From Magnetospira sp. QH-2 (GTDB lineage Bacteria; Pseudomonadota; Alphaproteobacteria; Rhodospirillales; Magnetospiraceae), in contig NZ_FO538765.1 in assembly GCF_000968135.1 (NCBI RefSeq), forward strand, positions 1,317,819 through 1,381,818: a DNA stretch of 64,000 bases, read 5' to 3'. A program made the translations under genes and the position numbers. Every line of letters begins with the position of its first letter. The stretch's first letter is position 1. Below are positions 1 to 64,000 of the stretch, in pieces. The notes under the pieces were generated by a model that was given only the letters and a program-made list of their open reading frames with translations, was not told the origin of the DNA and searched no databases.

Positions 1-1
1 G

Positions 2-1183
2 GTGTCGGAGCGGGCCTGGCTGTCGCAGGATATCTCGCGGCGGGGTACGCTGGGCGATCCGGCCTATGTGGGTTACACCACCAACGCCCCGGAATTCTCG
101 CGCATCGATCTGGGCGTGCTGATCAAGCGTGGCGAGGTGCAGGCGCGTGATTTTGTGCCCGCCGAATACTTCGTATATGTAGGCGTTTTTGGGCTGCTGG
201 GCAGTGTGTTCGCTGTCTGGATGGACCGCAAAAGCAAGCGCCGTTTCTGGTTCGTGCAGTCCTGGTTCCTGCGTCTGATTTCCTGGCCTTTGCTGTTGAC
301 GGCGGCGGGAAATCTGGCGTTGCAGAATGCCTTTCATCGCCTTGATGGCTATTACATCGACATCATTGTGATGGCCTATGACATGCTTTGGTGGATCGTA
401 CCGGCACGCATCGCCGCGCTGGCCTTGGAGCGATTTATCTGGCTGCCTTTGGAAGAGCATACCGGGCGCACCATTCCCAACGTGGTTCGGGTCTTCGGCT
501 CGGTGACCCTTTATTCCCTGGCCGTCTTCGGCATTATCGCCTTCGTATTCGATCAAAAAGTAACCTCTCTACTGGCTACTTCCGGTCTGTTGGCCATGAT
601 TGTCGGCTTGGCCATTCAAGCCAATATTTCCAATATTTTCTCGGGTATTGTGTTGAATATCGAGCGGCCCTTCGCTGTGGGGGACTGGGTCCAGATCGGC
701 GAGATGGAAGAAGGCCGGATCATCGATATCACATGGCGGACCACCCGGGTGCAGACCCGCGCCGGCTATGTGATCAGTGTACCGAATGGACAGGTGTCGG
801 AGGCGGGTGTTCATAATTTCGATTCCGGGCCCGTGGTCCGTCTGGAAATCGAAGTGGAGGTGGATGCCCGCTATAACCACGACGTCACCGACGATATCAT
901 GACCCGCACCGCTGAGAAGTTGCCCTATGTGGTCAAGGATCCGCAGCCGGAAGTACGCTTCACCGGCATGAAATGGAATCTGGGCTGGGTGGCGACCTAC
1001 GAGGTGCAGATCTGGATCGAGGATTACGGCATCCGGGAAGAAGTGGTCGAGGGAGTCCATGTGACTGTCTGGGACGAGCTGATTGCCAATGGCATCTATC
1101 CGTCGCCGGACACTCTTGAAAAAGGTTTCCTGCCGAAGTTCGAAGATTTAAAGCCGGATAACAGACCGGTTGAAGAGCATTGA
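2..1183 (+). CDS. MscS-family mechanosensitive channel, 5' end at window edge
   Basis: Small-conductance mechanosensitive channel family protein of the inner membrane, which would release solutes on hypo-osmotic shock. About 393 residues are visible. Hydrophobic segments lie near residues 55-75, 85-105, 120-140 and 165-215, followed by the MscS pore helix and beta domain (GLAIQANISNIFSGI, then ERPFAVGDWVQIG and the RTRAGYVISVPNG-like stretch). The first codon seen is a GTG at base 2 with no upstream sequence to judge a ribosome site, so the protein may extend beyond the window as in the longer MscS/YbdG-type channels. The family is clear; the true start is not. A response regulator gene follows 10 bases after the stop. 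Confidence 0.88.
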   Translation: MSERAWLSQDISRRGTLGDPAYVGYTTNAPEFSRIDLGVLIKRGEVQARDFVPAEYFVYVGVFGLLGSVFAVWMDRKSKRRFWFVQSWFLRLISWPLLLTAAGNLALQNAFHRLDGYYIDIIVMAYDMLWWIVPARIAALALERFIWLPLEEHTGRTIPNVVRVFGSVTLYSLAVFGIIAFVFDQKVTSLLATSGLLAMIVGLAIQANISNIFSGIVLNIERPFAVGDWVQIGEMEEGRIIDITWRTTRVQTRAGYVISVPNGQVSEAGVHNFDSGPVVRLEIEVEVDARYNHDVTDDIMTRTAEKLPYVVKDPQPEVRFTGMKWNLGWVATYEVQIWIEDYGIREEVVEGVHVTVWDELIANGIYPSPDTLEKGFLPKFEDLKPDNRPVEEH

Positions 1184-1193
1184 GGGGCTGACG

Positions 1194-1625
1194 ATGAATG
1201 GCAAACAAGATCTGAGCAAGGTATCGGTGCTGCTGGTGGAGGATGAAGCCTTCATGAGGCGGCTCATTCAGCGCATGCTCGAAGACCTTGGGGTGGGCGA
1301 GATCGTGCTGGCTCAGGATGGCGGCGAGGCTGTTCAGTACATCCTTAACAATTCATACGCATTCACCCTCATCCTGCTGGACCTAGAAATGCCTCGGGTC
1401 AATGGATTTGAGGTGTTGAAGTATCTTCGCTCGGCGCCGGACGTGGGCAATCACGACCTGCCCGTGGTCATCCTCACTGGCCATGCGGAAAAGGAACGGG
1501 TGGTGCAGGCGGTGCAGTACGGCATTCATGGCTATCTGGTGAAGCCCGTATCCAAGGCCGACCTGATTTCGAAGATCAACCGGGCCATGACCAAGCCGCC
1601 CATCGATGCCAGTCATCTGAAATAG
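1194..1625 (+). CDS. Single-domain CheY-like response regulator
   Basis: Stand-alone receiver domain of 143 residues with no output domain, so it should act by protein-protein contact after phosphorylation. The acidic pair is in LLVEDEAF, the phosphoacceptor Asp is in ILLDLEMP, the Thr is in VVILTGHA and the Lys is in YLVKPVSK. I chose the ATG at 1194 because GAGGGG lies about eight bases upstream; an in-frame TTG at 1170 would overlap the MscS gene. It probably shares a transcript with the upstream channel gene. Its histidine kinase partner is not next to it. Confidence 0.88.
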   Translation: MNGKQDLSKVSVLLVEDEAFMRRLIQRMLEDLGVGEIVLAQDGGEAVQYILNNSYAFTLILLDLEMPRVNGFEVLKYLRSAPDVGNHDLPVVILTGHAEKERVVQAVQYGIHGYLVKPVSKADLISKINRAMTKPPIDASHLK

Positions 1626-1634
1626 GGATTGAGG

Positions 1635-1823
1635 CTACCCTTCGCTGAAGGTCCCGCGCTTGGGGATTTGGCCCGTGGCGCCACAAATTATGCAATCCAC
1701 CATCTGATCGGGGCGGTAGCGCTCCGGTTGCTGTCGCCAGTCGCCGCTGCGCTGTGCGGTCAATCGTCCGTCTCCATCGCAATTGGGGCAGGGCTCAAAG
1801 CCGTTGCTGACAGGGCGATTCAT
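1635..1823 (-). CDS. Small zinc-ribbon-like protein (62 aa)
   Basis: A 62-residue protein with two CxxC knuckles, CPNCDGDG and CIICGATG, spaced as in the cysteine-rich repeats of DnaJ (CxxCxGxG). It probably binds one zinc ion. The rest of the chain is polar, with no signal peptide or membrane segment. The start ATG at 1823 lies 10 bases after the stop of the upstream tautomerase gene on the same strand, so the two are likely co-transcribed. A longer in-frame reading exists but runs over the tautomerase gene and has no family features. Function unknown; existence is supported by the paired motifs and spacing. Confidence 0.6.
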   Translation of the reverse strand: MNRPVSNGFEPCPNCDGDGRLTAQRSGDWRQQPERYRPDQMVDCIICGATGQIPKRGTFSEG

Positions 1824-1833
1824 GGGTTTTTTC

Positions 1834-2181
1834 TCAGGCAAAGGTTTTTCCGTTCCAGCCCCAAAAGGCACGCTCGGGGGAAGAAAATTCGATGTAGGTA
1901 CGATCCGCGGGAATGCCAAGGTTTGTTTCGACAAGGGCACTGAGCAATTCCGACAGGCCGTTGGTTTGATCGGTGCCGAGGCCCAGGCTCTTGAGCTGCA
2001 ACAAGACCGTCGGAGACTCGGAGCCACCGAACATCATCGCGCGCCCGGCCTCGAGCGTGACCATCACATAGCTTTCCGGCTTGCCGAGAGCCGAGGCCAT
2101 TTGGTGTGACAATTCCGCCATCAGAGCAATCTGGTCTGCCTCGGCAATGGGGACGTTGGTGCGCAAAGTTAACAGCGGCAT
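1834..2181 (-). CDS. MIF/tautomerase-superfamily protein
   Basis: A 115-residue member of the macrophage migration inhibitory factor group of tautomerases, small beta-alpha-beta trimers. The chain begins MPLLTLRTNV, so Met removal exposes the catalytic Pro1. The conserved segments ESYVMVTLEAGRAMMFGG and the C-terminal YIEFSSPERAFWGWNGKTF fit the bacterial MIF-like family (MIF itself is about 114 residues). Such enzymes can tautomerise phenylpyruvate-type keto-enols; the physiological substrate in bacteria is usually unknown. It is followed at 10 bases by the zinc-ribbon microprotein gene. Confidence 0.85.
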   Translation of the reverse strand: MPLLTLRTNVPIAEADQIALMAELSHQMASALGKPESYVMVTLEAGRAMMFGGSESPTVLLQLKSLGLGTDQTNGLSELLSALVETNLGIPADRTYIEFSSPERAFWGWNGKTFA

Positions 2182-2304
2182 TGGATGGATTCCCTTTCGG
2201 CGGTGGGCGAGGCGGAGAGTGTACGCAATTTTCCGGATGTCGCGTAGCTTGATCCTCCCGCCGTTTTCGGCTATGCCGACGCAACACCGGAGGAGACGAC
2301 GATT

Positions 2305-2601
2305 ATGAATTTCAGCGCCAACGATCAGGGCATCTTTGAAAGCTTTGGCGAAATGGTCGGCAATGTTATTGCCTGGTTGTCATCCATTGGTGGCGGGATT
2401 GGCGAGGCCTTCGATGATTTCTTCTCCGGCGTGGCCCGCGGCAGCGGCATGGAAAATGCCGGTTGGGGCACCTGGGCCCTGGTCATCATCGGGATTCTTC
2501 TTCTGGGCATGACCCTGCGGCGGGTGCTGGAAAAAGAGTTCGGCGGGGCCCTAATCACCGGCGTGATCGGTTTGGCGCTCATCGCTTGGGCCATGACTTG
2601 A
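2305..2601 (+). CDS. Small inner-membrane protein (98 aa)
   Basis: Unrecognised 98-residue protein. Residues 1-50 are amphipathic and glycine-rich (MVGNVIAWLSSIGGGIG). Two hydrophobic segments follow near 56-73 and 81-97, separated by the basic turn TLRRVLEKEFGG, which suggests two membrane spans. The ATG at 2305 is preceded by a strong GGAGGAG at 2289-2295, supporting a translated gene. It lies divergent from the tautomerase gene and upstream of the giant repeat protein on the same strand, with 185 bases between. No function can be assigned. Confidence 0.7.
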   Translation: MNFSANDQGIFESFGEMVGNVIAWLSSIGGGIGEAFDDFFSGVARGSGMENAGWGTWALVIIGILLLGMTLRRVLEKEFGGALITGVIGLALIAWAMT

Positions 2602-2786
2602 TCCATAGGACTGGGGCACCCAAGGGTGTCTTCCACAAGATCTGGTAGGTCTTCCGGATTTGAACCGATTTGTGCGTTAATTCCGCTAACACCCTGATTT
2701 TGTTTTCGGTTCATGGTTTTTTTATACTCGTGTAGTGTAATGGGCTGTCTTTTTGCGTAACAGAAGCCTTTCGAGGACGCTGAGCC
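2602..2786. promoter_or_regulatory. Leader/promoter region of the giant repeat-protein gene
   Basis: This 185-base gap holds a TATACT at 2723-2728 preceded at 17 bases by TTGTTT (2700-2705), a plausible but weak sigma-70-type promoter on the plus strand. It is followed by a GAGGA ribosome site at 2774-2778 before the ATG at 2787. No long dyad was seen. Confidence 0.35.
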
Positions 2787-5700
2787 ATGGGCACGAACAC
2801 GTCTGATTCCAACGGAACGGGAAACCGCAACATTTCGGTCGCCTATGATGCCGACCGTCCGCACGAGGCGGAAGAGTTGCCGCCCGAAGAGGGTTTCATC
2901 GTCGATGAACATCTGTCGCCCGACAGTTGGAACCTGCCACGCCATCTGCGCTATCGCTTGCCAGTGGTGATTGGGGCGCTCGTCAGCGTGATCTGGATCG
3001 CGCTTTGCGTCTATGTGGTGCATCGGCAATTGGGCTGGGAACAGGTGTTTATTCTGCTGCCCCATGAAGCAGGTGGCCTGGCGGCGGGTATCTTGACCCC
3101 GGTGGCGTTGCTCTGGGTCGGCGTGGCTTTCGTGGAGCGTGGGCGCATTCTCAAATACGAGGCGCGGGCTCTGCGCTGGTATTTGCAAAAGCTGACCTAT
3201 CCGTCCGAAAATGCCAGCACCAGGGTGCGGGAGATATCCCGTTCTTTGCATGCCCAGTCACGCGGCCTGTCCGAGGCCAGTGAAGATGCCTTGAACCGGG
3301 CGCGGGCCATGGATGGTCTGATCCGCGATCGGTTGCACGAATTGTCACGCCTGTCGGAAACCAATGAAAAGTTTTCCAAGGAGACCGAGAAGGCCCTGCA
3401 ACGCCAGACACGCGAGCTGAACACGGCGGCGACCCTGGTGGTTACCCGGGTACAAGAAGCGGCGGATCTGCTGTCGACGCAGATTTCTTCTTTGGAGGGT
3501 CGCAGCGAAAACGACGCGGCGAAACTGACCGGCGTGGCCAACCTGCTTGGTGCGCGCGGTGGTGAATTGCAGGAATCCACTCAGGTGGCGGTCACCATCG
3601 CCCGGGAAGTGGCAGACTTGCTGGACGGCAAGGCGGAAGCCCTGGCCGATGCTGGCGCCAAGGCGGCGCAACGGGGCGAGGATGTATCCAAGGTGCTGGG
3701 CGACAGCTCTCAAACCCTGATCAGCGCCATTGCCGAAGCGGCGGAAAAGGCCCGATCCACGGCGGAATTTGTCGATGAACAGGGACGGTTGCTGGAACAA
3801 CGCACCGATCAGGCGGCGACGCGCGGTGAACTGATGCGCGAGACTCTGATGGGGCAGGCCAAGGACCTGGAAGCGGTGGGGCGTCGGGTTTCCACTCAGG
3901 CCTCGGCCATGGAGGCCTCCCTGGGTGCCCAATCGCGCACCTTGGACGAGACCTCCGACCGTGTGGCTTCGCGGATGATGGATGCCGGGGCCAACTTGGA
4001 TTCCCGGACTCAGAACCTCAACGATGCCTCCGACCGCGCCTTGGGCAAAATCGAGGCGGTGGGTCTCGCTTACGACAATCATACTAAAACCATGGAATCT
4101 TCGGTCAATCGGGCCGAGGAACGGACCCGCGAACTGAGCGAGCGGGTCCATGGGCTATCCGGCGAACTGGGTAACCTTTCCACGCAGGGGTTGGCGGATG
4201 TGGCCAAGGTTGCCGAGGATCTTTCCCGGCGCGCCGAGGACTTCAAGGACATCACCCAACAATCGGTCGCACAGGTGGAGGCAGCCGAAGAAGGGCTGGC
4301 GCGTCAAGCCGGGCAGATGGTCCAGCACAGCGACGTGGCTTGCAAAAGTCTGGACCTGGCCGGCGAGGCCCTGAAAAAGCGCAGTAGCGACCTGTCCTAT
4401 GTCGAGACTCAGGCACGCACGGAAATGGACCGGGTGTCCGAAACCTTGCGGGCCCGGACCTTGGAATTGGAAGCGGCTGGAGATACCGGTGTGACCGCTC
4501 TGGCCACCGTGACCCATGCCATGCAGACCGGCTTGCAGGAGATGCAGCAGACCGCCGACCGCACCGGAAACTGGAGCGATTCCTTTACCGAACGGGTGGC
4601 GCGCCTCTCGACCCTGGGCAGCGAAGTGGCCAATCGGCTCAAGAGTCTGGACTCGGATCTACAGATCCGGGTTCGGGACCTGGATAGCTCTACCGAGGCA
4701 GCCTCGACCCGCATGGTCAACCTGACCGAACTGATGGCCAACAATGCCCAGGATCTGGATCATTCGGTGCGCACCGCCGAAGGCCTGTTGAACCGTCTGG
4801 GCGAATTGCTGTCCGAACGATCCGGTCAGGCTATCGAAGGGGCGGGCAAGGCCAGTCTGGCCTTGAAGGCTTTGGGCGAATTGCTGGCCAACCGTCGCAC
4901 AGATCTGCTGGCCGCCGCTGAAGAGGCAGAGGGCCGTCTGCGCACGGCTTCGGATACGCTCTCCAGCCAATCGGGGGCGCTGACCGGTATTGCCGACGCG
5001 GCTACCAGCAAATTCACCGAACTGCATGGGGCGGTGAAGACCGGTGCCCGCGATGTGGGCGAGGCAGCCAGCCGCACCGCCCGTCTGATGAACCTTTTGA
5101 TGACGGCGCTGAAACAGCAGACCGATGAGTTGGACGTGACCTCCAACCGGGTCATGCGCGACATGGGCACGGCCGGTGAATCCTTCCAAAACCGATCCTT
5201 GGAATTGGATGCGGTGGCCGAGACCATCGTCGGACGCATGGATGAGGCGGGCGATGTGTTGCAAGGCATCACCGATTCCCTGTCCCGCGCCACCGAGGAA
5301 ACCGCTGACTCCCTGACCCGGGCCACCGACGGTCTGCGGCATGCGACCGATGCGGTGGTTCTTGCCTCCGAGGATGGTGCCGAGCGCGTGGCTCTGGCCG
5401 GGGAAACCGTGGGGAGCAAGGCCGACGCCGCCACCGAGAAATCCGAACAGGTGGTGACCCGCTTGAATGATACGGCGCTGATTCTTGGCGCGAGGGCCCA
5501 GGAATTGGAAGATACCACCGAACAATCTCGCAAGATTCTCGGTGGCATGGGAGCCGCCATCAAGGCCCAGACCATCAATGTGGTCCAGTCCTCCGATCAG
5601 GTCGCGGCCTCCTTGTCCGCCACTGACGAAGTGCTGCGTCAACGGGTTGATGCTCTGAACGATTCCGCCGCCAACGCGGAAAAGGATCTCGATCGGGCCA

Positions 5701-6914
5701 GTCAGGCAATGGACAGCAAGGCTCGCCAAGTGGGCGACGTGGCCCAGAAAGCCGCCCGGATCATGTCCGTGGCCTCGGAAGCGTTGGGGCAGCAGGTGGG
5801 GCACCTGGATCAGGTCTCCAAGCGTTCCGCCGACCGTCTCGATGGAGCGGGCGCATCGCTGCTCACCCATTCCCAGGAACTGGGCGCGGTCACCGATCAG
5901 GCCATGGGGTATTTGGAAACAGCGGGCGAGGAACTGGAACGCCGGGCCGAAGATGTGAAGACCATCTCTACCCGCGCCGCCGGGCATGTGGGTGCGGCCG
6001 CCGAAGTGCTGCGCGATGGGGCGCAGAGCATGGCAACCGCCGGGGATTCAGCCGCCGAACGCCTGTCGAGCATGGGCCGCCTGCTGGATCAGAAAACCGC
6101 CCGTCTCGCCTCTGCCGCCGAAGCCAGCGCCCAGAATATTTCCATCGTCGCCCAACGTCTCCAAGAAGAATCCGATCATGCGGAACGGGCCTCCAAGCAG
6201 GGCTCGGGTAGCTTGGACAAGGCGGCCTCGGATCTACAACGACAATTGTTGGAGCTGCGCGCCGGGTATCAAGAAGCGGTCACGGCCATTGAGACCATTA
6301 CCGACTCCCTGCACAAACGGGGCCGCGAGGTGCATACGGTTTCTGATCAGGCCCTGGCCAAGCTCAGTGTCTGGGATCATACCTTGGAGAAGCGGACCGC
6401 TCAGCTGTCGGATACGTCCGAAAAGGTTGCCAAACAGTCCCGCGAAGTGGCCAAGGCCATGGACAGCCAGTCCCGCGACATGCGCGAGACGGCGCGCGAA
6501 GCCGCATCGTTGCTGGAAGTGCTGAAAGTGGAAACCGACAAGGCATCCACCGACGACTTCCTGCGCCGCATGACCTTCATCTCCGAGACTCTGCAATCCT
6601 TGGCCGTGGATATCAATCGCTTGATGGAGACCCCGGTCACCGAGGACGATTGGCAACGTTATACCAAGGGCGACAAGGGTGTCTTTGTGCGCAAGATCCT
6701 CGGCTTTAGGGACAAGGCCAAGCTGGCTGCCATTCGTGATCGCTACAAAGCCGATGCGGAATTCCGTGAATTTGTCGATCGCTATCGTCAGCAGTTCGAG
6801 GAAGTGTTGGAAGGCTCGCGGGCCAATGATCGCAACAACGTGCTCGGCGCCACCTTCCTGACCGCCGACGTGGGCAAGGTTTATATGCTGCTGGCCAAGG
6901 CGCTGGAAGGGTAA
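2787..6914 (+). CDS. Giant membrane-anchored protein of 45 tandem 25-residue helical repeats
   Basis: A 1375-residue protein. Residues 1-55 are acidic and hydrophilic. Two membrane spans lie near 58-79 and 95-117, so both ends should be cytoplasmic. Residues 136-1256 divide without gaps into 45 units, 44 of exactly 25 residues and one (the 19th) of 21; units typically begin with Leu/Val/Met, carry small residues (Ala, Ser, Thr, Gly) in the middle and end in a charged stretch (e.g. LDETSDRVASRMM..., LNDASDRALGKIE...). There is almost no proline, so a continuous helical rod or coiled coil is expected. The last 119 residues form a separate conserved-looking domain (DDWQRYTKGDKGVFVRKI ... ADVGKVYMLLAKALEG). 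General architecture resembles polar scaffold coiled-coil proteins such as TipN, but I cannot show homology. Function unknown. Confidence 0.9.
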   Translation: MGTNTSDSNGTGNRNISVAYDADRPHEAEELPPEEGFIVDEHLSPDSWNLPRHLRYRLPVVIGALVSVIWIALCVYVVHRQLGWEQVFILLPHEAGGLAAGILTPVALLWVGVAFVERGRILKYEARALRWYLQKLTYPSENASTRVREISRSLHAQSRGLSEASEDALNRARAMDGLIRDRLHELSRLSETNEKFSKETEKALQRQTRELNTAATLVVTRVQEAADLLSTQISSLEGRSENDAAKLTGVANLLGARGGELQESTQVAVTIAREVADLLDGKAEALADAGAKAAQRGEDVSKVLGDSSQTLISAIAEAAEKARSTAEFVDEQGRLLEQRTDQAATRGELMRETLMGQAKDLEAVGRRVSTQASAMEASLGAQSRTLDETSDRVASRMMDAGANLDSRTQNLNDASDRALGKIEAVGLAYDNHTKTMESSVNRAEERTRELSERVHGLSGELGNLSTQGLADVAKVAEDLSRRAEDFKDITQQSVAQVEAAEEGLARQAGQMVQHSDVACKSLDLAGEALKKRSSDLSYVETQARTEMDRVSETLRARTLELEAAGDTGVTALATVTHAMQTGLQEMQQTADRTGNWSDSFTERVARLSTLGSEVANRLKSLDSDLQIRVRDLDSSTEAASTRMVNLTELMANNAQDLDHSVRTAEGLLNRLGELLSERSGQAIEGAGKASLALKALGELLANRRTDLLAAAEEAEGRLRTASDTLSSQSGALTGIADAATSKFTELHGAVKTGARDVGEAASRTARLMNLLMTALKQQTDELDVTSNRVMRDMGTAGESFQNRSLELDAVAETIVGRMDEAGDVLQGITDSLSRATEETADSLTRATDGLRHATDAVVLASEDGAERVALAGETVGSKADAATEKSEQVVTRLNDTALILGARAQELEDTTEQSRKILGGMGAAIKAQTINVVQSSDQVAASLSATDEVLRQRVDALNDSAANAEKDLDRASQAMDSKARQVGDVAQKAARIMSVASEALGQQVGHLDQVSKRSADRLDGAGASLLTHSQELGAVTDQAMGYLETAGEELERRAEDVKTISTRAAGHVGAAAEVLRDGAQSMATAGDSAAERLSSMGRLLDQKTARLASAAEASAQNISIVAQRLQEESDHAERASKQGSGSLDKAASDLQRQLLELRAGYQEAVTAIETITDSLHKRGREVHTVSDQALAKLSVWDHTLEKRTAQLSDTSEKVAKQSREVAKAMDSQSRDMRETAREAASLLEVLKVETDKASTDDFLRRMTFISETLQSLAVDINRLMETPVTEDDWQRYTKGDKGVFVRKILGFRDKAKLAAIRDRYKADAEFREFVDRYRQQFEEVLEGSRANDRNNVLGATFLTADVGKVYMLLAKALEG
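3192..6554 (+). repeat. 45 tandem degenerate 75-bp units (25-residue protein repeats)
   Basis: The DNA coding residues 136-1256 of the giant protein. Phasing by hand from LTYPSENAS through MRETAREAAS gives 44 units of 25 residues and one of 21 (starting MQQTADRTG). The arithmetic closes exactly: 135 residues before, 1121 in repeats, 119 after, 1375 in total. The DNA units are diverged, so the periodicity is clearest at protein level. Confidence 0.88.
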
Positions 6915-6976
6915 GTTTGGCATCAATGCCCCGGGCCTGATATTCTGTTGGCGGAATAAGATGAAAGGTCGGATCG

Positions 6977-7528
6977 ATGCGTTGGATGCTGTTGCCCATT
7001 GTGGCTGTTGTCGCCCTGGTTCATTCAGAGGCAAAGGCGGAGGAACCGGCGGATACCAACGGCTTTCTATACGAACTGAAGGGCGGCATTTTGGCCCATG
7101 ATGTTCCGAACATGTGGAGCAGCTTTAGTCGCGAACGGGGAATCGACCTGAACCTGGAGGCGATATTTGCGCCAAAGGTCGATGTCCTGGGGGGCTCCAT
7201 CCGCCCGGCTCTTGGCGGGTCATTCAATGTTCAAGGGGATACCAGCAAGATCTATCTGGATGCCCGCTACGAATATGTGTTCGAGAGCGAGGTCTATGCC
7301 GCGGTTGGTCTTGGCGGAGCCTGGCACAATGGCGAGACGAGCCTGGTTCGTAACGACCGCAAGGCGTTGGGCTCCAAATTGCTATTCCATATTCCGGTGG
7401 AGATCGGCTACCGATTTGATCCTCACCATGGTCTGTCGGTCTATTTTGACCATGTCTCGAACGCCTATACCCAGGACTCCAATGAAGGCATGGATACCCT
7501 TGGTATCCGATACGGCTATCGTTTTTAG
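6977..7528 (+). CDS. pagL: PagL-like lipid A 3-O-deacylase (acyloxyacyl hydrolase)
   Basis: A 183-residue outer-membrane protein with a signal peptide ending near AKA-EEP (residues 1-21). PagL removes the 3-O acyl chain from lipid A, and the family has an eight-stranded barrel of about 150 residues. The C-terminal half shows the family's catalytic region, VYFDHVSNAYTQDSNEGMDTLGIRYGYRF, with the His-x-Ser pair and a downstream Glu, and it ends in aromatic Phe as outer-membrane barrels do. An AAAGG element precedes the ATG. The gene lies 62 bases after the giant repeat protein and its stop overlaps the opposing EamA transporter gene by four bases. Confidence 0.82.
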   Translation: MRWMLLPIVAVVALVHSEAKAEEPADTNGFLYELKGGILAHDVPNMWSSFSRERGIDLNLEAIFAPKVDVLGGSIRPALGGSFNVQGDTSKIYLDARYEYVFESEVYAAVGLGGAWHNGETSLVRNDRKALGSKLLFHIPVEIGYRFDPHHGLSVYFDHVSNAYTQDSNEGMDTLGIRYGYRF

Positions 7529-8457
7529 GCGCGTTGCCGGGACTTTGAACGACGGTTGATGGCCCATATGGCAAAACCGATCATGAGCCCACCCAGGAGC
7601 TGCCGAGGCTCAATGGGCGTCTGTAGAATCAGTACCGATAGCAAGACGGCGAACAGCGGGACCAGGAACAGAAAGCCGCTGCTGCGGGCGGCGCCGCCCT
7701 TGCTCAGGGCCACGGCCCAAAGCCCGAAGGATCCGGTAGAGGAGGGGATGGCCAACCAAAGGAAGGTTGCCCAGTCCGCTCCTTGAAGACCGCCGATCCA
7801 GATATGGCCCGTGACGGCGGCTGCCAGCAATAGAGCCGACCCGCCGATGAGCATCTGCCAAAAGGCGAGTACAAAGGGCCGCACCCTGACTTGAAACTTT
7901 TTTTGGCCGAGGGTCGCGCAGGCAAAGGCCAGGCCCCCGCCCAAGCCCAGCACATAACCGGTCGGGTCATGGGACAAGTGACCGCCGCCAACGGCGAAGG
8001 CGACACCGATGACTCCGATGACCAGGCCGACTTTCGCAAGGACGGTCAGGCGCTCACCGAGCAAAAAAGGGGCCGCCAGACCCACCCATAAGGGATTGGT
8101 AAACAGCAGAATCGCCGAAGTGGAGGCACTCAAGGTCTGCATGGACAGAAACAACAGACCCATGACCAGCCCGGTCTGAACCAGCCCAACGAATAGAATC
8201 ACTGGCCACTGATCCGGTGGGGGAAACAAGTGAGCGCGAAATCCCAGCCCCTTGGCGCGTAAATCCCAATAGACCAACGGCAGGGTGGCGACACCGGCCA
8301 CAAGGAAACGCCAACCGGTCAGTGGAAACGGGTCTGCCCGGGCCAGCAAGGCCTTCCCGGCGATGAACGAGGCGCCCATGAGAAACGTGGAGCCGATCAA
8401 GGCCGCCAGAAATACCCGTTGATCCGGATCGGATAGGGAGTTTGGGAGGCGGGCCAT
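7525..8457 (-). CDS. EamA/DMT-family transporter
   Basis: A 310-residue drug/metabolite transporter with ten hydrophobic segments in two EamA halves (about residues 10-140 and 155-295), ending in a basic tail RRSKSRQRA. Members export amino acids, metabolites or drugs across the inner membrane; the substrate cannot be read from sequence. I prefer the ATG at 8457 (MARLPNSLSDPDQ), since 14 upstream residues in frame look non-coding, although no strong ribosome site is visible. It is divergent from a LysR regulator starting 117 bases away, the usual layout of a transporter controlled by that regulator. Confidence 0.85.
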   Translation of the reverse strand: MARLPNSLSDPDQRVFLAALIGSTFLMGASFIAGKALLARADPFPLTGWRFLVAGVATLPLVYWDLRAKGLGFRAHLFPPPDQWPVILFVGLVQTGLVMGLLFLSMQTLSASTSAILLFTNPLWVGLAAPFLLGERLTVLAKVGLVIGVIGVAFAVGGGHLSHDPTGYVLGLGGGLAFACATLGQKKFQVRVRPFVLAFWQMLIGGSALLLAAAVTGHIWIGGLQGADWATFLWLAIPSSTGSFGLWAVALSKGGAARSSGFLFLVPLFAVLLSVLILQTPIEPRQLLGGLMIGFAIWAINRRSKSRQRA

Positions 8458-8573
8458 GGGGATGTTCTGACCTGTTACAGCGACAGATTGACGTACCAAA
8501 AGGCTACCCTATTGCGATAGAGAATTCACTATGGCATTTTGAATATTATTTATGCGCCAATGGAATAAGTAGT
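8458..8573. promoter_or_regulatory. Divergent LysR/EamA control region
   Basis: A 116-base AT-rich gap between the divergent start codons. It contains the dyad CTAT-tgcg-ATAG at 8509-8520, a T-N(n)-A type element typical of LysR-type operators, and an AT-rich stretch (8532-8556) that could hold promoter elements. Binding by the adjacent LysR protein is inferred from position only. Confidence 0.4.
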
Positions 8574-9458
8574 ATGGATCGTCTCCTCCAGATGCATCTT
8601 TTTGTCCGTCTGGTCGAGGCGCGGAGTTTTTCCGCCGTGGCCCAAGAACGGAACCTGTCCCAGTCGACGGTCTCCAAACAGATGGCGGCCCTGGAAGGCC
8701 ATCTGGGGGCCCGGTTGCTCAATCGTTCGACCCGCCGTATTTCGCTCACGGAAGAGGGCGCGAGCTACTACGAGAAATGCCGGACTATTCTGGAATCCGT
8801 AGCCGAAGCCGAAGCGGGGGTTTCCGGGGCAGCGGCCTCACCGACGGGGACTCTCCGCCTGGCCTGTCCCTTGTCCTTTGGGGCACGCCGGATTGCGCCG
8901 TTGCTGCCATCCATCCTCAAAGACAGCCCAGATTTTTCCATCGAACTGGTGATGAGCGATCGGTCCATTGATCTGGTCGAGGAAGGGGTCGATCTGGCGA
9001 TCCGCATCGGACCCCTGGCTGATAGCGCCCTGATGGTCCAGCGGATCGGTACAACCTGGCGCGAACTGGTGGCCAGTGCCGAGTACCTGCAACAGATGCG
9101 CGAGCCCAAGGATTTGAATGATCTCAGCGGCCATAACTGTCTGATCAACACCGGTTTTTCCAGTCCCGATCATTGGCATTTTATGGTGGGGGAAGATTTA
9201 CGCTCTGTCCCGGTGCAGGGGACCGTCCGGGCCAACAATTCCGGCGCCCTGCGAGAATGCGCGCTGGCCGGCGTGGGGATCGGTCTGATTCCCATCTGGC
9301 AGGTCGAGGAGGATCTCAGGTTGGGGCGCCTGCAAAGAGTGCTGCCGAGCCTGAGTCCGGCACCGCTCCCCATTCACGCTCTCTATCCCCGGGGTGGCTT
9401 TGTTCCGGCAAAGGTCCGGCTCACCCTGGACCGGCTGAAAAAGGCGTTTAGACGCTAA
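8574..9458 (+). CDS. LysR-family transcriptional regulator
   Basis: A 294-residue LysR-type regulator with an N-terminal winged helix (residues 1-60: FVRLVEARSFSAVAQERNLSQSTVSKQMAALE) and a substrate-binding effector domain of the CrgA/YafC subgroup (from about residue 90: GTLRLACPLSFGARRIAPLLPSIL). The ATG at 8574 begins MDRLLQMHLF, the standard start for this subgroup; an upstream in-frame start gives 44 residues with no family match. It probably controls the divergent EamA transporter gene. Its stop overlaps accC, which runs the other way, by four bases. Confidence 0.9.
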   Translation: MDRLLQMHLFVRLVEARSFSAVAQERNLSQSTVSKQMAALEGHLGARLLNRSTRRISLTEEGASYYEKCRTILESVAEAEAGVSGAAASPTGTLRLACPLSFGARRIAPLLPSILKDSPDFSIELVMSDRSIDLVEEGVDLAIRIGPLADSALMVQRIGTTWRELVASAEYLQQMREPKDLNDLSGHNCLINTGFSSPDHWHFMVGEDLRSVPVQGTVRANNSGALRECALAGVGIGLIPIWQVEEDLRLGRLQRVLPSLSPAPLPIHALYPRGGFVPAKVRLTLDRLKKAFRR

Positions 9459-10804
9459 AGGCTTTGATCCATCCCGACAAAATTTTCCAGCCAGTGGATA
9501 TCGTAATCGCCATTGATGAATTCGGGATTGTCGACCAGACGTTGATGCAGGGGGATGGTGGTGCGAATACCGTCGATGACATATTCACCCAGACAGCGAC
9601 GCAGACGCATCAGGCATTCATTGCGATTGGCGCCATGAACGATCAGCTTGCCGACCATGGAATCGTAATAGGGCGGAATGCGGTATCCGGAATAGATGGC
9701 TGAATCCACTCGAACGCCCAGGCCGCCCGGGGTGTGGTAGTCACCGACCACGCCCGGTGAGGGCAGAAAGGTTTCCGGGTCTTCCGCGTTGATCCGGCAT
9801 TCGATGGCATGGCCGGAAAAGCGCAGGGATTCCTGGGTGTAGCCCAACGGCGCGCCGGAGGAGACACGAATCATTTCGCGGACCAGATCCAGTCCACAGA
9901 TCATCTCCGTAACCGGGTGCTCCACCTGCAAACGGGTGTTCATTTCGATGAAAAAGAATTCGCCGTTTTCATACAGGAATTCGATGGTGCCAACGCTGCG
10001 ATAGCCCAGCTTGCGCATGGCGTTACAGGCGATCTCGCCAATTTCGTTGCGTTGGCTCCAGTTCAGGGCCGGAGAGGGGGCCTCTTCCAAAAGCTTCTGG
10101 TGGCGGCGTTGCAAGGAGCAATCGCGCTCGCCCAGATGCACCACATTGCCATGCAGATCGGCGAGAATCTGAATCTCGATATGGCGGGGCTTTTGGAGGT
10201 ACTTCTCCATATAGACTTCATCGTTGCCGAAGGCGGCCTTGGCCTCGGAGCGGGCAAACTGCCAGGCCTCCAAAAGTTCCTTCTCGTTCTGCGCCACTTT
10301 CATGCCGCGACCGCCGCCACCGGCAGACGCTTTGATCAGCACGGGATAGCCGATGTCTTTGGCGATTTTCAGGGCTTCATCATGGGAGACCACCGCGCCA
10401 TCGGAACCTGGTACCACCGGAATGCCGGTTTCCATCGCCGCGTTCTTGGCCGCGATCTTGTCGCCCATCATGGTGATATGGTCGGGCGACGGGCCAATGA
10501 AAGTGAAGCCATGTTCTTCGACCATGGAGGCAAAATCGGCGTTTTCCGACAGAAAGCCGTATCCCGGGTGGATGGCGTCGGCCCCGGTGATATCGGCGGC
10601 CGAGAGAATTGCCGCGACATTCAAATAGGAGTCCTTGGCCTGAGCCGGTCCGATGCAGACGGCCTCGTCGGCCAAACGCGCATGCATGGCGTCAGCGTCC
10701 GCGGTGGAATGCACCGCCACGGTCCGAATTCCCATTTCCTTGCACGCCCGGTGGATACGGAGCGCGATTTCGCCTCGGTTGGCGATCAGGACCTTCTCGA
10801 ACAT
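9455..10804 (-). CDS. accC: Acetyl-CoA carboxylase biotin carboxylase subunit
   Basis: 449 residues, the usual AccC length. It carries out the ATP-dependent carboxylation of biotin on AccB, the first half-reaction of malonyl-CoA synthesis. Domains are the biotin carboxylase N domain (EKVLIANRGEIALRIHRACKEMG), ATP-grasp (KASAGGGGRGMK; EMNTRLQVEHPVTE) and the C-terminal domain with RINAEDPETFLPSPG. It lies 18 bases after accB on the same strand, in the order aroQ-accB-accC common in proteobacteria. The carboxyltransferase genes accA and accD are not in the window. Confidence 0.97.
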   Translation of the reverse strand: MFEKVLIANRGEIALRIHRACKEMGIRTVAVHSTADADAMHARLADEAVCIGPAQAKDSYLNVAAILSAADITGADAIHPGYGFLSENADFASMVEEHGFTFIGPSPDHITMMGDKIAAKNAAMETGIPVVPGSDGAVVSHDEALKIAKDIGYPVLIKASAGGGGRGMKVAQNEKELLEAWQFARSEAKAAFGNDEVYMEKYLQKPRHIEIQILADLHGNVVHLGERDCSLQRRHQKLLEEAPSPALNWSQRNEIGEIACNAMRKLGYRSVGTIEFLYENGEFFFIEMNTRLQVEHPVTEMICGLDLVREMIRVSSGAPLGYTQESLRFSGHAIECRINAEDPETFLPSPGVVGDYHTPGGLGVRVDSAIYSGYRIPPYYDSMVGKLIVHGANRNECLMRLRRCLGEYVIDGIRTTIPLHQRLVDNPEFINGDYDIHWLENFVGMDQSL

Positions 10805-10822
10805 GTCCGCGTTCGCCTTTGG

Positions 10823-11281
10823 TTATTCGATGATGAGTAAGGGCTCGTTGAATTCCACCGGAGCGCCACTGCTGACCAGGATGCGGCTGATCTTGCCGCT
10901 CTTGGGTGCCGGGATGGGGTTGAATACCTTCATGGCCTCGATCAGCAAGATGGTTTGGCCCTCGGTGACCGTGTCGCCGACCCGGATAAAGGCCTCCGCG
11001 CCCGGTTCGGGGGCCGTATAGACCACACCCACCATAGGGGAGCGCAAAGCTCCCGGGTGATCACCAGGGTCGTCTGCCACGGCAGCAGGGGCGGCGCCGC
11101 TGGCCTGCGCGGCGGCAACGGGCGCGGCCACCGTGGCGGCGGCGGTCACCTGACGCGCCACGCGTACCTGAATACTCTCGGTGCCGTACTCGATTTCAGT
11201 CAGGCCCGTTTCATCGAGAAGTTCAGCCAGCGCGCGAATCATCTCGGCTTCGATGACGGGTTTTTGGGTCTTGGTGCTCAT
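10823..11281 (-). CDS. accB: Biotin carboxyl carrier protein of acetyl-CoA carboxylase
   Basis: 152 residues. An N-terminal helical segment (ALAELLDETGLTEIEYG) is followed by an Ala/Pro-rich linker (about residues 48-72) and a C-terminal biotinyl domain. The biotinylated Lys is in IEAMKVFNPIPAPKSG; the family's usual EAMKLMNEI is here EAMKVFNPI, a mild variation that keeps the Met-Lys core. It starts seven bases after aroQ and is followed by accC, so the three are probably one transcript. Confidence 0.96.
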   Translation of the reverse strand: MSTKTQKPVIEAEMIRALAELLDETGLTEIEYGTESIQVRVARQVTAAATVAAPVAAAQASGAAPAAVADDPGDHPGALRSPMVGVVYTAPEPGAEAFIRVGDTVTEGQTILLIEAMKVFNPIPAPKSGKISRILVSSGAPVEFNEPLLIIE

Positions 11282-11288
11282 CGGCTGT

Positions 11289-11741
11289 TTAGGCCTCCAT
11301 GGTCTCGGTAGGGGAGAAACGGCGGAACAAAGCGTCCAAAGCCATCAGGTAGCCTTGCGGGCCAAAGCCGCAGATCACCCCCCAGGCCGCCTTCGATACA
11401 TACGAATTGTGGCGAAAATCCTCTCGCCGGTGAATGTTGGACAAATGAACCTCGACGGTGGGCAGGTCCACCGATAACAGGGCGTCCAGAATGGCGATGG
11501 AAGTATGGGTATAGGCGCCGGGATTGATGATGATGGCGTTGTATTTGTCTCCGGCACCCTGAATCCACTCGACGAGCTTGCCTTCGTAATTGCTTTGGCG
11601 GCACAGGACGTCGAAGCCCAGTCCCTGTCCGTGCTCCACGCACAGTGATTCAAGTTCGGACAGGGTCTGGCGACCATAAATCTCCGGTTCTCGCCGTCCG
11701 AGCATGTTTAAATTGGGGCCGTTGAGCAATAAAACCCGCAT
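11289..11741 (-). CDS. aroQ: Type II 3-dehydroquinate dehydratase
   Basis: 150 residues, a standard type II dehydroquinase length. It converts 3-dehydroquinate to 3-dehydroshikimate in the shikimate pathway, in the cytoplasm as a dodecamer. Family motifs are LLNGPNLNMLGRREPEIYG with the catalytic Tyr of the flexible loop nearby, INPGAYTHTSIAILDAL with the conserved Asn, and VEVHLSNIHRREDFR with the catalytic His. It is the first gene of the aroQ-accB-accC unit and has a good promoter upstream at 11772-11799. Confidence 0.96.
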   Translation of the reverse strand: MRVLLLNGPNLNMLGRREPEIYGRQTLSELESLCVEHGQGLGFDVLCRQSNYEGKLVEWIQGAGDKYNAIIINPGAYTHTSIAILDALLSVDLPTVEVHLSNIHRREDFRHNSYVSKAAWGVICGFGPQGYLMALDALFRRFSPTETMEA

Positions 11742-11771
11742 GTCCGCTCCCGATTCACTCCACTTGAAACG

Positions 11772-11799
11772 GTTATACCATGGGCAGTCGCGGGTGCAA
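11772..11799 (-). promoter_or_regulatory. Sigma-70-type promoter of aroQ-accB-accC
   Basis: On the minus strand TTGCAC (11799-11794) and TATAAC (11777-11772) are separated by 16 bases. A transcript would start near 11765 and give a leader of about 25 bases before the aroQ ATG at 11741. Based on sequence match only. Confidence 0.55.
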
Positions 11800-11826
11800 C
11801 GCGCTTATGCGGCAAGGGTGATGGGC

Positions 11827-12366
11827 TTATAAGGATTCGAGGAAACCACGCAGCCATTGAGCCTGCTTATCATGCACTTCGATATCGTGATCGAGCCAGG
11901 CAATCAGGTATCCGCCATCTTCGGCATGATGGGCGCGAAGGTCTTCCAAGCGAACCATTTCCGTCTCGCAAAGGTCGATGAGCATTTCGGCTTGATTGCG
12001 GCGGTTCGGCACATCGAGCAAGTGCAAATAGCGGAACTTGAGCGCCGTGATCAGCTTGTTCAATTCGCTGGTGCCGGAGCGCAAGGGGGCGGTCAGCAGC
12101 GCCCGCAGTTCGGTATGGCCTTTTTCGGTGATGGAGAGAGTAGCGTTGTCTTCCAGTCCCGATCCATCCAGGGCCTCGATCAAGCCTTCGTACTTCAGGA
12201 GTTCGATGGACGATCCCATCAAATCCAGCGACGGGCCGGTGATGCGGCTGATGAAATGCCGAACGGAAGAGGCCAAGGCGGCGTAGCTCAGGTTCCCTTG
12301 GGCCAATGTCCCCAGCGCGCAAAGCCGGGTGGCTTCTTTCGGCGTGAGTGTCTGATCGGCATACAT
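11827..12366 (-). CDS. PadR-like helix-turn-helix regulator
   Basis: A 179-residue protein. Residues 8-90 look like a winged helix (LTPKEATRLCALGTLAQGNLSYAALASSVRHFI ... LLKYEGLIEAL ... LSITEKGHTELRALL), and the C-terminal half is helical with many charged residues, as in the PadR C-terminal dimerisation domain. The ATG at 12366 has GGGA about ten bases upstream; a TTG seven codons earlier is an alternative. It is divergent from the PAS-EAL gene. The target genes and any ligand are unknown; assignment to PadR rests on domain layout and is moderate. Confidence 0.65.
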   Translation of the reverse strand: MYADQTLTPKEATRLCALGTLAQGNLSYAALASSVRHFISRITGPSLDLMGSSIELLKYEGLIEALDGSGLEDNATLSITEKGHTELRALLTAPLRSGTSELNKLITALKFRYLHLLDVPNRRNQAEMLIDLCETEMVRLEDLRAHHAEDGGYLIAWLDHDIEVHDKQAQWLRGFLESL

Positions 12367-12387
12367 CTCGGGATATCCCTGTAACAA

Positions 12388-12565
12388 CGAATTGGAGTTA
12401 TTCTACACCGGATGACCTTGTCGGTCCAAATCATATTCCCTATCTCTGATGTAGGGTTTAAGACATTTCACGCAAGGGGCATTGCGGGAGGCTTGATTCC
12501 ACTTTGGGAATCCATGATCCTGATAAAGAACGGACCACCCGGTCCGTTCCATCCAAACGGAGTCG
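12388..12565. promoter_or_regulatory. Divergent PadR/EAL intergenic region with perfect dyad
   Basis: This 178-base region contains a perfect inverted repeat at 12529-12548: AACGGACC, loop ACCC, GGTCCGTT. It ends 17 bases before the EAL start codon, just upstream of the ribosome site GGAG at 12559-12562. There is no T-tract, so it reads better as an operator or leader hairpin than as a terminator. Confidence 0.5.
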
Positions 12566-14200
12566 ATGATGGGCCAGCCGGTCGCCGAAACGGACAGACT
12601 GCAAAGCGAACGGTTTTTGGCCTTTGCCTTTGCCGCCGGTGATCTGCTCATGGAGGTGGATGGCGAGGGAGTGATTCGCTTCTGCCGGGGAACATCGGAT
12701 CAGCTTTTAGGCTGCAAGCCCGCCCAACTGGAAGGACAACCGCTCGAAGATGCGGTTCCCGCCAATTACAAAGTCATTGCCCAAGAGATCCTGCGTCGCC
12801 TGAGGGAAACCGGGCGGGCCCGTCAGATTTCCATCGAAATCCAATGCGGCCACGGGGACTCTCGGCTGTTTTCGATATCGGGTATTTTGCTTCCTGATCG
12901 GGGAGGGACCTACAATCTCGTTTGTTCCCGCGAGCTGAAACCCAAAACCCCGCCCAAAGCGGAAATGGATACCGAGGAGTTCGGCGACGCGGTTCAGGAA
13001 AGTCTGAAAAAAGCCAAGGAACTTGGCCAGGACGTCAATCTCTCGCTATTGGATATTTCCCAAGCCACCCAGGCCGAGGGCATGGATCCGGAAAAGGCCA
13101 AGGAAGTGGAAGCCGCGGCGGTGGAAGCCTTGCGTGCCTGGGCGGTGCCCGATGGTCCGGTGGCCAAGCTGGAAGACGGCAAGATCGGTCTGGTCCATGA
13201 TGCGGAAATCGGCGAGGAGAATATCGGGAAGCGGGTCAATGACCTGTTGAAGAACCTCACCGGGCGCCAGGACTTGGAAGTCCAGACGGCGACCATTGAA
13301 GCCGCCGCCGAAGGTTTGAGCGAAGGCGATGTCTCCAAGGCGCTGGCCCATACCATCAAGAAGTTCGTCGACGAGGGCACCGAGAACCTCAGCGGCATGA
13401 ATCTGGCCGATGGGTACCAAAGCGCTGTGGCCGACAATCTGGCCCGGGTGCAGAATGTCCGGAGCATTATCGACAGCGCCGATTTCACTTTGCATTTCCA
13501 GCCCATCGTCGATCTGGAGAAATGGGGCGTGCACCATTTCGAAGCCTTGGCCCGCATTCGCGAAGGCAATGAGTTCGTCCCTCCAGGGCGCATTATCGCC
13601 TTTGCCGAGGAAGTGGGAATTATCACTGACTTCGATGAAAAGGTATGCCGCAAGGCCATCTCCATGGTCCGGGCAGGCAACAAGATCCCATCCGCGGCGC
13701 GCATTGCCATCAATCTGTCCGGTCGATCCGTGGCCAACATGGCGTTCATGGACGATTTGCTGGACCTGTTGAAAGCCAACTCGGATATCTGTAATCGGCT
13801 CATGGTCGAAGTGACGGAATATACCGAGATCAAGGACCTGGGGCTGGTCAACAACGTGCTCGACCAGCTGCGCAACATGAAGATTCAGGTCTGCATTGAT
13901 GATTTCGGCGCCGGGGCGGCAACCTTCCAGTATCTGGCCGGATTGCAGGTGGATTTTGTCAAGATCGACGGCCAGTACATTCGCGAGGCCTTCACCAAGA
14001 TCGAAGGTCGCCCGTTCTTGAAGGCCATCGCCGGGCTGTGCCGGGACCTGAAGATCCGCACCATTGGCGAAATGGTGGAAAATGAAAAGACCGTCTGGCT
14101 GTTGCACGATCTGGGAGTGAACTATGCCCAGGGACACTTCTTCGGGCGCGCCATGGCCAACGTCTCAAACTTTGATCTGGGTAAGACGCCGCGCAAATAG
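12566..14200 (+). CDS. PAS-EAL cyclic-di-GMP phosphodiesterase
   Basis: A 544-residue cytoplasmic protein with an N-terminal PAS-like domain (about 20-120: AGDLLMEVDGEGVIRFCRG), a helical linker (120-290) and a C-terminal EAL domain (about 300-540) that would hydrolyse c-di-GMP to pGpG. Metal and catalytic positions look intact: FEALAR (the EAL motif), INLSGRSV, EVTEYTEI, IDDFGAG, VKIDG and AQGHFFG. The usual AEGVE is GEMVE here, keeping the Glu. There is no GGDEF domain and no membrane span, so the signal is presumably cytosolic. ATG codons at 12566 and 12569 follow GGAG closely. Confidence 0.9.
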   Translation: MMGQPVAETDRLQSERFLAFAFAAGDLLMEVDGEGVIRFCRGTSDQLLGCKPAQLEGQPLEDAVPANYKVIAQEILRRLRETGRARQISIEIQCGHGDSRLFSISGILLPDRGGTYNLVCSRELKPKTPPKAEMDTEEFGDAVQESLKKAKELGQDVNLSLLDISQATQAEGMDPEKAKEVEAAAVEALRAWAVPDGPVAKLEDGKIGLVHDAEIGEENIGKRVNDLLKNLTGRQDLEVQTATIEAAAEGLSEGDVSKALAHTIKKFVDEGTENLSGMNLADGYQSAVADNLARVQNVRSIIDSADFTLHFQPIVDLEKWGVHHFEALARIREGNEFVPPGRIIAFAEEVGIITDFDEKVCRKAISMVRAGNKIPSAARIAINLSGRSVANMAFMDDLLDLLKANSDICNRLMVEVTEYTEIKDLGLVNNVLDQLRNMKIQVCIDDFGAGAATFQYLAGLQVDFVKIDGQYIREAFTKIEGRPFLKAIAGLCRDLKIRTIGEMVENEKTVWLLHDLGVNYAQGHFFGRAMANVSNFDLGKTPRK

Positions 14201-14216
14201 CTGAATCCAAACATGA

Positions 14217-14245
14217 AAAAGCCCCGGAACCGGTCCGGGGCTTTT
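14217..14245. terminator. Bidirectional Rho-independent terminator between EAL and hemA
   Basis: Stem GCCCCGGA (14221-14228), loop ACCGG, stem TCCGGGGC (14234-14241), flanked by AAAA on the left and TTTT on the right. It can therefore stop both the EAL transcript (plus strand) and the hemA transcript (minus strand), which converge here. Confidence 0.9.
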
Positions 14246-14267
14246 GTTTTCATTGCGTTGTTTTCGC

Positions 14268-15485
14268 TCAGGCAGCCTTTTGGAACTTCAAGCCCAGCCG
14301 GTCCCACACGGTTTTCAGCGAGTCCACCAGATGGTCCATCATCTCGTCGCTATGCAGCGGCGTGGGGGTGAACCGCAGGCGCTCGGTGCCACGCGGCACG
14401 GTGGGAAAGTTGATGGGCTGCACATAGATGCCGAACTCGTCCATCAGCATGTCGCTGGCTTGCTTGCAAAGCACCGCGTCGCCCACTTGCACCGGCACGA
14501 TATGGCTCGGATTGTCCATCACCGGCAATCCTTCGGCGATCAAGCGGGTCTTGAGGGTCTGGGAACGCTCTTGATGCCGTTCGCGGACCTCGTTGTGCTC
14601 CTTGAGGTAACGAATGGAAGCCAGGCAGCCGGCGGCGACGGTCGGCGGCATGGAGGTGGAGAAAATAAAGCCGGTGCCATAGGAGCGGACGAAATCACAC
14701 ATATCCTTGGATCCGGCAATATAGCCGCCAACCACGCCAAAGGCCTTGGCCATGGTGCCCTGAATGACGGTCAGGCGATCATTGAGGCCCTCGCGTTCAC
14801 AGACACCGCCGCCGCGTTGGCCATACATGCCCACCGCGTGCACTTCGTCGATGAAGGTCATGGCGCCGTAGTTGTCGGCCAGGTCGCAGATCTCCTTGAT
14901 CGGCGCAATATGGCCGTTCATGGAATAGACCGATTCAAACAACACCATTTTCGGCCGGGCCGGATCGACGCTTTTCAGCTTCTCTTCCAGGTCCTTCAGG
15001 TCGTTGTGGCGGAAGATCAGTTTCTGAGCGCGCGAATGGCGCATGCCCTCGATCATGGAATTGTGGTTCTTGGCGTCCGAGATCAGCACCATGTCCGGGA
15101 CCATGGCGGCAATTGTGCTGATGGTCGTCAGGTTGGCAACCCAGGCGGAGCCGAAGACCAACGCGGCCTCCTTGCCATGCAGGTCGGCCAATTCCTGTTC
15201 CAAAAGGACGTGATAATGATTGGTACCCGAAATGTTTCGGGTGCCGCCAGCGCCAGCACCGCTCTTGTCGAGTGCCTCATGCATGGCGTTCAGCACTTCC
15301 GGGTTCTGGCCCTGTCCAAGGTAATCGTTGGAGCACCAGACGGTGATTTCGCGCTCACCACCATGGTAGTGATTGATGGCTTTCGGGAACTCGCCCATTT
15401 TCCGTTCCAGATCGGCAAAGACCCGATAGCGGCCTTCTTCTTTCAGCGCCTTGATCTGGTCCGTGAAAAATTGTTCGTAGTTCAT
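14268..15485 (-). CDS. hemA: 5-aminolevulinate synthase
   Basis: 405 residues, typical for alphaproteobacterial ALAS. It condenses glycine and succinyl-CoA to 5-aminolevulinate with pyridoxal phosphate, the first step of tetrapyrrole synthesis by the C4 route. Visible motifs are [27 protein letters not shown] and [14 protein letters not shown] with the PLP Lys. I chose the ATG at 15485 ([23 protein letters not shown]) because AGGAGGGG lies five bases before it; an in-frame start 13 codons upstream has no such support. An FNR-type site lies 57 bases upstream. Confidence 0.97.
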
Positions 15486-15541
15486 TACCCCTCCTGTCTC
15501 GCGGTGGACCGGAACCTTACCCAACGGGGGTTCGGCCCATA

Positions 15542-15555
15542 TTGATTAAGGTCAA
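15542..15555 (-). promoter_or_regulatory. FNR/FixK-type operator upstream of hemA
   Basis: On the minus strand the site reads TTGAC-CTTA-ATCAA, matching the consensus TTGAT-N4-ATCAA at nine of ten positions. If it acts as a class II activator site centred at -41.5, the start would be near 15507, and a TAAGGT at 15519-15514 would sit in the -10 position. FNR control of hemA is known in Rhodobacter; use here is inferred. Confidence 0.55.
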
Positions 15556-15789
15556 ACTTAGAGCAGCCGGGGGTTTGCCGCAACAAATAAGCCGGTAAGT
15601 CGGCGTCAGGAGCCGACGGCGGGGCACCGGTTTACCTACCCCTGGGGGATTATCCAATTGTATTGCCCATATATTGTGGGGAATGGAAGTGGGGATCGAT
15701 CCCACCCCTTGGTCTGATCCAAAACGATCCAAAATTTTTCGTACTTTCGTACCGAATCGGCGGCGCCCTGAAGGTCGTTGAACAGCCTC

Positions 15790-15836
15790 TTGACAAAAAG
15801 TCAGTTGGCTGTCTAATATTGGACAACTGTCTGACT
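15790..15836 (+). promoter_or_regulatory. Strong promoter with overlapping operator dyad, dsrE-tusA unit
   Basis: TTGACA at 15790-15795 and TAATAT at 15814-15819, spacing 18, a near-consensus sigma-70 promoter. Nested inverted repeats overlap it: CAGTTG (15802-15807) with CAACTG (15824-15829), and AGTCAG (15799-15804) with CTGACT (15831-15836). They flank the -10 box, an arrangement expected of a repressor operator. The regulator is unknown. Confidence 0.65.
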
Positions 15837-15886
15837 ATGTGGCTGCGCGAGCCAGGCTCAGACCCCCCAAACGGAGGAGTGCCGTC

Positions 15887-16528
15887 ATGAATGCCATATC
15901 CAAAAAAGCCGTGCCGCAGGCGTTGCGCGATGCCCCCGCGCTTGACGCCAATCTGCAAGCTTTGATCGACCGACGCGTTGAAGAGAGATTTCAGGAACTG
16001 ATGCAACAGCGCGAGGCGGAACGGGTGCCGCGCCTGTCGATCATCGCCACCAAGGGGACGCTCGACATGGCTTATCCGCCATTCATCCTGGCCTCCACGG
16101 CGGCGGCCATTGGCTGGGACGTGTCGGTATTTTTCACCTTCTACGGACTGGAACTGCTGCGCAAGGACCTGGATTTACAAATCAGCCCGCTGGGCAATCC
16201 AGCCATGCCCATGAAGATGCCCATGGGCCCCGATTGGCTTCGCAAGATCGATATGAACATCCCCAATTCGGTCATGGCGGCGGTGCCAGGCTTTGATTCC
16301 ATGGCCACGGCGATGATGAAAAAGACCTTGGGCGACAAGGGGGTGGCATCCATCGCTGATCTGCGTGAGGCCAGTTTGGAGGGTGAGGTGAAGCTCTGGG
16401 CCTGCCAGATGACTGTCGATCTGTTTGGCTACGATCCCGATGTGTTCATCCCCGAAGTGGCGGGCTGGATTGGCGCCACGAGCTTCTTGGAAATGACCAA
16501 GGGTGCCGATGCCACCCTTTTTGTTTGA
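15887..16528 (+). CDS. DsrE/DsrF/DrsH-family sulfur-relay-like protein
   Basis: A 213-residue protein with a helical N terminus (about 1-45) and a DsrE-like alpha/beta domain from about residue 48 (RLSIIATKGTLDMAYPPFILASTAAAIGWDVSVFFTFYGL). Homologues are annotated DsrE/DsrF/DrsH-like and often sit beside rhodanese and TusA genes, where they are thought to move persulfide sulfur. A Cys lies in ACQMTVDLFGY. The ATG at 15887 has GGAGGAG eight bases upstream. It is followed at 23 bases by tusA, so both are probably one transcript behind the strong promoter at 15790. Confidence 0.82.
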   Translation: MNAISKKAVPQALRDAPALDANLQALIDRRVEERFQELMQQREAERVPRLSIIATKGTLDMAYPPFILASTAAAIGWDVSVFFTFYGLELLRKDLDLQISPLGNPAMPMKMPMGPDWLRKIDMNIPNSVMAAVPGFDSMATAMMKKTLGDKGVASIADLREASLEGEVKLWACQMTVDLFGYDPDVFIPEVAGWIGATSFLEMTKGADATLFV

Positions 16529-16551
16529 TCATCTGCGAAAGGATAGATCCC

Positions 16552-16785
16552 ATGACTGCCCATCCACAAATCGTTGATGCTACCGGCCTGAACTGTCCGC
16601 TGCCCATTCTGCGACTGAAAAAGGCCTCCAAGGACCTAGCCCCAGGGGGCACTTTGCGGCTGCTTTCCACCGATACCGGCTCGGTCAAGGATGTGGAGGC
16701 TTTTTGCCGCCAGACAGGTTGTGAATTGCTGTCGGCGGAGAATGACAACGGCATCCATGCCTTTACCATACGAAAGGGCGCCTAG
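16552..16785 (+). CDS. tusA: TusA-family sulfurtransferase
   Basis: A 77-residue TusA/SirA-like protein with the signature GLNCPLPILRLKKA, whose Cys carries the persulfide. TusA relays sulfur for tRNA thiolation and, in sulfur oxidisers, for dissimilatory sulfur metabolism. The ATG at 16552 follows AAAGGAT at 16538-16544. Pairing with the DsrE-like gene suggests a general sulfur-transfer pair rather than a tRNA-specific role; no tusBCD or rhodanese gene is nearby. Confidence 0.92.
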   Translation: MTAHPQIVDATGLNCPLPILRLKKASKDLAPGGTLRLLSTDTGSVKDVEAFCRQTGCELLSAENDNGIHAFTIRKGA

Positions 16786-16793
16786 CCCAAGGA

Positions 16794-16816
16794 CGGCGGG
16801 GGTGTCTCCCCCGCCG
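16794..16816 (+). terminator. GC-rich hairpin after tusA, probable terminator
   Basis: Nine-bp stem CGGCGGGGG (16794-16802), loop TGTCT, CCCCCGCCG (16808-16816), starting nine bases after the tusA stop. No T-tract follows, so it may be a weak intrinsic or Rho-assisted terminator. Confidence 0.55.
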
Positions 16817-16886
16817 GTCCCAACGTTGAAGGGGTGTCACAAAACCGCGAAATGGTTATATTAGAGGGACCGAGGACCGAAACAGA

Positions 16887-17474
16887 ATGGTAGCCCCCAT
16901 GCCGCGCAAGGGAGAGGAAACCAGGACCCGAATTGTCGATACCGCGAACGACCTGTTCTACAAACAGGGGTTCCATCAGACCTCCTTTGCCCATATCGCG
17001 GAGGCCACGGGCATTCCCAAGGGCAACTTCTATTTCTATTTCCGGTCCAAGGATGATCTGTTGAAGTCGGTCTTGGTCGCGCGCACGGATCGGCTGCGGA
17101 ATTTGTTGGAAAGCTGGGCCGACGAATATCCCGACCCCCTGACCCGGCTTGATCGCATGGCCAATATCCTGCCCGAGGAAATGGGTGATGTGTCGCGCTA
17201 TGGGTGCCCTGTGGGGTCTCTGGTGGCGGAACTGGGCAAGGCCGAACCGGATTTGAAGGAACCGGCCAATGCCATGTTCAAGCTGTTGATCGATTGGGCG
17301 ACAGCCCAGTTCTCCGAATTGGTGGGGGCGGAACAAGCACCCGTGCTGGCCCGTCGTCTGGTGGCGCGCATGCAGGGCATGGCCATGCTCAGTCACAGTT
17401 TCGGGGATGATTCATGGATTGAGGACGAGACTGCCGATATCCGCGCCTGGTTGCGTCAGGTGACGAGCCCCTGA
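16887..17474 (+). CDS. TetR-family transcriptional regulator
   Basis: 195 residues. The N-terminal TetR DNA-binding domain (RTRIVDTANDLFYKQGFHQTSFAHIAEATGIPKGNFYFYFRSKDDLL) ends near residue 60; the rest is a helical ligand-binding domain containing GCPVGSLVAELGKAEPDLKE, seen in AcrR/YxaF-like members. The start could be the ATG at 16887 or the ATG four codons later (MPRKGEETR). Its last 19 bases overlap the end of the opposing aminotransferase gene. The target is unknown. Confidence 0.9.
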   Translation: MVAPMPRKGEETRTRIVDTANDLFYKQGFHQTSFAHIAEATGIPKGNFYFYFRSKDDLLKSVLVARTDRLRNLLESWADEYPDPLTRLDRMANILPEEMGDVSRYGCPVGSLVAELGKAEPDLKEPANAMFKLLIDWATAQFSELVGAEQAPVLARRLVARMQGMAMLSHSFGDDSWIEDETADIRAWLRQVTSP

Positions 17475-18841
17475 GCCCGCGCCCAATGATGGGTCTCGTC
17501 CAGAGCAATTTTGAACATTCCGACCATTTCGTCGATCTCTGCTTCCGAGATAATCAGCGGCGGTGAAAAGGCGAGGCTGTCCCCCATGGCCCGATGGATC
17601 AGGCCGTGGGCCAGGGAGCGGTTGGCACAAAAGGCGCCGACGCCGTCGGAGGGCTCGAAACCAGTGCGGGTGGCTTTGTCCTTCATCAGTTCCACCGCGC
17701 CCAACAGCCCGACACCTCGCACCTGACCCACCAGCGGGTGATCGGCCAGTTCCTCCAGGCGCGCGTGCAGGTGCGGTCCGGTGCGGCGGACCTGCCCGAC
17801 AATGTCCCGCTCCTCGTAGATGCGCAGGGTTTCCAGCGCCACCGCCGCCGGAACCGGATGGCCGCCATAGGTATAGCCATGACCGAACACGCCGATCTTT
17901 TCGCTTTCGCCGACCATGGCCTGATAGATTTCTTCGGAAACCATCAGCGCCGAGATGGGCAGGTATCCCGAAGACAAACCCTTGGCCAAGGTGATCATGT
18001 CCGGTTTGATGTCATAGGTTTGGCAGCCGAACATGTTGCCGGTGCGTCCGAAACCGCAAATGACTTCGTCGGCCACCAGCAGCACATCGTACTTCGTCAG
18101 CACCGCCTGAATTTTCTCGAAATAGGTGGCGGGCGGGGTCAGGACCCCCCCGGCCCCCATCACCGGCTCGGCGAAAAAGGCCGCGACGGTATCCGGACCT
18201 TCGTCGAGAATGAGGGTTTCCAGGTTGTCGGCCAGACGGGAGGCGAAATCCTCCTCGCTCTCGCCATCCTCGGCGAAGCGGTAATGGTGCGGACAGTCCG
18301 TATGCAGGATGCGATCGATGGGTAGGTCGAAATCCATCTGCACCGGCGGCAGCCCGGTCAGGCTGCCGGATGCCACGGTGACCCCGTGATAGCCTTTATG
18401 CCGGGCGATGATCTTCTTCTTCTCCGGACGGCCACGGGCATTATTGAAGTACCAGATTAATTTGATTGCCGTGTCATTGGACTCCGAGCCCGAATTGGCG
18501 AACAGCACCTTGGACAAGGGGACGGGGGCCAGGGACAGGAGCTTTTCCGCCAGATCGATGGTGGCCGGGGAGCTCTTGTGACCGAAGCCGTGGTAAAAGG
18601 GCAGCGTCTGCATGGCCTTGGTCGCGGCCTCCACCAAGCGCGGCTCGCTGAATCCCAGCGACGTGCACCAAAGCCCGCCCAGGCCTTCGATATAGGCGCG
18701 CCCCTCGTCGTCGAAGACTCGCACGCCTTGTCCCCGCTCAATGATCAAGGGGCCGGTCTCTTGATGGGTTTTCAAGTTGGTATAGGGGTGCAGGTAACAA
18801 GCCTGATCACGGGCGGCGGCGGAATTGACGATAGGGGACAT
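17456..18841 (-). CDS. Class III aminotransferase (omega-amino acid/polyamine type)
   Basis: A 461-residue PLP-dependent aminotransferase of the group that includes SpuC-type putrescine and omega-amino acid:pyruvate transaminases. Evidence is the N-terminal HPYTNLKTHQETGPLIIERG and GLWCTSLGFSEPRLVEAA, the cofactor region FANSGSESNDTAIKL, the Asp in LLVADEVICGFGRTG, and the PLP Lys in TLAKGLSSGYLP. I set the start at the ATG at 18841 (MSPIVNSAAARDQ); the upstream in-frame extension covers the next gene's promoter region and looks non-coding. The exact amine donor cannot be told from sequence. Confidence 0.9.
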   Translation of the reverse strand: MSPIVNSAAARDQACYLHPYTNLKTHQETGPLIIERGQGVRVFDDEGRAYIEGLGGLWCTSLGFSEPRLVEAATKAMQTLPFYHGFGHKSSPATIDLAEKLLSLAPVPLSKVLFANSGSESNDTAIKLIWYFNNARGRPEKKKIIARHKGYHGVTVASGSLTGLPPVQMDFDLPIDRILHTDCPHHYRFAEDGESEEDFASRLADNLETLILDEGPDTVAAFFAEPVMGAGGVLTPPATYFEKIQAVLTKYDVLLVADEVICGFGRTGNMFGCQTYDIKPDMITLAKGLSSGYLPISALMVSEEIYQAMVGESEKIGVFGHGYTYGGHPVPAAVALETLRIYEERDIVGQVRRTGPHLHARLEELADHPLVGQVRGVGLLGAVELMKDKATRTGFEPSDGVGAFCANRSLAHGLIHRAMGDSLAFSPPLIISEAEIDEMVGMFKIALDETHHWARAQGLVT

Positions 18842-19021
18842 GCTGAGCCTCGAATGGAGCGGATATGTTCCGGGTCTAGGGCAGGGACGCGGACGGATCA
18901 ACGCAAAAACGCATTCCTGCCTTGCCCCTCCTGCGTTGGTATCCTGCTCCTTTTGGATTAAACTGCTAGGACAAAAACAAAAATAGGCCGGGGAGGCCCA
19001 CCGGAACAAAAGGATCCGATC

Positions 19022-19858
19022 ATGGCTATCAAGGACATTTTGGTTCACGTCGACTCATCGGTGCATGCGGAAGCCCGCGTCACGGCGGCGGTTGAACTTG
19101 CCAAAACCCAAGGCGCTCATTTGAGCGGGCTCTATGTCATCAGTCCGCCACATCTGCCGGGGTATATCGAAGCCCACCTGGGCGAAAACATCGTCGCCGA
19201 AAGGGTGACGGCTCTTTCCGAAATGGCCAAGCGGGCCGAAATAGCTTTTACCAAGGCCTGTGCCGACAGCGCAATCGAGTTCCAATGGAACCAGACTCAA
19301 GGAGACCTTGCCGAAAACCTGATCAGGCATGTGCGCTACTATGATATGGCCATCGTTGGTCAGCGCGATGCCAGCGAAGACCCGCAGGTGGGATCGGATC
19401 AATTGCCCGACCGCCTGGTGCTTTCCGCCGGTCGGCCGGTCATGGTCATGCCCAAGGAAGGCGCCAGCAAACCCCTGGGCCGCAAAATTCTGATTTGCTG
19501 GGATGCCAGCCGCCTGGCCACGCGCGCGGTCAATGACACGCTGCCGTTGCTCGAAGAGGCCGACAAGGTGTTCGTGCTGGTCGTGGATACCAAGGAATCA
19601 GCCGAAAACATGCGCAATGTCACGGGCGCCAACATCGCCAAGCACCTGGCACGCCATGGCATCAGCGTCGAGGCCCGCAAGGTAACGGCCAAGGAACATG
19701 CCATCGGCGATACGATTTTGTCCAAGGCCGTGGAAACCGGCTGCGACTGCATAGTCATGGGCGGCTGGGGCCATCAGCGCTGGCGCGAAATGGTACTCGG
19801 CGGCGTCACCAAGCATATGCTCAAACACATGAGCATTCCGGTGATCATGAGTCATTGA
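19022..19858 (+). CDS. Tandem-domain universal stress protein
   Basis: 278 residues with two UspA domains (about 1-145 and 152-278). The second ends in GGWGHQRWREMVLGGVTKHMLKHM, close to the ATP-binding G-x2-G-x9-G signature; the first ends in VLSAGRPVMVMPKEG and lacks a clear version, so probably only one site binds nucleotide. AAAGGAT precedes the ATG. Tandem Usp proteins are cytoplasmic stress and persistence factors. The gene converges on, and overlaps by 14 bases, the bacteriophytochrome gene. Confidence 0.92.
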   Translation: MAIKDILVHVDSSVHAEARVTAAVELAKTQGAHLSGLYVISPPHLPGYIEAHLGENIVAERVTALSEMAKRAEIAFTKACADSAIEFQWNQTQGDLAENLIRHVRYYDMAIVGQRDASEDPQVGSDQLPDRLVLSAGRPVMVMPKEGASKPLGRKILICWDASRLATRAVNDTLPLLEEADKVFVLVVDTKESAENMRNVTGANIAKHLARHGISVEARKVTAKEHAIGDTILSKAVETGCDCIVMGGWGHQRWREMVLGGVTKHMLKHMSIPVIMSH

Positions 19859-21362
19859 TACTCACTTGGCGCACCATGGATCGGAGCACCATGGCTCTGA
19901 ACTTTATGGCGACGGTTTCTTCCGCATGGGTCCAGGGCTTGCTTCGCGCCTGCGTTGTCTCTGTCCATTTCTCGAAGGATTGACGGGGCGAGATGGGGAG
20001 GGCGCCCGACGGGTCGGTGACCGGCTTGTCCGGGTTTCCGGCCCATTGGATGACCTGCGGCAATTCCGGTCGGAACCAGTAGAGGCGAAGCATTCTCGCA
20101 CCCCGTCCTGACGGACTCTGCACGGCCAATACGCCGCTGACCTGATCGGCGTGGTCGAGGGTCCTTGGCAGGTGTTCGGATAGGCAATCGGTAGAGATTG
20201 GCAACTCGGCTGGGCTGTTGAGGGCCCAGGTATCAATGACATTGATGATGTCTCGGTTCGGGGCCGGGCCGATGGGATAGATGGCATCTTCGATCACCAA
20301 AGCACCGCTTTCCGCGCCAACCAGACCGAGGAGCGCGGTCTCCACCGAACGCAGGCCCTCTTGGACATCGGCGTGCAGATCCATGCCCTTGACGATCTCG
20401 GCGATCTTGCTATCCATGTTTTCGAGATGGGCCATCCGCTCGGTCACGAGCAAAGAGCGCAAGGTCAGGGTGAAGGCATTGACCGCGTCCAGGCATTGAT
20501 GGCGCGCATCAATGGAGACATACCGCTTTTCCGGGTGATGGAGGGCGACCAAAGCCCAGAGTTGGTCATTGATGATCACCGGTATGGACAAAGATGCGCC
20601 GACGTTCATATTTTTCAAGTAGGCCAGATGGACCGGCGAGACGCTTCGCAGATCCGCATAGGTCAGATCAAGAGGCGGGGCGTGGTCATTGGAGCCAACG
20701 ACGGACGCGGGCGGGGCCGCCACGTCGGGGATCAATCGATAGGGGGTATTGAGATACAGATCGCGGGCAATCTTGGGGATGTCCGAAGCGGGAAAACGCA
20801 GTCCCATATAGCGGTCAAAAAACTGGTCGCCACCGGTTTCGGCAACGACTTCGCCGGACCAGTCTTCGTGAAACTGGTAAATCATGGCTTTTTCGAAGCC
20901 GCTCAACTCCCGTACCAGCGAGACCACCTGGGCCATCAATTCCGGCAGGCCCTCTCGGGCGGCGGGAAGGCGCAGGATTTGCGAAAGCCGGGCGCCTTGA
21001 AATCCGACCTCCGGCGGGGCTGACTGGATCTCGATCAGAAAACCCTGATCCACGTCGGTGACGAGGAGTTGAAAGGAATCGGCTTCGGGCGACTTCCGCC
21101 AACGTTGCAAGCGTCGGCGTTTGAGGGCGGTCGGTGCCCCTCCGCGGGGATCGAAGTTCGGGCCGAGGGCCTCGGTGATCGGGCTGTCCAATAGATCCGC
21201 CGGTTCCCGGTCCAGCCATTGGGCAACGTTGGTGCTCACATGGGTCACCGTCAGGTCGGTATCAACGGCCAGCAACAGGCCGAAATTCTGGACAGCATTG
21301 GAAAGATGCAGCTGCTCTCGTTCGCATACAGCCAGCAGGTCAGGAGAGGTTTCATCGGTCAT
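19845..21362 (-). CDS. Bacteriophytochrome photosensory core without kinase domain
   Basis: A 505-residue PAS-GAF-PHY protein that ends right after the PHY domain. The bilin-binding Cys is in LLAVCEREQLHLSNAVQNFGLLLAV (residue 13), corresponding to the N-terminal Cys of bacterial phytochromes. The GAF domain has RFPASDIPKIARDLY (the PASDIP motif) and LRSVSPVHLAYLKNMNVGASLSIP ... ALHHP with the chromophore His. The PHY tongue carries PRQSFEKW. The usual PHG of the PAS domain is NFG here. With no histidine kinase or GGDEF/EAL output it should signal by contact, for example with the receiver proteins encoded upstream on the same strand. No heme oxygenase gene for biliverdin is in the window. Confidence 0.88.
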   Translation of the reverse strand: MTDETSPDLLAVCEREQLHLSNAVQNFGLLLAVDTDLTVTHVSTNVAQWLDREPADLLDSPITEALGPNFDPRGGAPTALKRRRLQRWRKSPEADSFQLLVTDVDQGFLIEIQSAPPEVGFQGARLSQILRLPAAREGLPELMAQVVSLVRELSGFEKAMIYQFHEDWSGEVVAETGGDQFFDRYMGLRFPASDIPKIARDLYLNTPYRLIPDVAAPPASVVGSNDHAPPLDLTYADLRSVSPVHLAYLKNMNVGASLSIPVIINDQLWALVALHHPEKRYVSIDARHQCLDAVNAFTLTLRSLLVTERMAHLENMDSKIAEIVKGMDLHADVQEGLRSVETALLGLVGAESGALVIEDAIYPIGPAPNRDIINVIDTWALNSPAELPISTDCLSEHLPRTLDHADQVSGVLAVQSPSGRGARMLRLYWFRPELPQVIQWAGNPDKPVTDPSGALPISPRQSFEKWTETTQARSKPWTHAEETVAIKFRAMVLRSMVRQVSINDS

Positions 21363-21398
21363 GGGACGGTGTTTCCTTCGGTGCGGAAGCGACAGACC

Positions 21399-23510
21399 CT
21401 ATCCGAGGAAAATGCGTTCCAGGGAGGAGCGGGAAACATTGCCCCGCGCGTCTTGGGCCTCGATGAAGTAACGAATGTCTCCCAATTCCCGGGGTAGAGC
21501 GCAGGTCAGGTAGTGGGCCGACACATGGGCGCCAGTCCGGCAAGGGTAGGGGCCGTGGTCGGTCATGTCCAGGCGTTGTTCCGTTCCGCCTGTGCGCAGT
21601 ACCAAGGTGGCGCGCTTGAGGCCTGATATATCGTGGATAAAGCTGTGCAGTGTGCCTTGCTTGTCGGCGTCGCGCAGACAGCCTTGACCCCAGGTCTGGC
21701 CGCCGGGATTTTCCGGTGTCACCCAGGCGGGAAAGATCGTCGGTCCGCTGCGGTCGTCGAGGGTGGTCAGAGCGCTTGCCAGAATACCCATGCCTTTATT
21801 GGCGGCGTTGGTGACCTGTTGGTCCCAAACGTCCTGGCCGGTCCAATACCAATAGCAGCTGGTCTCGGCGGTCAGCATCAGCCGTCGCGCTTCCGCCAGG
21901 GCCGGATGGTCGGGCATGGCATCTTCAATGCTATGGACGGCATTTTGCAAGGCGGTGAGTACGGCCCAGGAATTGAGGTCGGGGGAATAGGGCTGATCAT
22001 AGCGGCTGAACCACTTGATGAACTGCGGGTCACCATTGTCGGCTCCGGCCCAGGAGCCGGGCTCGATATGAAAGGCGTTGGCCGGGTCGGGCGGGAAACG
22101 GTCCAGGTAGTCCTCGACGCCGGTCAGTTCGAAGCGCGGCTCTTCGTGCAGCCACTGCACCAGCGCACCGGTGTTGTGGTGATAATAGCTATCGGCGCCG
22201 CCGCCGTGATTGTCGCCATCCGAATGCAACAAGAAAAAGGGCGGATGCTTGGGATCATAGCCGCCGGTTTCCAACAACCGGTCATGCACCTGACCCAACA
22301 CACTGCCATATTGCAGCGCGCCAAAACCGCCTCGGGCATCTTCGTTGCCGATATAGCGTTCGGCGGGTACGGCGATGATTTTGTATTCACCCCCGTCCGG
22401 GTCCTCGTATTTGACATACTCCGGGCGCAGCAGGGATGGAGAGATTTTTGATCCGGCCCAGATATTTTGCAGTTGTGTCCAATCATCCACCGGCGGGTTG
22501 ACCTGCTCGGCGGGATTGGGCGGTAGCATGCCTTCCTGAATTCCGGCGTAGGGATAGTCCTGGCAGGCGCGGAAGCGATGGATGGAATCATAGATCACCG
22601 CCTCGATCCCGGCTTCCAAGAGGGCCGGGATCATGCGCACATGAAAGGCGGTTTCCGGCGGAAAGAGAATGTTGGTGGCCGCGGTGCCGAAAGCGCGGCG
22701 GATGACCTCCCGGTGGTCGCGGATCTGTCGGACAATATTGCGGTGGGGGATCAGCGGCATCAAGGGGTGGAAAAAGCCGAAGCCGCTGAAGGCTAGGCGC
22801 GGATGTCCAAGGGCTGTCTTGGATCCAGCCATGGCCCGCAGGCTGTCGTTCCAGCCGCCGAAGCGTCCGCCGCAGAGGCCATCGCGGGCGCAGCGGTCGA
22901 GCTGTTCGATCAGGGTGCCCGACCAGCTTGTGGAGAGGCCCGCATGGGGCAGGCCGCCTGCTTCGTACTGACGCACGGCGGCGGGTACGAAATCGGTATA
23001 GTTGCCGCCCCGGGAGCCGAAAATCCCGTCTTTTTCACCGTCCCAGTATTGCGGGTCGGTGGTGTTGTAGTAGGGCTGATGCATATGCTTGTGGATACCG
23101 AAATACAGCACCGGTTGATCGGCCCCCGCCTGGATCCGGACCTTGGGGCGTGGCGCTGCATGCAGGTCCATTTCGGCGAAAGCCTTGATCCAGTCGCTGC
23201 CGTCGGCCTGGGTGATGTCGGCCTGGGTGCAGCCTTCCACCTGGATGCGCAGCCTTCCGGCTTGTAGCAATCCCGCGGGGATCTGAGCCTCATAGGGTTG
23301 TCCGGCCTTGGTCTTGCGCTTCTTGTGGACCGCCGGACCATTGATCAGATGTTGGCCGTTGTTGGCATGCAGGATCACTTGCGGGAAAGGGATCGGACCG
23401 TCAGCGGTGAAAGTGATGGCGAAGGCCGGGTTCTTGCCGGTGGCGTCGCAGGGAAGCGAGCCGGGCGTGTTGATTCCCAGGATCGAAGAGAAAGATGGCA
23501 AGGGGCGCAT
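21399..23510 (-). CDS. Glycoside hydrolase family 57 protein
   Basis: A 703-residue cytoplasmic protein (no signal peptide). Residues 1-120 look like a beta-sandwich module. The GH57 catalytic domain runs from about 130 (VLYFGIHKHMHQPYYN) with ILFPPETAFH containing the likely catalytic Glu and FFLLHSDGDNHGGG containing the likely acid Asp. A C-terminal beta module ends in IRYFIEAQDARGNVSRS. GH57 enzymes act on alpha-glucans (amylase, amylopullulanase, branching enzyme); which activity cannot be told. The ATG overlaps the stop of the preceding 78-residue gene (TGATG), implying translational coupling; the phytochrome gene follows at 36 bases. Confidence 0.88.
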   Translation of the reverse strand: MRPLPSFSSILGINTPGSLPCDATGKNPAFAITFTADGPIPFPQVILHANNGQHLINGPAVHKKRKTKAGQPYEAQIPAGLLQAGRLRIQVEGCTQADITQADGSDWIKAFAEMDLHAAPRPKVRIQAGADQPVLYFGIHKHMHQPYYNTTDPQYWDGEKDGIFGSRGGNYTDFVPAAVRQYEAGGLPHAGLSTSWSGTLIEQLDRCARDGLCGGRFGGWNDSLRAMAGSKTALGHPRLAFSGFGFFHPLMPLIPHRNIVRQIRDHREVIRRAFGTAATNILFPPETAFHVRMIPALLEAGIEAVIYDSIHRFRACQDYPYAGIQEGMLPPNPAEQVNPPVDDWTQLQNIWAGSKISPSLLRPEYVKYEDPDGGEYKIIAVPAERYIGNEDARGGFGALQYGSVLGQVHDRLLETGGYDPKHPPFFLLHSDGDNHGGGADSYYHHNTGALVQWLHEEPRFELTGVEDYLDRFPPDPANAFHIEPGSWAGADNGDPQFIKWFSRYDQPYSPDLNSWAVLTALQNAVHSIEDAMPDHPALAEARRLMLTAETSCYWYWTGQDVWDQQVTNAANKGMGILASALTTLDDRSGPTIFPAWVTPENPGGQTWGQGCLRDADKQGTLHSFIHDISGLKRATLVLRTGGTEQRLDMTDHGPYPCRTGAHVSAHYLTCALPRELGDIRYFIEAQDARGNVSRSSLERIFLG

Positions 23511-23746
23511 CAGGCTTCTTTGCAGAGACCGGCCATGGTTTCCAGCTTGAGCCAGAACTTGGTGCCGTTGGGGGCCTCGCCAGATTGGCCGCCCCCTTTG
23601 TATTTGACCAGCACCTTTTCAACACCGCCCTTATCCATGGGGGAGGTCAGCGTGTTCAAAACACCGCCCTTTTTGACCGATCCTTTTTTCTCGCTGATTC
23701 GCACGTCGCGCAGAACCACATAGTTCTTATTGGCATTAACGAGCAT
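23510..23746 (-). CDS. Unrecognised small basic protein (78 aa) coupled to GH57
   Basis: 78 residues, rich in Lys, Val and Gly (VRISEKKGSVKKGGVLNTL, VEKVLVKYKGGGQSG), probably a small beta-rich domain, with no membrane segment. An AGGAG lies upstream of the ATG at 23746, and its stop overlaps the GH57 start by one base, so it belongs to the same transcript and is probably real. No family recognised. It might be a partner or carbohydrate-binding accessory of the GH57 protein, by position only. Confidence 0.65.
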   Translation of the reverse strand: MLVNANKNYVVLRDVRISEKKGSVKKGGVLNTLTSPMDKGGVEKVLVKYKGGGQSGEAPNGTKFWLKLETMAGLCKEA

Positions 23747-23796
23747 GGGAGCAGTCTCCTCCGTACACGGATCTGGCTATGGGAACAGGGTCAACC

Positions 23797-24597
23797 CTAA
23801 CCGCCCTTTTTGTTTTTACCGAGCATGTTGGCCAGTTCTTCCTGCGACATGGCAGAAGGATCGATGACGGGCTCCGGCTCGGCGGCTGGTTTGGGGGCCG
23901 GTTTAGGAGGCGGCGGCGGCGGCGGTGCCGGTTTGGGCTTTGGCGCCGGGGCGGCTTGCGGTTTGACCTTGGGGGGCGTGGGCTTTTGTTCAGCTTGGCG
24001 GGCCGTTTGGGCCTGGGCCATGGAGCCCAACCGCGAGGCCAGTGCAGCTTCGGCGGCTTCCTTTTCCTTATCCTCTTGGCGCCGCTTTGGTCCCATGTAA
24101 TCCTGATCAGCCTTGCGGCGGCGGTCGGGACCGTTATAGGACGCCGACGCCACGAACTCGCGGGGCCGGTCGACGATCTCCATGATCCGGCCGAACAGCT
24201 GCTTGGTGCTGAAGGGTTTGACGATGTACTCGTTGACTCCCGCGTCGCGGGCTTCCAAGACCCGGCGGCGTTCCGCCGAAGAGGTCACCATGATGATCGG
24301 CGTGTAGCGGTGGGGACTGCGCTCGTCATTCCTCAGTGCCTTGACCAGATCAAGTCCGGACATGGCTGCGAGGTCAAATTCAGTGATGATGACGTCGGGT
24401 TTGACCTTTTGCAGCTGGCCCAGGGCATTCTGACCGTCGGTGGCCTCCCAAAAGGTCGTGACGCCCATGGTGCGCAGGGCGTCCTTGAGCAGAACCCGGA
24501 CATAGCGGCTGGGCTCGACGACCATGAATGACATCCGGGCAATATTCGCCCGTGCCTTTGTGTTGACGTGATTCGAAGGCTGCTTCCAAGCCTTCAT
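23797..24597 (-). CDS. Receiver-like protein with Asp-to-Glu change and proline-rich tail
   Basis: 266 residues. A receiver domain (about 23-145) is followed by GPDRRR and GPKRRQ motifs, a charged helix, a Pro/Lys/Ala-rich stretch (200-240) and a C-terminal MSQEELANMLGKNKKGG. In the receiver the phosphoacceptor position reads VIITEFDLAAMSG, aligning Glu where CheY has Asp57; the Thr/Ser (IIMVTSS) and Lys (IVKPFS) remain. It may therefore be phosphorylation-independent or locked in an active-like form. The start overlaps the stop of the upstream receiver gene (ATGA), so the two are coupled. The C-terminal motif resembles those in its neighbour. Confidence 0.85.
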   Translation of the reverse strand: MKAWKQPSNHVNTKARANIARMSFMVVEPSRYVRVLLKDALRTMGVTTFWEATDGQNALGQLQKVKPDVIITEFDLAAMSGLDLVKALRNDERSPHRYTPIIMVTSSAERRRVLEARDAGVNEYIVKPFSTKQLFGRIMEIVDRPREFVASASYNGPDRRRKADQDYMGPKRRQEDKEKEAAEAALASRLGSMAQAQTARQAEQKPTPPKVKPQAAPAPKPKPAPPPPPPPKPAPKPAAEPEPVIDPSAMSQEELANMLGKNKKGG

Positions 24598-26090
24598 GGC
24601 GCGGTGCTCCGTTTTGTCAGCGTTGCCAGGAGATCCTGCTGCGAGATGGTGGGTCGCTTGCCGGGGTCCCGATGCTCCGCCTCGGTCTGTTGATTCTGGC
24701 CCTTACTATCTCCATTGAGGAGGGCGTTGAGAAGATCTTTTTGCGATATCGGGGCCTCATGGGCAATGTTTTCTCCCCCGGCGCCGGGTTCTTGGGAAAA
24801 ATCGCCGTTCTGCGGCCCTGGTGAGCCCGATGGAGCGCCTCCTCCCACCGATCCGGACGGGCCGGGTGCCGAATGGGGAGGGGCTGCGGGATTCGCCGGT
24901 TGGTCGTCGTGCCATTGTTCCGAATCCGTGGGCTCAAAAGAACCCGAATCGTCCAACGGCTCTTCATCGTCAGCGGTTGGCTCTCCCCCCCTTGTTGGTC
25001 CTTTGGTCGATGGCCCCGCGGAAGGTGGCGCGAATCCGTCAGCAAACTGGACGTTTTGGACAGGCGGACCGCTATCATAGACCACGGTGGATTGGGCGGC
25101 GGCCATGGGATCGGTCGGCGGCGCGACTTCGGGCGGTGGTGCCAGGTCAGGGCGTTCCAATCCCGCCCAGGGCGAGGCAGAGGGTTTCGGTGGTGGCGGG
25201 GGGGCAACGGTTGGCATGGGCGGCGGTGGCGCGGGCTGTTCGTTGCCGAGCAAGGATTTGGCTTCGTCTTCCAAAGCCTGTGTCGCGGCGGCCACGTCCG
25301 CCGGGCTGATCTCCGGCTCTTCGGGTGTCGGCCCCGGTTCTTCCGCGACCGGTTGTGGTGGCGGAGGCGCCTTCGCCGCCATGTCGGTCCACTCCATGGC
25401 TTCGGCGGGCTTGTTGGCTGAAGGCGGTAGGGAAGGGGGCGGGCGTCTCAGGCGGGGTGGGCGAGGAAGCGGCGTGTCCTCGATGGTTTCCGCAGGGGTG
25501 TCTTCCTGGGGCGGCGGCGATGGCTTGTTCACCGGCTTGACTGCCGCCTTTTTTTCGGCGCGAAGCAAGGCCGCCTTCCAAGGGGCCTCAAGCAAGGGCT
25601 TTTGATCCCGTCGAAAGTCTTCTCCTTGATGATCGACCGGGGAAGGGCGCCGGCGATCAGGACCAAAGAAGGTCTTGGTTTCCACATAGGGCCGCAGTTC
25701 ACGAATAATCTGATTGATGCGGCCCATGGCCTTGGCGCCGGATACGGGCTTGATCAGAAAGCCGTGAATACCGGCGTCGCGGGCCTGGTGTACAAGGTCA
25801 ATATCCACGTCCCGGCTGATGCCAATGATAATGGCGAAGCGGTTGGGAGAATTCCAGTTGCTGCGGACTTTCTTGGCGAATTCCACCGTATTCAGCTTTG
25901 GGGTGTCCATGTCGTAGATGACGAACACAATCTGATCGACCCGAGTCGCTTCCAACTCGCGCAGGGCGGCACGGTCATCGGAGACAAAGGTGATCTTGTT
26001 GGCACCCGCGGCTTGCAGGATATGCTTGAAGGCCTGTCGGTCGTTGGCATTGCTGTCGGCAATGATGAATATGGATTCTTTGAAACTCAC
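24594..26090 (-). CDS. Receiver protein with long proline-rich tail and FliM-like motifs
   Basis: 498 residues. The receiver domain (about 5-135) has IADSNANDRQ, the probable phosphoacceptor Asp in VIYDMDTPKLN and Lys in LIKPVSG, then FFGPDRRR. Residues 200-440 are disordered, with many Pro, Ala and acidic residues. The C terminus carries ISQKDLLNALLNGDS (448-462) and ISQQDLLATL (482-491). The first closely resembles the N-terminal CheY-binding peptide of FliM. The start is a GTG at 26090 with a weak ribosome site. It is the first gene of a minus-strand run that continues through the second receiver, p78, GH57 and the bacteriophytochrome. Confidence 0.85.
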   Translation of the reverse strand: MSFKESIFIIADSNANDRQAFKHILQAAGANKITFVSDDRAALRELEATRVDQIVFVIYDMDTPKLNTVEFAKKVRSNWNSPNRFAIIIGISRDVDIDLVHQARDAGIHGFLIKPVSGAKAMGRINQIIRELRPYVETKTFFGPDRRRPSPVDHQGEDFRRDQKPLLEAPWKAALLRAEKKAAVKPVNKPSPPPQEDTPAETIEDTPLPRPPRLRRPPPSLPPSANKPAEAMEWTDMAAKAPPPPQPVAEEPGPTPEEPEISPADVAAATQALEDEAKSLLGNEQPAPPPPMPTVAPPPPPKPSASPWAGLERPDLAPPPEVAPPTDPMAAAQSTVVYDSGPPVQNVQFADGFAPPSAGPSTKGPTRGGEPTADDEEPLDDSGSFEPTDSEQWHDDQPANPAAPPHSAPGPSGSVGGGAPSGSPGPQNGDFSQEPGAGGENIAHEAPISQKDLLNALLNGDSKGQNQQTEAEHRDPGKRPTISQQDLLATLTKRSTAP

Positions 26091-26311
26091 GTTCGATCTA
26101 TTCCGGATCCATCATGGCAGGTCGAGGAAGGCCTTGGCCGAGCATCAAGGGACGGTGGGGGACCCCCATCGTCATTCTGTAATATCACACTGGGCTACAT
26201 GGGCAAACAACATTGTCAGCGGTTAATACAAAAGCATGCTTTGATTTCAATGGTCTATGTTGAAATCATTCCAATATGGTATCGAATTACCTTCCGCGGT
26301 GGATAAAAAAG
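26091..26311. promoter_or_regulatory. Upstream region of the receiver/GH57/phytochrome cluster
   Basis: This A+T-rich gap holds the 12-bp palindrome AAAGCATGCTTT (26231-26242), directly joined to a perfect 9-bp inverted repeat TGATTTCAA (26242-26250), spacer of nine, TTGAAATCA (26260-26268). On the minus strand TTGTTT and TGATAT with 17-base spacing lie nearer the gene, between about 26212 and 26184, as a possible promoter. Together these look like a regulated promoter for the 24594-26090 gene. Confidence 0.45.
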
Positions 26312-26333
26312 ACCCGGTCCGATTGGACCGGGT
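26312..26333 (-). terminator. Rho-independent terminator of the CULT gene
   Basis: Minus strand: stem ACCCGGTCC, loop AATC, GGACCGGGT, followed by CTTTTTT. It lies 64 bases after the CULT stop codon. The segment just before it carries the CCCUCAAGAG motif shared with the 3' end of the 73-residue gene. Confidence 0.88.
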
Positions 26334-26396
26334 AAAGGTACTCTTGAGGGACGGTTATAGACTAACAAAAGCCTTCTGATATCGCTGTGAGCCTCA

Positions 26397-26825
26397 TCAC
26401 TGCGTCGGGGAATTTTCCGGCGGGCGAGTCCGGATCCGGTCCTGGATCAGGCCGAAAAAGGTAGCGGGCGCGCCGTCCCCCGCATAGTGCCAGCCCAAAT
26501 GCCAGCCACAATCACTGCACAAAGCCATGCGCCAGACATATCCGGAAAACCAGGAGAATTGGCAGCTTGGCGGGCCCATGGGCAGGCAGCCTTCCGCCTG
26601 TTCGAAGCAGCCGATGCGAAATACCACGCCGGCTGGATTGAAGACCACATGATCATGATCGCCGCGCAAAGAGATCCGCCAGGCCTCCCGGGTAACCGGA
26701 TGATCGCAGTGCGCGCAAAAGAGGCGGTCGTCTGATAGGCCTTCGGTGCCAAGTCCATGGGTCGCATCGTCACCGGGCGATGGAGCGTCGGCGGGACGGT
26801 CGACGTCGAGCAGGATTGGGTTCAA
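26397..26825 (-). CDS. CULT-domain (cereblon thalidomide-binding domain-like) protein
   Basis: 142 residues. From about residue 35 the chain is a single CULT domain: zinc ligands FCAHCDHPV and ALCSDCGWHLGWHY, the core GDHDHVVFNPAGVVFRIGCF, and three Trp of the aromatic cage in FSWFSGYVW and LGWHY, ending FFGLIQDRIR. It is closely similar in layout to the single-domain Magnetospirillum gryphiswaldense protein MsCI4, which binds thalidomide-type imides and uridine. The natural bacterial role is unknown. The start is a TTG at 26825, supported by AGGAGGT seven bases upstream. Residues 1-33 are acidic and probably disordered. Confidence 0.9.
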   Translation of the reverse strand: MNPILLDVDRPADAPSPGDDATHGLGTEGLSDDRLFCAHCDHPVTREAWRISLRGDHDHVVFNPAGVVFRIGCFEQAEGCLPMGPPSCQFSWFSGYVWRMALCSDCGWHLGWHYAGDGAPATFFGLIQDRIRTRPPENSPTQ

Positions 26826-26897
26826 GTGTTGGACCTCCTGCTATCAGTCTAACCCGGAAAGACTTTAGATCACGTCGTGTTTGATTCCAATGGGGTC

Positions 26898-26932
26898 GCG
26901 TGTGTCCAACGGGTCCGATTGGACACACGCGA
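26898..26932. repeat. Perfect 13-bp inverted repeat upstream of the CULT gene
   Basis: Arms CGCGTGTGTCCAA (26898-26910) and TTGGACACACGCG (26920-26932) around the nine-base spacer CGGGTCCGA. It lies 73 bases upstream of the CULT start and just beyond the terminator at 26945. There is no T-tract on either side, so it is a candidate operator or leader hairpin rather than a terminator. Confidence 0.75.
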
Positions 26933-26944
26933 GGCAAAAAGAAA

Positions 26945-26989
26945 CCCGGCTGCTTCGCCGGGCGGAGTTGCTCTTGAGGGATGAACAAC
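26945..26989 (-). ncRNA. Two-hairpin 3' element of the 73-aa gene, candidate small RNA with terminator
   Basis: On the minus strand, hairpin one is GUUGUUC - AUCCCUCAA - GAGCAAC (26989-26967, one G-U pair), with an anti-Shine-Dalgarno-like CCCUC in the loop. Hairpin two is CCCGGC - GAAGCA - GCCGGG (26962-26945) followed by UUUCUUUU, an intrinsic terminator. The element lies 49 bases past the stop of the 73-residue gene. The two-hairpin form with a CUCC-like loop recalls alphaproteobacterial 3'-UTR-derived sRNAs. The terminator is well supported; independent sRNA status is inference. Confidence 0.5.
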
Positions 26990-27038
26990 ATAGCACGAGG
27001 TGCCTTGCTCATCCGTGATGGCGATCACAGTGCGGACT

Positions 27039-27260
27039 TTAAATCTTGTTCTTCCGAACAGCCTGTTTAAACGTCTCGCGGTCTTTTTCCAGCTCGAACA
27101 TCATCATGAGCTTGTACTGACGGGCCCCGGTTGCATGAGTGACCAACCCATTGAACTGATAGGAATGGCTCCCTCGGCAATAGGCATGCAGCCAGGAGTC
27201 CAAATCGTCCATCTTACCGTTGTAGGTAAAATCCACCTGAAAACGCTGGTTTGTAGCCAT
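27039..27260 (-). CDS. Unrecognised 73-aa protein with a structured leader
   Basis: 73 residues with no family I recognise: MATNQRFQVDFTYNGKMDDL, then WLHAYCRGSHSYQFNGLV and a charged C-terminal helix (MFELEKDRETFKQAVRKNKI). It is soluble, aromatic-rich and probably alpha/beta. The ATG at 27260 has AGAGGAG nine bases upstream. Both the start codon and part of that ribosome site lie inside a predicted three-way RNA junction (27256-27330). A terminator follows at 26945. The quality of the flanking signals argues that this is a real, regulated gene. Confidence 0.75.
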   Translation of the reverse strand: MATNQRFQVDFTYNGKMDDLDSWLHAYCRGSHSYQFNGLVTHATGARQYKLMMMFELEKDRETFKQAVRKNKI

Positions 27261-27330
27261 AGTGCGCAACTCCTCTCTTGGAGAGATCGGGGACTTCCGA
27301 AGACCGGAAGTCCCACCAACGCACTATGGC
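27256..27330 (-). promoter_or_regulatory. Three-way-junction RNA leader enclosing RBS and start codon
   Basis: Minus-strand order: P1 5' arm GCCAUAGUGCG (27330-27320); P2 GGGACUUCCG - GUCUU - CGGAAGUCCC (27314-27290, 10 bp); P3 CUCUC - CAA - GAGAG (27285-27273, 5 bp); P1 3' arm CGCACUAUGGC (27266-27256, 11 bp perfect). The AUG at 27260-27258 lies inside P1, and the 3' arm of P3 is the beginning of the ribosome site GAGAGGAG. Closed, the fold should block translation of the 73-residue gene. All pairings are read directly; switching behaviour is inferred. Confidence 0.7.
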
Positions 27331-27344
27331 ATATGGGGAGTTAC

Positions 27345-27503
27345 CTATTTCTTTACCACCAGCCACAGGGCATGGATCACGCCGGGCAGGAAGCCCAAGA
27401 GGGTCAGCAAGATATTGAGCCAGAAGTGCAGGCCGATGCCGACGGTCAGAAACGCGGCCAGCGGCGGCAGGAACAGGGCGAGAATAATGCGGATGATATC
27501 CAT
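27345..27503 (-). CDS. Pmp3/YqaE-family small membrane protein (52 aa)
   Basis: 52 residues with two membrane spans: MDIIRIILALFLPPLAAFLT and, after VGIGLHFWLN, a second span ending ALWLVVKK. This is the UPF0057/Pmp3 signature (IILALFLPPLAVFL...G...FWLNILLTLLGFLPGIIHALW). Family members are stress-induced membrane-potential modulators in yeast and plants; YqaE in bacteria is poorly characterised. The gene is too short for ordinary ORF lists. Its stop lies 14 bases before the RNA leader of the 73-residue gene on the same strand, so both may share a transcript. Confidence 0.9.
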   Translation of the reverse strand: MDIIRIILALFLPPLAAFLTVGIGLHFWLNILLTLLGFLPGVIHALWLVVKK

Positions 27504-27670
27504 GGGATGCTCTTTCGAAAAATGGAATGTTGAACCTTGCCTAGTCTTCTCTTATTTCAAGATCAAGGGCCAAGCGGAAAAAAGACCGCGTGAGTCCGTT
27601 GCCCATGGGGCGTCTACAGAGTAAGTTGGCCGCTCTTTTTCTTCGATTCTACCCTATTCAGGAGGTTTTT

Positions 27671-27991
27671 ATGGCCGATCAAGTGCGCGCCTCGCATATT
27701 CTTCTCATGTACGCCGGTTCGGCGCGTTCCACCGCCAGCCGGAGCAAGGAAGAGGCGTTGACGGAAATCGAGGCCCTGAAGACCAAGCTGGCCGAAGGCA
27801 CCGATTTTGCCGAGTTGGCGCGTAATCATTCCGACTGCCCGTCCGGTCAGCAAGGCGGGGACCTGGGCGAGTTCGGTCGCGGATCCATGGTCAAGCCCTT
27901 CGAGGAAGCCGCCTTCGGCCTTGAAGTGGATGCCGTCAGCGATGTGGTGGAAACCGATTTCGGTTATCACCTGATCCAGCGCACCTCTTAA
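27671..27991 (+). CDS. Parvulin-type peptidyl-prolyl isomerase
   Basis: 106 residues, a single parvulin domain like E. coli PpiC: VRASHILLMYAG near the N terminus, EGTDFAELARNHSDCPSGQQGGDLGEFGRGSMVKPFEEAAF and the final VVETDFGYHLIQRTS. It catalyses cis-trans isomerisation of prolyl bonds in the cytoplasm (no signal peptide or anchor). A strong GGAGG at 27661-27665 fixes the ATG at 27671. DUF1491 follows at 13 bases and is probably co-transcribed. Confidence 0.93.
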   Translation: MADQVRASHILLMYAGSARSTASRSKEEALTEIEALKTKLAEGTDFAELARNHSDCPSGQQGGDLGEFGRGSMVKPFEEAAFGLEVDAVSDVVETDFGYHLIQRTS

Positions 27992-28004
27992 AATAACAGG
28001 GCCC

Positions 28005-28343
28005 ATGTCGGACCCGAAACTGACCGCCAAGCTCTGGGTACAAGCCTGTATCCGGCGCTGTGGCGTGCAGGCCATTCCGGCCATGGTGGTGCGGTCGGGA
28101 GATACCGATGCGGGCGCCATCCTGTTGCGGCTCAATATGTTGAATGGCACATCCGTGGTGCTATCCCAGACGCGCACAGCCGAAGGGCAACGCGCCTGGA
28201 TGCGCGGCACCGGTCCGGACCCGGTACCCGACGCCGATGCCGATTCCTATATCGAGCGCCAACTGCGCTACGACCCGGATATCTGGGTGGTGGAGGTCGA
28301 GGACCGACAGGGGCGTCACCCGTTCGACGACCCGGTGATCTGA
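28005..28343 (+). CDS. DUF1491-family protein
   Basis: 112 residues of a conserved alphaproteobacterial family of unknown function. Typical features are the start KLTAKLWVQACIRRC, AIPAMVVRSGDTDAGAILLRL, an inserted LSQTRTAEGQRAWMRGTG and the final YIERQLRYDPDIWVVEVEDRQGRHPFD. It is cytoplasmic with no signal peptide. It starts 13 bases after the parvulin gene without a strong ribosome site, suggesting translation follows the upstream gene. Confidence 0.85.
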   Translation: MSDPKLTAKLWVQACIRRCGVQAIPAMVVRSGDTDAGAILLRLNMLNGTSVVLSQTRTAEGQRAWMRGTGPDPVPDADADSYIERQLRYDPDIWVVEVEDRQGRHPFDDPVI

Positions 28344-28466
28344 ACGTCGCGTTGGCGACGCGCACGACACTTTCTTCCCGACCCTGTTAAAAAAATGACG
28401 TAATAGGCCCAAGGCATCCCCATGTGTTAAAATACTTGGGGGGACACTCGAACGGAGGGTCCCGCA

Positions 28467-30734
28467 ATGGCCGACGAACGAGCGTTCCGGATTAAAGAGA
28501 GCACCTACGGCTGGTGCGTGAAGCTGTTCGGCGCATTGGAAAAGCGCCTGGGCCTCAACATCAAGGTGCACCCGAACGAAGACCTGCTGTCTGACGGACA
28601 GATCTTTTTGTTCAACCATTTTGCTCGCTTCGAGACCATCATCCCCCCCTATATCCTGCTGCGCGCCAGCGGCACCCACTGCCGGACCATCGCCGACCGG
28701 CGGCTGTTCGAGCTGAACGACCGGTTTTCCGCTTTTTTGCGCGGGGTCGGCGCGGTGCCCAATGATCTGCCGGGGCTGCTGCCCTTCCTTGCGGCCGAGG
28801 TGCTGCGCGGACGCAAGGTGGTTGTGTTTCCCGAAGGCCGCATGGTCAAGGACCGCTTTATCGGCGACGATGGCGAAGGGCTGCACCATCACCGGGGCGC
28901 CGCCGTCCTGGCCATGACCCTGGACCTGTTCAAGCGACGTATTTTGCAATTGCATCAAATGGGCGATGACCGCCGCATTGCCCACTGGGTATCGGCCCTG
29001 GGCCTGAAAGATACAGCGGAACTATTTGCCCGGGCTCTGGAGCCCACCTTGCTGGTCCCGGCCAATATCACCTTCTATCCCATCCGGGTGCGGGAGAATT
29101 TCCTCAGCCGTACCATGGAGCGATTCAAAGGCGACCTGCCGCGCAATCTATCGGAAGAACTGCTGATCGAAGGCAATCTTCTGTTCAAAAACACCGACAT
29201 GGATATCCGCTTGGCCGAACCCATGCGGCCGCGCGGCCTCCGCCATTGGTGGGAGCGCTTCCTGCTCAGCCGTCAATTCGAAAAGATCGCCTCGTTGGAA
29301 GACCTGTTCGGACTGCGCGAACAGGCGCTGGGTCCGGCGGAACGGCTGTTGAACCGCTGCCTGGACAAAGAAATGCTGCGGCTGCGCGATGGGGCCATGA
29401 CCGCCATGTATGCGCAGACTACGGTCAATCTGAGCCACTTGGCGTCCTGCATGACCCTGCATCTGCTGGGCCAAGGCAAGCGGCATGTGAATCGTCTGGC
29501 CTTTCATCGGGCGCTCTATATCGCCTTGAAGAATTTGCAGGCGGCCCGTGGGGTGAGCCTGCACCGCAGCCTGCATTGGCCCGACCGCTATCGTGGCCTG
29601 CCCGATGGCAAGAGTCCCGAATTGGACCGTTTCCTGGCCACCTGTCGCGATGCCGGACTGATCGCGGTCACCCCCAGTTCCTATACGTTTCTGGACAAGC
29701 TGGCGCGGGAGCATCGCTTCCATGATGTGCGAATGGAAAACCCGGTGGCGGTCTATGCCAACGAAGTGGCCGCCCTGCCCATGGTGCGCGAGGCGGTGGA
29801 GGATGCCCTGCGAACGGCGGACAGGGTGACCGAGGCCGATCTGGCATCCTTGTTGTTTGACGATGAACTGCGGGCCCGGACCTGGAATACCCGGTATTTT
29901 CATAAACCGCGTTTCGCCGAAATCAACGACAAGGAGACCGCCACCGCATCTGCCGATCCATACTTGCTGACTCCGCCCGGAGCGCGGAGCACGGGTGTGC
30001 TACTGATCCACGGTCTCAGCGGGTCGCCGGCGGAAATGCGGCCTCTGGCCGATAAACTGAAAGCCGCGGGATATCCGGTGCTGGGGCTGCGCCTGGCCGG
30101 CCATGGGACCTCCCCCCATGATCTTGAAGGACGCGTCTGGGAAGACTGGGCCCATTCCGTAGGGCGGGGGTACCGGATTATCGCAGCGCTCACGGACCGG
30201 GTGGTGGCGGTGGGATTCGGCACCGGTGGCCTGCTGGCCTTGACCTTGGCCGGAGAGCAGCATTGCCGATTGGCCGGTGTGGCCTCCATTTCAGCGCCGG
30301 TGGTGGTGCGTCAGCGACAATTCGCCCTGATGCCCTGGATGCATCGCCTCAACCGCCTGGCCAGCTGGGTTCCGACCCTGGACGGAATCAAGACCTTTAC
30401 CGACAACGAAACCAGCCAACCGGATATCGATTACCGTTCCATGCCGGTGAGCGCGCTCCGCGAGTTGCAGGGGCTGATCGACGCCACCCTGGCGCGGCTG
30501 GACTACATCCATATTCCCGTCACCCTGATTCAGGGCGAAGACGACCCGGTGGCCGATCCCACCGGCGCCCGGCGTCTGTATGAGCGGCTGCCGGGAGAAG
30601 CCAAGGACCTGTACCGCCTGAGCGCGGCCATACATGGCATCCACCAACCCGAGGCCGAAGAAGCTCGGGAACGGGTGAGCCAATTCATCAGTTGGATCGA
30701 CAGCGGCACCCCCCGCCTGAAGGAGACCGGATGA
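28467..30734 (+). CDS. Fusion of PlsC-like acyltransferase and alpha/beta hydrolase (degenerate nucleophile)
   Basis: 755 residues. The N-terminal half resembles glycerol-phosphate acyltransferases: LFNHFARFETI in the HX4D/E position (near 52-58) and VVFPEGRMVKDRF (near 118). The C-terminal part (from about 505) is an alpha/beta hydrolase: GVLLIHGLSGSPAEM, GLRLAGHGTSP, acid QGEDDPVAD and His near IHGIHQPE. The nucleophile elbow reads GFGTGG (residues 583-588) where active esterases have GxSxG, so the Ser is Gly. It is the first gene of the fad operon; its stop overlaps fadD (ATGA). It might recycle acyl groups from lipids to FadD, but hydrolase activity is doubtful. Confidence 0.82.
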   Translation: MADERAFRIKESTYGWCVKLFGALEKRLGLNIKVHPNEDLLSDGQIFLFNHFARFETIIPPYILLRASGTHCRTIADRRLFELNDRFSAFLRGVGAVPNDLPGLLPFLAAEVLRGRKVVVFPEGRMVKDRFIGDDGEGLHHHRGAAVLAMTLDLFKRRILQLHQMGDDRRIAHWVSALGLKDTAELFARALEPTLLVPANITFYPIRVRENFLSRTMERFKGDLPRNLSEELLIEGNLLFKNTDMDIRLAEPMRPRGLRHWWERFLLSRQFEKIASLEDLFGLREQALGPAERLLNRCLDKEMLRLRDGAMTAMYAQTTVNLSHLASCMTLHLLGQGKRHVNRLAFHRALYIALKNLQAARGVSLHRSLHWPDRYRGLPDGKSPELDRFLATCRDAGLIAVTPSSYTFLDKLAREHRFHDVRMENPVAVYANEVAALPMVREAVEDALRTADRVTEADLASLLFDDELRARTWNTRYFHKPRFAEINDKETATASADPYLLTPPGARSTGVLLIHGLSGSPAEMRPLADKLKAAGYPVLGLRLAGHGTSPHDLEGRVWEDWAHSVGRGYRIIAALTDRVVAVGFGTGGLLALTLAGEQHCRLAGVASISAPVVVRQRQFALMPWMHRLNRLASWVPTLDGIKTFTDNETSQPDIDYRSMPVSALRELQGLIDATLARLDYIHIPVTLIQGEDDPVADPTGARRLYERLPGEAKDLYRLSAAIHGIHQPEAEEARERVSQFISWIDSGTPRLKETG

Positions 30735-32449
30735 TGACTATTCCCTTCAAGACCATGACTCCCTGGACCCCAGCCTACCCGGACGGATTGGATCCTGACC
30801 TGGACCCGGTGGTGGCGCCGGTTCATGACCTGCTGGACCAGGCCGTGACGGATTTCGGCGATCGGCCTTGTCTGAACTTCCTCGGGCGTCGCACCAGCTA
30901 CGCCGAAGTGGGTGACCTCGTGACCCGGGCAACCAAAGGGTTCCGGCAGTTGGGGCTGCGCCCGGGGGATCGGGTGGGGCTTTGTCTGCCCAACTGCCCT
31001 TATTTCGTCATCAGCTACTTCGCGGTGCTGAAAGCCGGGGCGTCGGTGGTCAACTTCAATCCTCTGCTGACACCGAATGAGATCCTCGACCAGGTGGTGG
31101 ATTCCGGCATCACCATGATGGTCACCCTGGATTTGAAGGCGCTTTATCCCAAGGTGGCGGCAACCCTGCGGAAATCGGCCCTGCGCCATGTGATCGTTTG
31201 CTCGTTGTCCGAGGCCCTGCCTCCGGCCAAGGGTATGCTGTTCCAGTTGTTCAAGCGCTCGGAGATCGCACCGGTCCCCAGGGACCTGTTCAATGTGCCG
31301 TTCGATCTTCTGGTGGCCAACGGTGATGATCCCCGGTCGGTTGAGATTGATCCCCTGAACGATCCGGCGGTGATCCAGTATACCGGCGGCACCACCGGGC
31401 AGCCCAAGGGCGCGGTGCTCACCCATGCCAATCTTCGCAGCAATACCGAACAGGTACGATTGTGGATGGCGCAAGCCGCTCCGGGGCCGCAGAAGATCCT
31501 CGCGGTGCTGCCGTTCTTCCATGTGTTTGCCATGACGGTGATTCAGAACATGGGCGTCGCCACCGGGTCGGAACTGGTCTTGCTGCCCCGGTTCGATCTG
31601 ATCACGGTGCTGAAAACCATCGACGCGGAGAAACCGACCATCTTCCCGGCCGTGCCGACGATCTATAACGCCATCAACGGCCATGGAAAACTGGACCGCT
31701 ACGATCTGTCGTCGATCAGGTTCTGTATTTCCGGTGGCGCGGCCTTGCCCGATGAAGTGCGCCGGAAATTCGAGGATTTGACCGGCTGTGTGCTGGTAGA
31801 GGGCTATGGCTTGACCGAGGCGGCGCCGGTGGTGACCTGTAACCCCTCCTGGGGCGGCGGTCGGGCCGGGTCCATCGGCATACCACTGCCGGGTACCGAG
31901 ATCGAGGTGCGCAGCCTGGACCATCCGAGCCAGCCGGTGGACCCAGGCGAGAAAGGCGAGGTCATGGTGCGTGGGCCGCAGGTCATGGCCGGGTATTGGA
32001 ACCGCGAGGCGGAAACCGAAGCGGTTTTAAAGGACGGTTGGCTGCGTACCGGCGACGTGGGCCACATGGATGCAGATGGCTTCGTGTTTCTCACCGATCG
32101 GTTGAAAGACGTGATCATCTGTTCCGGGTACAACGTCTATCCACGAATCATCGAGGAGGCACTGTACCGTCACCCAGCGGTGGACGAAGTGGTGGTCATC
32201 GGCATTCCCGACGACTATCGCGGCGAAGTGCCCAAGGCCTTTGTCCGGCTGCATGACAAGGTGGTGGTCAGCGAACGCGACCTGCTGACCTTCGTCGAGC
32301 AACATCTCAATCCCATCGAGCGGCCGGTGGCGGTGGCCTTCCGCGACGAACTGCCAAAGACCCTGATTGGCAAGCTGTCGAAAAAGGAATTGGTGGCCGA
32401 AGAGGCGGCGAAAAGGGAGGCCCTGGGAAAGGATCAGAGCTATGGATGA
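30731..32449 (+). CDS. fadD: Long-chain acyl-CoA synthetase
   Basis: 572 residues, an AMP-forming ligase that activates fatty acids to acyl-CoA. Motifs are YTGGTTGQPKGAVLTH (P-loop), GYGLTEAAPV, TGDVGHMDADGFVFLTDRLKD and the C-terminal LPKTLIGKLSKKEL with the catalytic Lys. It is soluble or peripheral at the inner membrane. ATG codons at 30731 and 30734 overlap the stop of the upstream fusion gene, and the end overlaps merR by eight bases, so translation is coupled along the operon. Confidence 0.94.
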   Translation: MMTIPFKTMTPWTPAYPDGLDPDLDPVVAPVHDLLDQAVTDFGDRPCLNFLGRRTSYAEVGDLVTRATKGFRQLGLRPGDRVGLCLPNCPYFVISYFAVLKAGASVVNFNPLLTPNEILDQVVDSGITMMVTLDLKALYPKVAATLRKSALRHVIVCSLSEALPPAKGMLFQLFKRSEIAPVPRDLFNVPFDLLVANGDDPRSVEIDPLNDPAVIQYTGGTTGQPKGAVLTHANLRSNTEQVRLWMAQAAPGPQKILAVLPFFHVFAMTVIQNMGVATGSELVLLPRFDLITVLKTIDAEKPTIFPAVPTIYNAINGHGKLDRYDLSSIRFCISGGAALPDEVRRKFEDLTGCVLVEGYGLTEAAPVVTCNPSWGGGRAGSIGIPLPGTEIEVRSLDHPSQPVDPGEKGEVMVRGPQVMAGYWNREAETEAVLKDGWLRTGDVGHMDADGFVFLTDRLKDVIICSGYNVYPRIIEEALYRHPAVDEVVVIGIPDDYRGEVPKAFVRLHDKVVVSERDLLTFVEQHLNPIERPVAVAFRDELPKTLIGKLSKKELVAEEAAKREALGKDQSYG

Positions 32450-32786
32450 GTTCTATTCCGTCGAAAGCCTGGCCGAGACCTGTGGCACCACCCCCCGGGC
32501 CATTCGCCTTTATGTGGAAAAAGGCCTGCTGACCCCGCCTCGGGCCGGGCGGACCTATGTCTTCACCGCCTCTTCGGCGCACCGGGTGGCGGCCATTCAA
32601 CGTATTCAGCGCCTCGGGTTCTCCCTGGGCGAGATCCATGACCGCTTTGCCCGGGCCACGCCTCGGTTGCTGGAATCCATGATCGAACGCATCGAAGCTC
32701 TGCGCCGCGACGCGGAACGGGAGCTGAAAGACCTGCATCACGACCGGGACGGTCTGCAAAATCTTAGACGGGAGGCATCCTCATGA
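32442..32786 (+). CDS. MerR-family regulator inside the fad operon
   Basis: 114 residues. N-terminal MerR winged helix (YSVESLAETCGTTPRAIRLYVEKGLL ... IQRIQRLGFSLGEIHDRF) then a short coiled coil (about 75-110). It lacks a metal- or drug-binding tail, like small MerR regulators of fatty acid and amino acid catabolism. It lies between fadD and fadA, overlapping both (8 and 4 bases), so it is probably an autoregulator of this operon. The effector, perhaps an acyl-CoA, is inferred. Confidence 0.88.
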   Translation: MDEFYSVESLAETCGTTPRAIRLYVEKGLLTPPRAGRTYVFTASSAHRVAAIQRIQRLGFSLGEIHDRFARATPRLLESMIERIEALRRDAERELKDLHHDRDGLQNLRREASS

Positions 32787-33925
32787 TTCCCATCGTCATC
32801 GCCGGATACCTGCGAACGCCGTTTACCGTCGCCAACCGGGGTGCCTTGGCCCGTGTTCGGCCGGACGACATGGCGGCGCAAGTGATTGAATCTCTGGTTC
32901 GACAGACTGCCATCGACCCGGAAGAGATTGAGGATCTGATTCTCGGCTGTGCTTTCCCCGAAGGAGAGCAGGGACTGAATCTGGCCCGCATGGTTGGCTT
33001 TCTTGCTGGACTGCCGCCCACCATTGCCGGGGTCACCGTCAATCGTTTTTGCGGCTCTTCCATGCAGGCGGTCCACATGGCCGCCGGGGCCATGCAGTTG
33101 GGAGCCGGGGAAGCCTATGTCTGTGCCGGCGTGGAGTCCATGACCCGGGTACCCATCGGCGGCTTCAACCCCATGCCTCATCCGGGCCTGCATGCCCGCA
33201 TGCCCCAGGCCTATATCTCCATGGGCGAAACGGCGGAGAATTTGGCCCGCTCCCACCATATCGCCCGCGCCGATCAGGAGTCCTTTGCCCTGAGCAGTCA
33301 GGCCAAGGCCGCCGCTGCTTTGGCGGCGGGGAATTTCGACGGCGAGATTGTTCCCATCAAGACCCCGGACGGTTCCATGGTCACGGCGGACGGCTGTCCA
33401 CGTCCCGAGGGCACGGCGGAGGATCTGGCCAAGTTGGACCCGGCTTTTGCTTCGGATGGCACGGTGACCGCTGGAACATCCTCGCCCTTGACCGACGGGG
33501 CGGCGGCCTTGCTGGTGACCACCTTGGACTATGCCGAACGGCGGGGCCTCACCCCTTTGGCCAAGCTGCGGGCCATTGCGGTGAGTGGCTGCGCGCCGGA
33601 GATCATGGGCATCGGACCGGTGGGCGCGACCCGCAAGGCCTTGGGGCGGAGTCAACTGAATTTGGGTGATATTGGAGTGATCGAACTCAACGAGGCCTTT
33701 GCCAGCCAGTCCCTGGCCTGCATTCGGGACCTGGGTTTGACGGAGTCTCGGATCAACCTGGATGGTGGCGCCCTTGCCCTGGGACATCCATTGGGCGCCA
33801 CGGGGGCCCGGATCGTCGGCAAGGCGGCGCAACTGCTGCACCGGGGCGAAGGCAGCCATGCCCTGGCCACCCAATGCATCGGCGGTGGACAAGGAATCGC
33901 GACCATTTTGGAGGCTGTTCCATGA
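32783..33925 (+). CDS. fadA: Acetyl-CoA C-acyltransferase (thiolase)
   Basis: 380 residues, a degradative thiolase that releases acetyl-CoA in the last step of beta-oxidation. The acylated Cys is in VNRFCGSSMQAVHMA, with NEAFASQSLA, the His in GGALALGHPLGATGARI and the second Cys in ATQCIGGGQGIA. The start overlaps merR (ATGA) and the end overlaps the next gene (ATGA). FadA pairs with the multifunctional dehydrogenase/hydratase encoded next. Confidence 0.94.
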   Translation: MIPIVIAGYLRTPFTVANRGALARVRPDDMAAQVIESLVRQTAIDPEEIEDLILGCAFPEGEQGLNLARMVGFLAGLPPTIAGVTVNRFCGSSMQAVHMAAGAMQLGAGEAYVCAGVESMTRVPIGGFNPMPHPGLHARMPQAYISMGETAENLARSHHIARADQESFALSSQAKAAAALAAGNFDGEIVPIKTPDGSMVTADGCPRPEGTAEDLAKLDPAFASDGTVTAGTSSPLTDGAAALLVTTLDYAERRGLTPLAKLRAIAVSGCAPEIMGIGPVGATRKALGRSQLNLGDIGVIELNEAFASQSLACIRDLGLTESRINLDGGALALGHPLGATGARIVGKAAQLLHRGEGSHALATQCIGGGQGIATILEAVP

Positions 33926-36102
33926 GAGGCGACGGTATCCATCGGGTCTGCGTCATCGGTGCCGGGGTGATGGGCGCCGGAATCGCAGCCCAGGCCGCCA
34001 ACGGTGGAGCCCAGGTACTGCTGCTGGATCGCGACGACATTGCCCGCGAGGCCCTGACCCGGTTGCGTAAAAGCAAGCCAGCCGCGCTGATGCACAAGAA
34101 TCTGCTCGGTCAAATCGTTCCCGGCAATGTGGAACGAGATCTGAAACAGGCCGCCGATTGCGATTGGTTTGTCGAGGCCATCATCGAAGACATGGGCATC
34201 AAGGCCGCCCTATATGAGCGGTTGGACGCGGTGCGGCGCCCGGGAACACCCGTTTCGTCCAATACCTCGACCCTGACCCGGGCGACGTTGATCCGGGATA
34301 TGCCCGCCTCCCTGGCGCGGGATTTTCTGATCACCCACTTCTTCAATCCACCACGCTATATGCGGCTGGTGGAGTGGGTTGCCGACCCGGACCAGAAATT
34401 TGGCTCACTAAAGGATTTCATTGATCGCCGCATGGGCAAGAGGATCATCCGTTGCAAGGATTCCCCGGGCTTCATTGCCAATCGCATTGGCACCTTCTGG
34501 CTGCACGCGGCGGTGACCGAGGCCATCAAGCGTTCTATTGATGTGGAAACCGCCGATGCCTTGTTGGGGCGACCGGCAGGCGTTCCCAAGACCGGTGTTT
34601 TCGGACTGTTGGATCTGGTCGGGCTGGACCTGATGCCCCATGTTCTGGAGGCCATGCGCGAGGCCCTGGCGGTGGATGATCCGTTGCTGGATTTGGGGCC
34701 GATCCCTTCCTTGGTCACGGAAATGATCGCCGACGGCTATACGGGCCGCAAGGGGAAGGGCGGGTTTTACCGCCTGAACAACGGAGTCAAGGAAGTTCGG
34801 AGCCTGATCGACGGCAGCTATGCCCCGGCGCGGCGACCAAAACCAAAGGCGGCGCGCGGTGGCGGGCTGCGGGCCCTGATCAATCATGACAGCCCGGAAG
34901 GCGCCTATGCCCGGGCCGTGGTCACCCGCACGCTGGCCTATGCGGCGCGCTGTTTGCCGGAGATCGCCGAACGGCCCATTGATGTGGACGCGGCCATGCG
35001 GCTGGGCTATGCGTGGAAAAAAGGGCCGTTCGAGCTAAACGAAACCTTGGGGGCGGAGAAGATCTCGCTGCCCAAGCTACCGAAACCGGCGCTTCTGGAC
35101 AGCGACCCCTGGGGGCTGGCGGATGTGAAGGCACAAGGCGCCCCGCTGGCCTCCAACCGTTCTGCCAGCCTGTGGGACCTGGGCCAGGGGGTGGCCGGGC
35201 TGGAATTCCATTCCAAGCTGAACGCCTTGGACCCGTTCTCCCTGGCCATGATGAACAAGGCCGTCACCCTTATCCCGCGTCGGGGGATGAGCGCCTTGGT
35301 GATCGCCAACGATGGCACAAACTTTTCCGTCGGGGCCAATATCGCCATGTTGCTTGTGACCGGCAAGCTGCGGCTCTGGCCGCTGATCAACTGGATCCTG
35401 TCCCATGGTCAGAAAACCTTCGCTCGGCTCAAGTATGCGCCGTTCCCGGTGGTCGGCGCGCCTTCTGGCATGGCCCTGGGCGGTGGCTGTGAAGTGCTTC
35501 TTCATTGCGACGCGCTGGTGGCCCATGGCGAGACCTACATGGGATTGGTGGAAGCGGGGGTGGGGATCGTCCCGGGCTGGGGCGGCTGTAAGGAAATGCT
35601 GGGTCGCCTGAGCGAAATGCCCGCCATTGGTCGGGGGCCCATGCCCGCGGTGTTGAAAGCCTTTGAAATCATCGCCACGGCACAAGTGGCGACCTCGGCC
35701 ATGGAGGCGCGCGATCTGGGGTTCCTGCGTTCGGACGATGCCATCGTCATGAACCGAGACCGGTTGTGGCTGCAAGCGCGGGATCGGGCCTTGGATATGG
35801 CTCCAGGGTACCAACCGCCGAAGCCGAGAACGCTGCATTTGCCGGGATCATCCGGGCGCGCGGCGCTGCTTATGGCCATTGGTGATTTTGAACGTAAAGG
35901 CCTGACCACCCCCCACGACGTTACCGTGGCTCGTGCCTTGGCCAGAGTGATGACCGGGGCCGATACCGATCCCACTGACCCGGTGGGTGAAGACCATCTG
36001 CTGGCCCTGGAACGACAGGCGATCTTGAGTCTGATCCGCACCCCGCAAACACGGGCACGGGTCGACCATATGTTGAGAAAAGGAAAGCCGTTGCGCAATT
36101 GA
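33922..36102 (+). CDS. 3-hydroxyacyl-CoA dehydrogenase / enoyl-CoA hydratase, FadN-like
   Basis: 726 residues with the dehydrogenase half first: Rossmann motif VIGAGVMGAGIAAQAANGG, NTSTLTRATL and HFFNPPRYMRLVEW. The C-terminal half (from about 415) is a crotonase fold with FSVGANIAMLL, the oxyanion region and Glu in ALGGGCEVLLHC and VEAGVGIVPGWGG. This order is the reverse of E. coli FadB/FadJ and matches the FadN type. It catalyses hydration of enoyl-CoA and oxidation of 3-hydroxyacyl-CoA. It overlaps fadA by four bases; fadE follows at 15 bases. Confidence 0.93.
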   Translation: MRGDGIHRVCVIGAGVMGAGIAAQAANGGAQVLLLDRDDIAREALTRLRKSKPAALMHKNLLGQIVPGNVERDLKQAADCDWFVEAIIEDMGIKAALYERLDAVRRPGTPVSSNTSTLTRATLIRDMPASLARDFLITHFFNPPRYMRLVEWVADPDQKFGSLKDFIDRRMGKRIIRCKDSPGFIANRIGTFWLHAAVTEAIKRSIDVETADALLGRPAGVPKTGVFGLLDLVGLDLMPHVLEAMREALAVDDPLLDLGPIPSLVTEMIADGYTGRKGKGGFYRLNNGVKEVRSLIDGSYAPARRPKPKAARGGGLRALINHDSPEGAYARAVVTRTLAYAARCLPEIAERPIDVDAAMRLGYAWKKGPFELNETLGAEKISLPKLPKPALLDSDPWGLADVKAQGAPLASNRSASLWDLGQGVAGLEFHSKLNALDPFSLAMMNKAVTLIPRRGMSALVIANDGTNFSVGANIAMLLVTGKLRLWPLINWILSHGQKTFARLKYAPFPVVGAPSGMALGGGCEVLLHCDALVAHGETYMGLVEAGVGIVPGWGGCKEMLGRLSEMPAIGRGPMPAVLKAFEIIATAQVATSAMEARDLGFLRSDDAIVMNRDRLWLQARDRALDMAPGYQPPKPRTLHLPGSSGRAALLMAIGDFERKGLTTPHDVTVARALARVMTGADTDPTDPVGEDHLLALERQAILSLIRTPQTRARVDHMLRKGKPLRN

Positions 36103-36117
36103 ACGAAGGAGGCCGCC

Positions 36118-38445
36118 GTGACCATCATGTTGATCCTTTCCGCCCTCGCGGTTTTCCTGATCCTGGCCTATCGAGGACAAGGCTATTGGGCTTGGGTGCT
36201 CGGCGGCTTGGCCTTGATCGCCGCCGGTGGGCTCCCGTCCTCGGTGCCTATGGCCGTGGCAGGCCTGGTCCTGGCTATGCTGGTATTGGTGTTTGGTCTG
36301 CCTTTCTTGCGGCGGCGGCTGGTTTCAGGTCCTCTGATGCCGCTGCTGTCCCGGTTGCTGCCGCGCATGGGCGAGACCGAACGCATCGCTCTGGATGCCG
36401 GGACGGTAGGCTGGGAAGGAGAGATGTTCTCCGGTTCCCCCGATTGGCAACGGCTGCACGAGATGAAGATCTGCCCCCTGTCCGATGAAGAGCAAGCCTT
36501 TCTGGAGGGACCGGTCGCGACGCTGTGCCATCTTCTCGATGATCATGATATTCATCGGCGCGGCGATCTGCCGCCGGAAATCTGGGACTTCATTAAGCGT
36601 GAGCGGTTCTTCGGACTGATCATTCCAAAACAATATGGAGGTCTGGGATTTTCCGCCGCTGCCCATTCGGCGGTGATCATGCGCCTGTCCGGGTGCAGTG
36701 TCCCGACGGCGGTAACGGTGATGGTGCCCAACTCCCTCGGCCCGGCGGAATTGTTGTTGGCCTATGGGACAGAAGAACAAAAAGACCGATACCTGATGCG
36801 TCTGGCCACCGGCGAGGATGTGCCTTGCTTCGCGCTGACGGAGGCCCATGCGGGCAGCGATGCGGCCAATGGACGCAGCCAGGGGGTTGTTTGTCGGGGG
36901 ATCTGGGAAGGCAAGGAGGTCGTCGGTATCCGCTTGAGTTTTGCCAAGCGCTATATCACCCTGGCACCGATTGCGACGGTGGTCGGCCTGGCCTTCAAGC
37001 TTTCCGACCCCGATGGATTGATTGGCGAGGACCCGGAGCCGGGAATCACCTGTGCCCTTTTACCGCGCGAAACACCGGGCATGCGTATTGGCGGGCGCCA
37101 TGATCCCATGGGCGTCCCGTTTCTCAATGGGCCGGTGGAAGGCGAGGATGTGTTTATCCCGGCTTCTTTCATCATCGGCGGTCCGGAACAGGCCGGGCAA
37201 GGCTGGCGCATGCTGATGGAAACCCTGGCCGCCGGGCGGGGGATTTCATTGCCGTCGCTGGCCGTGGGTGCGGCGCAGCTGTCGACTCGGACCAGCGCCA
37301 GCTATGCCCAGGTGCGCGAACAGTTTGGCCTACCCATCGGCAAATTCGAGGGCATTCGCGAGCGATTGGAACGCATCGGTGGCTTGACCTATGCCATGGA
37401 GGCCACAAGACGACTGACCGTCGGCGCGGTGGACAGCGGCGAAAAACCGTCGGTGGCCTCGGCCATCGCCAAGGCCTCCCTGACCGAAGCCATGCGCGTG
37501 ACCCTCAACGATGCCATGGATATCCAGGGCGGCGCCGCCATCTGCCGGGGACCGCGCAATATCCTGGCCCGCGCCTATGCCTCCATTCCCATTGGTATCA
37601 CCGTGGAAGGGGCCAATATCCTGACCCGCTCGCTGATCGTGTTCGGGCAGGGTGCCATGCGTTGTCACCCTTACTTGCGGGCCGAGTTGGAGGCGTTGCA
37701 GTCAAGGGACACCCAGGCCTTTGACCGGGCCCTGTTCGGCCATCTCAATCACATGGTCCGCAATGGCACGCGTGCCTTTATGCTGGCGCTTGCACCAGGG
37801 CGCGGCGGGGAACGCAGCCTGTCTCGGCTGTCGGCTGCCTTCGCCCTGATCGCCGATGCGGCATTGATTTCCCTGGGCGGCGCCATGAAGCGCAAGGAGC
37901 GGTTGTCCGGTCGTTTAGCCGATGCTTTTGCCTGGCTCTATATGGGGTCGGCGGTGCTCAAGCGCTTCAATGACGCCGGGCGCCCCAAGGCCGAGATGCC
38001 ATTTGTCCATTGGACGCTTAACCGGGCGCGGATGGAAATCACCGCGGCATTGGCCGGAACCCTGGCCAATCTCCCCAACCGACCGCTGGCCTGGGCGGTG
38101 CGATGGATAACCTTCCCCACCGGATATGGTTCGGCGCCCTTGACGGACAAGCTGGCCGACAAACTGGTGGAAGCTTTGCTGAACGATCCCGATGTTTTAG
38201 ATCGACTGACGGGGGATATTCTTCATCCGGCCCCGGACAAGCCGGGTCTGGGGGCCTTGGAACAAGCGTTGCGGCAGATCGATGTGGCGGCACCCGCCAG
38301 GGAAAAGATGGCGGCGATCCGAAAGGGGACTCTTGCTTCAGACGCCTTGACCGACGCCGACCGCAAAGCAATCGACGCCGCGGACAAAGCCCGCGACGCC
38401 GTAATTCAAGTGGATGTTTTCGACCCGGAAGATCTCTATTTGTAG
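36118..38445 (+). CDS. fadE: Acyl-CoA dehydrogenase, FadE type
   Basis: 775 residues, close to E. coli FadE (814). Two hydrophobic segments near 1-25 and 28-60 anchor it at the membrane. The flavin domain has LTEAHAGSDAANG, the C-terminal helical domain has VEGANILTRSLIVFGQGAMRCHPYL, and a FadE-specific C-terminal extension runs to residue 775. It performs the first oxidation of beta-oxidation, passing electrons to ETF. The GTG at 36118 is preceded by GAAGGAGG; an ATG at codon 4 is an alternative. Its last 10 bases overlap the end of glgC on the other strand. Confidence 0.93.
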   Translation: MTIMLILSALAVFLILAYRGQGYWAWVLGGLALIAAGGLPSSVPMAVAGLVLAMLVLVFGLPFLRRRLVSGPLMPLLSRLLPRMGETERIALDAGTVGWEGEMFSGSPDWQRLHEMKICPLSDEEQAFLEGPVATLCHLLDDHDIHRRGDLPPEIWDFIKRERFFGLIIPKQYGGLGFSAAAHSAVIMRLSGCSVPTAVTVMVPNSLGPAELLLAYGTEEQKDRYLMRLATGEDVPCFALTEAHAGSDAANGRSQGVVCRGIWEGKEVVGIRLSFAKRYITLAPIATVVGLAFKLSDPDGLIGEDPEPGITCALLPRETPGMRIGGRHDPMGVPFLNGPVEGEDVFIPASFIIGGPEQAGQGWRMLMETLAAGRGISLPSLAVGAAQLSTRTSASYAQVREQFGLPIGKFEGIRERLERIGGLTYAMEATRRLTVGAVDSGEKPSVASAIAKASLTEAMRVTLNDAMDIQGGAAICRGPRNILARAYASIPIGITVEGANILTRSLIVFGQGAMRCHPYLRAELEALQSRDTQAFDRALFGHLNHMVRNGTRAFMLALAPGRGGERSLSRLSAAFALIADAALISLGGAMKRKERLSGRLADAFAWLYMGSAVLKRFNDAGRPKAEMPFVHWTLNRARMEITAALAGTLANLPNRPLAWAVRWITFPTGYGSAPLTDKLADKLVEALLNDPDVLDRLTGDILHPAPDKPGLGALEQALRQIDVAAPAREKMAAIRKGTLASDALTDADRKAIDAADKARDAVIQVDVFDPEDLYL

Positions 38446-39704
38446 ATCCCCGAGACGGTAACCTTGCCGACCGGGATAGAGGATCGACCGCCGTCGACCA
38501 CCACCAACCCGCTGGGGGTCACGTGATGCTTTTTGGCGTCGGCCTCCAGGTCATAGCCGATGGTATCGCCCGGGGCGACGCGGACATTCTTGGCCAGGAT
38601 GGCATTGCGTACCTTGGCGCCGCGACCGATCTCGCAATTGTCCAGAATAACGCTGTCATGGACTTCCGCGCCGGAATGGACCCGTACGTAGCGGCTGAGA
38701 ACCGAATTCTGAATCAGGCCGCCTGACAGGATACAGCCCCCTGACAAGATGGAATCGATGGCCTGTCCGCGCCGTCCTTCATCGTTGAACACCAGCTTGG
38801 CGGGCGGGTCGGCGTAGCCCGCCGTCCGCAGCGGCCATTCCTGATTGTACAGGTTCAGCGCCGGATCGATGGAGCGCAGGTCCATCTGCGCCTCGTAGTA
38901 GGCGTCCAGAGTTCCCACATCACGCCAATAGTTTTCCTTGCCTTCTGGTTCGCCCGGGATGGTGTTGCGACTGAAGTCGTAGGCATAAACGCCATCGTCC
39001 TTGAGTAGCTTAGGCAGTACGTCGTGGCCGAAATCATGGCTGCTATCCGGGTTTTCCGTGTCTTCACGCAGGGCTTTCATTAACGCATCGGCGCTGAAGA
39101 CGTAGTTGCCCATGGAGGCATAAATATGATCCGGACGGCCTGGAATGGTCGGTGCGTTGGGGTCTTTTTCGTGGAACGCAACGACTTTGCCGTCTTCCTC
39201 CGCCTCGATAACGCCAAACTCGCCGGCCCATTTCTTTTCTGTCGGCAGGGCGGCGATGGTCGCCACAGCGCCTTTGGCGGCATGGAAATTGATCATCTCG
39301 CGAATGTTCATGCGATAAATATGATCGGCCCCGAAGACCACCACCACGTCCGGCTGCGCTTGTTCCAGCAGGTTGAGGTTCTGGGCGATGGCGTCGGCGG
39401 TACCGCGATACCAGCTTTCACCCGCCGAGCGCATCTGCGCCGGTACCGGGATGACGAACTGATGCCCCAGCGCGCCGCCCAATGACCAGCCATCGGTCAG
39501 ATGCTGCAACAAAGACTGGCTGCGGAATTGGATCAGCACATAGATGGAATGGATGCCAGAGTTGATCAGGTTGCTGAGAACGAAATCAACGATGCGGTAT
39601 TTCCCGCCAAAAGGCACGGCCGGTTTGGCGCGATCTTTGGTCAAGGGGAAAAGACGGGTACCTTTGCCGCCCGCGAGGACGATGGCGAGAACTTTCAGCT
39701 GCAT
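38436..39704 (-). CDS. glgC: Glucose-1-phosphate adenylyltransferase
   Basis: 422 residues. It makes ADP-glucose from glucose-1-phosphate and ATP, the committed step of bacterial glycogen synthesis. Motifs are the N-terminal [48 protein letters not shown] and the C-terminal left-handed beta-helix repeats with [20 protein letters not shown]. No other glg gene is adjacent; the GH57 enzyme 15 kb away could act on the same glucan. The leader at 39705-39780 carries a small hairpin with a CUCCU loop. Confidence 0.95.
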
Positions 39705-39877
39705 GAGTCTATACGGCTCCGAAAAAAGGCGGCCGGGAGGGGTGTTGCTCTTGGGGAGATCAGGAGTCCCCCGTGAAGTGGGGCGAATTGTAGCATTTCC
39801 GTTTGCGTCGCGGTAGACGCATAGGGGGATATACCCATGAAAAAATTATGGCAGTCGGGAAGGGCGGGGCCGCAGCC

Positions 39878-40423
39878 TCAGTCGTCGTCGGTCATCGGTT
39901 TTTTGTGGGCGATTCCCTTGTGACACTCGATACAGGGTTCGCCCTTTTCCATGGCCGGTTTCATTTTGTCGCGGGAGCGCTGGCGTTGCTTGTCAAAATC
40001 CATGTCGTGATAGGAATGACACGATAGACAAGGGGCCGAATGATTGGCTTCCATGCGAGCCCAAACCCGCTCGGCCATTTCCAGGCGGTGGGCCTCGTAT
40101 TTCTCGGGCGTGTCGATGGTGCCCAACAGGTGGTGGTAGATATCCCGGACCGCTTCGATCTTGCGCCAAAGCTTCGGCCCCCAGGCCTTCGGGACATGGC
40201 AGTCGGCGCAGGTGGCTTGCACTCCCGACGGATTCTTGAAGTGGATGGACCGGGAATACTCGGCATAGGCATTCTGCATTTCGTGACAAGAAATGCAGAA
40301 TGCTGTTTCGTTGGTACGGTCCATGGCATAGTTAAAGCCGCCCAGAGCCAAGGCGCCGAATAGGCCTCCGAGCAGAAACAAGAAAATCCAGGCTCTGCTG
40401 GATCGAAAGGTTGGTTTGGCCAT
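39878..40423 (-). CDS. NapC/NirT-family tetraheme cytochrome c
   Basis: 181 residues. A single N-terminal membrane anchor (about 12-34) holds a periplasmic domain with four CxxCH sites: CISCH, CADCH, CLSCH and CIECH. Such proteins take electrons from quinol and pass them to periplasmic reductases or cytochromes. I prefer the ATG at 40423 (MAKPTFRSSRAW) over one 12 codons upstream. It follows a diheme cytochrome gene on the same strand, separated by a strong hairpin; no terminal reductase is nearby, so the electron acceptor is unknown. Confidence 0.92.
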   Translation of the reverse strand: MAKPTFRSSRAWIFLFLLGGLFGALALGGFNYAMDRTNETAFCISCHEMQNAYAEYSRSIHFKNPSGVQATCADCHVPKAWGPKLWRKIEAVRDIYHHLLGTIDTPEKYEAHRLEMAERVWARMEANHSAPCLSCHSYHDMDFDKQRQRSRDKMKPAMEKGEPCIECHKGIAHKKPMTDDD

Positions 40424-40443
40424 CGGGGATCCGTTGAAAGAGT

Positions 40444-40472
40444 CCCGCCGCCGGATCAAACCCGGCGGCGGG
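40444..40472. repeat. Intercistronic hairpin between the two cytochrome genes
   Basis: A perfect 11-bp stem, CCCGCCGCCGG (40444-40454) and CCGGCGGCGGG (40462-40472), with a seven-base loop ATCAAAC, without a T-tract. In the minus-strand transcript it would sit just after the diheme cytochrome stop, a position typical of mRNA-stabilising or attenuating hairpins. Confidence 0.75.
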
Positions 40473-40485
40473 ATGTCTCATGGAC

Positions 40486-41214
40486 TTACTTCTTAGGCAT
40501 TTTCTGGACCATGTAGGCCAGGATGTCGAGGCTTACATCCATGGGCAGGGCGCGCAAGGCGGGCATGGCCTCGGCGGGTTGACCGTTCTGGATCTTGTGC
40601 AGGGTCTCCCAGGGATTGCTGGCGGCAATGGCGCCCAACGGCTTGGGCAGGTCTTTCGGCATGCTGCCGTCCACGGCGTGGCACCCGGCGCAGAGGGTGT
40701 TGTAGTAGGCGGCGCCCTTCATAGCATCGCCCTTCACCGATTTGTCGGCGCCAATGTAGGATTCCATCTTCAATTGCCCCTTGGTGACGAACAGGGCGAT
40801 GTCTGCCTTGTCGGCGTCGGCGATCAGGTCGCCCAGACCATGGGTGGCATCGCCAATGGCCGCGACCACCTTGGCCGGGTCACCGCCCAGATGAGCGCGC
40901 AGGCCACCGATACCGGTCTTGTACGAGCCGCTGGCATAGGCCCCGTCCTTGCCGCGCAGGTCCCAGCCGTGGCAGGACTTGCAGCGCCAAGTGGCATTCC
41001 CCTTTTTCTTGGTATTGGAAGCGGGCCAGGCTTTATGGGTGTCCTTGGGCTTCTCCGCGCCGGTGACGGCGAACCACTTGTCATAGAGCTGACCACCGCG
41101 GGCAATGCGTGAGTCTTCCTCTGCAGAAGCGGAAATCGGGGTGATGGCGATGGCGCCGAATGCCAGAGCGATCGCCACGGCAACAGCGCGGCCAAGGGGA
41201 AAAGTCGGTCTCAT
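40486..41214 (-). CDS. Periplasmic diheme cytochrome c
   Basis: 242 residues with a signal peptide (about 1-30, ending SASAEED) and two heme sites, CKSCH (in RCKSCHGWDLRGKDG) and CAGCH (in NTLCAGCHAVDGS), each starting a class I-like domain. The first domain has the GxYxxG..L-type extension seen in cytochromes of anaerobic respiration and thiosulfate oxidation. GGAGAA precedes the ATG at 41214. It probably exchanges electrons with the NapC-like protein encoded next. A Fur-like box lies 30 bases upstream, suggesting iron-dependent expression. Confidence 0.9.
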   Translation of the reverse strand: MRPTFPLGRAVAVAIALAFGAIAITPISASAEEDSRIARGGQLYDKWFAVTGAEKPKDTHKAWPASNTKKKGNATWRCKSCHGWDLRGKDGAYASGSYKTGIGGLRAHLGGDPAKVVAAIGDATHGLGDLIADADKADIALFVTKGQLKMESYIGADKSVKGDAMKGAAYYNTLCAGCHAVDGSMPKDLPKPLGAIAASNPWETLHKIQNGQPAEAMPALRALPMDVSLDILAYMVQKMPKK

Positions 41215-41243
41215 TAAGAGTTCTCCAATCAGGATATTGTTAT

Positions 41244-41262
41244 GCGAATGATTGTCATTATC
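41244..41262 (-). promoter_or_regulatory. Fur-like box upstream of the cytochrome operon
   Basis: On the minus strand the 19-bp site reads GATAATGACAATCATTCGC, matching the classical GATAATGATAATCATTATC at 16 of 19 positions. It ends 30 bases before the start codon at 41214, overlapping the expected promoter. Iron control is inferred. Confidence 0.6.
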
Positions 41263-41295
41263 AAGATGACGGCGCGACGTTATCAAAAAGGGCAC

Positions 41296-41466
41296 AAAAA
41301 AGATAGGGCTTTTTTTAAACCAGCCCTAATATTTTGTGATGGTTCGGTAAAAATTGTTTTTTTCTAACGCGTTTCGGGTCCGATCGGGCCCGTTGAATAG
41401 GTGCCACCCTATCGGAATCGATCACGTTTTTCGTGATTGATCGATTCCGGTCATACCCGATGTGAT
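41296..41466. other. 171-bp gap with two stem-loops between cytochrome and msrA genes
   Basis: One stem-loop pairs CGGAATCGATCA (41413-41424) with TGATCGATTCCG (41438-41449), with an inner CACG/CGTG around TTTTT. It starts 18 bases after the msrA stop on the minus strand and probably ends that transcript, though no T-tract follows. A second, CGGGTCC-GATC-GGGCCCG, lies near 41379-41396. Confidence 0.5.
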
Positions 41467-42102
41467 CTAGGAGTAGGCCACGTCGGTACCACCAAGTCCG
41501 CAATAGCCCAACGGGTTTTTGGCCAGATATTGCTGGTGATAGTCCTCGGCATAAAAGAACGCCGGAGCGTCGAGAATCTCCGTGGTGATGGCCGGGTGCC
41601 CGGCCTTGGTCAGCAGGGTTTGATAGCGCTCCCGGCTTTCCTCGGCCAGCCGCTTTTGCGTCTCGTCCAGGCAATAGATTCCGGAGCGGTACTGGGTGCC
41701 TCGATCATTGCCTTGGGCCATGCCCTGGGTCGGGTTGTGGGACTCCCAAAACAGCTTGAGTAAGTCTCCGTAGGTCACCGCCATGGGATCGAAGACCACC
41801 CGCACCACTTCGTTGTGGCCGGTCAACCCCGTGCAGACTTCTTCATAGGTCGGATTGGGAGTGAGGCCCGCCGCATATCCTACCGCCGTTGAATAGACAC
41901 CGCCTGTTTGCCAGAATTTCCGCTCAGCGCCCCAAAAACAGCCCAGTCCGAACAGGGCCAGCCGGGTGCCTTCGGGGAACGGCGGCAGAATGACATGACC
42001 GGAGACCGCGTGTTGGTTCGTGACCGGCATGGCCTGCGTCCGTCCGGGCAGGGCATCGGCAGGAGCGGGTATTTCCGACTTATGGGAATTGAGAAACCAC
42101 AT
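41467..42102 (-). CDS. msrA: Peptide-methionine (S)-S-oxide reductase
   Basis: 211 residues, the long E. coli-like MsrA form with an N-terminal extension (about 1-45). It repairs oxidised methionine in proteins. The catalytic Cys is in [15 protein letters not shown], with [32 protein letters not shown] and the substrate-binding [19 protein letters not shown]. The recycling Cys is in [10 protein letters not shown]. It is monocistronic, with the DUF4126 gene starting 50 bases upstream on the same strand. Confidence 0.95.
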
Positions 42103-42152
42103 GATGGACTCCTTGTGCGGCGCTTTCCATCATATGGGAAGCCTGGACCGGG

Positions 42153-42827
42153 TCACAAGGAGGCGTCGGGGCCGGTTGGGAACAGCGAGACGGGCTTCAT
42201 CTTATCCTCGGGTGCCGCCAGTTTGTTTTTCTCCCCGCTGGGCTTAAGCAGCCATATCAGGCCTTTCCACATGCGTGGCAGCAGGAAAATGGCGCTGGCC
42301 AAGGTCATGGCAATGATCACCAGGAACACCACCGGCAGCATGACCATCAGCACCAGACCGATCACCAAGGCAATATCTTCCAACATGGATAGGCCCCAAT
42401 TGCTGAAAGGCTCCGGCGACATATTGGCAAAGGCTCGGGTGCCTGCCTTGAGGAAATGGGACAAGGAAGCAACCAATGCGCCGCCAAAGAAGGCACTGCC
42501 AATACCCAAAGCACCCCCCAGGCTGCCATCATCGAGGCCCTGGATCGCGCCAGCGGCCAGCAACGCGCCTGCCGGGATGCGGATAAAGGTATGGACGATA
42601 TCCCAAAGACTATCGAGCCCGGGTACCTTGTCGGCGACGAACTCGATCAGATACAAGGTCAAGGCCAAGCCGAGCACGGTCGGGTCGGATAAAACCTCCA
42701 AGGCCACGGGCAGGGAAATCAGGCCGAAATGATCCAAACCACCGAGAATAAGGGCGGTACCATAGAGGTTGATACCGCTACCCCAGGCCGCGCCCAATGC
42801 CAACAAGATGGTTTCCAAAATACCCAT
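42153..42827 (-). CDS. DUF4126-family membrane protein
   Basis: 224 residues with five to six hydrophobic segments (about 5-25, 35-60, 80-105, 150-190). The start MGILETILLALGAAWGSGINLYGTALILG and the LYLIEFVADKVPGLDSLWDIVHTFIR segment are characteristic of DUF4126, a conserved inner-membrane family of unknown function. The C-terminal 30 residues are polar and cytoplasmic. It is divergent from hspQ across 152 bases. Confidence 0.85.
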   Translation of the reverse strand: MGILETILLALGAAWGSGINLYGTALILGGLDHFGLISLPVALEVLSDPTVLGLALTLYLIEFVADKVPGLDSLWDIVHTFIRIPAGALLAAGAIQGLDDGSLGGALGIGSAFFGGALVASLSHFLKAGTRAFANMSPEPFSNWGLSMLEDIALVIGLVLMVMLPVVFLVIIAMTLASAIFLLPRMWKGLIWLLKPSGEKNKLAAPEDKMKPVSLFPTGPDASL

Positions 42828-42979
42828 ATTCCCTGCGAATCCTTCTCAAGTACCTATAGCCAAGGATGCGCTGACGGACCGTTGCCCGCAAACGGAATGA
42901 AAGCGGGTAATTCCGCCTGCTTCGGGGCGCCGGGTTGATCCTTCATGTCTCGACGCCTTGACCGTGCTATACTCATGAA

Positions 42980-43297
42980 ATGTCGAGTACTCGTGCCAGG
43001 TTCCGGGTTGGTCAGGTGGTTCATCACAAGATGTTCGGCTATCGCGGCGTGATCGTCGATGTGGATCCGCATTTCCTTGGCAGCGAGGAATGGTACGCCC
43101 AAGTGGCCCGGTCCCGCCCCCCCAAGGATAGTCCCTGGTACCATGTGTTGGTGGATGGACAAGGGCACAGCACCTATGTGGCGGAACGCAATCTGGAGCC
43201 GGACGCCAAAGGGGGCCCCATCGATCACCCGGAGTTGTCCCGCCATTTCCAGCGGCTGGGGCAGGACGGGTATGAAACACGGAGAATGATTCACTAG
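42980..43297 (+). CDS. hspQ: Heat shock protein HspQ
   Basis: 105 residues, the usual HspQ (YccV-like) length. Signature segments are FRVGQVVHHKMFGYRGVIVDVDPHF, a PWYHVLVDGQGHSTYVAERNLEPD stretch and a C-terminal helix. In enterobacteria HspQ is a heat-induced specificity factor for Lon and binds hemimethylated DNA. A TATACT lies a few bases before the start codon (42967-42972), so either the message is nearly leaderless or the real start is slightly downstream. pyrE follows at 60 bases. Confidence 0.93.
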   Translation: MSSTRARFRVGQVVHHKMFGYRGVIVDVDPHFLGSEEWYAQVARSRPPKDSPWYHVLVDGQGHSTYVAERNLEPDAKGGPIDHPELSRHFQRLGQDGYETRRMIH

Positions 43298-43357
43298 CTT
43301 TTCCCCTTGGCCGGGACCTGTTAAACAGGGTCGGAACCACAGCAGGAAAGCCCAGCC

Positions 43358-44059
43358 ATGCAGCATGTCGACCGCAGCCCGGCACAAAAGGCCGCCGGGG
43401 CCACCGCCGCCAAGATCCTCATTGAAATCGCCGCGGTTAATTTCCGCCCGGAAGAACCCTATACCCTGACCGCCGGATGGGCTTCGCCGGTCTATGTGGA
43501 CTGCCGCAAGCTGATTTCCTATCCCCGCGCCCGGCGCAAGGTCATCGACCTGGCGGTGGAAGCCGTGGAAAGCGAGATCGGCCATGCCTCCATCGATGCG
43601 GTGGCGGGCGGCGAGACAGCGGGCATTCCCTACGCCGCCTGGATGGCCGAGTCCATGGATATCCCCATGCAGTACGTGCGCAAGAAGCCCAAGGGTTTCG
43701 GTCGCAACGCGCAGATCGAAGGCGACCTGAGCGAGGGGCAGCGCATTCTGCTGGTCGAGGATCTGGCCACCGACGGCGGCAGCAAGATCAATTTCGTCAA
43801 CGCCCTGCGTACCGCCGGGGCGACGGTCACCGATACCTTCGTGGTGTTTTTCTATGGCGTCTTCCCCGGGGCTCTAAAGACCCTCAACGACGCCGGGGTG
43901 AACCTGCACTATCTGGCCAATTGGTGGGACGTGCTGCATGTGGCCGAAGAAGGTGAATACTTCTCCAAAAAATCCATCGCCGGGGTGAAATCCTTCCTCG
44001 AAGATCCCATCGCCTGGTCGGCGGCGCACGGTGGACGCGGCGCGGAAGGTGAGGGATGA
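43358..44059 (+). CDS. pyrE: Orotate phosphoribosyltransferase
   Basis: 233 residues of the longer alphaproteobacterial PyrE. It joins orotate and PRPP to form OMP in pyrimidine synthesis. Motifs are [25 protein letters not shown] near the N terminus, the loop [17 protein letters not shown] and the PRPP-binding [14 protein letters not shown]. The C-terminal tail is Gly/Ala-rich. The stop overlaps a 29-codon reading frame (ATGA) that precedes the peptide-binding protein gene. Confidence 0.95.
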
Positions 44060-44145
44060 CCCAACGCACGCTGATCACGCTGATCGTCGTCAAGGTGGCG
44101 GTGCTGGCCGGGATCGGGTTCGCCGTTGCGGCTTCGGTGCTGTGA
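44056..44145 (+). CDS. Possible 29-aa single-span membrane peptide
   Basis: [20 protein letters not shown]... is a short basic N terminus followed by one hydrophobic span of about 20 residues. Its ATG overlaps the pyrE stop (ATGA), and its stop lies two bases before the next gene's ATG, so translation through it would couple pyrE to the solute-binding protein. It could be a genuine micro-protein or a coupling leader. No family known. Confidence 0.45.
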
Positions 44146-44147
44146 CC

Positions 44148-45797
44148 ATGCGGGTCCTGCTCTTGGCCGCGCTCTTAGTGCTGTCCTCCATGGCGGCCCA
44201 GGCCCGGGACAGCCTGACCATCGGTCTGACCCAGTTTCCGTCCACCTTCCATCCCAGTATCGATTCCATGGCTGCCAAGTCCTATATCCTGGGACTGGCC
44301 AGACGCCCCCTGACCACCCACGATGCCGATTGGAACGTGGTCTGTATGCTCTGCGTGGACCTGCCGACCTTGGAAAACGGCGGTGCGATCCGCGAGACCA
44401 CCGCCGACGGCAAGCCGGGCATCGCCGTGACCTATCGCCTGCATCCCAAGGCCACCTGGGGCGATGGCCAGCCTGTCCGTGCCGAGGACGTGGTCTTTAC
44501 CTGGGAGGTGGGGCGTCACCCGAAGGTCGGGGTCGGCAATCTGGAGCTTTATCGGAGCATCACCGCCATTGATGTCATCGATGCCAAAACCGTGACCATC
44601 CACTTCGATAAGATCAGCTTCGATTACAACGCCTTGAACGATTTCGAGGTGCTGCCGGCGCATCTGGACCAAGCCGCTTTCGAGGCCGATCCGGAGAGCT
44701 ACCGTAAGACCACCGTCTACGATACCGATACCACCAACCCCGGGCTCTATTTCGGGCCCTATCGCATCGCCGAGGTGGTCACCGGCTCCCATGTGGTGTT
44801 GATCCCCAATCCCACCTGGTACGGCAAGCCGCCCGCCTTCAAGCGCATTGTGGTGCGGGTGATCGGCAATACGGCGGCCCTGGAGGCCAACCTTCTGTCC
44901 GGCGGTCTGGACATGATCGCGGGCGAGCTGGGGGTCACCTTGGACCAGGCCCTGGCCTTCGAGAAGCGCCATGGCAAGAAGGTCCAGATCCTCTACGAAC
45001 CGGGACTGGTCTATGAGCACCTGGACCTGAACCTGTCCAATCCGATCCTCGCCGACAAGCGGGTGCGCAAGGCAATGCTGATGGCCATCGACCGCCAGGC
45101 CATGAGCGAAAAGCTGTTTGCCGGCAAGCAGCCGGTGGCCCAGACCTCGGTCAGCCCCCTGGACTGGGTCCATGCGCCCGAGGTTGTTTCGGCAACCTAT
45201 GACCTAAAGGCCGCCGGGGTTCTGTTGGACCAAGCGGGCTGGCGCATGGGCACCCGGGGCCTGCGCCGCAATGCCGAGGGCGATCTGCTTAGCCTGGAAA
45301 TCATGACCACGGCGGGCAACCGTACCCGCGAGTTGGTGGAGCAGGTGATTCAGGCGCAGCTCAAGCAGGTCGGGATCGAATTGAAGATCCGCAACCAGCC
45401 GGCCCGGGTATTCTTTGGCGAGACCGTGACCCGGCGCCAATTCACCGGCCTGGCTCTGTTCGCCTGGATCTCCTCGCCGGAAAACGTGCCGCGCACCACC
45501 TTGCATTCGGGCCATATTCCCACCGCTGAAAACAATTGGGCGGGCCAGAATTACACCGGCTATAGCAACCCGGACATGGACCGATTGCTGGAAACCATCG
45601 ATATCGAACTGGACCGGGACAAACGCCGTGCCCTGTGGCGACGCTTGCAGGAAATCTACGCCGAGGACCTGCCCGTCCTGCCCCTGTACTTCCGCGCCAA
45701 CGCCCATATCCTGCCGAAATGGCTCACCGGCCTGAAACCCACCGGCCATATGGCGCCAAGCACCTATTGGGTGGAGGAGTGGGGCGAGACTCCCTGA
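44148..45797 (+). CDS. Periplasmic peptide/oligopeptide-binding protein (SBP family 5)
   Basis: 549 residues with a signal peptide (about 1-20, ending AQA-RDS). It belongs to the DppA/OppA group: LTIGLTQFPSTFHPSIDSMAAKSYILGLARRPL, WGDGQPVRAEDVVFTWEV, the central LLSGGLDMIAGELG and NPILADKRVRKAMLMAIDRQAM, and a C-terminal WRRLQEIYAEDLPVLPLYFRA. It would bind peptides or other oligomers in the periplasm. No ABC permease or ATPase gene follows; the next element is a mobile cassette. It is therefore an orphan binding protein, or its operon was cut by the insertion. Confidence 0.92.
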   Translation: MRVLLLAALLVLSSMAAQARDSLTIGLTQFPSTFHPSIDSMAAKSYILGLARRPLTTHDADWNVVCMLCVDLPTLENGGAIRETTADGKPGIAVTYRLHPKATWGDGQPVRAEDVVFTWEVGRHPKVGVGNLELYRSITAIDVIDAKTVTIHFDKISFDYNALNDFEVLPAHLDQAAFEADPESYRKTTVYDTDTTNPGLYFGPYRIAEVVTGSHVVLIPNPTWYGKPPAFKRIVVRVIGNTAALEANLLSGGLDMIAGELGVTLDQALAFEKRHGKKVQILYEPGLVYEHLDLNLSNPILADKRVRKAMLMAIDRQAMSEKLFAGKQPVAQTSVSPLDWVHAPEVVSATYDLKAAGVLLDQAGWRMGTRGLRRNAEGDLLSLEIMTTAGNRTRELVEQVIQAQLKQVGIELKIRNQPARVFFGETVTRRQFTGLALFAWISSPENVPRTTLHSGHIPTAENNWAGQNYTGYSNPDMDRLLETIDIELDRDKRRALWRRLQEIYAEDLPVLPLYFRANAHILPKWLTGLKPTGHMAPSTYWVEEWGETP

Positions 45798-45884
45798 CCG
45801 GGTCGCCGAACGGGCGAGGGACATGGCATGGTCCGTACTGAGTCCTTCTCGCCATGGCAGGAGGTGTGGTGGGCGATAATTAGT

Positions 45885-45977
45885 GGAGTGTCACCGTAAC
45901 CTAATTAGTGGACTGTCACCGTAACCTGTCGTCACCGTAACCTGTCACCGTAACCCCAACTGTCACCGTAACCCCAA
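45885..45977 (+). repeat. Direct repeats of TGTCACCGTAACC at the cassette's left end
   Basis: The core GTCACCGTAACC occurs five times (45890-45901, 45915-45926, 45931-45942, 45944-45955, 45962-45973). The last two sit in an exact 18-bp tandem unit. Two inverted partial copies, GGTTACGGT twice, lie at 46679-46698 on the other side of the transporter gene. Confidence 0.85.
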
Positions 45978-46031
45978 CTTAAGGGCTTTTGCCAATTTAG
46001 CCGTTGTGTGGATGTAAAGCATGTTGGTGAC

Positions 46032-46619
46032 CTATACGTAATTCAGTGCAGATAATAGCGACCACGCTGCAAACGCAGACATGCCAAGGAACAGGACACC
46101 TGCAAATCTGTGTAACCAGACGATTGGAAGTTTACCCAATACGGTCTTCCCTGCAACAGCACCGATCACGGACGTAATTGCCAAAGCAACCGTGGCACCG
46201 ATCCAGACAAACAATATTGGATATATACCAGCAAGCCCCGCTACTGCGATCTGTGTTTTGTCACCAAGTTCAGCGAGAAAGATCATCAAGAAGGTTGTGA
46301 TAAATAGACTACCGAACTTACGTTCTTCTGTATCATCGTCTTCATCCTCATCGGCATGAAGTAGTGAATGGATGCCAAACCCTGCAAACAGTACCGCGAC
46401 ACCGCCCAAAATCCATTCCTGCGGTAGCCATTGAGCCAAGGCACCGCCGAATATAACGGCTAAACCATTCAATAGGGCAAACGCCAATACAGCACCAAAC
46501 AGGATGGGTCTTACACGACCATGTTTTGCTGCCAGTGCCATGCAGACCAATTGGCTCTTATCTCCAATTTCAGCCAGTCCAATAATTGCCAGCGTTGTTC
46601 CTGCTGTTTGCCACCACAT
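46032..46619 (-). CDS. GDT1/UPF0016-family cation (Mn2+/Ca2+) transporter
   Basis: 195 residues with six membrane spans in two homologous halves, each with the family's E-x-G-D-K-(S/T) motif: IGLAEIGDKSQL (residue 14 on) and IFLAELGDKTQI. An acidic loop, HADEDEDDDTEERK, joins the halves. Family members (GDT1, TMEM165, bacterial MneA) move Mn2+ or Ca2+. The ATG at 46619 follows GGGGGA. The gene is inside a small cassette with repeat ends and has lower G+C than its surroundings, so it is probably horizontally acquired. Confidence 0.9.
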   Translation of the reverse strand: MWWQTAGTTLAIIGLAEIGDKSQLVCMALAAKHGRVRPILFGAVLAFALLNGLAVIFGGALAQWLPQEWILGGVAVLFAGFGIHSLLHADEDEDDDTEERKFGSLFITTFLMIFLAELGDKTQIAVAGLAGIYPILFVWIGATVALAITSVIGAVAGKTVLGKLPIVWLHRFAGVLFLGMSAFAAWSLLSALNYV

Positions 46620-46699
46620 GTTATTCCCCCGAGTAGTATTGGGTTCTAATACATGATTTTCAGATATGCGGCTACTGGGGTTACGGTGGGTTACGGTAA

Positions 46700-46892
46700 T
46701 GGCATGGACGCCCCCTTCGGTTTCGTGATGAGCCATACTGGAGGTGTTGAAACTATCCAATAGCGGGAGCGTCCAATGAGCAATGTTACCATGATCGGCC
46801 TTGATCTGGCCAAGAACCTGTTCCAAGTCCATGGCGCCGACGAGGCGGGTCGTCCGGTTCTGCGTAAGAGGCTGCGGCGGAGCCAGCTATTC
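46700..46892 (+). pseudogene. IS110/IS1111-family transposase, 5' remnant
   Basis: An ATG at 46776 begins MSNVTMIGLDLAKNLFQVHG and continues ADEAGRPVLRKRLRRSQL, the N terminus of IS110-type DEDD transposases (the Asp of GLDLAKN is catalytic). The reading stops after about 39 codons, where the cassette's right-end repeat begins at 46896. The preceding 70 bases contain TGGACGC ... GCGTCCA inverted segments like an IS1111 end. The other 300 or so codons are missing, so it is non-functional. Confidence 0.8.
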
Positions 46893-46986
46893 GAATACGG
46901 TGACAGTCCACAAATTGGTGGGATTACGGTAACACTCCACAAATTAAAGCCAAATCAACCTCTTCTCCAACTTCCTTCCCCCCCCC

Positions 46987-47559
46987 TCAAAACGGATTCA
47001 GACTCTTTTCCTTGGTGTAATGCAGATAGCCCACGTTGGCCCCGGCGCGCAGGCCGACGCCGGTACGGATGGGGGCGAGGATGATGCCGCTGGATTCCTG
47101 GTAGTTCAGGCCGATGCCGCCGACCACATAGAGGCTGCCATCGACGCCGGGAAAGCGTTGGAAGATCTCTTCGGGGTTGTCCAGGTGGTAGATCAGGGTG
47201 AAGACCTTCGATGCGTTGCCCCCCCAATCAAAGCCCACCGAAGGGCCTTGCCAATAGAGCTTCCGGTTGATGCCGTCATAGGTCTGGAGTTCCCCCTCGC
47301 CGTAGCGGGCACCGACGAAAAAGGCCCCCGAGGCTTCCTCGCCGACGATGATGGCATTGGGCTTGCCATGATCGGAAAAGGCTTTTTGAATGACGCTGGC
47401 CAAGCCCTCGCTGGTTTCGCCAAAGAAATTCTTGGCGGCGTCGAGGATCTGGCTCTCGTCATAGCCGTCGTCTTTGGCCGGTGCTTGGTCTTGAGCAAGG
47501 GCGGGGGTCGCAACGAGCAGCATCAACAGCGGCAGGATCTGGAACAACCGGAATTTCAT
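46987..47559 (-). CDS. eipA: DUF1134/EipA-like envelope protein
   Basis: 190 residues with a signal peptide (about 1-22, ending ALA-QDQ). The mature part is the DUF1134 domain: ILDAAKNFFGETSEGLASVIQKAFSDHGKPNAIIVGEEASGAFFVGARYG, KLYWQGPSVGFDWGGNASKVFTLIYHL and GIGLNYQESSGIILAPIRTGVGLRAGANVGYL. EipA of Brucella is a periplasmic beta-barrel-fold protein needed for envelope integrity. It is monocistronic and lies between the mobile cassette and the TRAP genes. Confidence 0.88.
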   Translation of the reverse strand: MKFRLFQILPLLMLLVATPALAQDQAPAKDDGYDESQILDAAKNFFGETSEGLASVIQKAFSDHGKPNAIIVGEEASGAFFVGARYGEGELQTYDGINRKLYWQGPSVGFDWGGNASKVFTLIYHLDNPEEIFQRFPGVDGSLYVVGGIGLNYQESSGIILAPIRTGVGLRAGANVGYLHYTKEKSLNPF

Positions 47560-47573
47560 CGGAGAATCTCCAC

Positions 47574-47609
47574 AAAAAAATAGCCTGACGGGAGTTTACT
47601 CCGTCAGGC
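47574..47609 (-). terminator. Rho-independent terminator of the dctPQM operon
   Basis: Minus strand: GCCTGACGG (47609-47601), nine-base loop, CCGTCAGGC (47591-47583), then TATTTTTTT. It lies 26 bases past the dctM stop. Confidence 0.9.
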
Positions 47610-47634
47610 CAGGTTGTGCCATAAGGCAGGAGGA

Positions 47635-48993
47635 TCAGTCCGTGATGATTTCTGGTCCCATCAACTGCGTCGGCAGCCAGGTGGAAATTGCTGGTATGTA
47701 GGTCACCATGACCAGGAAGACCAACAGGATCATCAGCCAGGGCAGGGCGGCTTTCACCACCCAGAGTATGGATTGGTTTGTTATCCCCGCGGTGACGAAC
47801 AGGTTGAGTCCCACCGGTGGCGTGATCATGCCGATTTCCATGTTGACCACCATGATGATGCCCAGATGGATCGGGTCGATGCCCAATTCCATGGCGATGG
47901 GGAACAAGATCGGCGCCATGATCAGCAGGATGGCCGAGGGCTCCATGAAGTTGCCCGCCGCCAACAGCAGCAGATTGACGATGATCAGGAACGACCACCA
48001 TTCAAAGCCCGCGGCGATGATCATCTCGGTGATTTCATGCGGAATGCGTTCCGTGGTCAGCACGAAGGCGAACAGCATGGCGTTGGAGATGATGAACAGC
48101 AGCATGATGGTGATCTTGGCCGCGTCCAGGATGGTATGGGTGATCTCCTTGTGGGTGAAAACCTGGATCAACAGGGAAATGGCCGACGGCCGGGGCTCGC
48201 CCTTTTTCAGCGGTCCCAGATCCCGATAGACGAAGATCGCGATGATATAGGCGTAGACCGCCGCCACCGCCGCTGCTTCCGTCGGGGTAAAGATGCCGCC
48301 ATAGATGCCGCCCAGGATGACGACGATCAGCATCAGCCCCCAAATGGCGTCCTTGAAGGAATCCCAGAATTCTTCGAATGAAGGCACCGGCTGTTTGGGC
48401 AGCCCGGTGACTCGGGCCCGGATGTAAATGGCGATCATCAGCATGACACCGGCCAACAGGCCCGGGAACACACCGGCCAGGAACATGCGTCCCACCGAGA
48501 CTTCCGTCGCGGCGGCATAAACCACCATGACGATGGACGGCGGGATCAAGATACCGAGCGTGCCCGCGTTGGCGATCACACCGGCGGCGAAGGGCTTGGG
48601 ATAGCCCGACTTGATCATGCCCGCGATGACAATGGAGCCGATGGCTGCCACAGTGGCCGGAGACGACCCGGAAACCGCCGCGAACAGCATACAGGCCAGC
48701 ACCGAGGACATGGCCAGGCCGCCGCGCATGTGTCCCACCACGTTAATGGCGAAGCGGATCAGGCGTCGCGCGACGCCACCGGTGGAGAGGAACGCCGAGG
48801 ACAACACGAAGAACGGAATGGCCATCAGCGTGTAATGGTGCATGGTGTCGAAGATCCGCCCCGACAGGGTGCCCAGGTCGTCATTGCCGAAGAACAGCAA
48901 GGTCAGCACGCTGGACAGGCCCAGCGCAAAGGCGATGGGCGTGCCGATGAGGATTAGGCCGAATAGCGTTATGAACAGGAAGCCAATGGTCAT
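47635..48993 (-). CDS. dctM: TRAP transporter large permease
   Basis: 452 residues with about twelve membrane spans, the usual DctM size. Segments typical of the family include LFGLILIGTPIAFALGLSSVL, FVLSSAFLSTGGVARRLIRFA, AVSGSSPATVAAIGSIVIAGMIKSGY, FAAGVIANAGTLGILIPPSI and GMITPPVGLNLFV. It forms the Na+-coupled transport channel with DctQ, fed by DctP, probably for C4-dicarboxylates. The start overlaps dctQ (ATGA). Confidence 0.96.
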   Translation of the reverse strand: MTIGFLFITLFGLILIGTPIAFALGLSSVLTLLFFGNDDLGTLSGRIFDTMHHYTLMAIPFFVLSSAFLSTGGVARRLIRFAINVVGHMRGGLAMSSVLACMLFAAVSGSSPATVAAIGSIVIAGMIKSGYPKPFAAGVIANAGTLGILIPPSIVMVVYAAATEVSVGRMFLAGVFPGLLAGVMLMIAIYIRARVTGLPKQPVPSFEEFWDSFKDAIWGLMLIVVILGGIYGGIFTPTEAAAVAAVYAYIIAIFVYRDLGPLKKGEPRPSAISLLIQVFTHKEITHTILDAAKITIMLLFIISNAMLFAFVLTTERIPHEITEMIIAAGFEWWSFLIIVNLLLLAAGNFMEPSAILLIMAPILFPIAMELGIDPIHLGIIMVVNMEIGMITPPVGLNLFVTAGITNQSILWVVKAALPWLMILLVFLVMVTYIPAISTWLPTQLMGPEIITD

Positions 48994-49544
48994 TTTCCGG
49001 TCTCCTGGTCATCGTCTTGTTTTTGGGCGAACTGTTTCAAGGCGTCCTCGCCCTCGTCCCCAAGAAGTGTGGTGTCGTCGGAGGTGAGGATCGTCCAACC
49101 CGCCACCAACAAACGGATGATGGCCATGCCGAAGCCGACCACCACGACGCTTAAGGGAAACCACATGGGCCACTTGAGATCGGCGGTTTCCACATTGATC
49201 TCCCAGACCAAAACCACCTCTTCCCAACCACCGATCACCATCATGGTGCTGTAGGTGATTCCGGCGGCGATGGCGATGAGGCCAAGAATTCTTTGAATGG
49301 CCGAAGGAAACAGCTTCACGAAAGCATCGACGCCGATATGGCTGTGGATGCGGATACCGTACGAGACCCCGAAGATCACCAACCAGGCGAACAGAAATGT
49401 GGTCAGTTCCAAAGCCCAAATGAAGCCGGAATTGAACGCATACCGTAGCACCACCTGAATAAAGGTGAGCAGGGTCATGGCGGCAAGCAGGAAGGCAAGG
49501 AAGCCTTCTTCGGCCCTATGCAGGGATTCTATGACCTTTTGCAT
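48990..49544 (-). CDS. dctQ: TRAP transporter small permease
   Basis: 184 residues with four membrane spans (about 13-33, 45-65, 85-108, 130-152) and an acidic tail ending DDDQETGK. The FLAFLLAAMTLLTFIQVVLRYAFNSGFIWALELTTFLFAWLVIFG region is the DctQ signature. It bridges DctP and DctM in the inner membrane. It starts 55 bases after the dctP stop, with a hairpin between, and overlaps dctM by four bases. Confidence 0.95.
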   Translation of the reverse strand: MQKVIESLHRAEEGFLAFLLAAMTLLTFIQVVLRYAFNSGFIWALELTTFLFAWLVIFGVSYGIRIHSHIGVDAFVKLFPSAIQRILGLIAIAAGITYSTMMVIGGWEEVVLVWEINVETADLKWPMWFPLSVVVVGFGMAIIRLLVAGWTILTSDDTTLLGDEGEDALKQFAQKQDDDQETGK

Positions 49545-49555
49545 GGCACATGTTT

Positions 49556-49584
49556 CGACCCGCCCCCCGGATGGGGACGGGTCG
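49556..49584 (-). repeat. Hairpin between dctP and dctQ
   Basis: CGACCCG (49556-49562) pairs with CGGGTCG (49578-49584), with a further CCCC/GGGG pairing inside. It lies directly after dctP and has no T-tract. Such hairpins commonly stabilise the binding-protein message relative to the permease genes. Confidence 0.6.
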
Positions 49585-49599
49585 ACCTTTCCCTCAAGG

Positions 49600-50601
49600 T
49601 TACTTGTTGAAGCCGTCGGCGGCCTTCAGCAGGTCCGGGCCGATTTCATCGGCGAAGCGGTCCCATACCGGCTTCATGGCGGCTTTCCAGGCGGCGCGCT
49701 GTTCCGCGGTCAGGGTCCGCACGACGCCCTTGTTGTCGAGGATCTTCTGGCGGTTGTTGAGGTTCAACTCACGGGCCAGGTTGTTGCGCTCGGCCGTGAC
49801 TTCCATGAGGATGCTGTTGAGCTCGGTGCGGATATCATCCGGCAGGCCCATCCAGAAACGCTTGGACACGATCACCGCGTAGTCGAGGATGCCGTGATCG
49901 GTTTCGGTCACGCCGTCCTGCACTTCGAAGAACTTCTTGGTGAAGATGTTGGACCAGGTGTTTTCCTGACCGTCCACGACGCCGGTCTGCAAGGCACCAT
50001 AGACTTCCTTAAAGGCCATCTTCTGCGGCACCGCGCCGAGCTGCTGGAACTGAGCCACCAGCACATCGGACTGCTGCACGCGGAACTTCAACCCCTTGGC
50101 GTCTTCGGGCTTGACCAACGGCTTGTTGGCCGACATCTGCTTCATGCCATTGTGCCAGAAAGTCAGGCCCAGAATGCCTTTCTTTTCCATGGACCTAAGA
50201 ATGCCTTGGCCATGTTCGGACTGTTGGAACGCGTTCACGGCGTTGATATCGTCGAACAGGAACGGCAGATCGAAGATGCGGAATTTCTTGGTAAAGGTCT
50301 CGAACTTGGACAGCGACGGCGAGCCCATCTGTACCGACTTGCCCTTGGCCAGTTCAATCAGCAGCTTGTCGTCGTTGAACAGCTGGCCGGACGGATAAAC
50401 TTCGACCTTGACCTTGCCTTTCATGCGCTCATTGACGCGTTCGGCGAACAGGTTGGCGGCCAGGACCTTCGGATGGGTTTTACCCCCGGTCACGTGGCTG
50501 AACTTTATGATAATTTCCTTGGCGCTGACGGTCGCCGGGGCGGCGGTCAACATGAAGGCGGTGGCTGCAACGGCGGCAATTCCTGTAGTAAACAGGCGCA
50601 T
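49600..50601 (-). CDS. dctP: TRAP transporter C4-dicarboxylate-binding protein
   Basis: 333 residues with a signal peptide (about 1-27, ending VSA-KEI). It is a DctP-family periplasmic receptor: IIIKFSHVTGGKTHPKVLAANLFAERV, MGSPSLSKFETFTKKFRIFDLPFLF, the substrate Arg region GLKFRVQQSDVLVAQFQQLGAVPQKMAFKEVYGALQTGVVDGQENTWSNIFTKKFFEVQ. Similarity to Rhodobacter DctP and the adjacent dctBD suggest malate, succinate and fumarate as ligands. A sigma-54 promoter lies about 110 bases upstream. Confidence 0.95.
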   Translation of the reverse strand: MRLFTTGIAAVAATAFMLTAAPATVSAKEIIIKFSHVTGGKTHPKVLAANLFAERVNERMKGKVKVEVYPSGQLFNDDKLLIELAKGKSVQMGSPSLSKFETFTKKFRIFDLPFLFDDINAVNAFQQSEHGQGILRSMEKKGILGLTFWHNGMKQMSANKPLVKPEDAKGLKFRVQQSDVLVAQFQQLGAVPQKMAFKEVYGALQTGVVDGQENTWSNIFTKKFFEVQDGVTETDHGILDYAVIVSKRFWMGLPDDIRTELNSILMEVTAERNNLARELNLNNRQKILDNKGVVRTLTAEQRAAWKAAMKPVWDRFADEIGPDLLKAADGFNK

Positions 50602-50879
50602 AGTTTCTACTCCCTAATCTATCCCAATACGGTTCACCCACCGGGCGCCAGTCCATTTTCTTGGATCATGGTGGCTTGGTCCGGTGGATCACACGTGGCG
50701 TTTTATTCGCAAGGGGTATGCCAATCAGGGTTTTTCTTCCAAAGGCATATTATGGTCATCTAATCTTCACAGCGATTCAGCGTTCTGGCCAAGTCCCCGG
50801 AATCATTCCGGAAATCTCGCTGCAGTGCACATAGATGGGGAGTCACCCATGGGGAGGAGGGGGATGGGTGGATTTCCGC
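50602..50879. promoter_or_regulatory. dctP control region (sigma-54 promoter and DctD-site candidate)
   Basis: This 278-base gap holds the sigma-54 promoter at 50709-50723 and, about 88 bases further upstream, a perfect dyad CCGGAAT-c-ATTCCGG (50797-50811) placed like an enhancer site for the DctD activator. No gene is seen in it. Confidence 0.65.
50709..50723 (-). promoter_or_regulatory. Sigma-54 promoter of dctPQM
   Basis: On the minus strand TGGCATA-CCCC-TTGC matches TGGCACG-N4-TTGC with the invariant GG and GC at the correct 10-base separation. Initiation would be near 50698, giving a leader of about 97 bases. The neighbouring dctD encodes a sigma-54 activator, which supports use. Confidence 0.75.
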
Positions 50880-52241
50880 CTATTCAGTGAAAGCGCGGCG
50901 GTCCAGATCGTACTTACGCATCTTGTCATAGAGGGTCTTGCGCGGCAGACCGAGGCGTTCAAGAGTCGCCTTGATATTACCCTTCTGGCGTTGCAATTCC
51001 TGCACGATGACGCTGCGCTCGAAGGATTCCACCTGTTCCGGAAGGGACTGTGCGCCCGCCATACTGTCTGTTTCATCGAACGGGTGGGAGTCATCAAAAG
51101 TGATGCCATAGCCAAGTACGAACCGTTCGGCGGCATTCTTCAGTTCCCGCACGTTGCCGGGCCAAGAATGTCCCATCAGCTCGCTCAGTTGGGCGGCGCT
51201 GGGGGCCTCGGCCGGCCGGTTATAGCGCGCCGCGGCGGCTTCGACGAAATGATGAAACAACAGCGGGATATCTTCACGGCGTTGGCGCATGGTCGGCAGC
51301 GGCAGCACCATCACATTAAGCCGATAATAGAGGTCCTCGCGGAACAAATTTTTCTCGCTGGCCTTGCGCAGATCGGTCTTGGTGGCCGCGACCACCCTCA
51401 GGTTCACCGGGATCAGTTGGTTGGAACCCAACCGTTCCACCACCCGCTCCTGCAAAACCCTTAACAACTTGACCTGAAGGCCTAGGGGCATGCTCTCGAT
51501 TTCGTCAAGAAACAAGGTGCCCCCCGCCGCGTGCTCGATCTTGCCGATCCGCTGGGTCTGGGCACCGGTGAAAGCGCCTTGTTCATGTCCGAACAACTCG
51601 CTTTCGAAGATGGTTTCCGGCATGGCGCCGCAATTCACGGCAACAAAATGGCCGTCCCGGCGGGTGCTTTGCTCATGCAGGCAGCGGGCGACCAGTTCCT
51701 TGCCCGTCCCGGTCTCGCCGAAAATCAGAACGTCGGCCCCGGTGTCGGCGATGTTGGCGATGATATCGCGGGTGCGGTTCATGGCCGGAGACTTGCCGAC
51801 CAGCAGGGCGCCGCCTTGGCGAGAGCCCAATTCCCGCCGCAGGGTCTGGACTTCCAGCACCAAATTGCGTTTTTCCATAGCCCGGTTGACTGCATCCACC
51901 AGCAAATCGGCAGGAAACGGTTTTTCGATGAAATCATAGGCCCCGTCTCGGATCGCCTGCACGGCCATGGCGATATCCCCGTGGCCGGTGATCAGGACCA
52001 CCGGTAGATCTTGGGCGATTTCCTGGGCCTTGCTCATCAAGGTCAGGCCGTCCATGTCGGGCATCTTGATATCGCTGACGATGATCCCCGGCCATTGGGC
52101 GCTCAGCCGAGGCAAAACCTTGGACGGCGAGGAAAAGCATTCCACCTGATACCCGGCCAACTCCAGGGTCTGGCGCCCGGAGATGCGGATATGCTCCTCA
52201 TCATCGACAAAAAAGACGATTCCCTTGTCCGGTTCGCTCAT
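50880..52241 (-). CDS. dctD: C4-dicarboxylate sigma-54-dependent response regulator
   Basis: 453 residues in the NtrC-class order: receiver (1-125; phospho-Asp in IIVSDIKMPDMDG), AAA+ sigma-54 activation domain (about 145-375; Walker A FGETGTGKE, the sigma-54 loop EQGAFTGAQ, Walker B GGTLFLDEIESM) and a Fis-type helix-turn-helix (410-450; NIKATLERLGLPRKTLYDKMRKY). Phosphorylated by DctB it should activate dctPQM from the sigma-54 promoter. It overlaps dctB by four bases (ATGA). Confidence 0.96.
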   Translation of the reverse strand: MSEPDKGIVFFVDDEEHIRISGRQTLELAGYQVECFSSPSKVLPRLSAQWPGIIVSDIKMPDMDGLTLMSKAQEIAQDLPVVLITGHGDIAMAVQAIRDGAYDFIEKPFPADLLVDAVNRAMEKRNLVLEVQTLRRELGSRQGGALLVGKSPAMNRTRDIIANIADTGADVLIFGETGTGKELVARCLHEQSTRRDGHFVAVNCGAMPETIFESELFGHEQGAFTGAQTQRIGKIEHAAGGTLFLDEIESMPLGLQVKLLRVLQERVVERLGSNQLIPVNLRVVAATKTDLRKASEKNLFREDLYYRLNVMVLPLPTMRQRREDIPLLFHHFVEAAAARYNRPAEAPSAAQLSELMGHSWPGNVRELKNAAERFVLGYGITFDDSHPFDETDSMAGAQSLPEQVESFERSVIVQELQRQKGNIKATLERLGLPRKTLYDKMRKYDLDRRAFTE

Positions 52242-54184
52242 GCGGTCTGTGCCATCTGGTTGCCGTGGTCTCGCTGTAGGGCGACAGTGAACAGCGCGCC
52301 GCCATCGGGATGATTGGAAACTCGCAGGCTGCCGCCGAAATCATTGATGATCCGATCGGAAATCGACAGTCCCAAGCCAAGCCCCTTGCCCATCGCTTTG
52401 GTGGTATAGAAGGGATCAAAGACCTTTTCCAGATCTTCCTCGGTGAGGCCGGGGCCGCTGTCGTGAATCAGCACCAGAATCTGTTCGTCGGTGATTTCCG
52501 CATCAATGCCGAGGCGGCGGGGCTGATCCTTCTCCATGCCGTCCATGGCATCCAAGGCATTCCGGAACAGGTTGAGGAAAACCTGTTCAAGTCGCAGTTC
52601 CTCGCCAACGACCATGGGACAGCCCGATGGGACCTTGTCGGTGATTTCCAGGCCGTCGGTTTTGGTTACCTTGGTCAGCAAGGACAGGGCGCCATGCAGG
52701 GCGATCCGCAGATCCACCGGGCCAACCTCGTCCGGTGGTTTGCGGGCGAATGTTTTCAGATCGCCGGTGATGGTCGCCATGCGGTTGGTCAGATCGGATA
52801 TTTGACTAAGATTGCCGCGCACGTCGTCCAGGCGGTCGCGGTCGAGAAGCACATGGGCATTGTCCGCATAGGTGCGGATGGCGGTCAGCGGCTGATTGAG
52901 TTCATGGGTGATGCCTGCCGACATCTGTCCCAGGGCGGCCAGCTTGCAGGCATGGACCATTTCCGCCTGGGTGGTGCGCAGGGTGGACTCGGTCTTGCGG
53001 CGTTCCTGGATTTCCCGATGCAGGGCCTGATTGCTGTGGCGCAGGTCGGCGGTGCGGGCTTCGATGCGTTTCTCCAACTGATCATAGGCCTGTTGCAAGG
53101 CGGCACGGGCCTTGCGCTGATAATGCACGCGCTCCCACAGACGCAGACGGCGTTGGAACAAGGTGTAGGCGAAGAAAGCAAAGACCACCAAGGTAAAGGC
53201 CGCGGCCGCCAGCGCGCCATAGACAATCCGATCAACCGCCTTGACGTCCGACATCAGGTGCAATGTCCAGCCGGTCTCCGGATAAAGCAGCGACTGTACA
53301 AAGAACCGGGCTTTGCCAGAACGGGTCTCTTCGGTCCGGATGGTCATGATTTCACCACTTTCGCCGGCTGGAACCCGTTGCTCGATTTGCAATGGCGTAA
53401 GGGCATTGGTGCCATACTGCTGCGAAATGCGAATATGATCCGCCAACCCCGGGGGCAGGGTTTCCAGGGTCTTGAAACGCCAGTCCGGGCGGCTGGAGAT
53501 GAAAGCAATACCATGTTTGTCGGTGACCAGAACCTGGCTTTCAGAAGCCGCCCAGGCGGTTTCCAACCGTTCCATGCCAATCTTGACGACAACGACACCG
53601 AGAATGCGCGTCTCGTCCTTGACCGGATAAGAAAGATAGTAGCCCGGCTTGTTCGACGTGGTGCCCAAGGCAAAATAGCGCCCCGTCTCACCTCGAAGGG
53701 CGTCTTGGAAATAGGGGCGGAAGTTGAAGTTCTTGCCGACAAAGGGACGATCACTGTTCCAGTTGCTGGCGGCAATGGTCAGGCCATCACCATTCATCAA
53801 ATAAACCGCCGAGGTGGCGGCAATGCGGTTAATGCTTTCCAGCGCCCGGTTGACGTGGTCCACCCCGTCCAGGTCCTCGGGCGCCAGCAACAGCTCTGTC
53901 AGGTCCTGATTGCGCGATAGCACAACCGGCAGATAGGCGTATTTGTCCAACTCGCTTCGCAGGTTCTCGACAAAGGTGGCCAAGCGTTCGTGTCCCTTGG
54001 CTTCCATGTCCTTTAGCGCCGTGGCCCGGATCCATACGGACACCAGCATCATGACCACCGCCGCCGTCACCACGGTGGCGAAAATAAAGGTCAGCTTGGC
54101 CCGCACCGAGCCCTGGGGCGCCGAGACGAATTTCGGTACCTCCGGCCAGTCGAATTCCTGATCCTGCTTGGTTGGCTCGCTCAT
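52238..54184 (-). CDS. dctB: C4-dicarboxylate sensor histidine kinase
   Basis: 648 residues. A short cytoplasmic start, a membrane span (about 28-52), a periplasmic double-Cache sensor (55-320), a second span (325-350), a coiled coil (355-415) and a HisKA/HATPase core: AGITHELNQPLTAIRTYADNA with the phospho-His, the N box near NLFRNALDAM, and GKGLGLGLSISDRII. DctB senses external C4-dicarboxylates and phosphorylates DctD. I use the ATG at 54184 (MSEPTKQDQEF); six upstream in-frame codons are possible but not needed. Confidence 0.95.
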   Translation of the reverse strand: MSEPTKQDQEFDWPEVPKFVSAPQGSVRAKLTFIFATVVTAAVVMMLVSVWIRATALKDMEAKGHERLATFVENLRSELDKYAYLPVVLSRNQDLTELLLAPEDLDGVDHVNRALESINRIAATSAVYLMNGDGLTIAASNWNSDRPFVGKNFNFRPYFQDALRGETGRYFALGTTSNKPGYYLSYPVKDETRILGVVVVKIGMERLETAWAASESQVLVTDKHGIAFISSRPDWRFKTLETLPPGLADHIRISQQYGTNALTPLQIEQRVPAGESGEIMTIRTEETRSGKARFFVQSLLYPETGWTLHLMSDVKAVDRIVYGALAAAAFTLVVFAFFAYTLFQRRLRLWERVHYQRKARAALQQAYDQLEKRIEARTADLRHSNQALHREIQERRKTESTLRTTQAEMVHACKLAALGQMSAGITHELNQPLTAIRTYADNAHVLLDRDRLDDVRGNLSQISDLTNRMATITGDLKTFARKPPDEVGPVDLRIALHGALSLLTKVTKTDGLEITDKVPSGCPMVVGEELRLEQVFLNLFRNALDAMDGMEKDQPRRLGIDAEITDEQILVLIHDSGPGLTEEDLEKVFDPFYTTKAMGKGLGLGLSISDRIINDFGGSLRVSNHPDGGALFTVALQRDHGNQMAQTA

Positions 54185-54284
54185 GAGCGCAGTATAAACC
54201 ACTTGGCGCCTGGTCGCGAACCTTGCGCTGAAGGCCTGCCAGCGGGTACACCAAAAGTCTCTTGATCACGAAAGAAAATCTTCC

Positions 54285-55256
54285 ATGGCACGATCATTGA
54301 CCATCTGGGCCCTGTGCGACGACCGGGCGGGCAACGTCAATCAGGTGCGCGGCGTCGCCGAGGCCCTGGGGCTGCCGTTCCTGATCCAGGACCTGACCTA
54401 TACCGCCGCCGCCGCCTTGCCCAATTACATGGTCGGGGCGACCTTTTCCGGCCTGACCCGCGATGCGCGGATCAACCTGGCCCCCCCCTGGCCGGACCTG
54501 GTCATCGCCGCCGGACGCCGCACCGCCCCGGTGGCCCGGGCGATCAAGGAAAAGACCGACGGCCAGTGTTTCTTGTTACAGGTCATGTATCCGGGAGAGG
54601 CGGGGATCGACGAGTTCGATCTGGTCGCCGTGCCGCACCACGACAAGATGCCCAAGCGGGATAATTTCTTCGAGGTGCTGGGCGCGCCGCACCGGCTGAA
54701 CAAGGGTAATCTGGCCGCCGCCGCCAAGGCTTGGGAGGGTCGGTTCGATCATCTCCCCGGTCCGCGCATCGCCCTGATCGTCGGGGGCTCCACCAAGCGC
54801 AAGGTTTTCACCTCGGAAATGGGGGCCGAACTGGGTCGCCTGGCCTCGAAGCTGGCCAATAGCAAGAACGGCTCGTTGATGGTCACCACCTCGCGGCGCA
54901 CGGGCGAGGCCGCGGATGCGCTGATCGAGGCCATCGACGCGCCGTCCCATCTGTTCAAGTGGGGGGACGAGGGGGACAACCCCTACCTGGGTTACATGGC
55001 CGTGGCCGACGCGGTGATCGTCACCGGCGATTCCGTCTCCATGTGTTCAGAGAGTTGCGCCGTTTCCCGGCCCACCTATATCTATGCACCCAAGAAGGTC
55101 ACCGTGCGCAAACATGCCATGCTACATCAGGAACTTTATGCCCAGGGTTTTGCCCGACCGTTGGAAGGGGAGTTGAGCCTGGACTGGACTCACCCGGAAC
55201 TGAATGTGGCCGACCAGATCGCCGACGAACTACTGCTCCGACTGAAACGGGAGTAG
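54285..55256 (+). CDS. ELM1/GtrOC1-family putative nucleoside-diphosphate-sugar epimerase
   Basis: 323 residues of the bacterial family named for the plant mitochondrial fission protein ELM1, widespread in alphaproteobacteria. Visible features are IWALCDDRAGNVNQVRGVAEALG, PWPDLVIAAGRRTAPVARAI, LIVGGSTKRKVFT and VTGDSVSMCSESCAVSRPTYIYAP, giving a two-domain GT-B-like fold. The biochemical function is unknown; envelope glycan synthesis is often proposed. The FkbM gene starts five bases after its stop, so they form an operon. Confidence 0.88.
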   Translation: MARSLTIWALCDDRAGNVNQVRGVAEALGLPFLIQDLTYTAAAALPNYMVGATFSGLTRDARINLAPPWPDLVIAAGRRTAPVARAIKEKTDGQCFLLQVMYPGEAGIDEFDLVAVPHHDKMPKRDNFFEVLGAPHRLNKGNLAAAAKAWEGRFDHLPGPRIALIVGGSTKRKVFTSEMGAELGRLASKLANSKNGSLMVTTSRRTGEAADALIEAIDAPSHLFKWGDEGDNPYLGYMAVADAVIVTGDSVSMCSESCAVSRPTYIYAPKKVTVRKHAMLHQELYAQGFARPLEGELSLDWTHPELNVADQIADELLLRLKRE

Positions 55257-55260
55257 CCCC

Positions 55261-56043
55261 ATGCTGCCCGACGACAGCCTTTATCGCCTGAAGACCTGTC
55301 GCAACGGCACTTTCCTATATAATCCTAATGACCGGTATATTGGCCGCTCTCTGGATTTGTTCGGCGAGTTTTCGCAAGGGGAGGCGAATCTATTTGCAGA
55401 AATCCTCAAGCCCGGCGACGTGGCCTTGGATATCGGGGCCAACATCGGCTGTCATACGGTGGTCATGGCCAAGGCAGTGGCGCCGGGTGGCTTTGTCATT
55501 GGCTTCGAGCCGCAGAGGTTGGTGCATCAACTTCTATGCTCTAACGTCGCACTCAACGGCCTGATCAATGTGGTCTGCCGACAGAACGCGGTGGGCAGGG
55601 AGGCGGGCAAGATCACTGTGCCGGTGCTCGATCCCAGCAAGATGGCCAACTTCGGTGGCCTGGATCTGCGCCGGGACTGGCCGGGCGAACCGGTGGATGT
55701 TCTGGTTGTCGATAACGTGGCTCTGCCCCAATGCAGGCTGATCAAGATCGACGTGGAAGGCATGGAGACCGAGGTCATTGAAGGCGCCCGCCAGACCATC
55801 GAACGTTTGCGCCCCATCCTCTATGTGGAAAACGACCGCCAGGATAACGCCGAGGCCCTGGTCCGCCTGATCCATGCCATGGATTATCGCCTCTACTGGC
55901 ACTGCCCCCCGCTGTTCAACCCCGATAATTTCGATTGCAACCAAGAAAATCCGTTCGGCAATATCGTGTCGAAGAACCTGTTTTGCGTGCCGAAGGAGGC
56001 CAAGACGGAGATCAAGGGGGCGCGGGAGATCGTGGTGGTGTGA
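55261..56043 (+). CDS. FkbM-family SAM-dependent methyltransferase
   Basis: 260 residues. The SAM site is VALDIGANIGCHTVVMAKAVAPGGFVIGFEPQ with the acidic FEPQ turn, followed by the FkbM-specific RLIKIDVEGMETEVIEGARQTIERLRPILYVEND. Members O-methylate sugars or other hydroxyl groups in envelope and secondary metabolites. It follows the ELM1-type gene directly, so the two probably modify a shared surface glycan. Confidence 0.93.
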   Translation: MLPDDSLYRLKTCRNGTFLYNPNDRYIGRSLDLFGEFSQGEANLFAEILKPGDVALDIGANIGCHTVVMAKAVAPGGFVIGFEPQRLVHQLLCSNVALNGLINVVCRQNAVGREAGKITVPVLDPSKMANFGGLDLRRDWPGEPVDVLVVDNVALPQCRLIKIDVEGMETEVIEGARQTIERLRPILYVENDRQDNAEALVRLIHAMDYRLYWHCPPLFNPDNFDCNQENPFGNIVSKNLFCVPKEAKTEIKGAREIVVV

Positions 56044-56405
56044 CGGCCTGCTCGACCCCATTGATACCGATGAAAGGCGGCGTGATCGAAAGAACCGAGC
56101 GCCAAACCTTCATGGTCCAGCACGATGTCCACATAGCCTTTGAAGTGTGCTCCTAATATTCCTGATGGGAATATTAGGAGAAAACAATTCATTGGAGCAA
56201 GGTCCGCTTTCCCTGTAGTGAATACCTCTGAATAGCAATCTAGAAATCTTGCACAAAACATAATGCGTTGCCTTGAGAGGCTGGCGTTCGAATTTGGATT
56301 GATCAACAGAGGCGGCGGTTCAATTCCATTCAGGAATACTGTTCCTCGTTGGTCGCGGGTTCGTTACCACTGGCCTACCGATCGCATTGCGAAAAGGAGA
56401 CTCCT
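56044..56405. other. 362-bp region with a perfect 13-bp hairpin, no clear gene
   Basis: A+T-rich for this genome. At 56150-56180, CTCCTAATATTCC and GGAATATTAGGAG form a perfect 13-bp stem around TGATG; A-rich sequence follows, so it is not a classical terminator. The remainder shows no convincing gene; reading frames here lack family features. It may be a decayed insertion upstream of the toxin-antitoxin-like gene. AAGGAG at 56394-56399 is the ribosome site for the next gene. Confidence 0.5.
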
Positions 56406-56906
56406 TTGGAAAACCTAATGAAGCAGGCGTTCGATGCCTTGCACACCCTGCCGGAGGCGGACCAGCAGCGGATCGCTTATGAAATCATTGAGCGGGTGGA
56501 GGACAAAAGCGAGTGGGATGGTCTTGTGGCTTCGCCCGAGGCCCAGGATTGGCTGGAATGGGGCGCTCGAAAAGTGCTCAAGATATATGCCAAGGCGACG
56601 AAAAAAATGGCGATGCAGTTCGTCACCATTCCGTTGGACGGCATGCAACGCTCCGGGGCATATTGGGACAGCTTCGAGGAACTCCCCGGAGAAATCCGCA
56701 AACTGGCGGAAAAGAATTTCAAGACCTGGAAAACCAATCCCAACGCGCCGGGCCTGCGATTCAAGCAGATTCATAAGGATCTTCCCGTCTATTCGTTTCG
56801 CGTCGGCATGAAACATCGCACGGTCGGCGTCGAGGCCGAAGACGGTGCGCTCATCTGGTTCTGGGTTGGTTCGTTTGAAACTTTTGCTGCTGCTTCCGTA
56901 GCGTAA
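56406..56906 (+). CDS. Fused antitoxin-toxin (RelE/ParE-like) protein
   Basis: 166 residues. The first 65 resemble short antitoxins that precede this toxin group (FDALHTLPEADQQRIAYEIIERVEDKSEWDGLVASPEAQDWLE). From about residue 70 the chain is a RelE/ParE-like toxin: ELPGEIRKLAEKNFKTWKTNP, LRFKQIHKDLPVYSFRVGMKHRTVGV and LIWFWVGSFETF. Normally these are two genes; here they are one frame, joined at a run of seven A (56601-56607) just before internal Met codons 68 and 70. I prefer the TTG start at 56406, six bases after AAGGAG; the ATG at 56418 is too far from it. Confidence 0.72.
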   Translation: MENLMKQAFDALHTLPEADQQRIAYEIIERVEDKSEWDGLVASPEAQDWLEWGARKVLKIYAKATKKMAMQFVTIPLDGMQRSGAYWDSFEELPGEIRKLAEKNFKTWKTNPNAPGLRFKQIHKDLPVYSFRVGMKHRTVGVEAEDGALIWFWVGSFETFAAASVA

Positions 56907-56945
56907 TCATGGGCCCCGTCGCCTGGGGCGAACCGGTATTGAGAT

Positions 56946-58748
56946 ATGAAAACAAAAAGAGTGTTGGTGAAACTACGGCGTAGCGGTTACCTCGCCAATT
57001 TTACCCCCTTTACCAAATGGCTGCCCAAGGTCGAACGTCGGGATGCGAAAGCCGACCTCATCGCCGGATTGGCCGGTGCCTTTGTGGTTCTGCCGCAGGG
57101 CGTGGCCTTTGCCACCATTGCCGGGATGCCGCCGGAGTACGGGCTGTATGCGGGAATGATACCCGCCATCATCGCCGCTCTGTTTGGCTCATCGCGGCAT
57201 CTCGTGTCGGGGCCTACCACGGCAGCATCCATCGTCTTGTTCTCGGCCTTGTCTATTCATGCCGTGCCGGGAAGCATGGAATATGTGGCGCTGGCGCTGA
57301 CCCTGACCTTCATGGTCGGCCTGTTCGAATTGGCTCTCGGTCTGGCCCGCATGGGGGTTCTCGTCAACTTTATTTCCCATTCCGTCGTCGTCGGGTTCAC
57401 CGCTGGTGCGGCTTTGCTCATTGCGGCCAAGCAACTCAAGCACTTCTTCGGTGTCGAACTGCCGAGTGGCGGCCATTTTCATGATATTGTGATCGCCTTC
57501 ATGCATCATCTGGGACAGATCAATCCCTATGCCACGGCGGTTGCCGCGACGACGCTGATCATCGGCATCTTGTTCAAGCGCTTTATGCCGAGAATTCCCT
57601 ATCTGATCGCGGCCATGGTCTTTGGCACCTTGGTTGGGGTGGGGTTGGACGCCCAGTTCGGTAACGAGGTGACCCATCTGGCGACCATCGGAGCTCTGCC
57701 AGCTAGTTTTCCACCGCTTTCGGCTCCCGATTTGTCACTGGATCACATCAAGGCCCTGGTGCCGACCGCCTTGGCGGTGACCCTGTTCGCATTGACGGAG
57801 GCGGTGTCCATTGGGCGGTCGCTGGCTGATCGCGGCGGCTATCGAATCAACGGAAACCAGGAGTTCATTGGCCAGGGCCTGTCGAACATCGCGGGCAGCT
57901 TCTTTTCGGGATATGTGGCGACCGGTTCGTTCAACCGCTCTGGGCTGAATTTCGAGGCCGGTGCAAGGACGCCCCTGGCGGCCATTTTCGCGGGTGGCAT
58001 ACTCATGCTCCTGGTTCCCCTCATCGCTCCCTATGCGATCTTTCTGCCAAAAGCGACCATGGCGGGGGTCCTTTTCATCGTTGCCTGGGGCCTGATTGAC
58101 TTCAAGAAGATCCGCCATATCCTGAAAGGCTCGCGGCGAGAAGGGGCGGTGCTTTTGGTGACTTTCCTGAGTGCGCTGTTTCTGGAACTGGAGTTCGCTA
58201 TCTTTGCCGGTGTGCTGCTATCGTTGGTCCTCTATCTCGAACGGACTTCGAAGCCGACCATCCGGCGCCATGTACCTGATCCCAATTCGCCGAAGCGCGC
58301 GATGGTCGCGAATCCGAGGCTTCCCGACTGCCCGCAGTTTCTGATGCTGCGTATCGACGGATCGATCTTCTTCGGCTCCGTGGCACGGATTCAGGATGCC
58401 TTCGATATGTACTGGTCGGCGCGTCCGAGTCAAAAGCACCTTGCCGTGGTCGCCGACGCCATCCGCTTTGTTGACATGGAAGGGGGCGAGGCTTTTGTCG
58501 CCGAGGCACGGCGCCGCCAGGAGGCCGGAGGCGGGTTCTATATGATCCATGTTCAGCCTCAGCTATGGGACGCAATGGAAAGCTGCGGTTGCATGGACAA
58601 AGTGGGTGATCGAAGAATCTTTCAAAGCAAGACAGACGCCATCCACGGCATCTATCAGAAACTGGACAAATCTGTCTGCGCCACCTGCACCAAGCGGGTG
58701 TTCCGCGAGTGCCAAAAGGAATTCGGTCCGGCTGCGGCGAGTAAGTGA
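56946..58748 (+). CDS. SulP-family anion permease with STAS domain
   Basis: 600 residues. The membrane part (about 35-425) has the SulP signature GAFVVLPQGVAFATIAGMPPEYGLYAGMIPAIIAALFGSSRHLVSGPTTAAS and about 10-14 spans; SNIAGSFFSGYVATGSFNRSGLNFEAGARTP is also typical. A STAS domain follows (about 450-560: FLMLRIDGSIFFGSVARIQDAF) and a Cys-bearing tail (SVCATCTKRVFRECQKEF). It transports sulfate, bicarbonate or another anion with H+ or Na+; which is not known. It starts 39 bases after the toxin-antitoxin-like gene. Confidence 0.93.
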   Translation: MKTKRVLVKLRRSGYLANFTPFTKWLPKVERRDAKADLIAGLAGAFVVLPQGVAFATIAGMPPEYGLYAGMIPAIIAALFGSSRHLVSGPTTAASIVLFSALSIHAVPGSMEYVALALTLTFMVGLFELALGLARMGVLVNFISHSVVVGFTAGAALLIAAKQLKHFFGVELPSGGHFHDIVIAFMHHLGQINPYATAVAATTLIIGILFKRFMPRIPYLIAAMVFGTLVGVGLDAQFGNEVTHLATIGALPASFPPLSAPDLSLDHIKALVPTALAVTLFALTEAVSIGRSLADRGGYRINGNQEFIGQGLSNIAGSFFSGYVATGSFNRSGLNFEAGARTPLAAIFAGGILMLLVPLIAPYAIFLPKATMAGVLFIVAWGLIDFKKIRHILKGSRREGAVLLVTFLSALFLELEFAIFAGVLLSLVLYLERTSKPTIRRHVPDPNSPKRAMVANPRLPDCPQFLMLRIDGSIFFGSVARIQDAFDMYWSARPSQKHLAVVADAIRFVDMEGGEAFVAEARRRQEAGGGFYMIHVQPQLWDAMESCGCMDKVGDRRIFQSKTDAIHGIYQKLDKSVCATCTKRVFRECQKEFGPAAASK

Positions 58749-58765
58749 GGGGCGTGGCGGAAAAT

Positions 58766-59200
58766 CTATCCCTTCTCATCTTCCTCCCGGCCCGGCAAAT
58801 TTTGCCCGGTAAACAGGGTCGGATCGAGGATCAAGCCGCCGGTGGGTTTCATCCCGGAAGGAGCGGCGGCAGCGAGATTTTGCGCCGAGACGGGGCTTTT
58901 ATCTGAGTCGTTGAGTATTGATCCCCCTTGCATGCGGGCCTGGATTTCCTGGGCGATGAGTTTTTCGATTTCGGCCCGTTGCGAGGCGGGCATCTTGTCG
59001 AGCATATCCTCCGTAAGCCCCATGGATTGGAGGATTTTCGCCCGCAGTTCTTCCTTTTTCTTTGCTTCCAGATCTTCCACGTAGCCGCTGAATCCGCGCT
59101 CGGCGATGGCCTTGGCATCCTCCGCATCGAGGCCGCCGTGGCGTTGACGCTCGGTTTCCGGATCGGTGTATCTCGGGCCGTTGATCAAGGGGGTCTCCAT
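58766..59200 (-). CDS. Conserved-looking hypothetical protein (144 aa)
   Basis: 144 hydrophilic residues, no signal peptide or span. Residues 18-90 form charged helices (AEDAKAIAERGFSGYVEDLEAKKKEELRAKILQSMGLTEDMLDKMPASQRAEIEKLIAQEIQARM). The tail is flexible (SAQNLAAAAPSGMKPTGG). The ATG at 59200 has GGGAG about eight bases upstream. The middle resembles helical segments found in secretion- or filament-associated hypotheticals, but I recognise no family. It converges on the SulP gene with 17 bases between. Confidence 0.7.
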   Translation of the reverse strand: METPLINGPRYTDPETERQRHGGLDAEDAKAIAERGFSGYVEDLEAKKKEELRAKILQSMGLTEDMLDKMPASQRAEIEKLIAQEIQARMQGGSILNDSDKSPVSAQNLAAAAPSGMKPTGGLILDPTLFTGQNLPGREEDEKG

Positions 59201-59290
59201 GCCGCATGCTCCCGCTGGCTTTGACAGATGCCTGGATATCAAGCAAAAAACACGCCAGGATGGGGTGCTCGACCCTGACCCGGAGACCCC

Positions 59291-59500
59291 ATGCGCCGGA
59301 CGCTGGAATACCTGATCGGATTTGCCCTGGTGGCCCTGGTGGGGGCGGTGCTGGTGGTGCTGTTCGGCGGGGTGATCCTGGCGGCTTTGAGCGCGGCCCT
59401 TGCCATACCTTTGGCGTTTCCGCTGACCACCATCGGTGTGATCGCCGTGCTGGCGGGACTCTGGGCCTGGACGGCGTTTCGCCGGTCGCGGAAAGAGTAG
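59291..59500 (+). CDS. Small two-span membrane protein (69 aa)
   Basis: 69 residues, almost all hydrophobic: spans near 8-32 and 38-60, a basic start (MRRTLEY) and basic end (RRSRKE). It lies divergent from the 144-residue gene across 90 bases. No family recognised; length, charge pattern and position support a real small membrane protein. Confidence 0.55.
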   Translation: MRRTLEYLIGFALVALVGAVLVVLFGGVILAALSAALAIPLAFPLTTIGVIAVLAGLWAWTAFRRSRKE

Positions 59501-59509
59501 CCTTAGAGT

Positions 59510-59662
59510 CGGATTCAAAAGTATTCCTTTGATCTCCAGGGCGTATATTTCCGCTCTGGCGGCGTCAAGACCTCCTAACGGGGGCCCGCCCCGTGTCGTC
59601 GGCCTTTCCTGGCCAGATCAAAAGTCTACTGCCTTGATATCTAAAGGATACTTTTAAATCCG
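59510..59662. repeat. 153-bp imperfect inverted-repeat element next to hemN
   Basis: The left arm (59510-59540) starts CGGATTCAAAAGTATTCC; the right arm (59632-59662) reads, on the other strand, CGGATTTAAAAGTATCC. The 31-base arms differ at only a few positions and small gaps, around about 90 G+C-rich bases. It lies between the 69-residue gene and the end of hemN. Related text (CCTTGAT ... GGATACTTT) recurs at 62232-62254. It could be a miniature transposable element or a 3'-end structure. Confidence 0.6.
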
Positions 59663-59666
59663 CCTC

Positions 59667-61016
59667 TTACACCGCCTTGGAATGCCGCTTCTGTCCCGCA
59701 TCGAGATACTGATCGAAGGCGGCGGCAACCAGACGCAGGAACGGCGCGCCGTCCTCGGTAACGGCAACCGTGGCGCCGTCGATGGTGCAGATGCCATCCT
59801 CGGCCAGCGGGACCAGCTTTTCCATCTCCTGTGCGAAGTGGTCGCGTGGGACGTTGTGGCGGTCGCAGACCCCGTCGATATCCACCTTCATGTCGCACAT
59901 CAACCGCTCGATCAGGTCGGCGCGCAAGTTGTCCTCGTCGGAGAGGGCCAAGCCCTTGCCGGTAGCGAAACGGCCCGCGGCCACGGCGGTGCGGTAGTCC
60001 TTCAAGGGCAGCAGGTTCTGCACATAGCCCTGCGGTAGCTGACCGATGGCCGAGGCGCCCATGCCGATCATCGCCGGGGCCTTGTCGGTGGTATAGCCCT
60101 GGAAGTTGCGTTGCAGGCTGCCGTCTTCCAACGAGGTGGCCATGGAATCATCGGGATGGGCGAAATGGTCCAGGCCAACCTTCACATAGCCCAATTCCAT
60201 CAGCCGGTCGGTGGCTTTCGTGAACTGCTCCCAGCGTTCCTCGGTGCCCGGTAGGGCCTCTTCGGGGATCATCTTCTGGTGACTTTTCATCCAAGGCACA
60301 TGGGCATAACCGAACAAGGCGATGCGGCGCGGCTGCATGGCAGCGCCCCGGTCGACCATGTCCAGCACCTTCTCGGTGGTCTGGAACGGCAGGCCGTACA
60401 TCAGATCCATGTTGAATGAGGTGATGCCGTATTTGGCCATCCATTCCACAACCTGCCTGGTCATCTCATAGGGCTGAATGCGGTGGATGGCCTCTTGGAC
60501 CTGAGGGTCGAAGTCCTGCACGCCGATGCTGGTGCGGTTGACCCCGGCCTCGGCCATTTGGCGCACATAGTCCTCGCTGGCGGTGCGCGGGTCCAATTCC
60601 ACGGCGATTTCGACGTCGTCACAGAAATCGAATCTCTGCCGCAGTTTCTCGATGATCCGCCGCCAATCGTTGCCTTGCAGCATGGTGGGGCTGCCGCCGC
60701 CCCAATGCAGGTGGCGGGCCTGGAACTTGCCGGGCAGGGTATCGGCCACCAGATCGATCTCCATCAGCAGGTGGTCGAGATACTCCGACACCGGCTCATA
60801 GCGTTTGACGATCTTGGTATAGCAGCCGCAGAACCAGCACATCTCATCGCAAAAGGGAATGTGGTGATAGAGCGATAGCGGCACCGACGGGTCCAGGGCT
60901 TTCAGCCAACGTGCATACATATCCGGCGTCACCGCATCGGAGAAGTGCGGCGCGGTGGGATAGCTGGTGTAGCGGGGGACCCGGAGGTCATACTTTTGGA
61001 CGAGGTCGGCGCGCAT
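59667..61016 (-). CDS. hemN: Oxygen-independent coproporphyrinogen III oxidase
   Basis: 449 residues. A radical-SAM enzyme that decarboxylates coproporphyrinogen III to protoporphyrinogen IX without oxygen. The cluster ligands are in FCDEMCWFCGC (CxxxCxxC), with HWGGGSPTML, GVQDFDPQVQEAIHRIQP and YGLPFQTTEKVLDMVDRGAAMQPRRIALFGYAHVPWMK typical of true HemN rather than HemW. I use the ATG at 61016 (MRADLVQKYDLRVPRYTSYPTAP). With hemA elsewhere in the window it serves heme synthesis at low oxygen; no FNR-type site was seen directly upstream. Confidence 0.96.
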   Translation of the reverse strand: MRADLVQKYDLRVPRYTSYPTAPHFSDAVTPDMYARWLKALDPSVPLSLYHHIPFCDEMCWFCGCYTKIVKRYEPVSEYLDHLLMEIDLVADTLPGKFQARHLHWGGGSPTMLQGNDWRRIIEKLRQRFDFCDDVEIAVELDPRTASEDYVRQMAEAGVNRTSIGVQDFDPQVQEAIHRIQPYEMTRQVVEWMAKYGITSFNMDLMYGLPFQTTEKVLDMVDRGAAMQPRRIALFGYAHVPWMKSHQKMIPEEALPGTEERWEQFTKATDRLMELGYVKVGLDHFAHPDDSMATSLEDGSLQRNFQGYTTDKAPAMIGMGASAIGQLPQGYVQNLLPLKDYRTAVAAGRFATGKGLALSDEDNLRADLIERLMCDMKVDIDGVCDRHNVPRDHFAQEMEKLVPLAEDGICTIDGATVAVTEDGAPFLRLVAAAFDQYLDAGQKRHSKAV

Positions 61017-61117
61017 GGGCGTTGGTTCCTTGGGTGGAGACGAACAGGGCGGCCAGACTAACGGTTCCCGGCGCGCGCGTCTATGGACGGGGGAGGGAAG
61101 GGCTTGCGCAAAGTCGC

Positions 61118-62107
61118 TCACCGGTGTCCGGACGGCGACCACCAGGGCCAAGGGGGCAGGTAGCGGCGCCAGCCCGTCCGCAAGGGGGGCGCTGGGGCCG
61201 CGGCCGGGGCCTCAGCGGTCGCGGGCGCCGCCGCCTCGGGCACATGGCGATAGATGTAGCGAGGGCCCTCAATGAGCACGGCGGTGTCGGCGGGACGCAG
61301 ATTTTCGCGCTCGATCATGCCGCGGATCTGGGCCACGTATTCCTTACCCGTCTCCGCGTAGGGCTCCAGATGTTCGGCCAGGGCATAGCCGTCCAGGGGC
61401 TGGCCCGCCTGCCGCAGCGCCGCCCGCGCTGCCCGGAAATCCGCGTAGGCCGGGAAGGTGTTCAAATTCCGCATATAGGCTTTCAAAGAGTCATGGGGAC
61501 TGTCGAAGGCCGCCAGCCGCGCGTCGCTTTCCTTGGCCTCTATGGCGCGTTCGCCCTCGGTCCATTGGCCGAACACCGCCTGTCCCTCGCGGGCGAAACG
61601 GGATTGCAGCCAGCCGCTTTCGATGGCCGCCTGCACCACGGCCAGGGAAACCGGGATGGCATCGACGCGGACTTTCAAGGTCGCCAGCGCCTCTGACCCC
61701 GGCTCGCCGGAGACTTCATATTGGGTCATGAGGGTTTCCAGCCAGCCCCGGTCGGCCCGGGACAAACGGCCCAAATCCAGCCCCAGCAGCCGCTTGCGGT
61801 CGGCCACCAGGGCTTCGTTGGCTTGCAGGGCCGCCGAAATTCCCAACCGGATGAACACCGACTTGCGTAGCTGCACGTCGTTGCTCCAATCCTCCACCCG
61901 GGTTTCCGGTACCTTGGGTACGCGGAACCGAGGCACGGCCTTCAACAGATCGGGGTGCTTGCGTACATCTAGAAAGCCGAGGCCTTCCATATGCTTGGCC
62001 ACGTCGGTGCCATTGCGCGCCTCGATCAGCACGTCCGACGCCGCCGCCACCGGCTTGCAGGCCAGCAGCACCATAACTCCCAGACAGAGCGGCAGTTTCC
62101 GCAGCAT
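61118..62107 (-). CDS. Bax-like glucosaminidase-domain protein
   Basis: 329 residues with a signal peptide (about 1-23, ending AAA-SDV). The middle (about 145-265) is a glucosaminidase/Bax domain: VDAIPVSLAVVQAAIESGWLQSRFAREGQAVFGQWTEGE with the catalytic Glu in AAIESGW, and YMRNLNTFPAYADFRAARAALR. The C terminus is an Ala/Pro-rich tail ending in an aromatic stretch. It likely cleaves peptidoglycan glycan strands in the periplasm. hemN follows at 101 bases on the same strand. Confidence 0.88.
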   Translation of the reverse strand: MLRKLPLCLGVMVLLACKPVAAASDVLIEARNGTDVAKHMEGLGFLDVRKHPDLLKAVPRFRVPKVPETRVEDWSNDVQLRKSVFIRLGISAALQANEALVADRKRLLGLDLGRLSRADRGWLETLMTQYEVSGEPGSEALATLKVRVDAIPVSLAVVQAAIESGWLQSRFAREGQAVFGQWTEGERAIEAKESDARLAAFDSPHDSLKAYMRNLNTFPAYADFRAARAALRQAGQPLDGYALAEHLEPYAETGKEYVAQIRGMIERENLRPADTAVLIEGPRYIYRHVPEAAAPATAEAPAAAPAPPLRTGWRRYLPPWPWWSPSGHR

Positions 62108-62256
62108 GAGTTCTCCCTTGGGGGAGTGTAGCGGAAATTTGGGAGTTGGGGGAAGGGGTGGGGAGGGGGCATCCTCGAGCGGTGGAAACGAAGCGCCTAT
62201 CCTTGGATGGGACAGGCCCCGAAAGGAGCCTTGAGTCCTTGATCAAGACGGATACT

Positions 62257-62646
62257 TTAGAGGATCTGGTATCCCTTCAAGCTGAGGAAGAGCCCCAAGA
62301 CCAGGATGAGCAACCCGTGCGCGGCGAGCAGAATGGGACGGCTTTCATAGAACCTTGCCCATCCGCCGACCCAGCGGGGGAACACCAACAAAAGGATACC
62401 TTTGAGGATGCCTGCCCAGCCCAGCAGAGTCAGCAGCACCGTCCATTCCGTGGTCCATGTGGCCTGCCATTGTAGAATAAGCAGGCCAAACAACAGAGCC
62501 AGCAAACCAGCCAGATAGGTCCAGATTCGGAAGTCGGCCAATTCGCCGACCATCTCCATATAGAACGCGCGATTGAACAGCAGTCCCATGGAAAGGACAA
62601 CGAGCAGGGGACCGATGACTTGGGCGAGAAGGAAGGATGAAGACAT
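62257..62646 (-). CDS. Small four-span membrane protein (129 aa)
   Basis: 129 residues with four hydrophobic segments (about 6-25, 42-60, 68-88, 105-123) and few charged residues. The pattern WTYLAGLLALLFGLLILQWQATWTTEWTVLLTLLGWAGILKGILLLVFP is typical of a conserved small integral membrane family of unknown function. It stands alone between the Bax-like gene and the IS1380 element. Confidence 0.7.
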   Translation of the reverse strand: MSSSFLLAQVIGPLLVVLSMGLLFNRAFYMEMVGELADFRIWTYLAGLLALLFGLLILQWQATWTTEWTVLLTLLGWAGILKGILLLVFPRWVGGWARFYESRPILLAAHGLLILVLGLFLSLKGYQIL

Positions 62647-62874
62647 TCGGCACCTCCTTTTGCAAGTGGACCGATTTATCCCTCTATTCTACGCCCTGAG
62701 TCATCGCTTGTGCAGCGGAAAGATAGAGATCTAGCCCGAATTATTCATGAGTCTCCCTGGCATCGCAACGGCCACGGGTCCTCGGCCGGGTTGACGGCCT
62801 AATTTTGGTTTTGATTTTTCAGGCGTTTGGGGGTTGATCATCGGGGACTGAGGGGCGGCTCGCTGCCGCGGTTT
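62647..62874. other. Region with probable IS1380 end, no gene
   Basis: 228 bases without a gene. GCCCGAATTATTCATGA at 62734-62750 has the look of an IS1380-type terminal repeat, since AATTATTCATGA-like ends are common in that family; the partner end is outside the window, so it cannot be confirmed. Confidence 0.35.
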
Positions 62875-64000
62875 TCACGGGCCCTGGGAGGCGACTTTCC
62901 CGGCCATGGCGATCAGGGGTGTTTTGTATGGATATGCCGTCGGCAAGGCGACGGTTATGCGGGATTTGAGTTCCTCGATGCGTACGGCGATTTTGAGGAA
63001 AGACCGTCGCAGCGTCTCGAAGGTGGCGTTTTTCCAGATTGATTTCCGGGGCGCGGCGTTTCGCAGTTTAAGCAACAGCCAATAGGCTCCGGTATGGAGG
63101 AACAGTCGGAACTGGTTGGCCTCCCAGCGGTGACACGAGGTGCGGTCGGACTTGGTGTAGAGTTTGTGCTCCTTGATCATGTTCTCCATTTTGCCCCGCG
63201 CGCAGTAGACCTTTTCATAGAGGGTTTTGGCCCGGCCTGCCAGATTGGTGACGATGAAACGGATGTCGGAACCTTTTGCGGTGGCCTCGACCCGGGCGAT
63301 AACGGTTCGTTCCCGCTTCCAGCTCTTGGCCGCGTAGGCCGTTTGAAAGAACCGGCGTATCTTTTCCTTGCCTGATGTTGCCCGGCGCACGGCCACGTCC
63401 TCGCCCCAGGGTTGGCCGATTTCCTTGAGCCGCCCATTGGAGGACAGGCCGAAGATATAACCGCAGCCTCGGCTTTCCAGCCAGTCCATGACCTCGGGCG
63501 TGCCGTAATGGCCGTCCCCGCGCACGGTGATATGAACCCGGGGCCAGTTGTTCAGGATGCGGGTAACGACATGGCGCAAGACCGTCGCGGCCTCCGCCCC
63601 GAAGCCGCTTGCCGGGCCGCAACAGGGACAGGATCGGCTTTCCGGTGGCGGCGTCATAGATATGGATCGGCTGGAAGCAGTAATCATCGTAATGGCTGTT
63701 GAACAAGGCCAACTGTTGGCCGCCGTGAACCGCATCGCCGGTGTCGTCGATGTCGAGCGTGATGTGTTCGGGAACGCGGGCGAAGTTTCGCAAAACAGAT
63801 CGATCATCGACAAACCCATGCGGGCCAGTTGCCGCCAGGTCGGCGCGTTCTCCAACCGCGACAGGGTCGGCTGGCTCATCAAGTCCCGGCCCGTCTCCGA
63901 CAGCCGCCCGCAGGCCAGCTTGAAGGCCGGATCGACGCGCAGGGCGTCCAGATCGTCGCAATCCTCATAGCCGCAGGCAATGGCGAACATCCGCGCCCGG
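62875..64000 (-). pseudogene. IS1380-family transposase with two compensating frameshifts, cut by window end
   Basis: The minus strand encodes an IS1380-type DDE transposase. The N-terminal part in view (ACGYEDCDDLDALRVDPAFKLACGRLSETGRDLMSQPTLSRLE) and the C-terminal part (ITVRGDGHYGTPEVMDWLESRGCGYIFGLSSNGRL ... VYCARGKMENMIKEHKL) are in one frame. Between about 63790 and 63610 the family sequence (RVPEHITLDIDDTGDAVHGGQQLALFN ... SLLRPGK) is in another frame, so one shift near 63787 and a second near 63610 compensate. The DDT motif region is therefore out of frame and the copy is probably inactive. The 5' end lies beyond base 64000. Confidence 0.85.

Follow-up and report, generated by a model that had tools for sequence, protein, structure and literature searches.

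A predicted three-way-junction leader around the start codon of a small-protein gene in Magnetospira sp. QH-2

The locus and the predicted fold of its leader

The gene considered here lies on the minus strand of the window, by which we mean the whole 64-kb stretch of DNA that was analysed, and encodes a protein of 73 amino acids (Table 1). Upstream is a gene for a 52-residue membrane protein of the Pmp3 family, whose stop codon is separated by a gap of 14 nt from the first paired arm of the leader. Because this gene is co-directional and ends so close to that arm, the leader may be intercistronic, with the two genes carried on one message. No sigma-70-like promoter, the one promoter type searched for, was found in 26800–27800, and no tRNA or tmRNA was found in the 64-kb window. 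The next element after the 73-residue protein gene is a terminator-like hairpin, in agreement with an earlier note on this DNA, which had named this gene as the only one behind the leader. Beyond the hairpin, at 26896–26932, there is a perfect 14-bp inverted repeat (TCGCGTGTGTCCAA), and further downstream, at 23797–26090 on the minus strand, two receiver-like proteins carry a GPDRRR motif; by eye, DRR-rich N-terminal extensions are present in several members of the 73-residue protein's family elsewhere.

Table 1. Features of the leader and its surroundings, in window coordinates.
Feature	Position	Strand	Basis
Pmp3-family membrane protein gene lying upstream in the same direction, 52 aa	27345..27503	-	PF01679, E 2.5e-20
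P1, 5' arm	27319..27330	-	folding and inverted-repeat scan
P2, predicted 10-bp hairpin, 5-nt loop	27290..27314	-	folding; 27314-27305 pairs with 27299-27290
P3, predicted 5-bp hairpin, 3-nt loop	27273..27285	-	folding; 27285-27281 pairs with 27277-27273
Shine-Dalgarno sequence GAGAGGAG; first five bases are the P3 3' arm, last three unpaired in the junction	27270..27277	-	
P1, 3' arm, spanning the AUG (27260-27258) and reaching two bases into codon 2	27256..27267	-	folding and inverted-repeat scan
Gene for the 73-aa protein, stop included	27039..27260	-	ORF; family profile; predicted structure
Terminator-like hairpin with T-run, behind the 73-aa gene	26944..26963	-	consensus match only

Folding predicts that the minus-strand RNA from 27330 to 27256 forms a three-way junction of the stems P1, P2 and P3, with five bases, GAGUU at 27272–27268, left open in the junction. 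P1 is built on perfect 11-bp arms, GCCATAGTGCG and CGCACTATGGC, at 27330–27320 and 27266–27256, and is extended to 12 bp by a U-G pair (27319/27267) beside the 11 Watson-Crick pairs. The predicted minimum free energy of the leader is -44.9 kcal/mol, with z scores of -6.2 over 96 nt and -7.0 over 90 nt, none of 200 shuffles being as stable in either case. The same core fold is recovered with 75, 90, 110 or 140 nt of upstream sequence included, and is lost with 60 nt, when the 5' arm of P1 is missing. These results uphold the architecture described in the earlier note, that is, a perfect 11-bp closing stem holding the AUG and enclosing 10-bp and 5-bp hairpins, the 3' arm of the shorter one opening the Shine-Dalgarno sequence.

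The start codon is well placed, as the match to the family profile begins near it, and the Shine-Dalgarno sequence sits 9 nt upstream of it. In the predicted ensemble the AUG is paired with a probability of about 1.0 (the energy model gives 0.999 for 37 C and still 0.993 for 65 C), and no alternative fold with a free AUG appears. The earlier note had both the start codon and the ribosome site locked. The first part of this claim holds, with the AUG buried in P1, but the Shine-Dalgarno sequence is masked only in part, since it starts in P3 and ends in the open junction, and its mean pairing in the predicted ensemble is about 0.57–0.59.

Two other identities for the leader were considered and rejected. 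P2 is not followed by a T-run, as would be expected of an intrinsic terminator of the Pmp3 gene, and the leader is not a mobile or repeated element because it is present in single copy in the genome, the next best match being 23 bases at 91% (E 0.02).

Rarity of the fold and the search for related leaders

The genome of the strain consists of contigs of 4,021,307 and 31,063 bases. Genome sizes of about 4.02 to 4.97 Mb are given for four magnetotactic strains including Magnetospira sp. QH-2, which has a plasmid (PMC6532209, excerpt). As a background we used 401 genes, defined by our own simple gene caller rather than by an annotation, from the 64-kb window and 20 stretches of 20 kb; together these cover 464 kb of the 4.05-Mb genome, with one of the 20 stretches taken from the 31-kb second contig. 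The z scores were calculated with 40 shuffles for each background gene and with 60 or 200 for each leader of the 73-residue protein family.

A pair of 11-bp arms is not rare by itself, but a nested fold placed on a start codon is. Perfect arms of at least 11 bp, at most 120 nt apart, occur at eight separate places in the 64-kb window, and the arms alone are thus no more than is expected by chance. By z score, however, the leader ranks second among the 401 genes, only two of the other 400 having z below -5, and no other gene among them has an 11-bp Watson-Crick stem that overlaps its start codon; when G-U pairs are counted too, the stem has 12 bp, a length reached or exceeded in four of the 401. 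A z score below -4 combined with AUG pairing above 0.9 is found in two of the sampled genes, this one and L100:230, the start call of the latter being doubtful. At 23.9 kcal/mol (mean 11.5), the predicted cost of opening the ribosome site is high, but neither unique nor extreme (eighth of the 401, within the top 2%). The upstream region with the lowest z score in the sample (-7.6), at L108:17515, has an uninterrupted predicted hairpin of 20 pairs beginning 68 nt ahead of the start codon.

At the gathering score, Rfam 15 gives no match anywhere in the window, and the best weak match in 27200–27400 reaches 14.2 bits against a cut-off of 86.7, so that the earlier note was right to place the leader in no known class. 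A covariance model of the leader, made from its one sequence given twice with the structure supplied, finds only the leader itself in 317 genomes of the order under strict filters that lose weak matches. The same model has no match at L038 (the locus of the second family member found in the window's genome), at L118 or L119 (both from Magnetospira MAGs), or at eight other loci of the family.

The 73-residue protein, its family and their leaders

Neither Pfam nor NCBIfam contains a model that matches the 73-residue protein, which is in this respect unrecognised, as the earlier note put it; however, it is not isolated, because it belongs to a family matched in 106 of the 317 genomes searched from the order. 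An initial search for relatives gave matches in 6 of 60 genomes, one of them that of the window, and a profile of six sequences then gave the 106 matching genomes, a count that takes in the window's genome, which has two members, as well as a handful of partial, weak matches (E near 1e-3) within long open frames. A profile of 14 sequences, run against 299 genomes of the phylum, had matches in three: the window's genome, a second genome from the order, and a third from elsewhere in the class. A profile built from 89 other family members picks out the window protein (E 2.3e-16) from the 1174 frames of the window; it excludes both members of the window's genome, although its members were gathered with a profile that included the window protein. 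Family members are roughly 60–115 aa long, depending on the starts chosen, share the core WL..xC.G.W....FE...D...F, in some cases have an arginine-rich N-terminal extension, and are present in both same-family genomes examined, the Magnetospira MAGs of L118 and L119.

When 14 members were compared with the family libraries, there were only scattered weak matches of single members (best E 0.002), and for the same number of members no PHROG match was found at E 0.01; no PDB sequence matches the family at E 1. A scan of the genome collection, which finds close relatives only, confirmed no close relative of the 73-residue protein. An origin as a phage or plasmid gene was also considered and rejected: there was no tblastn match to the 73-residue protein, and for three family proteins relatives on viral contigs were unconfirmed. 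By eye, across 30 loci (L008–L037), no neighbouring gene is common to the family, and close relatives within it do have neighbours in common.

An AlphaFold2 model (three sequences; pLDDT 80, pTM 0.57) has the order beta-alpha-beta-beta-alpha and predicts a ferredoxin-like fold, which gives the fold class and not the function. Foldseek returns nothing at E 0.001 or better for this model, and its weak matches include many chains of the eukaryotic ribosome or pre-ribosome. In VIA-align the model reaches Z scores of up to 8.4 with many ferredoxin-like domains of mixed function, Z of 6–8 being said to be common for such matches. V-ATPase chains lead the 50 matches listed, which also contain ACT, PII-like and RRM domains and 30S ribosomal chains, the last of which we take to be bS6.

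The other family member found in the window's genome, at L038:730-942 (G000:C1:1851629 on), likewise has a leader predicted to trap its AUG, with a pairing probability of 0.999 and z -5.36 (200 shuffles; -5.55 with 60). Its fold is one long broken hairpin with the AUG inside the outer helix, unlike that of the 73-residue protein gene. A 53-aa hydrophobic reading frame lies just upstream of this member (L038:489-650), much as the Pmp3 gene precedes the 73-residue protein gene.

To set these two leaders among those of the family, we used 91 leaders for which a start codon could be assigned by our own rule among 92 profile matches at loci L008–L097; they are not all the matches of the search that gave 106 of 317 genomes. 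A further 15 rows from L120–L139 (14 distinct starts, L137 appearing twice) were folded outside these counts, and seven matches had no start by the rule. The two most stable of the 91 are those of L038 (z -5.55) and the 73-residue protein gene (z -5.41), both with 60 shuffles, followed by L055 (z -5.12), with AUG pairing of only 0.50. A z score below -3 with AUG pairing above 0.9 is found in five of the 91 (the 73-residue protein gene, L038, L050, L067 and L096), as against three of the 401 background genes, the 73-residue protein gene again included. The distant members L050, L096 and L067 have stable AUG-pairing leaders with z of -4.6, -3.5 and -3.1, respectively. Start occlusion across the whole family was considered and rejected as not significant, most of the 91 leaders not being unusually folded: AUG pairing above 0.9 is seen in 10 of them, compared with 11.3 expected from shuffles, and long-range closing does not differ between family leaders and a background of 279 genes (p 0.26 and 0.33). 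For each of the four leaders from the Magnetospira family, that of the 73-residue protein gene among them, long-range closing is only about a one-in-ten event (0.10–0.13) when compared with shuffles of the leader's own upstream sequence.

In the orthologues of L038 from the two Magnetospira MAGs, the region from -14 to +3 folds back onto -80 to -40, to a level reached by 8 and 7 of the 401 genes of the background, which comes from the window's genome and not from the MAGs' own. Their leaders form hairpins of similar length and have a conserved sequence block upstream, and their stability does not exceed that of shuffles (z -1.18 and -0.07). Among the three orthologous leaders of this paralogue, RNAalifold gives -12 kcal/mol for two sequences (alignment A7), with double changes in 2 of 18 pairs, and -3.64 kcal/mol for three (A8), where the covariation term is unfavourable at +3.33 and 5 of 18 pairs have a double change. 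As this consensus is weak, we claim no covariation in the three leaders.

Possible roles of the leader

The fold, its rarity in the genome sample and the second AUG-trapping leader at L038 are results of computation, whereas repression, regulation and the agent opening the leader are what we infer. A start-locking leader is a plausible interpretation, and the leader is probably a brake or switch on the making of the 73-residue protein. More specifically, with a probability of about one half, it is a cis-acting translational leader that is off by default, its AUG occluded, and is opened by a trans-acting factor or, inefficiently, by ribosomes.

The alternative of no specific regulation, according to which the leader is a hairpin paired by chance, or a boundary, stabiliser or processing site following the Pmp3 gene, is less likely. 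In its favour, the covariance model found the leader in none of the relatives searched among the 317 genomes, 11-bp arms are not rare in the window, and in the 401-gene sample several leaders of the highest stability look like hairpins at the upstream gene's end. Against this, P2 without its T-run is unlike an intrinsic terminator, the closing stem sits on the start codon, and AUG trapping recurs on L038. A translational riboswitch responding to a small molecule we consider very improbable. Translational riboswitches with junction aptamers do have nested stems and occlude the start site, as the leader here does, and a three-way junction by a start site is among the known riboswitch architectures. 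Aptamers are normally conserved, however, and the leader has no Rfam class, no relatives or conserved core found in the 317 genomes and no predicted alternative fold that frees the AUG. The earlier note had also offered an RNA thermometer, which was not borne out. The leader resembles ROSE-type elements in that the start region, start codon included, is paired with the 5' leader (PMC8346122, excerpt). Thermometers depend on weak pairs that melt, according to the same excerpt (PMC8346122), whereas this leader is predicted to be far too stable to melt, 65 C leaving its AUG 99.3% paired in the energy model; its Shine-Dalgarno sequence is only partly paired, and the gene is not a heat-shock gene. 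The thermometer reading is thus unlikely, and we would give it only the slightest of chances.

Autoregulation, in which the ferredoxin-like 73-residue protein would bind and stabilise its own leader in the manner of a uS15 operator, is attractive because both family members found in this genome share AUG trapping and because the uS15 operators of B. stearothermophilus and T. thermophilus provide a precedent as three-way junctions (PMC10931766, excerpt). These rpsO leaders are alike in placing a three-way-junction operator before a small protein gene, and the operator is thought to block ribosome binding (PMC10931766, excerpt); they differ in that the protein is another one and that here the AUG itself lies in a long closing stem. 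The predicted fold class includes RNA binders, as the 30S ribosomal chains and the RRM domain among the 50 matches listed indicate, and the weak Foldseek matches to ribosomal and pre-ribosomal chains point the same way. On the other hand, the same class holds the ACT, PII-like and top-ranking V-ATPase domains, at Z values that are common; the leaders of the 73-residue protein gene and L038 are so unlike that the covariance model of one misses the other; the leaders of most members elsewhere have no unusual stability; and the RNA is predicted to close even when no ligand is bound. Taken together, we regard autoregulation as doubtful. A broader version, in which the proteins of the family, at least in this genome, would bind their own messages and control them through unrelated start-trapping leaders that evolved separately, is more doubtful still.

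If the leader is instead a default-off element of the kind we favour, it would be transcribed, possibly on an mRNA shared with the Pmp3-type gene upstream, and the RNA would fold into the three-way junction, with the AUG double-stranded and part of the Shine-Dalgarno sequence left in the junction. A 30S subunit could then dock at the partly free Shine-Dalgarno sequence and yet rarely start. With the AUG buried and initiation rare, expression would be low, or would be raised once P1 was opened or outcompeted, either by a trans-acting protein or RNA or by ribosomes loading before P1 closes. By the usual footprint numbers, a ribosome terminating on the Pmp3 gene would not quite reach P1.

The leader would make a compact case in which control of translation by burying the start codon can be tested. 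As the genome has two members with unrelated but similarly occluding leaders, autoregulation can be tested directly with two reporters. The more lasting by-product may be the family itself, a group of small proteins widespread in one order, with no model found in Pfam, NCBIfam or PHROGs.
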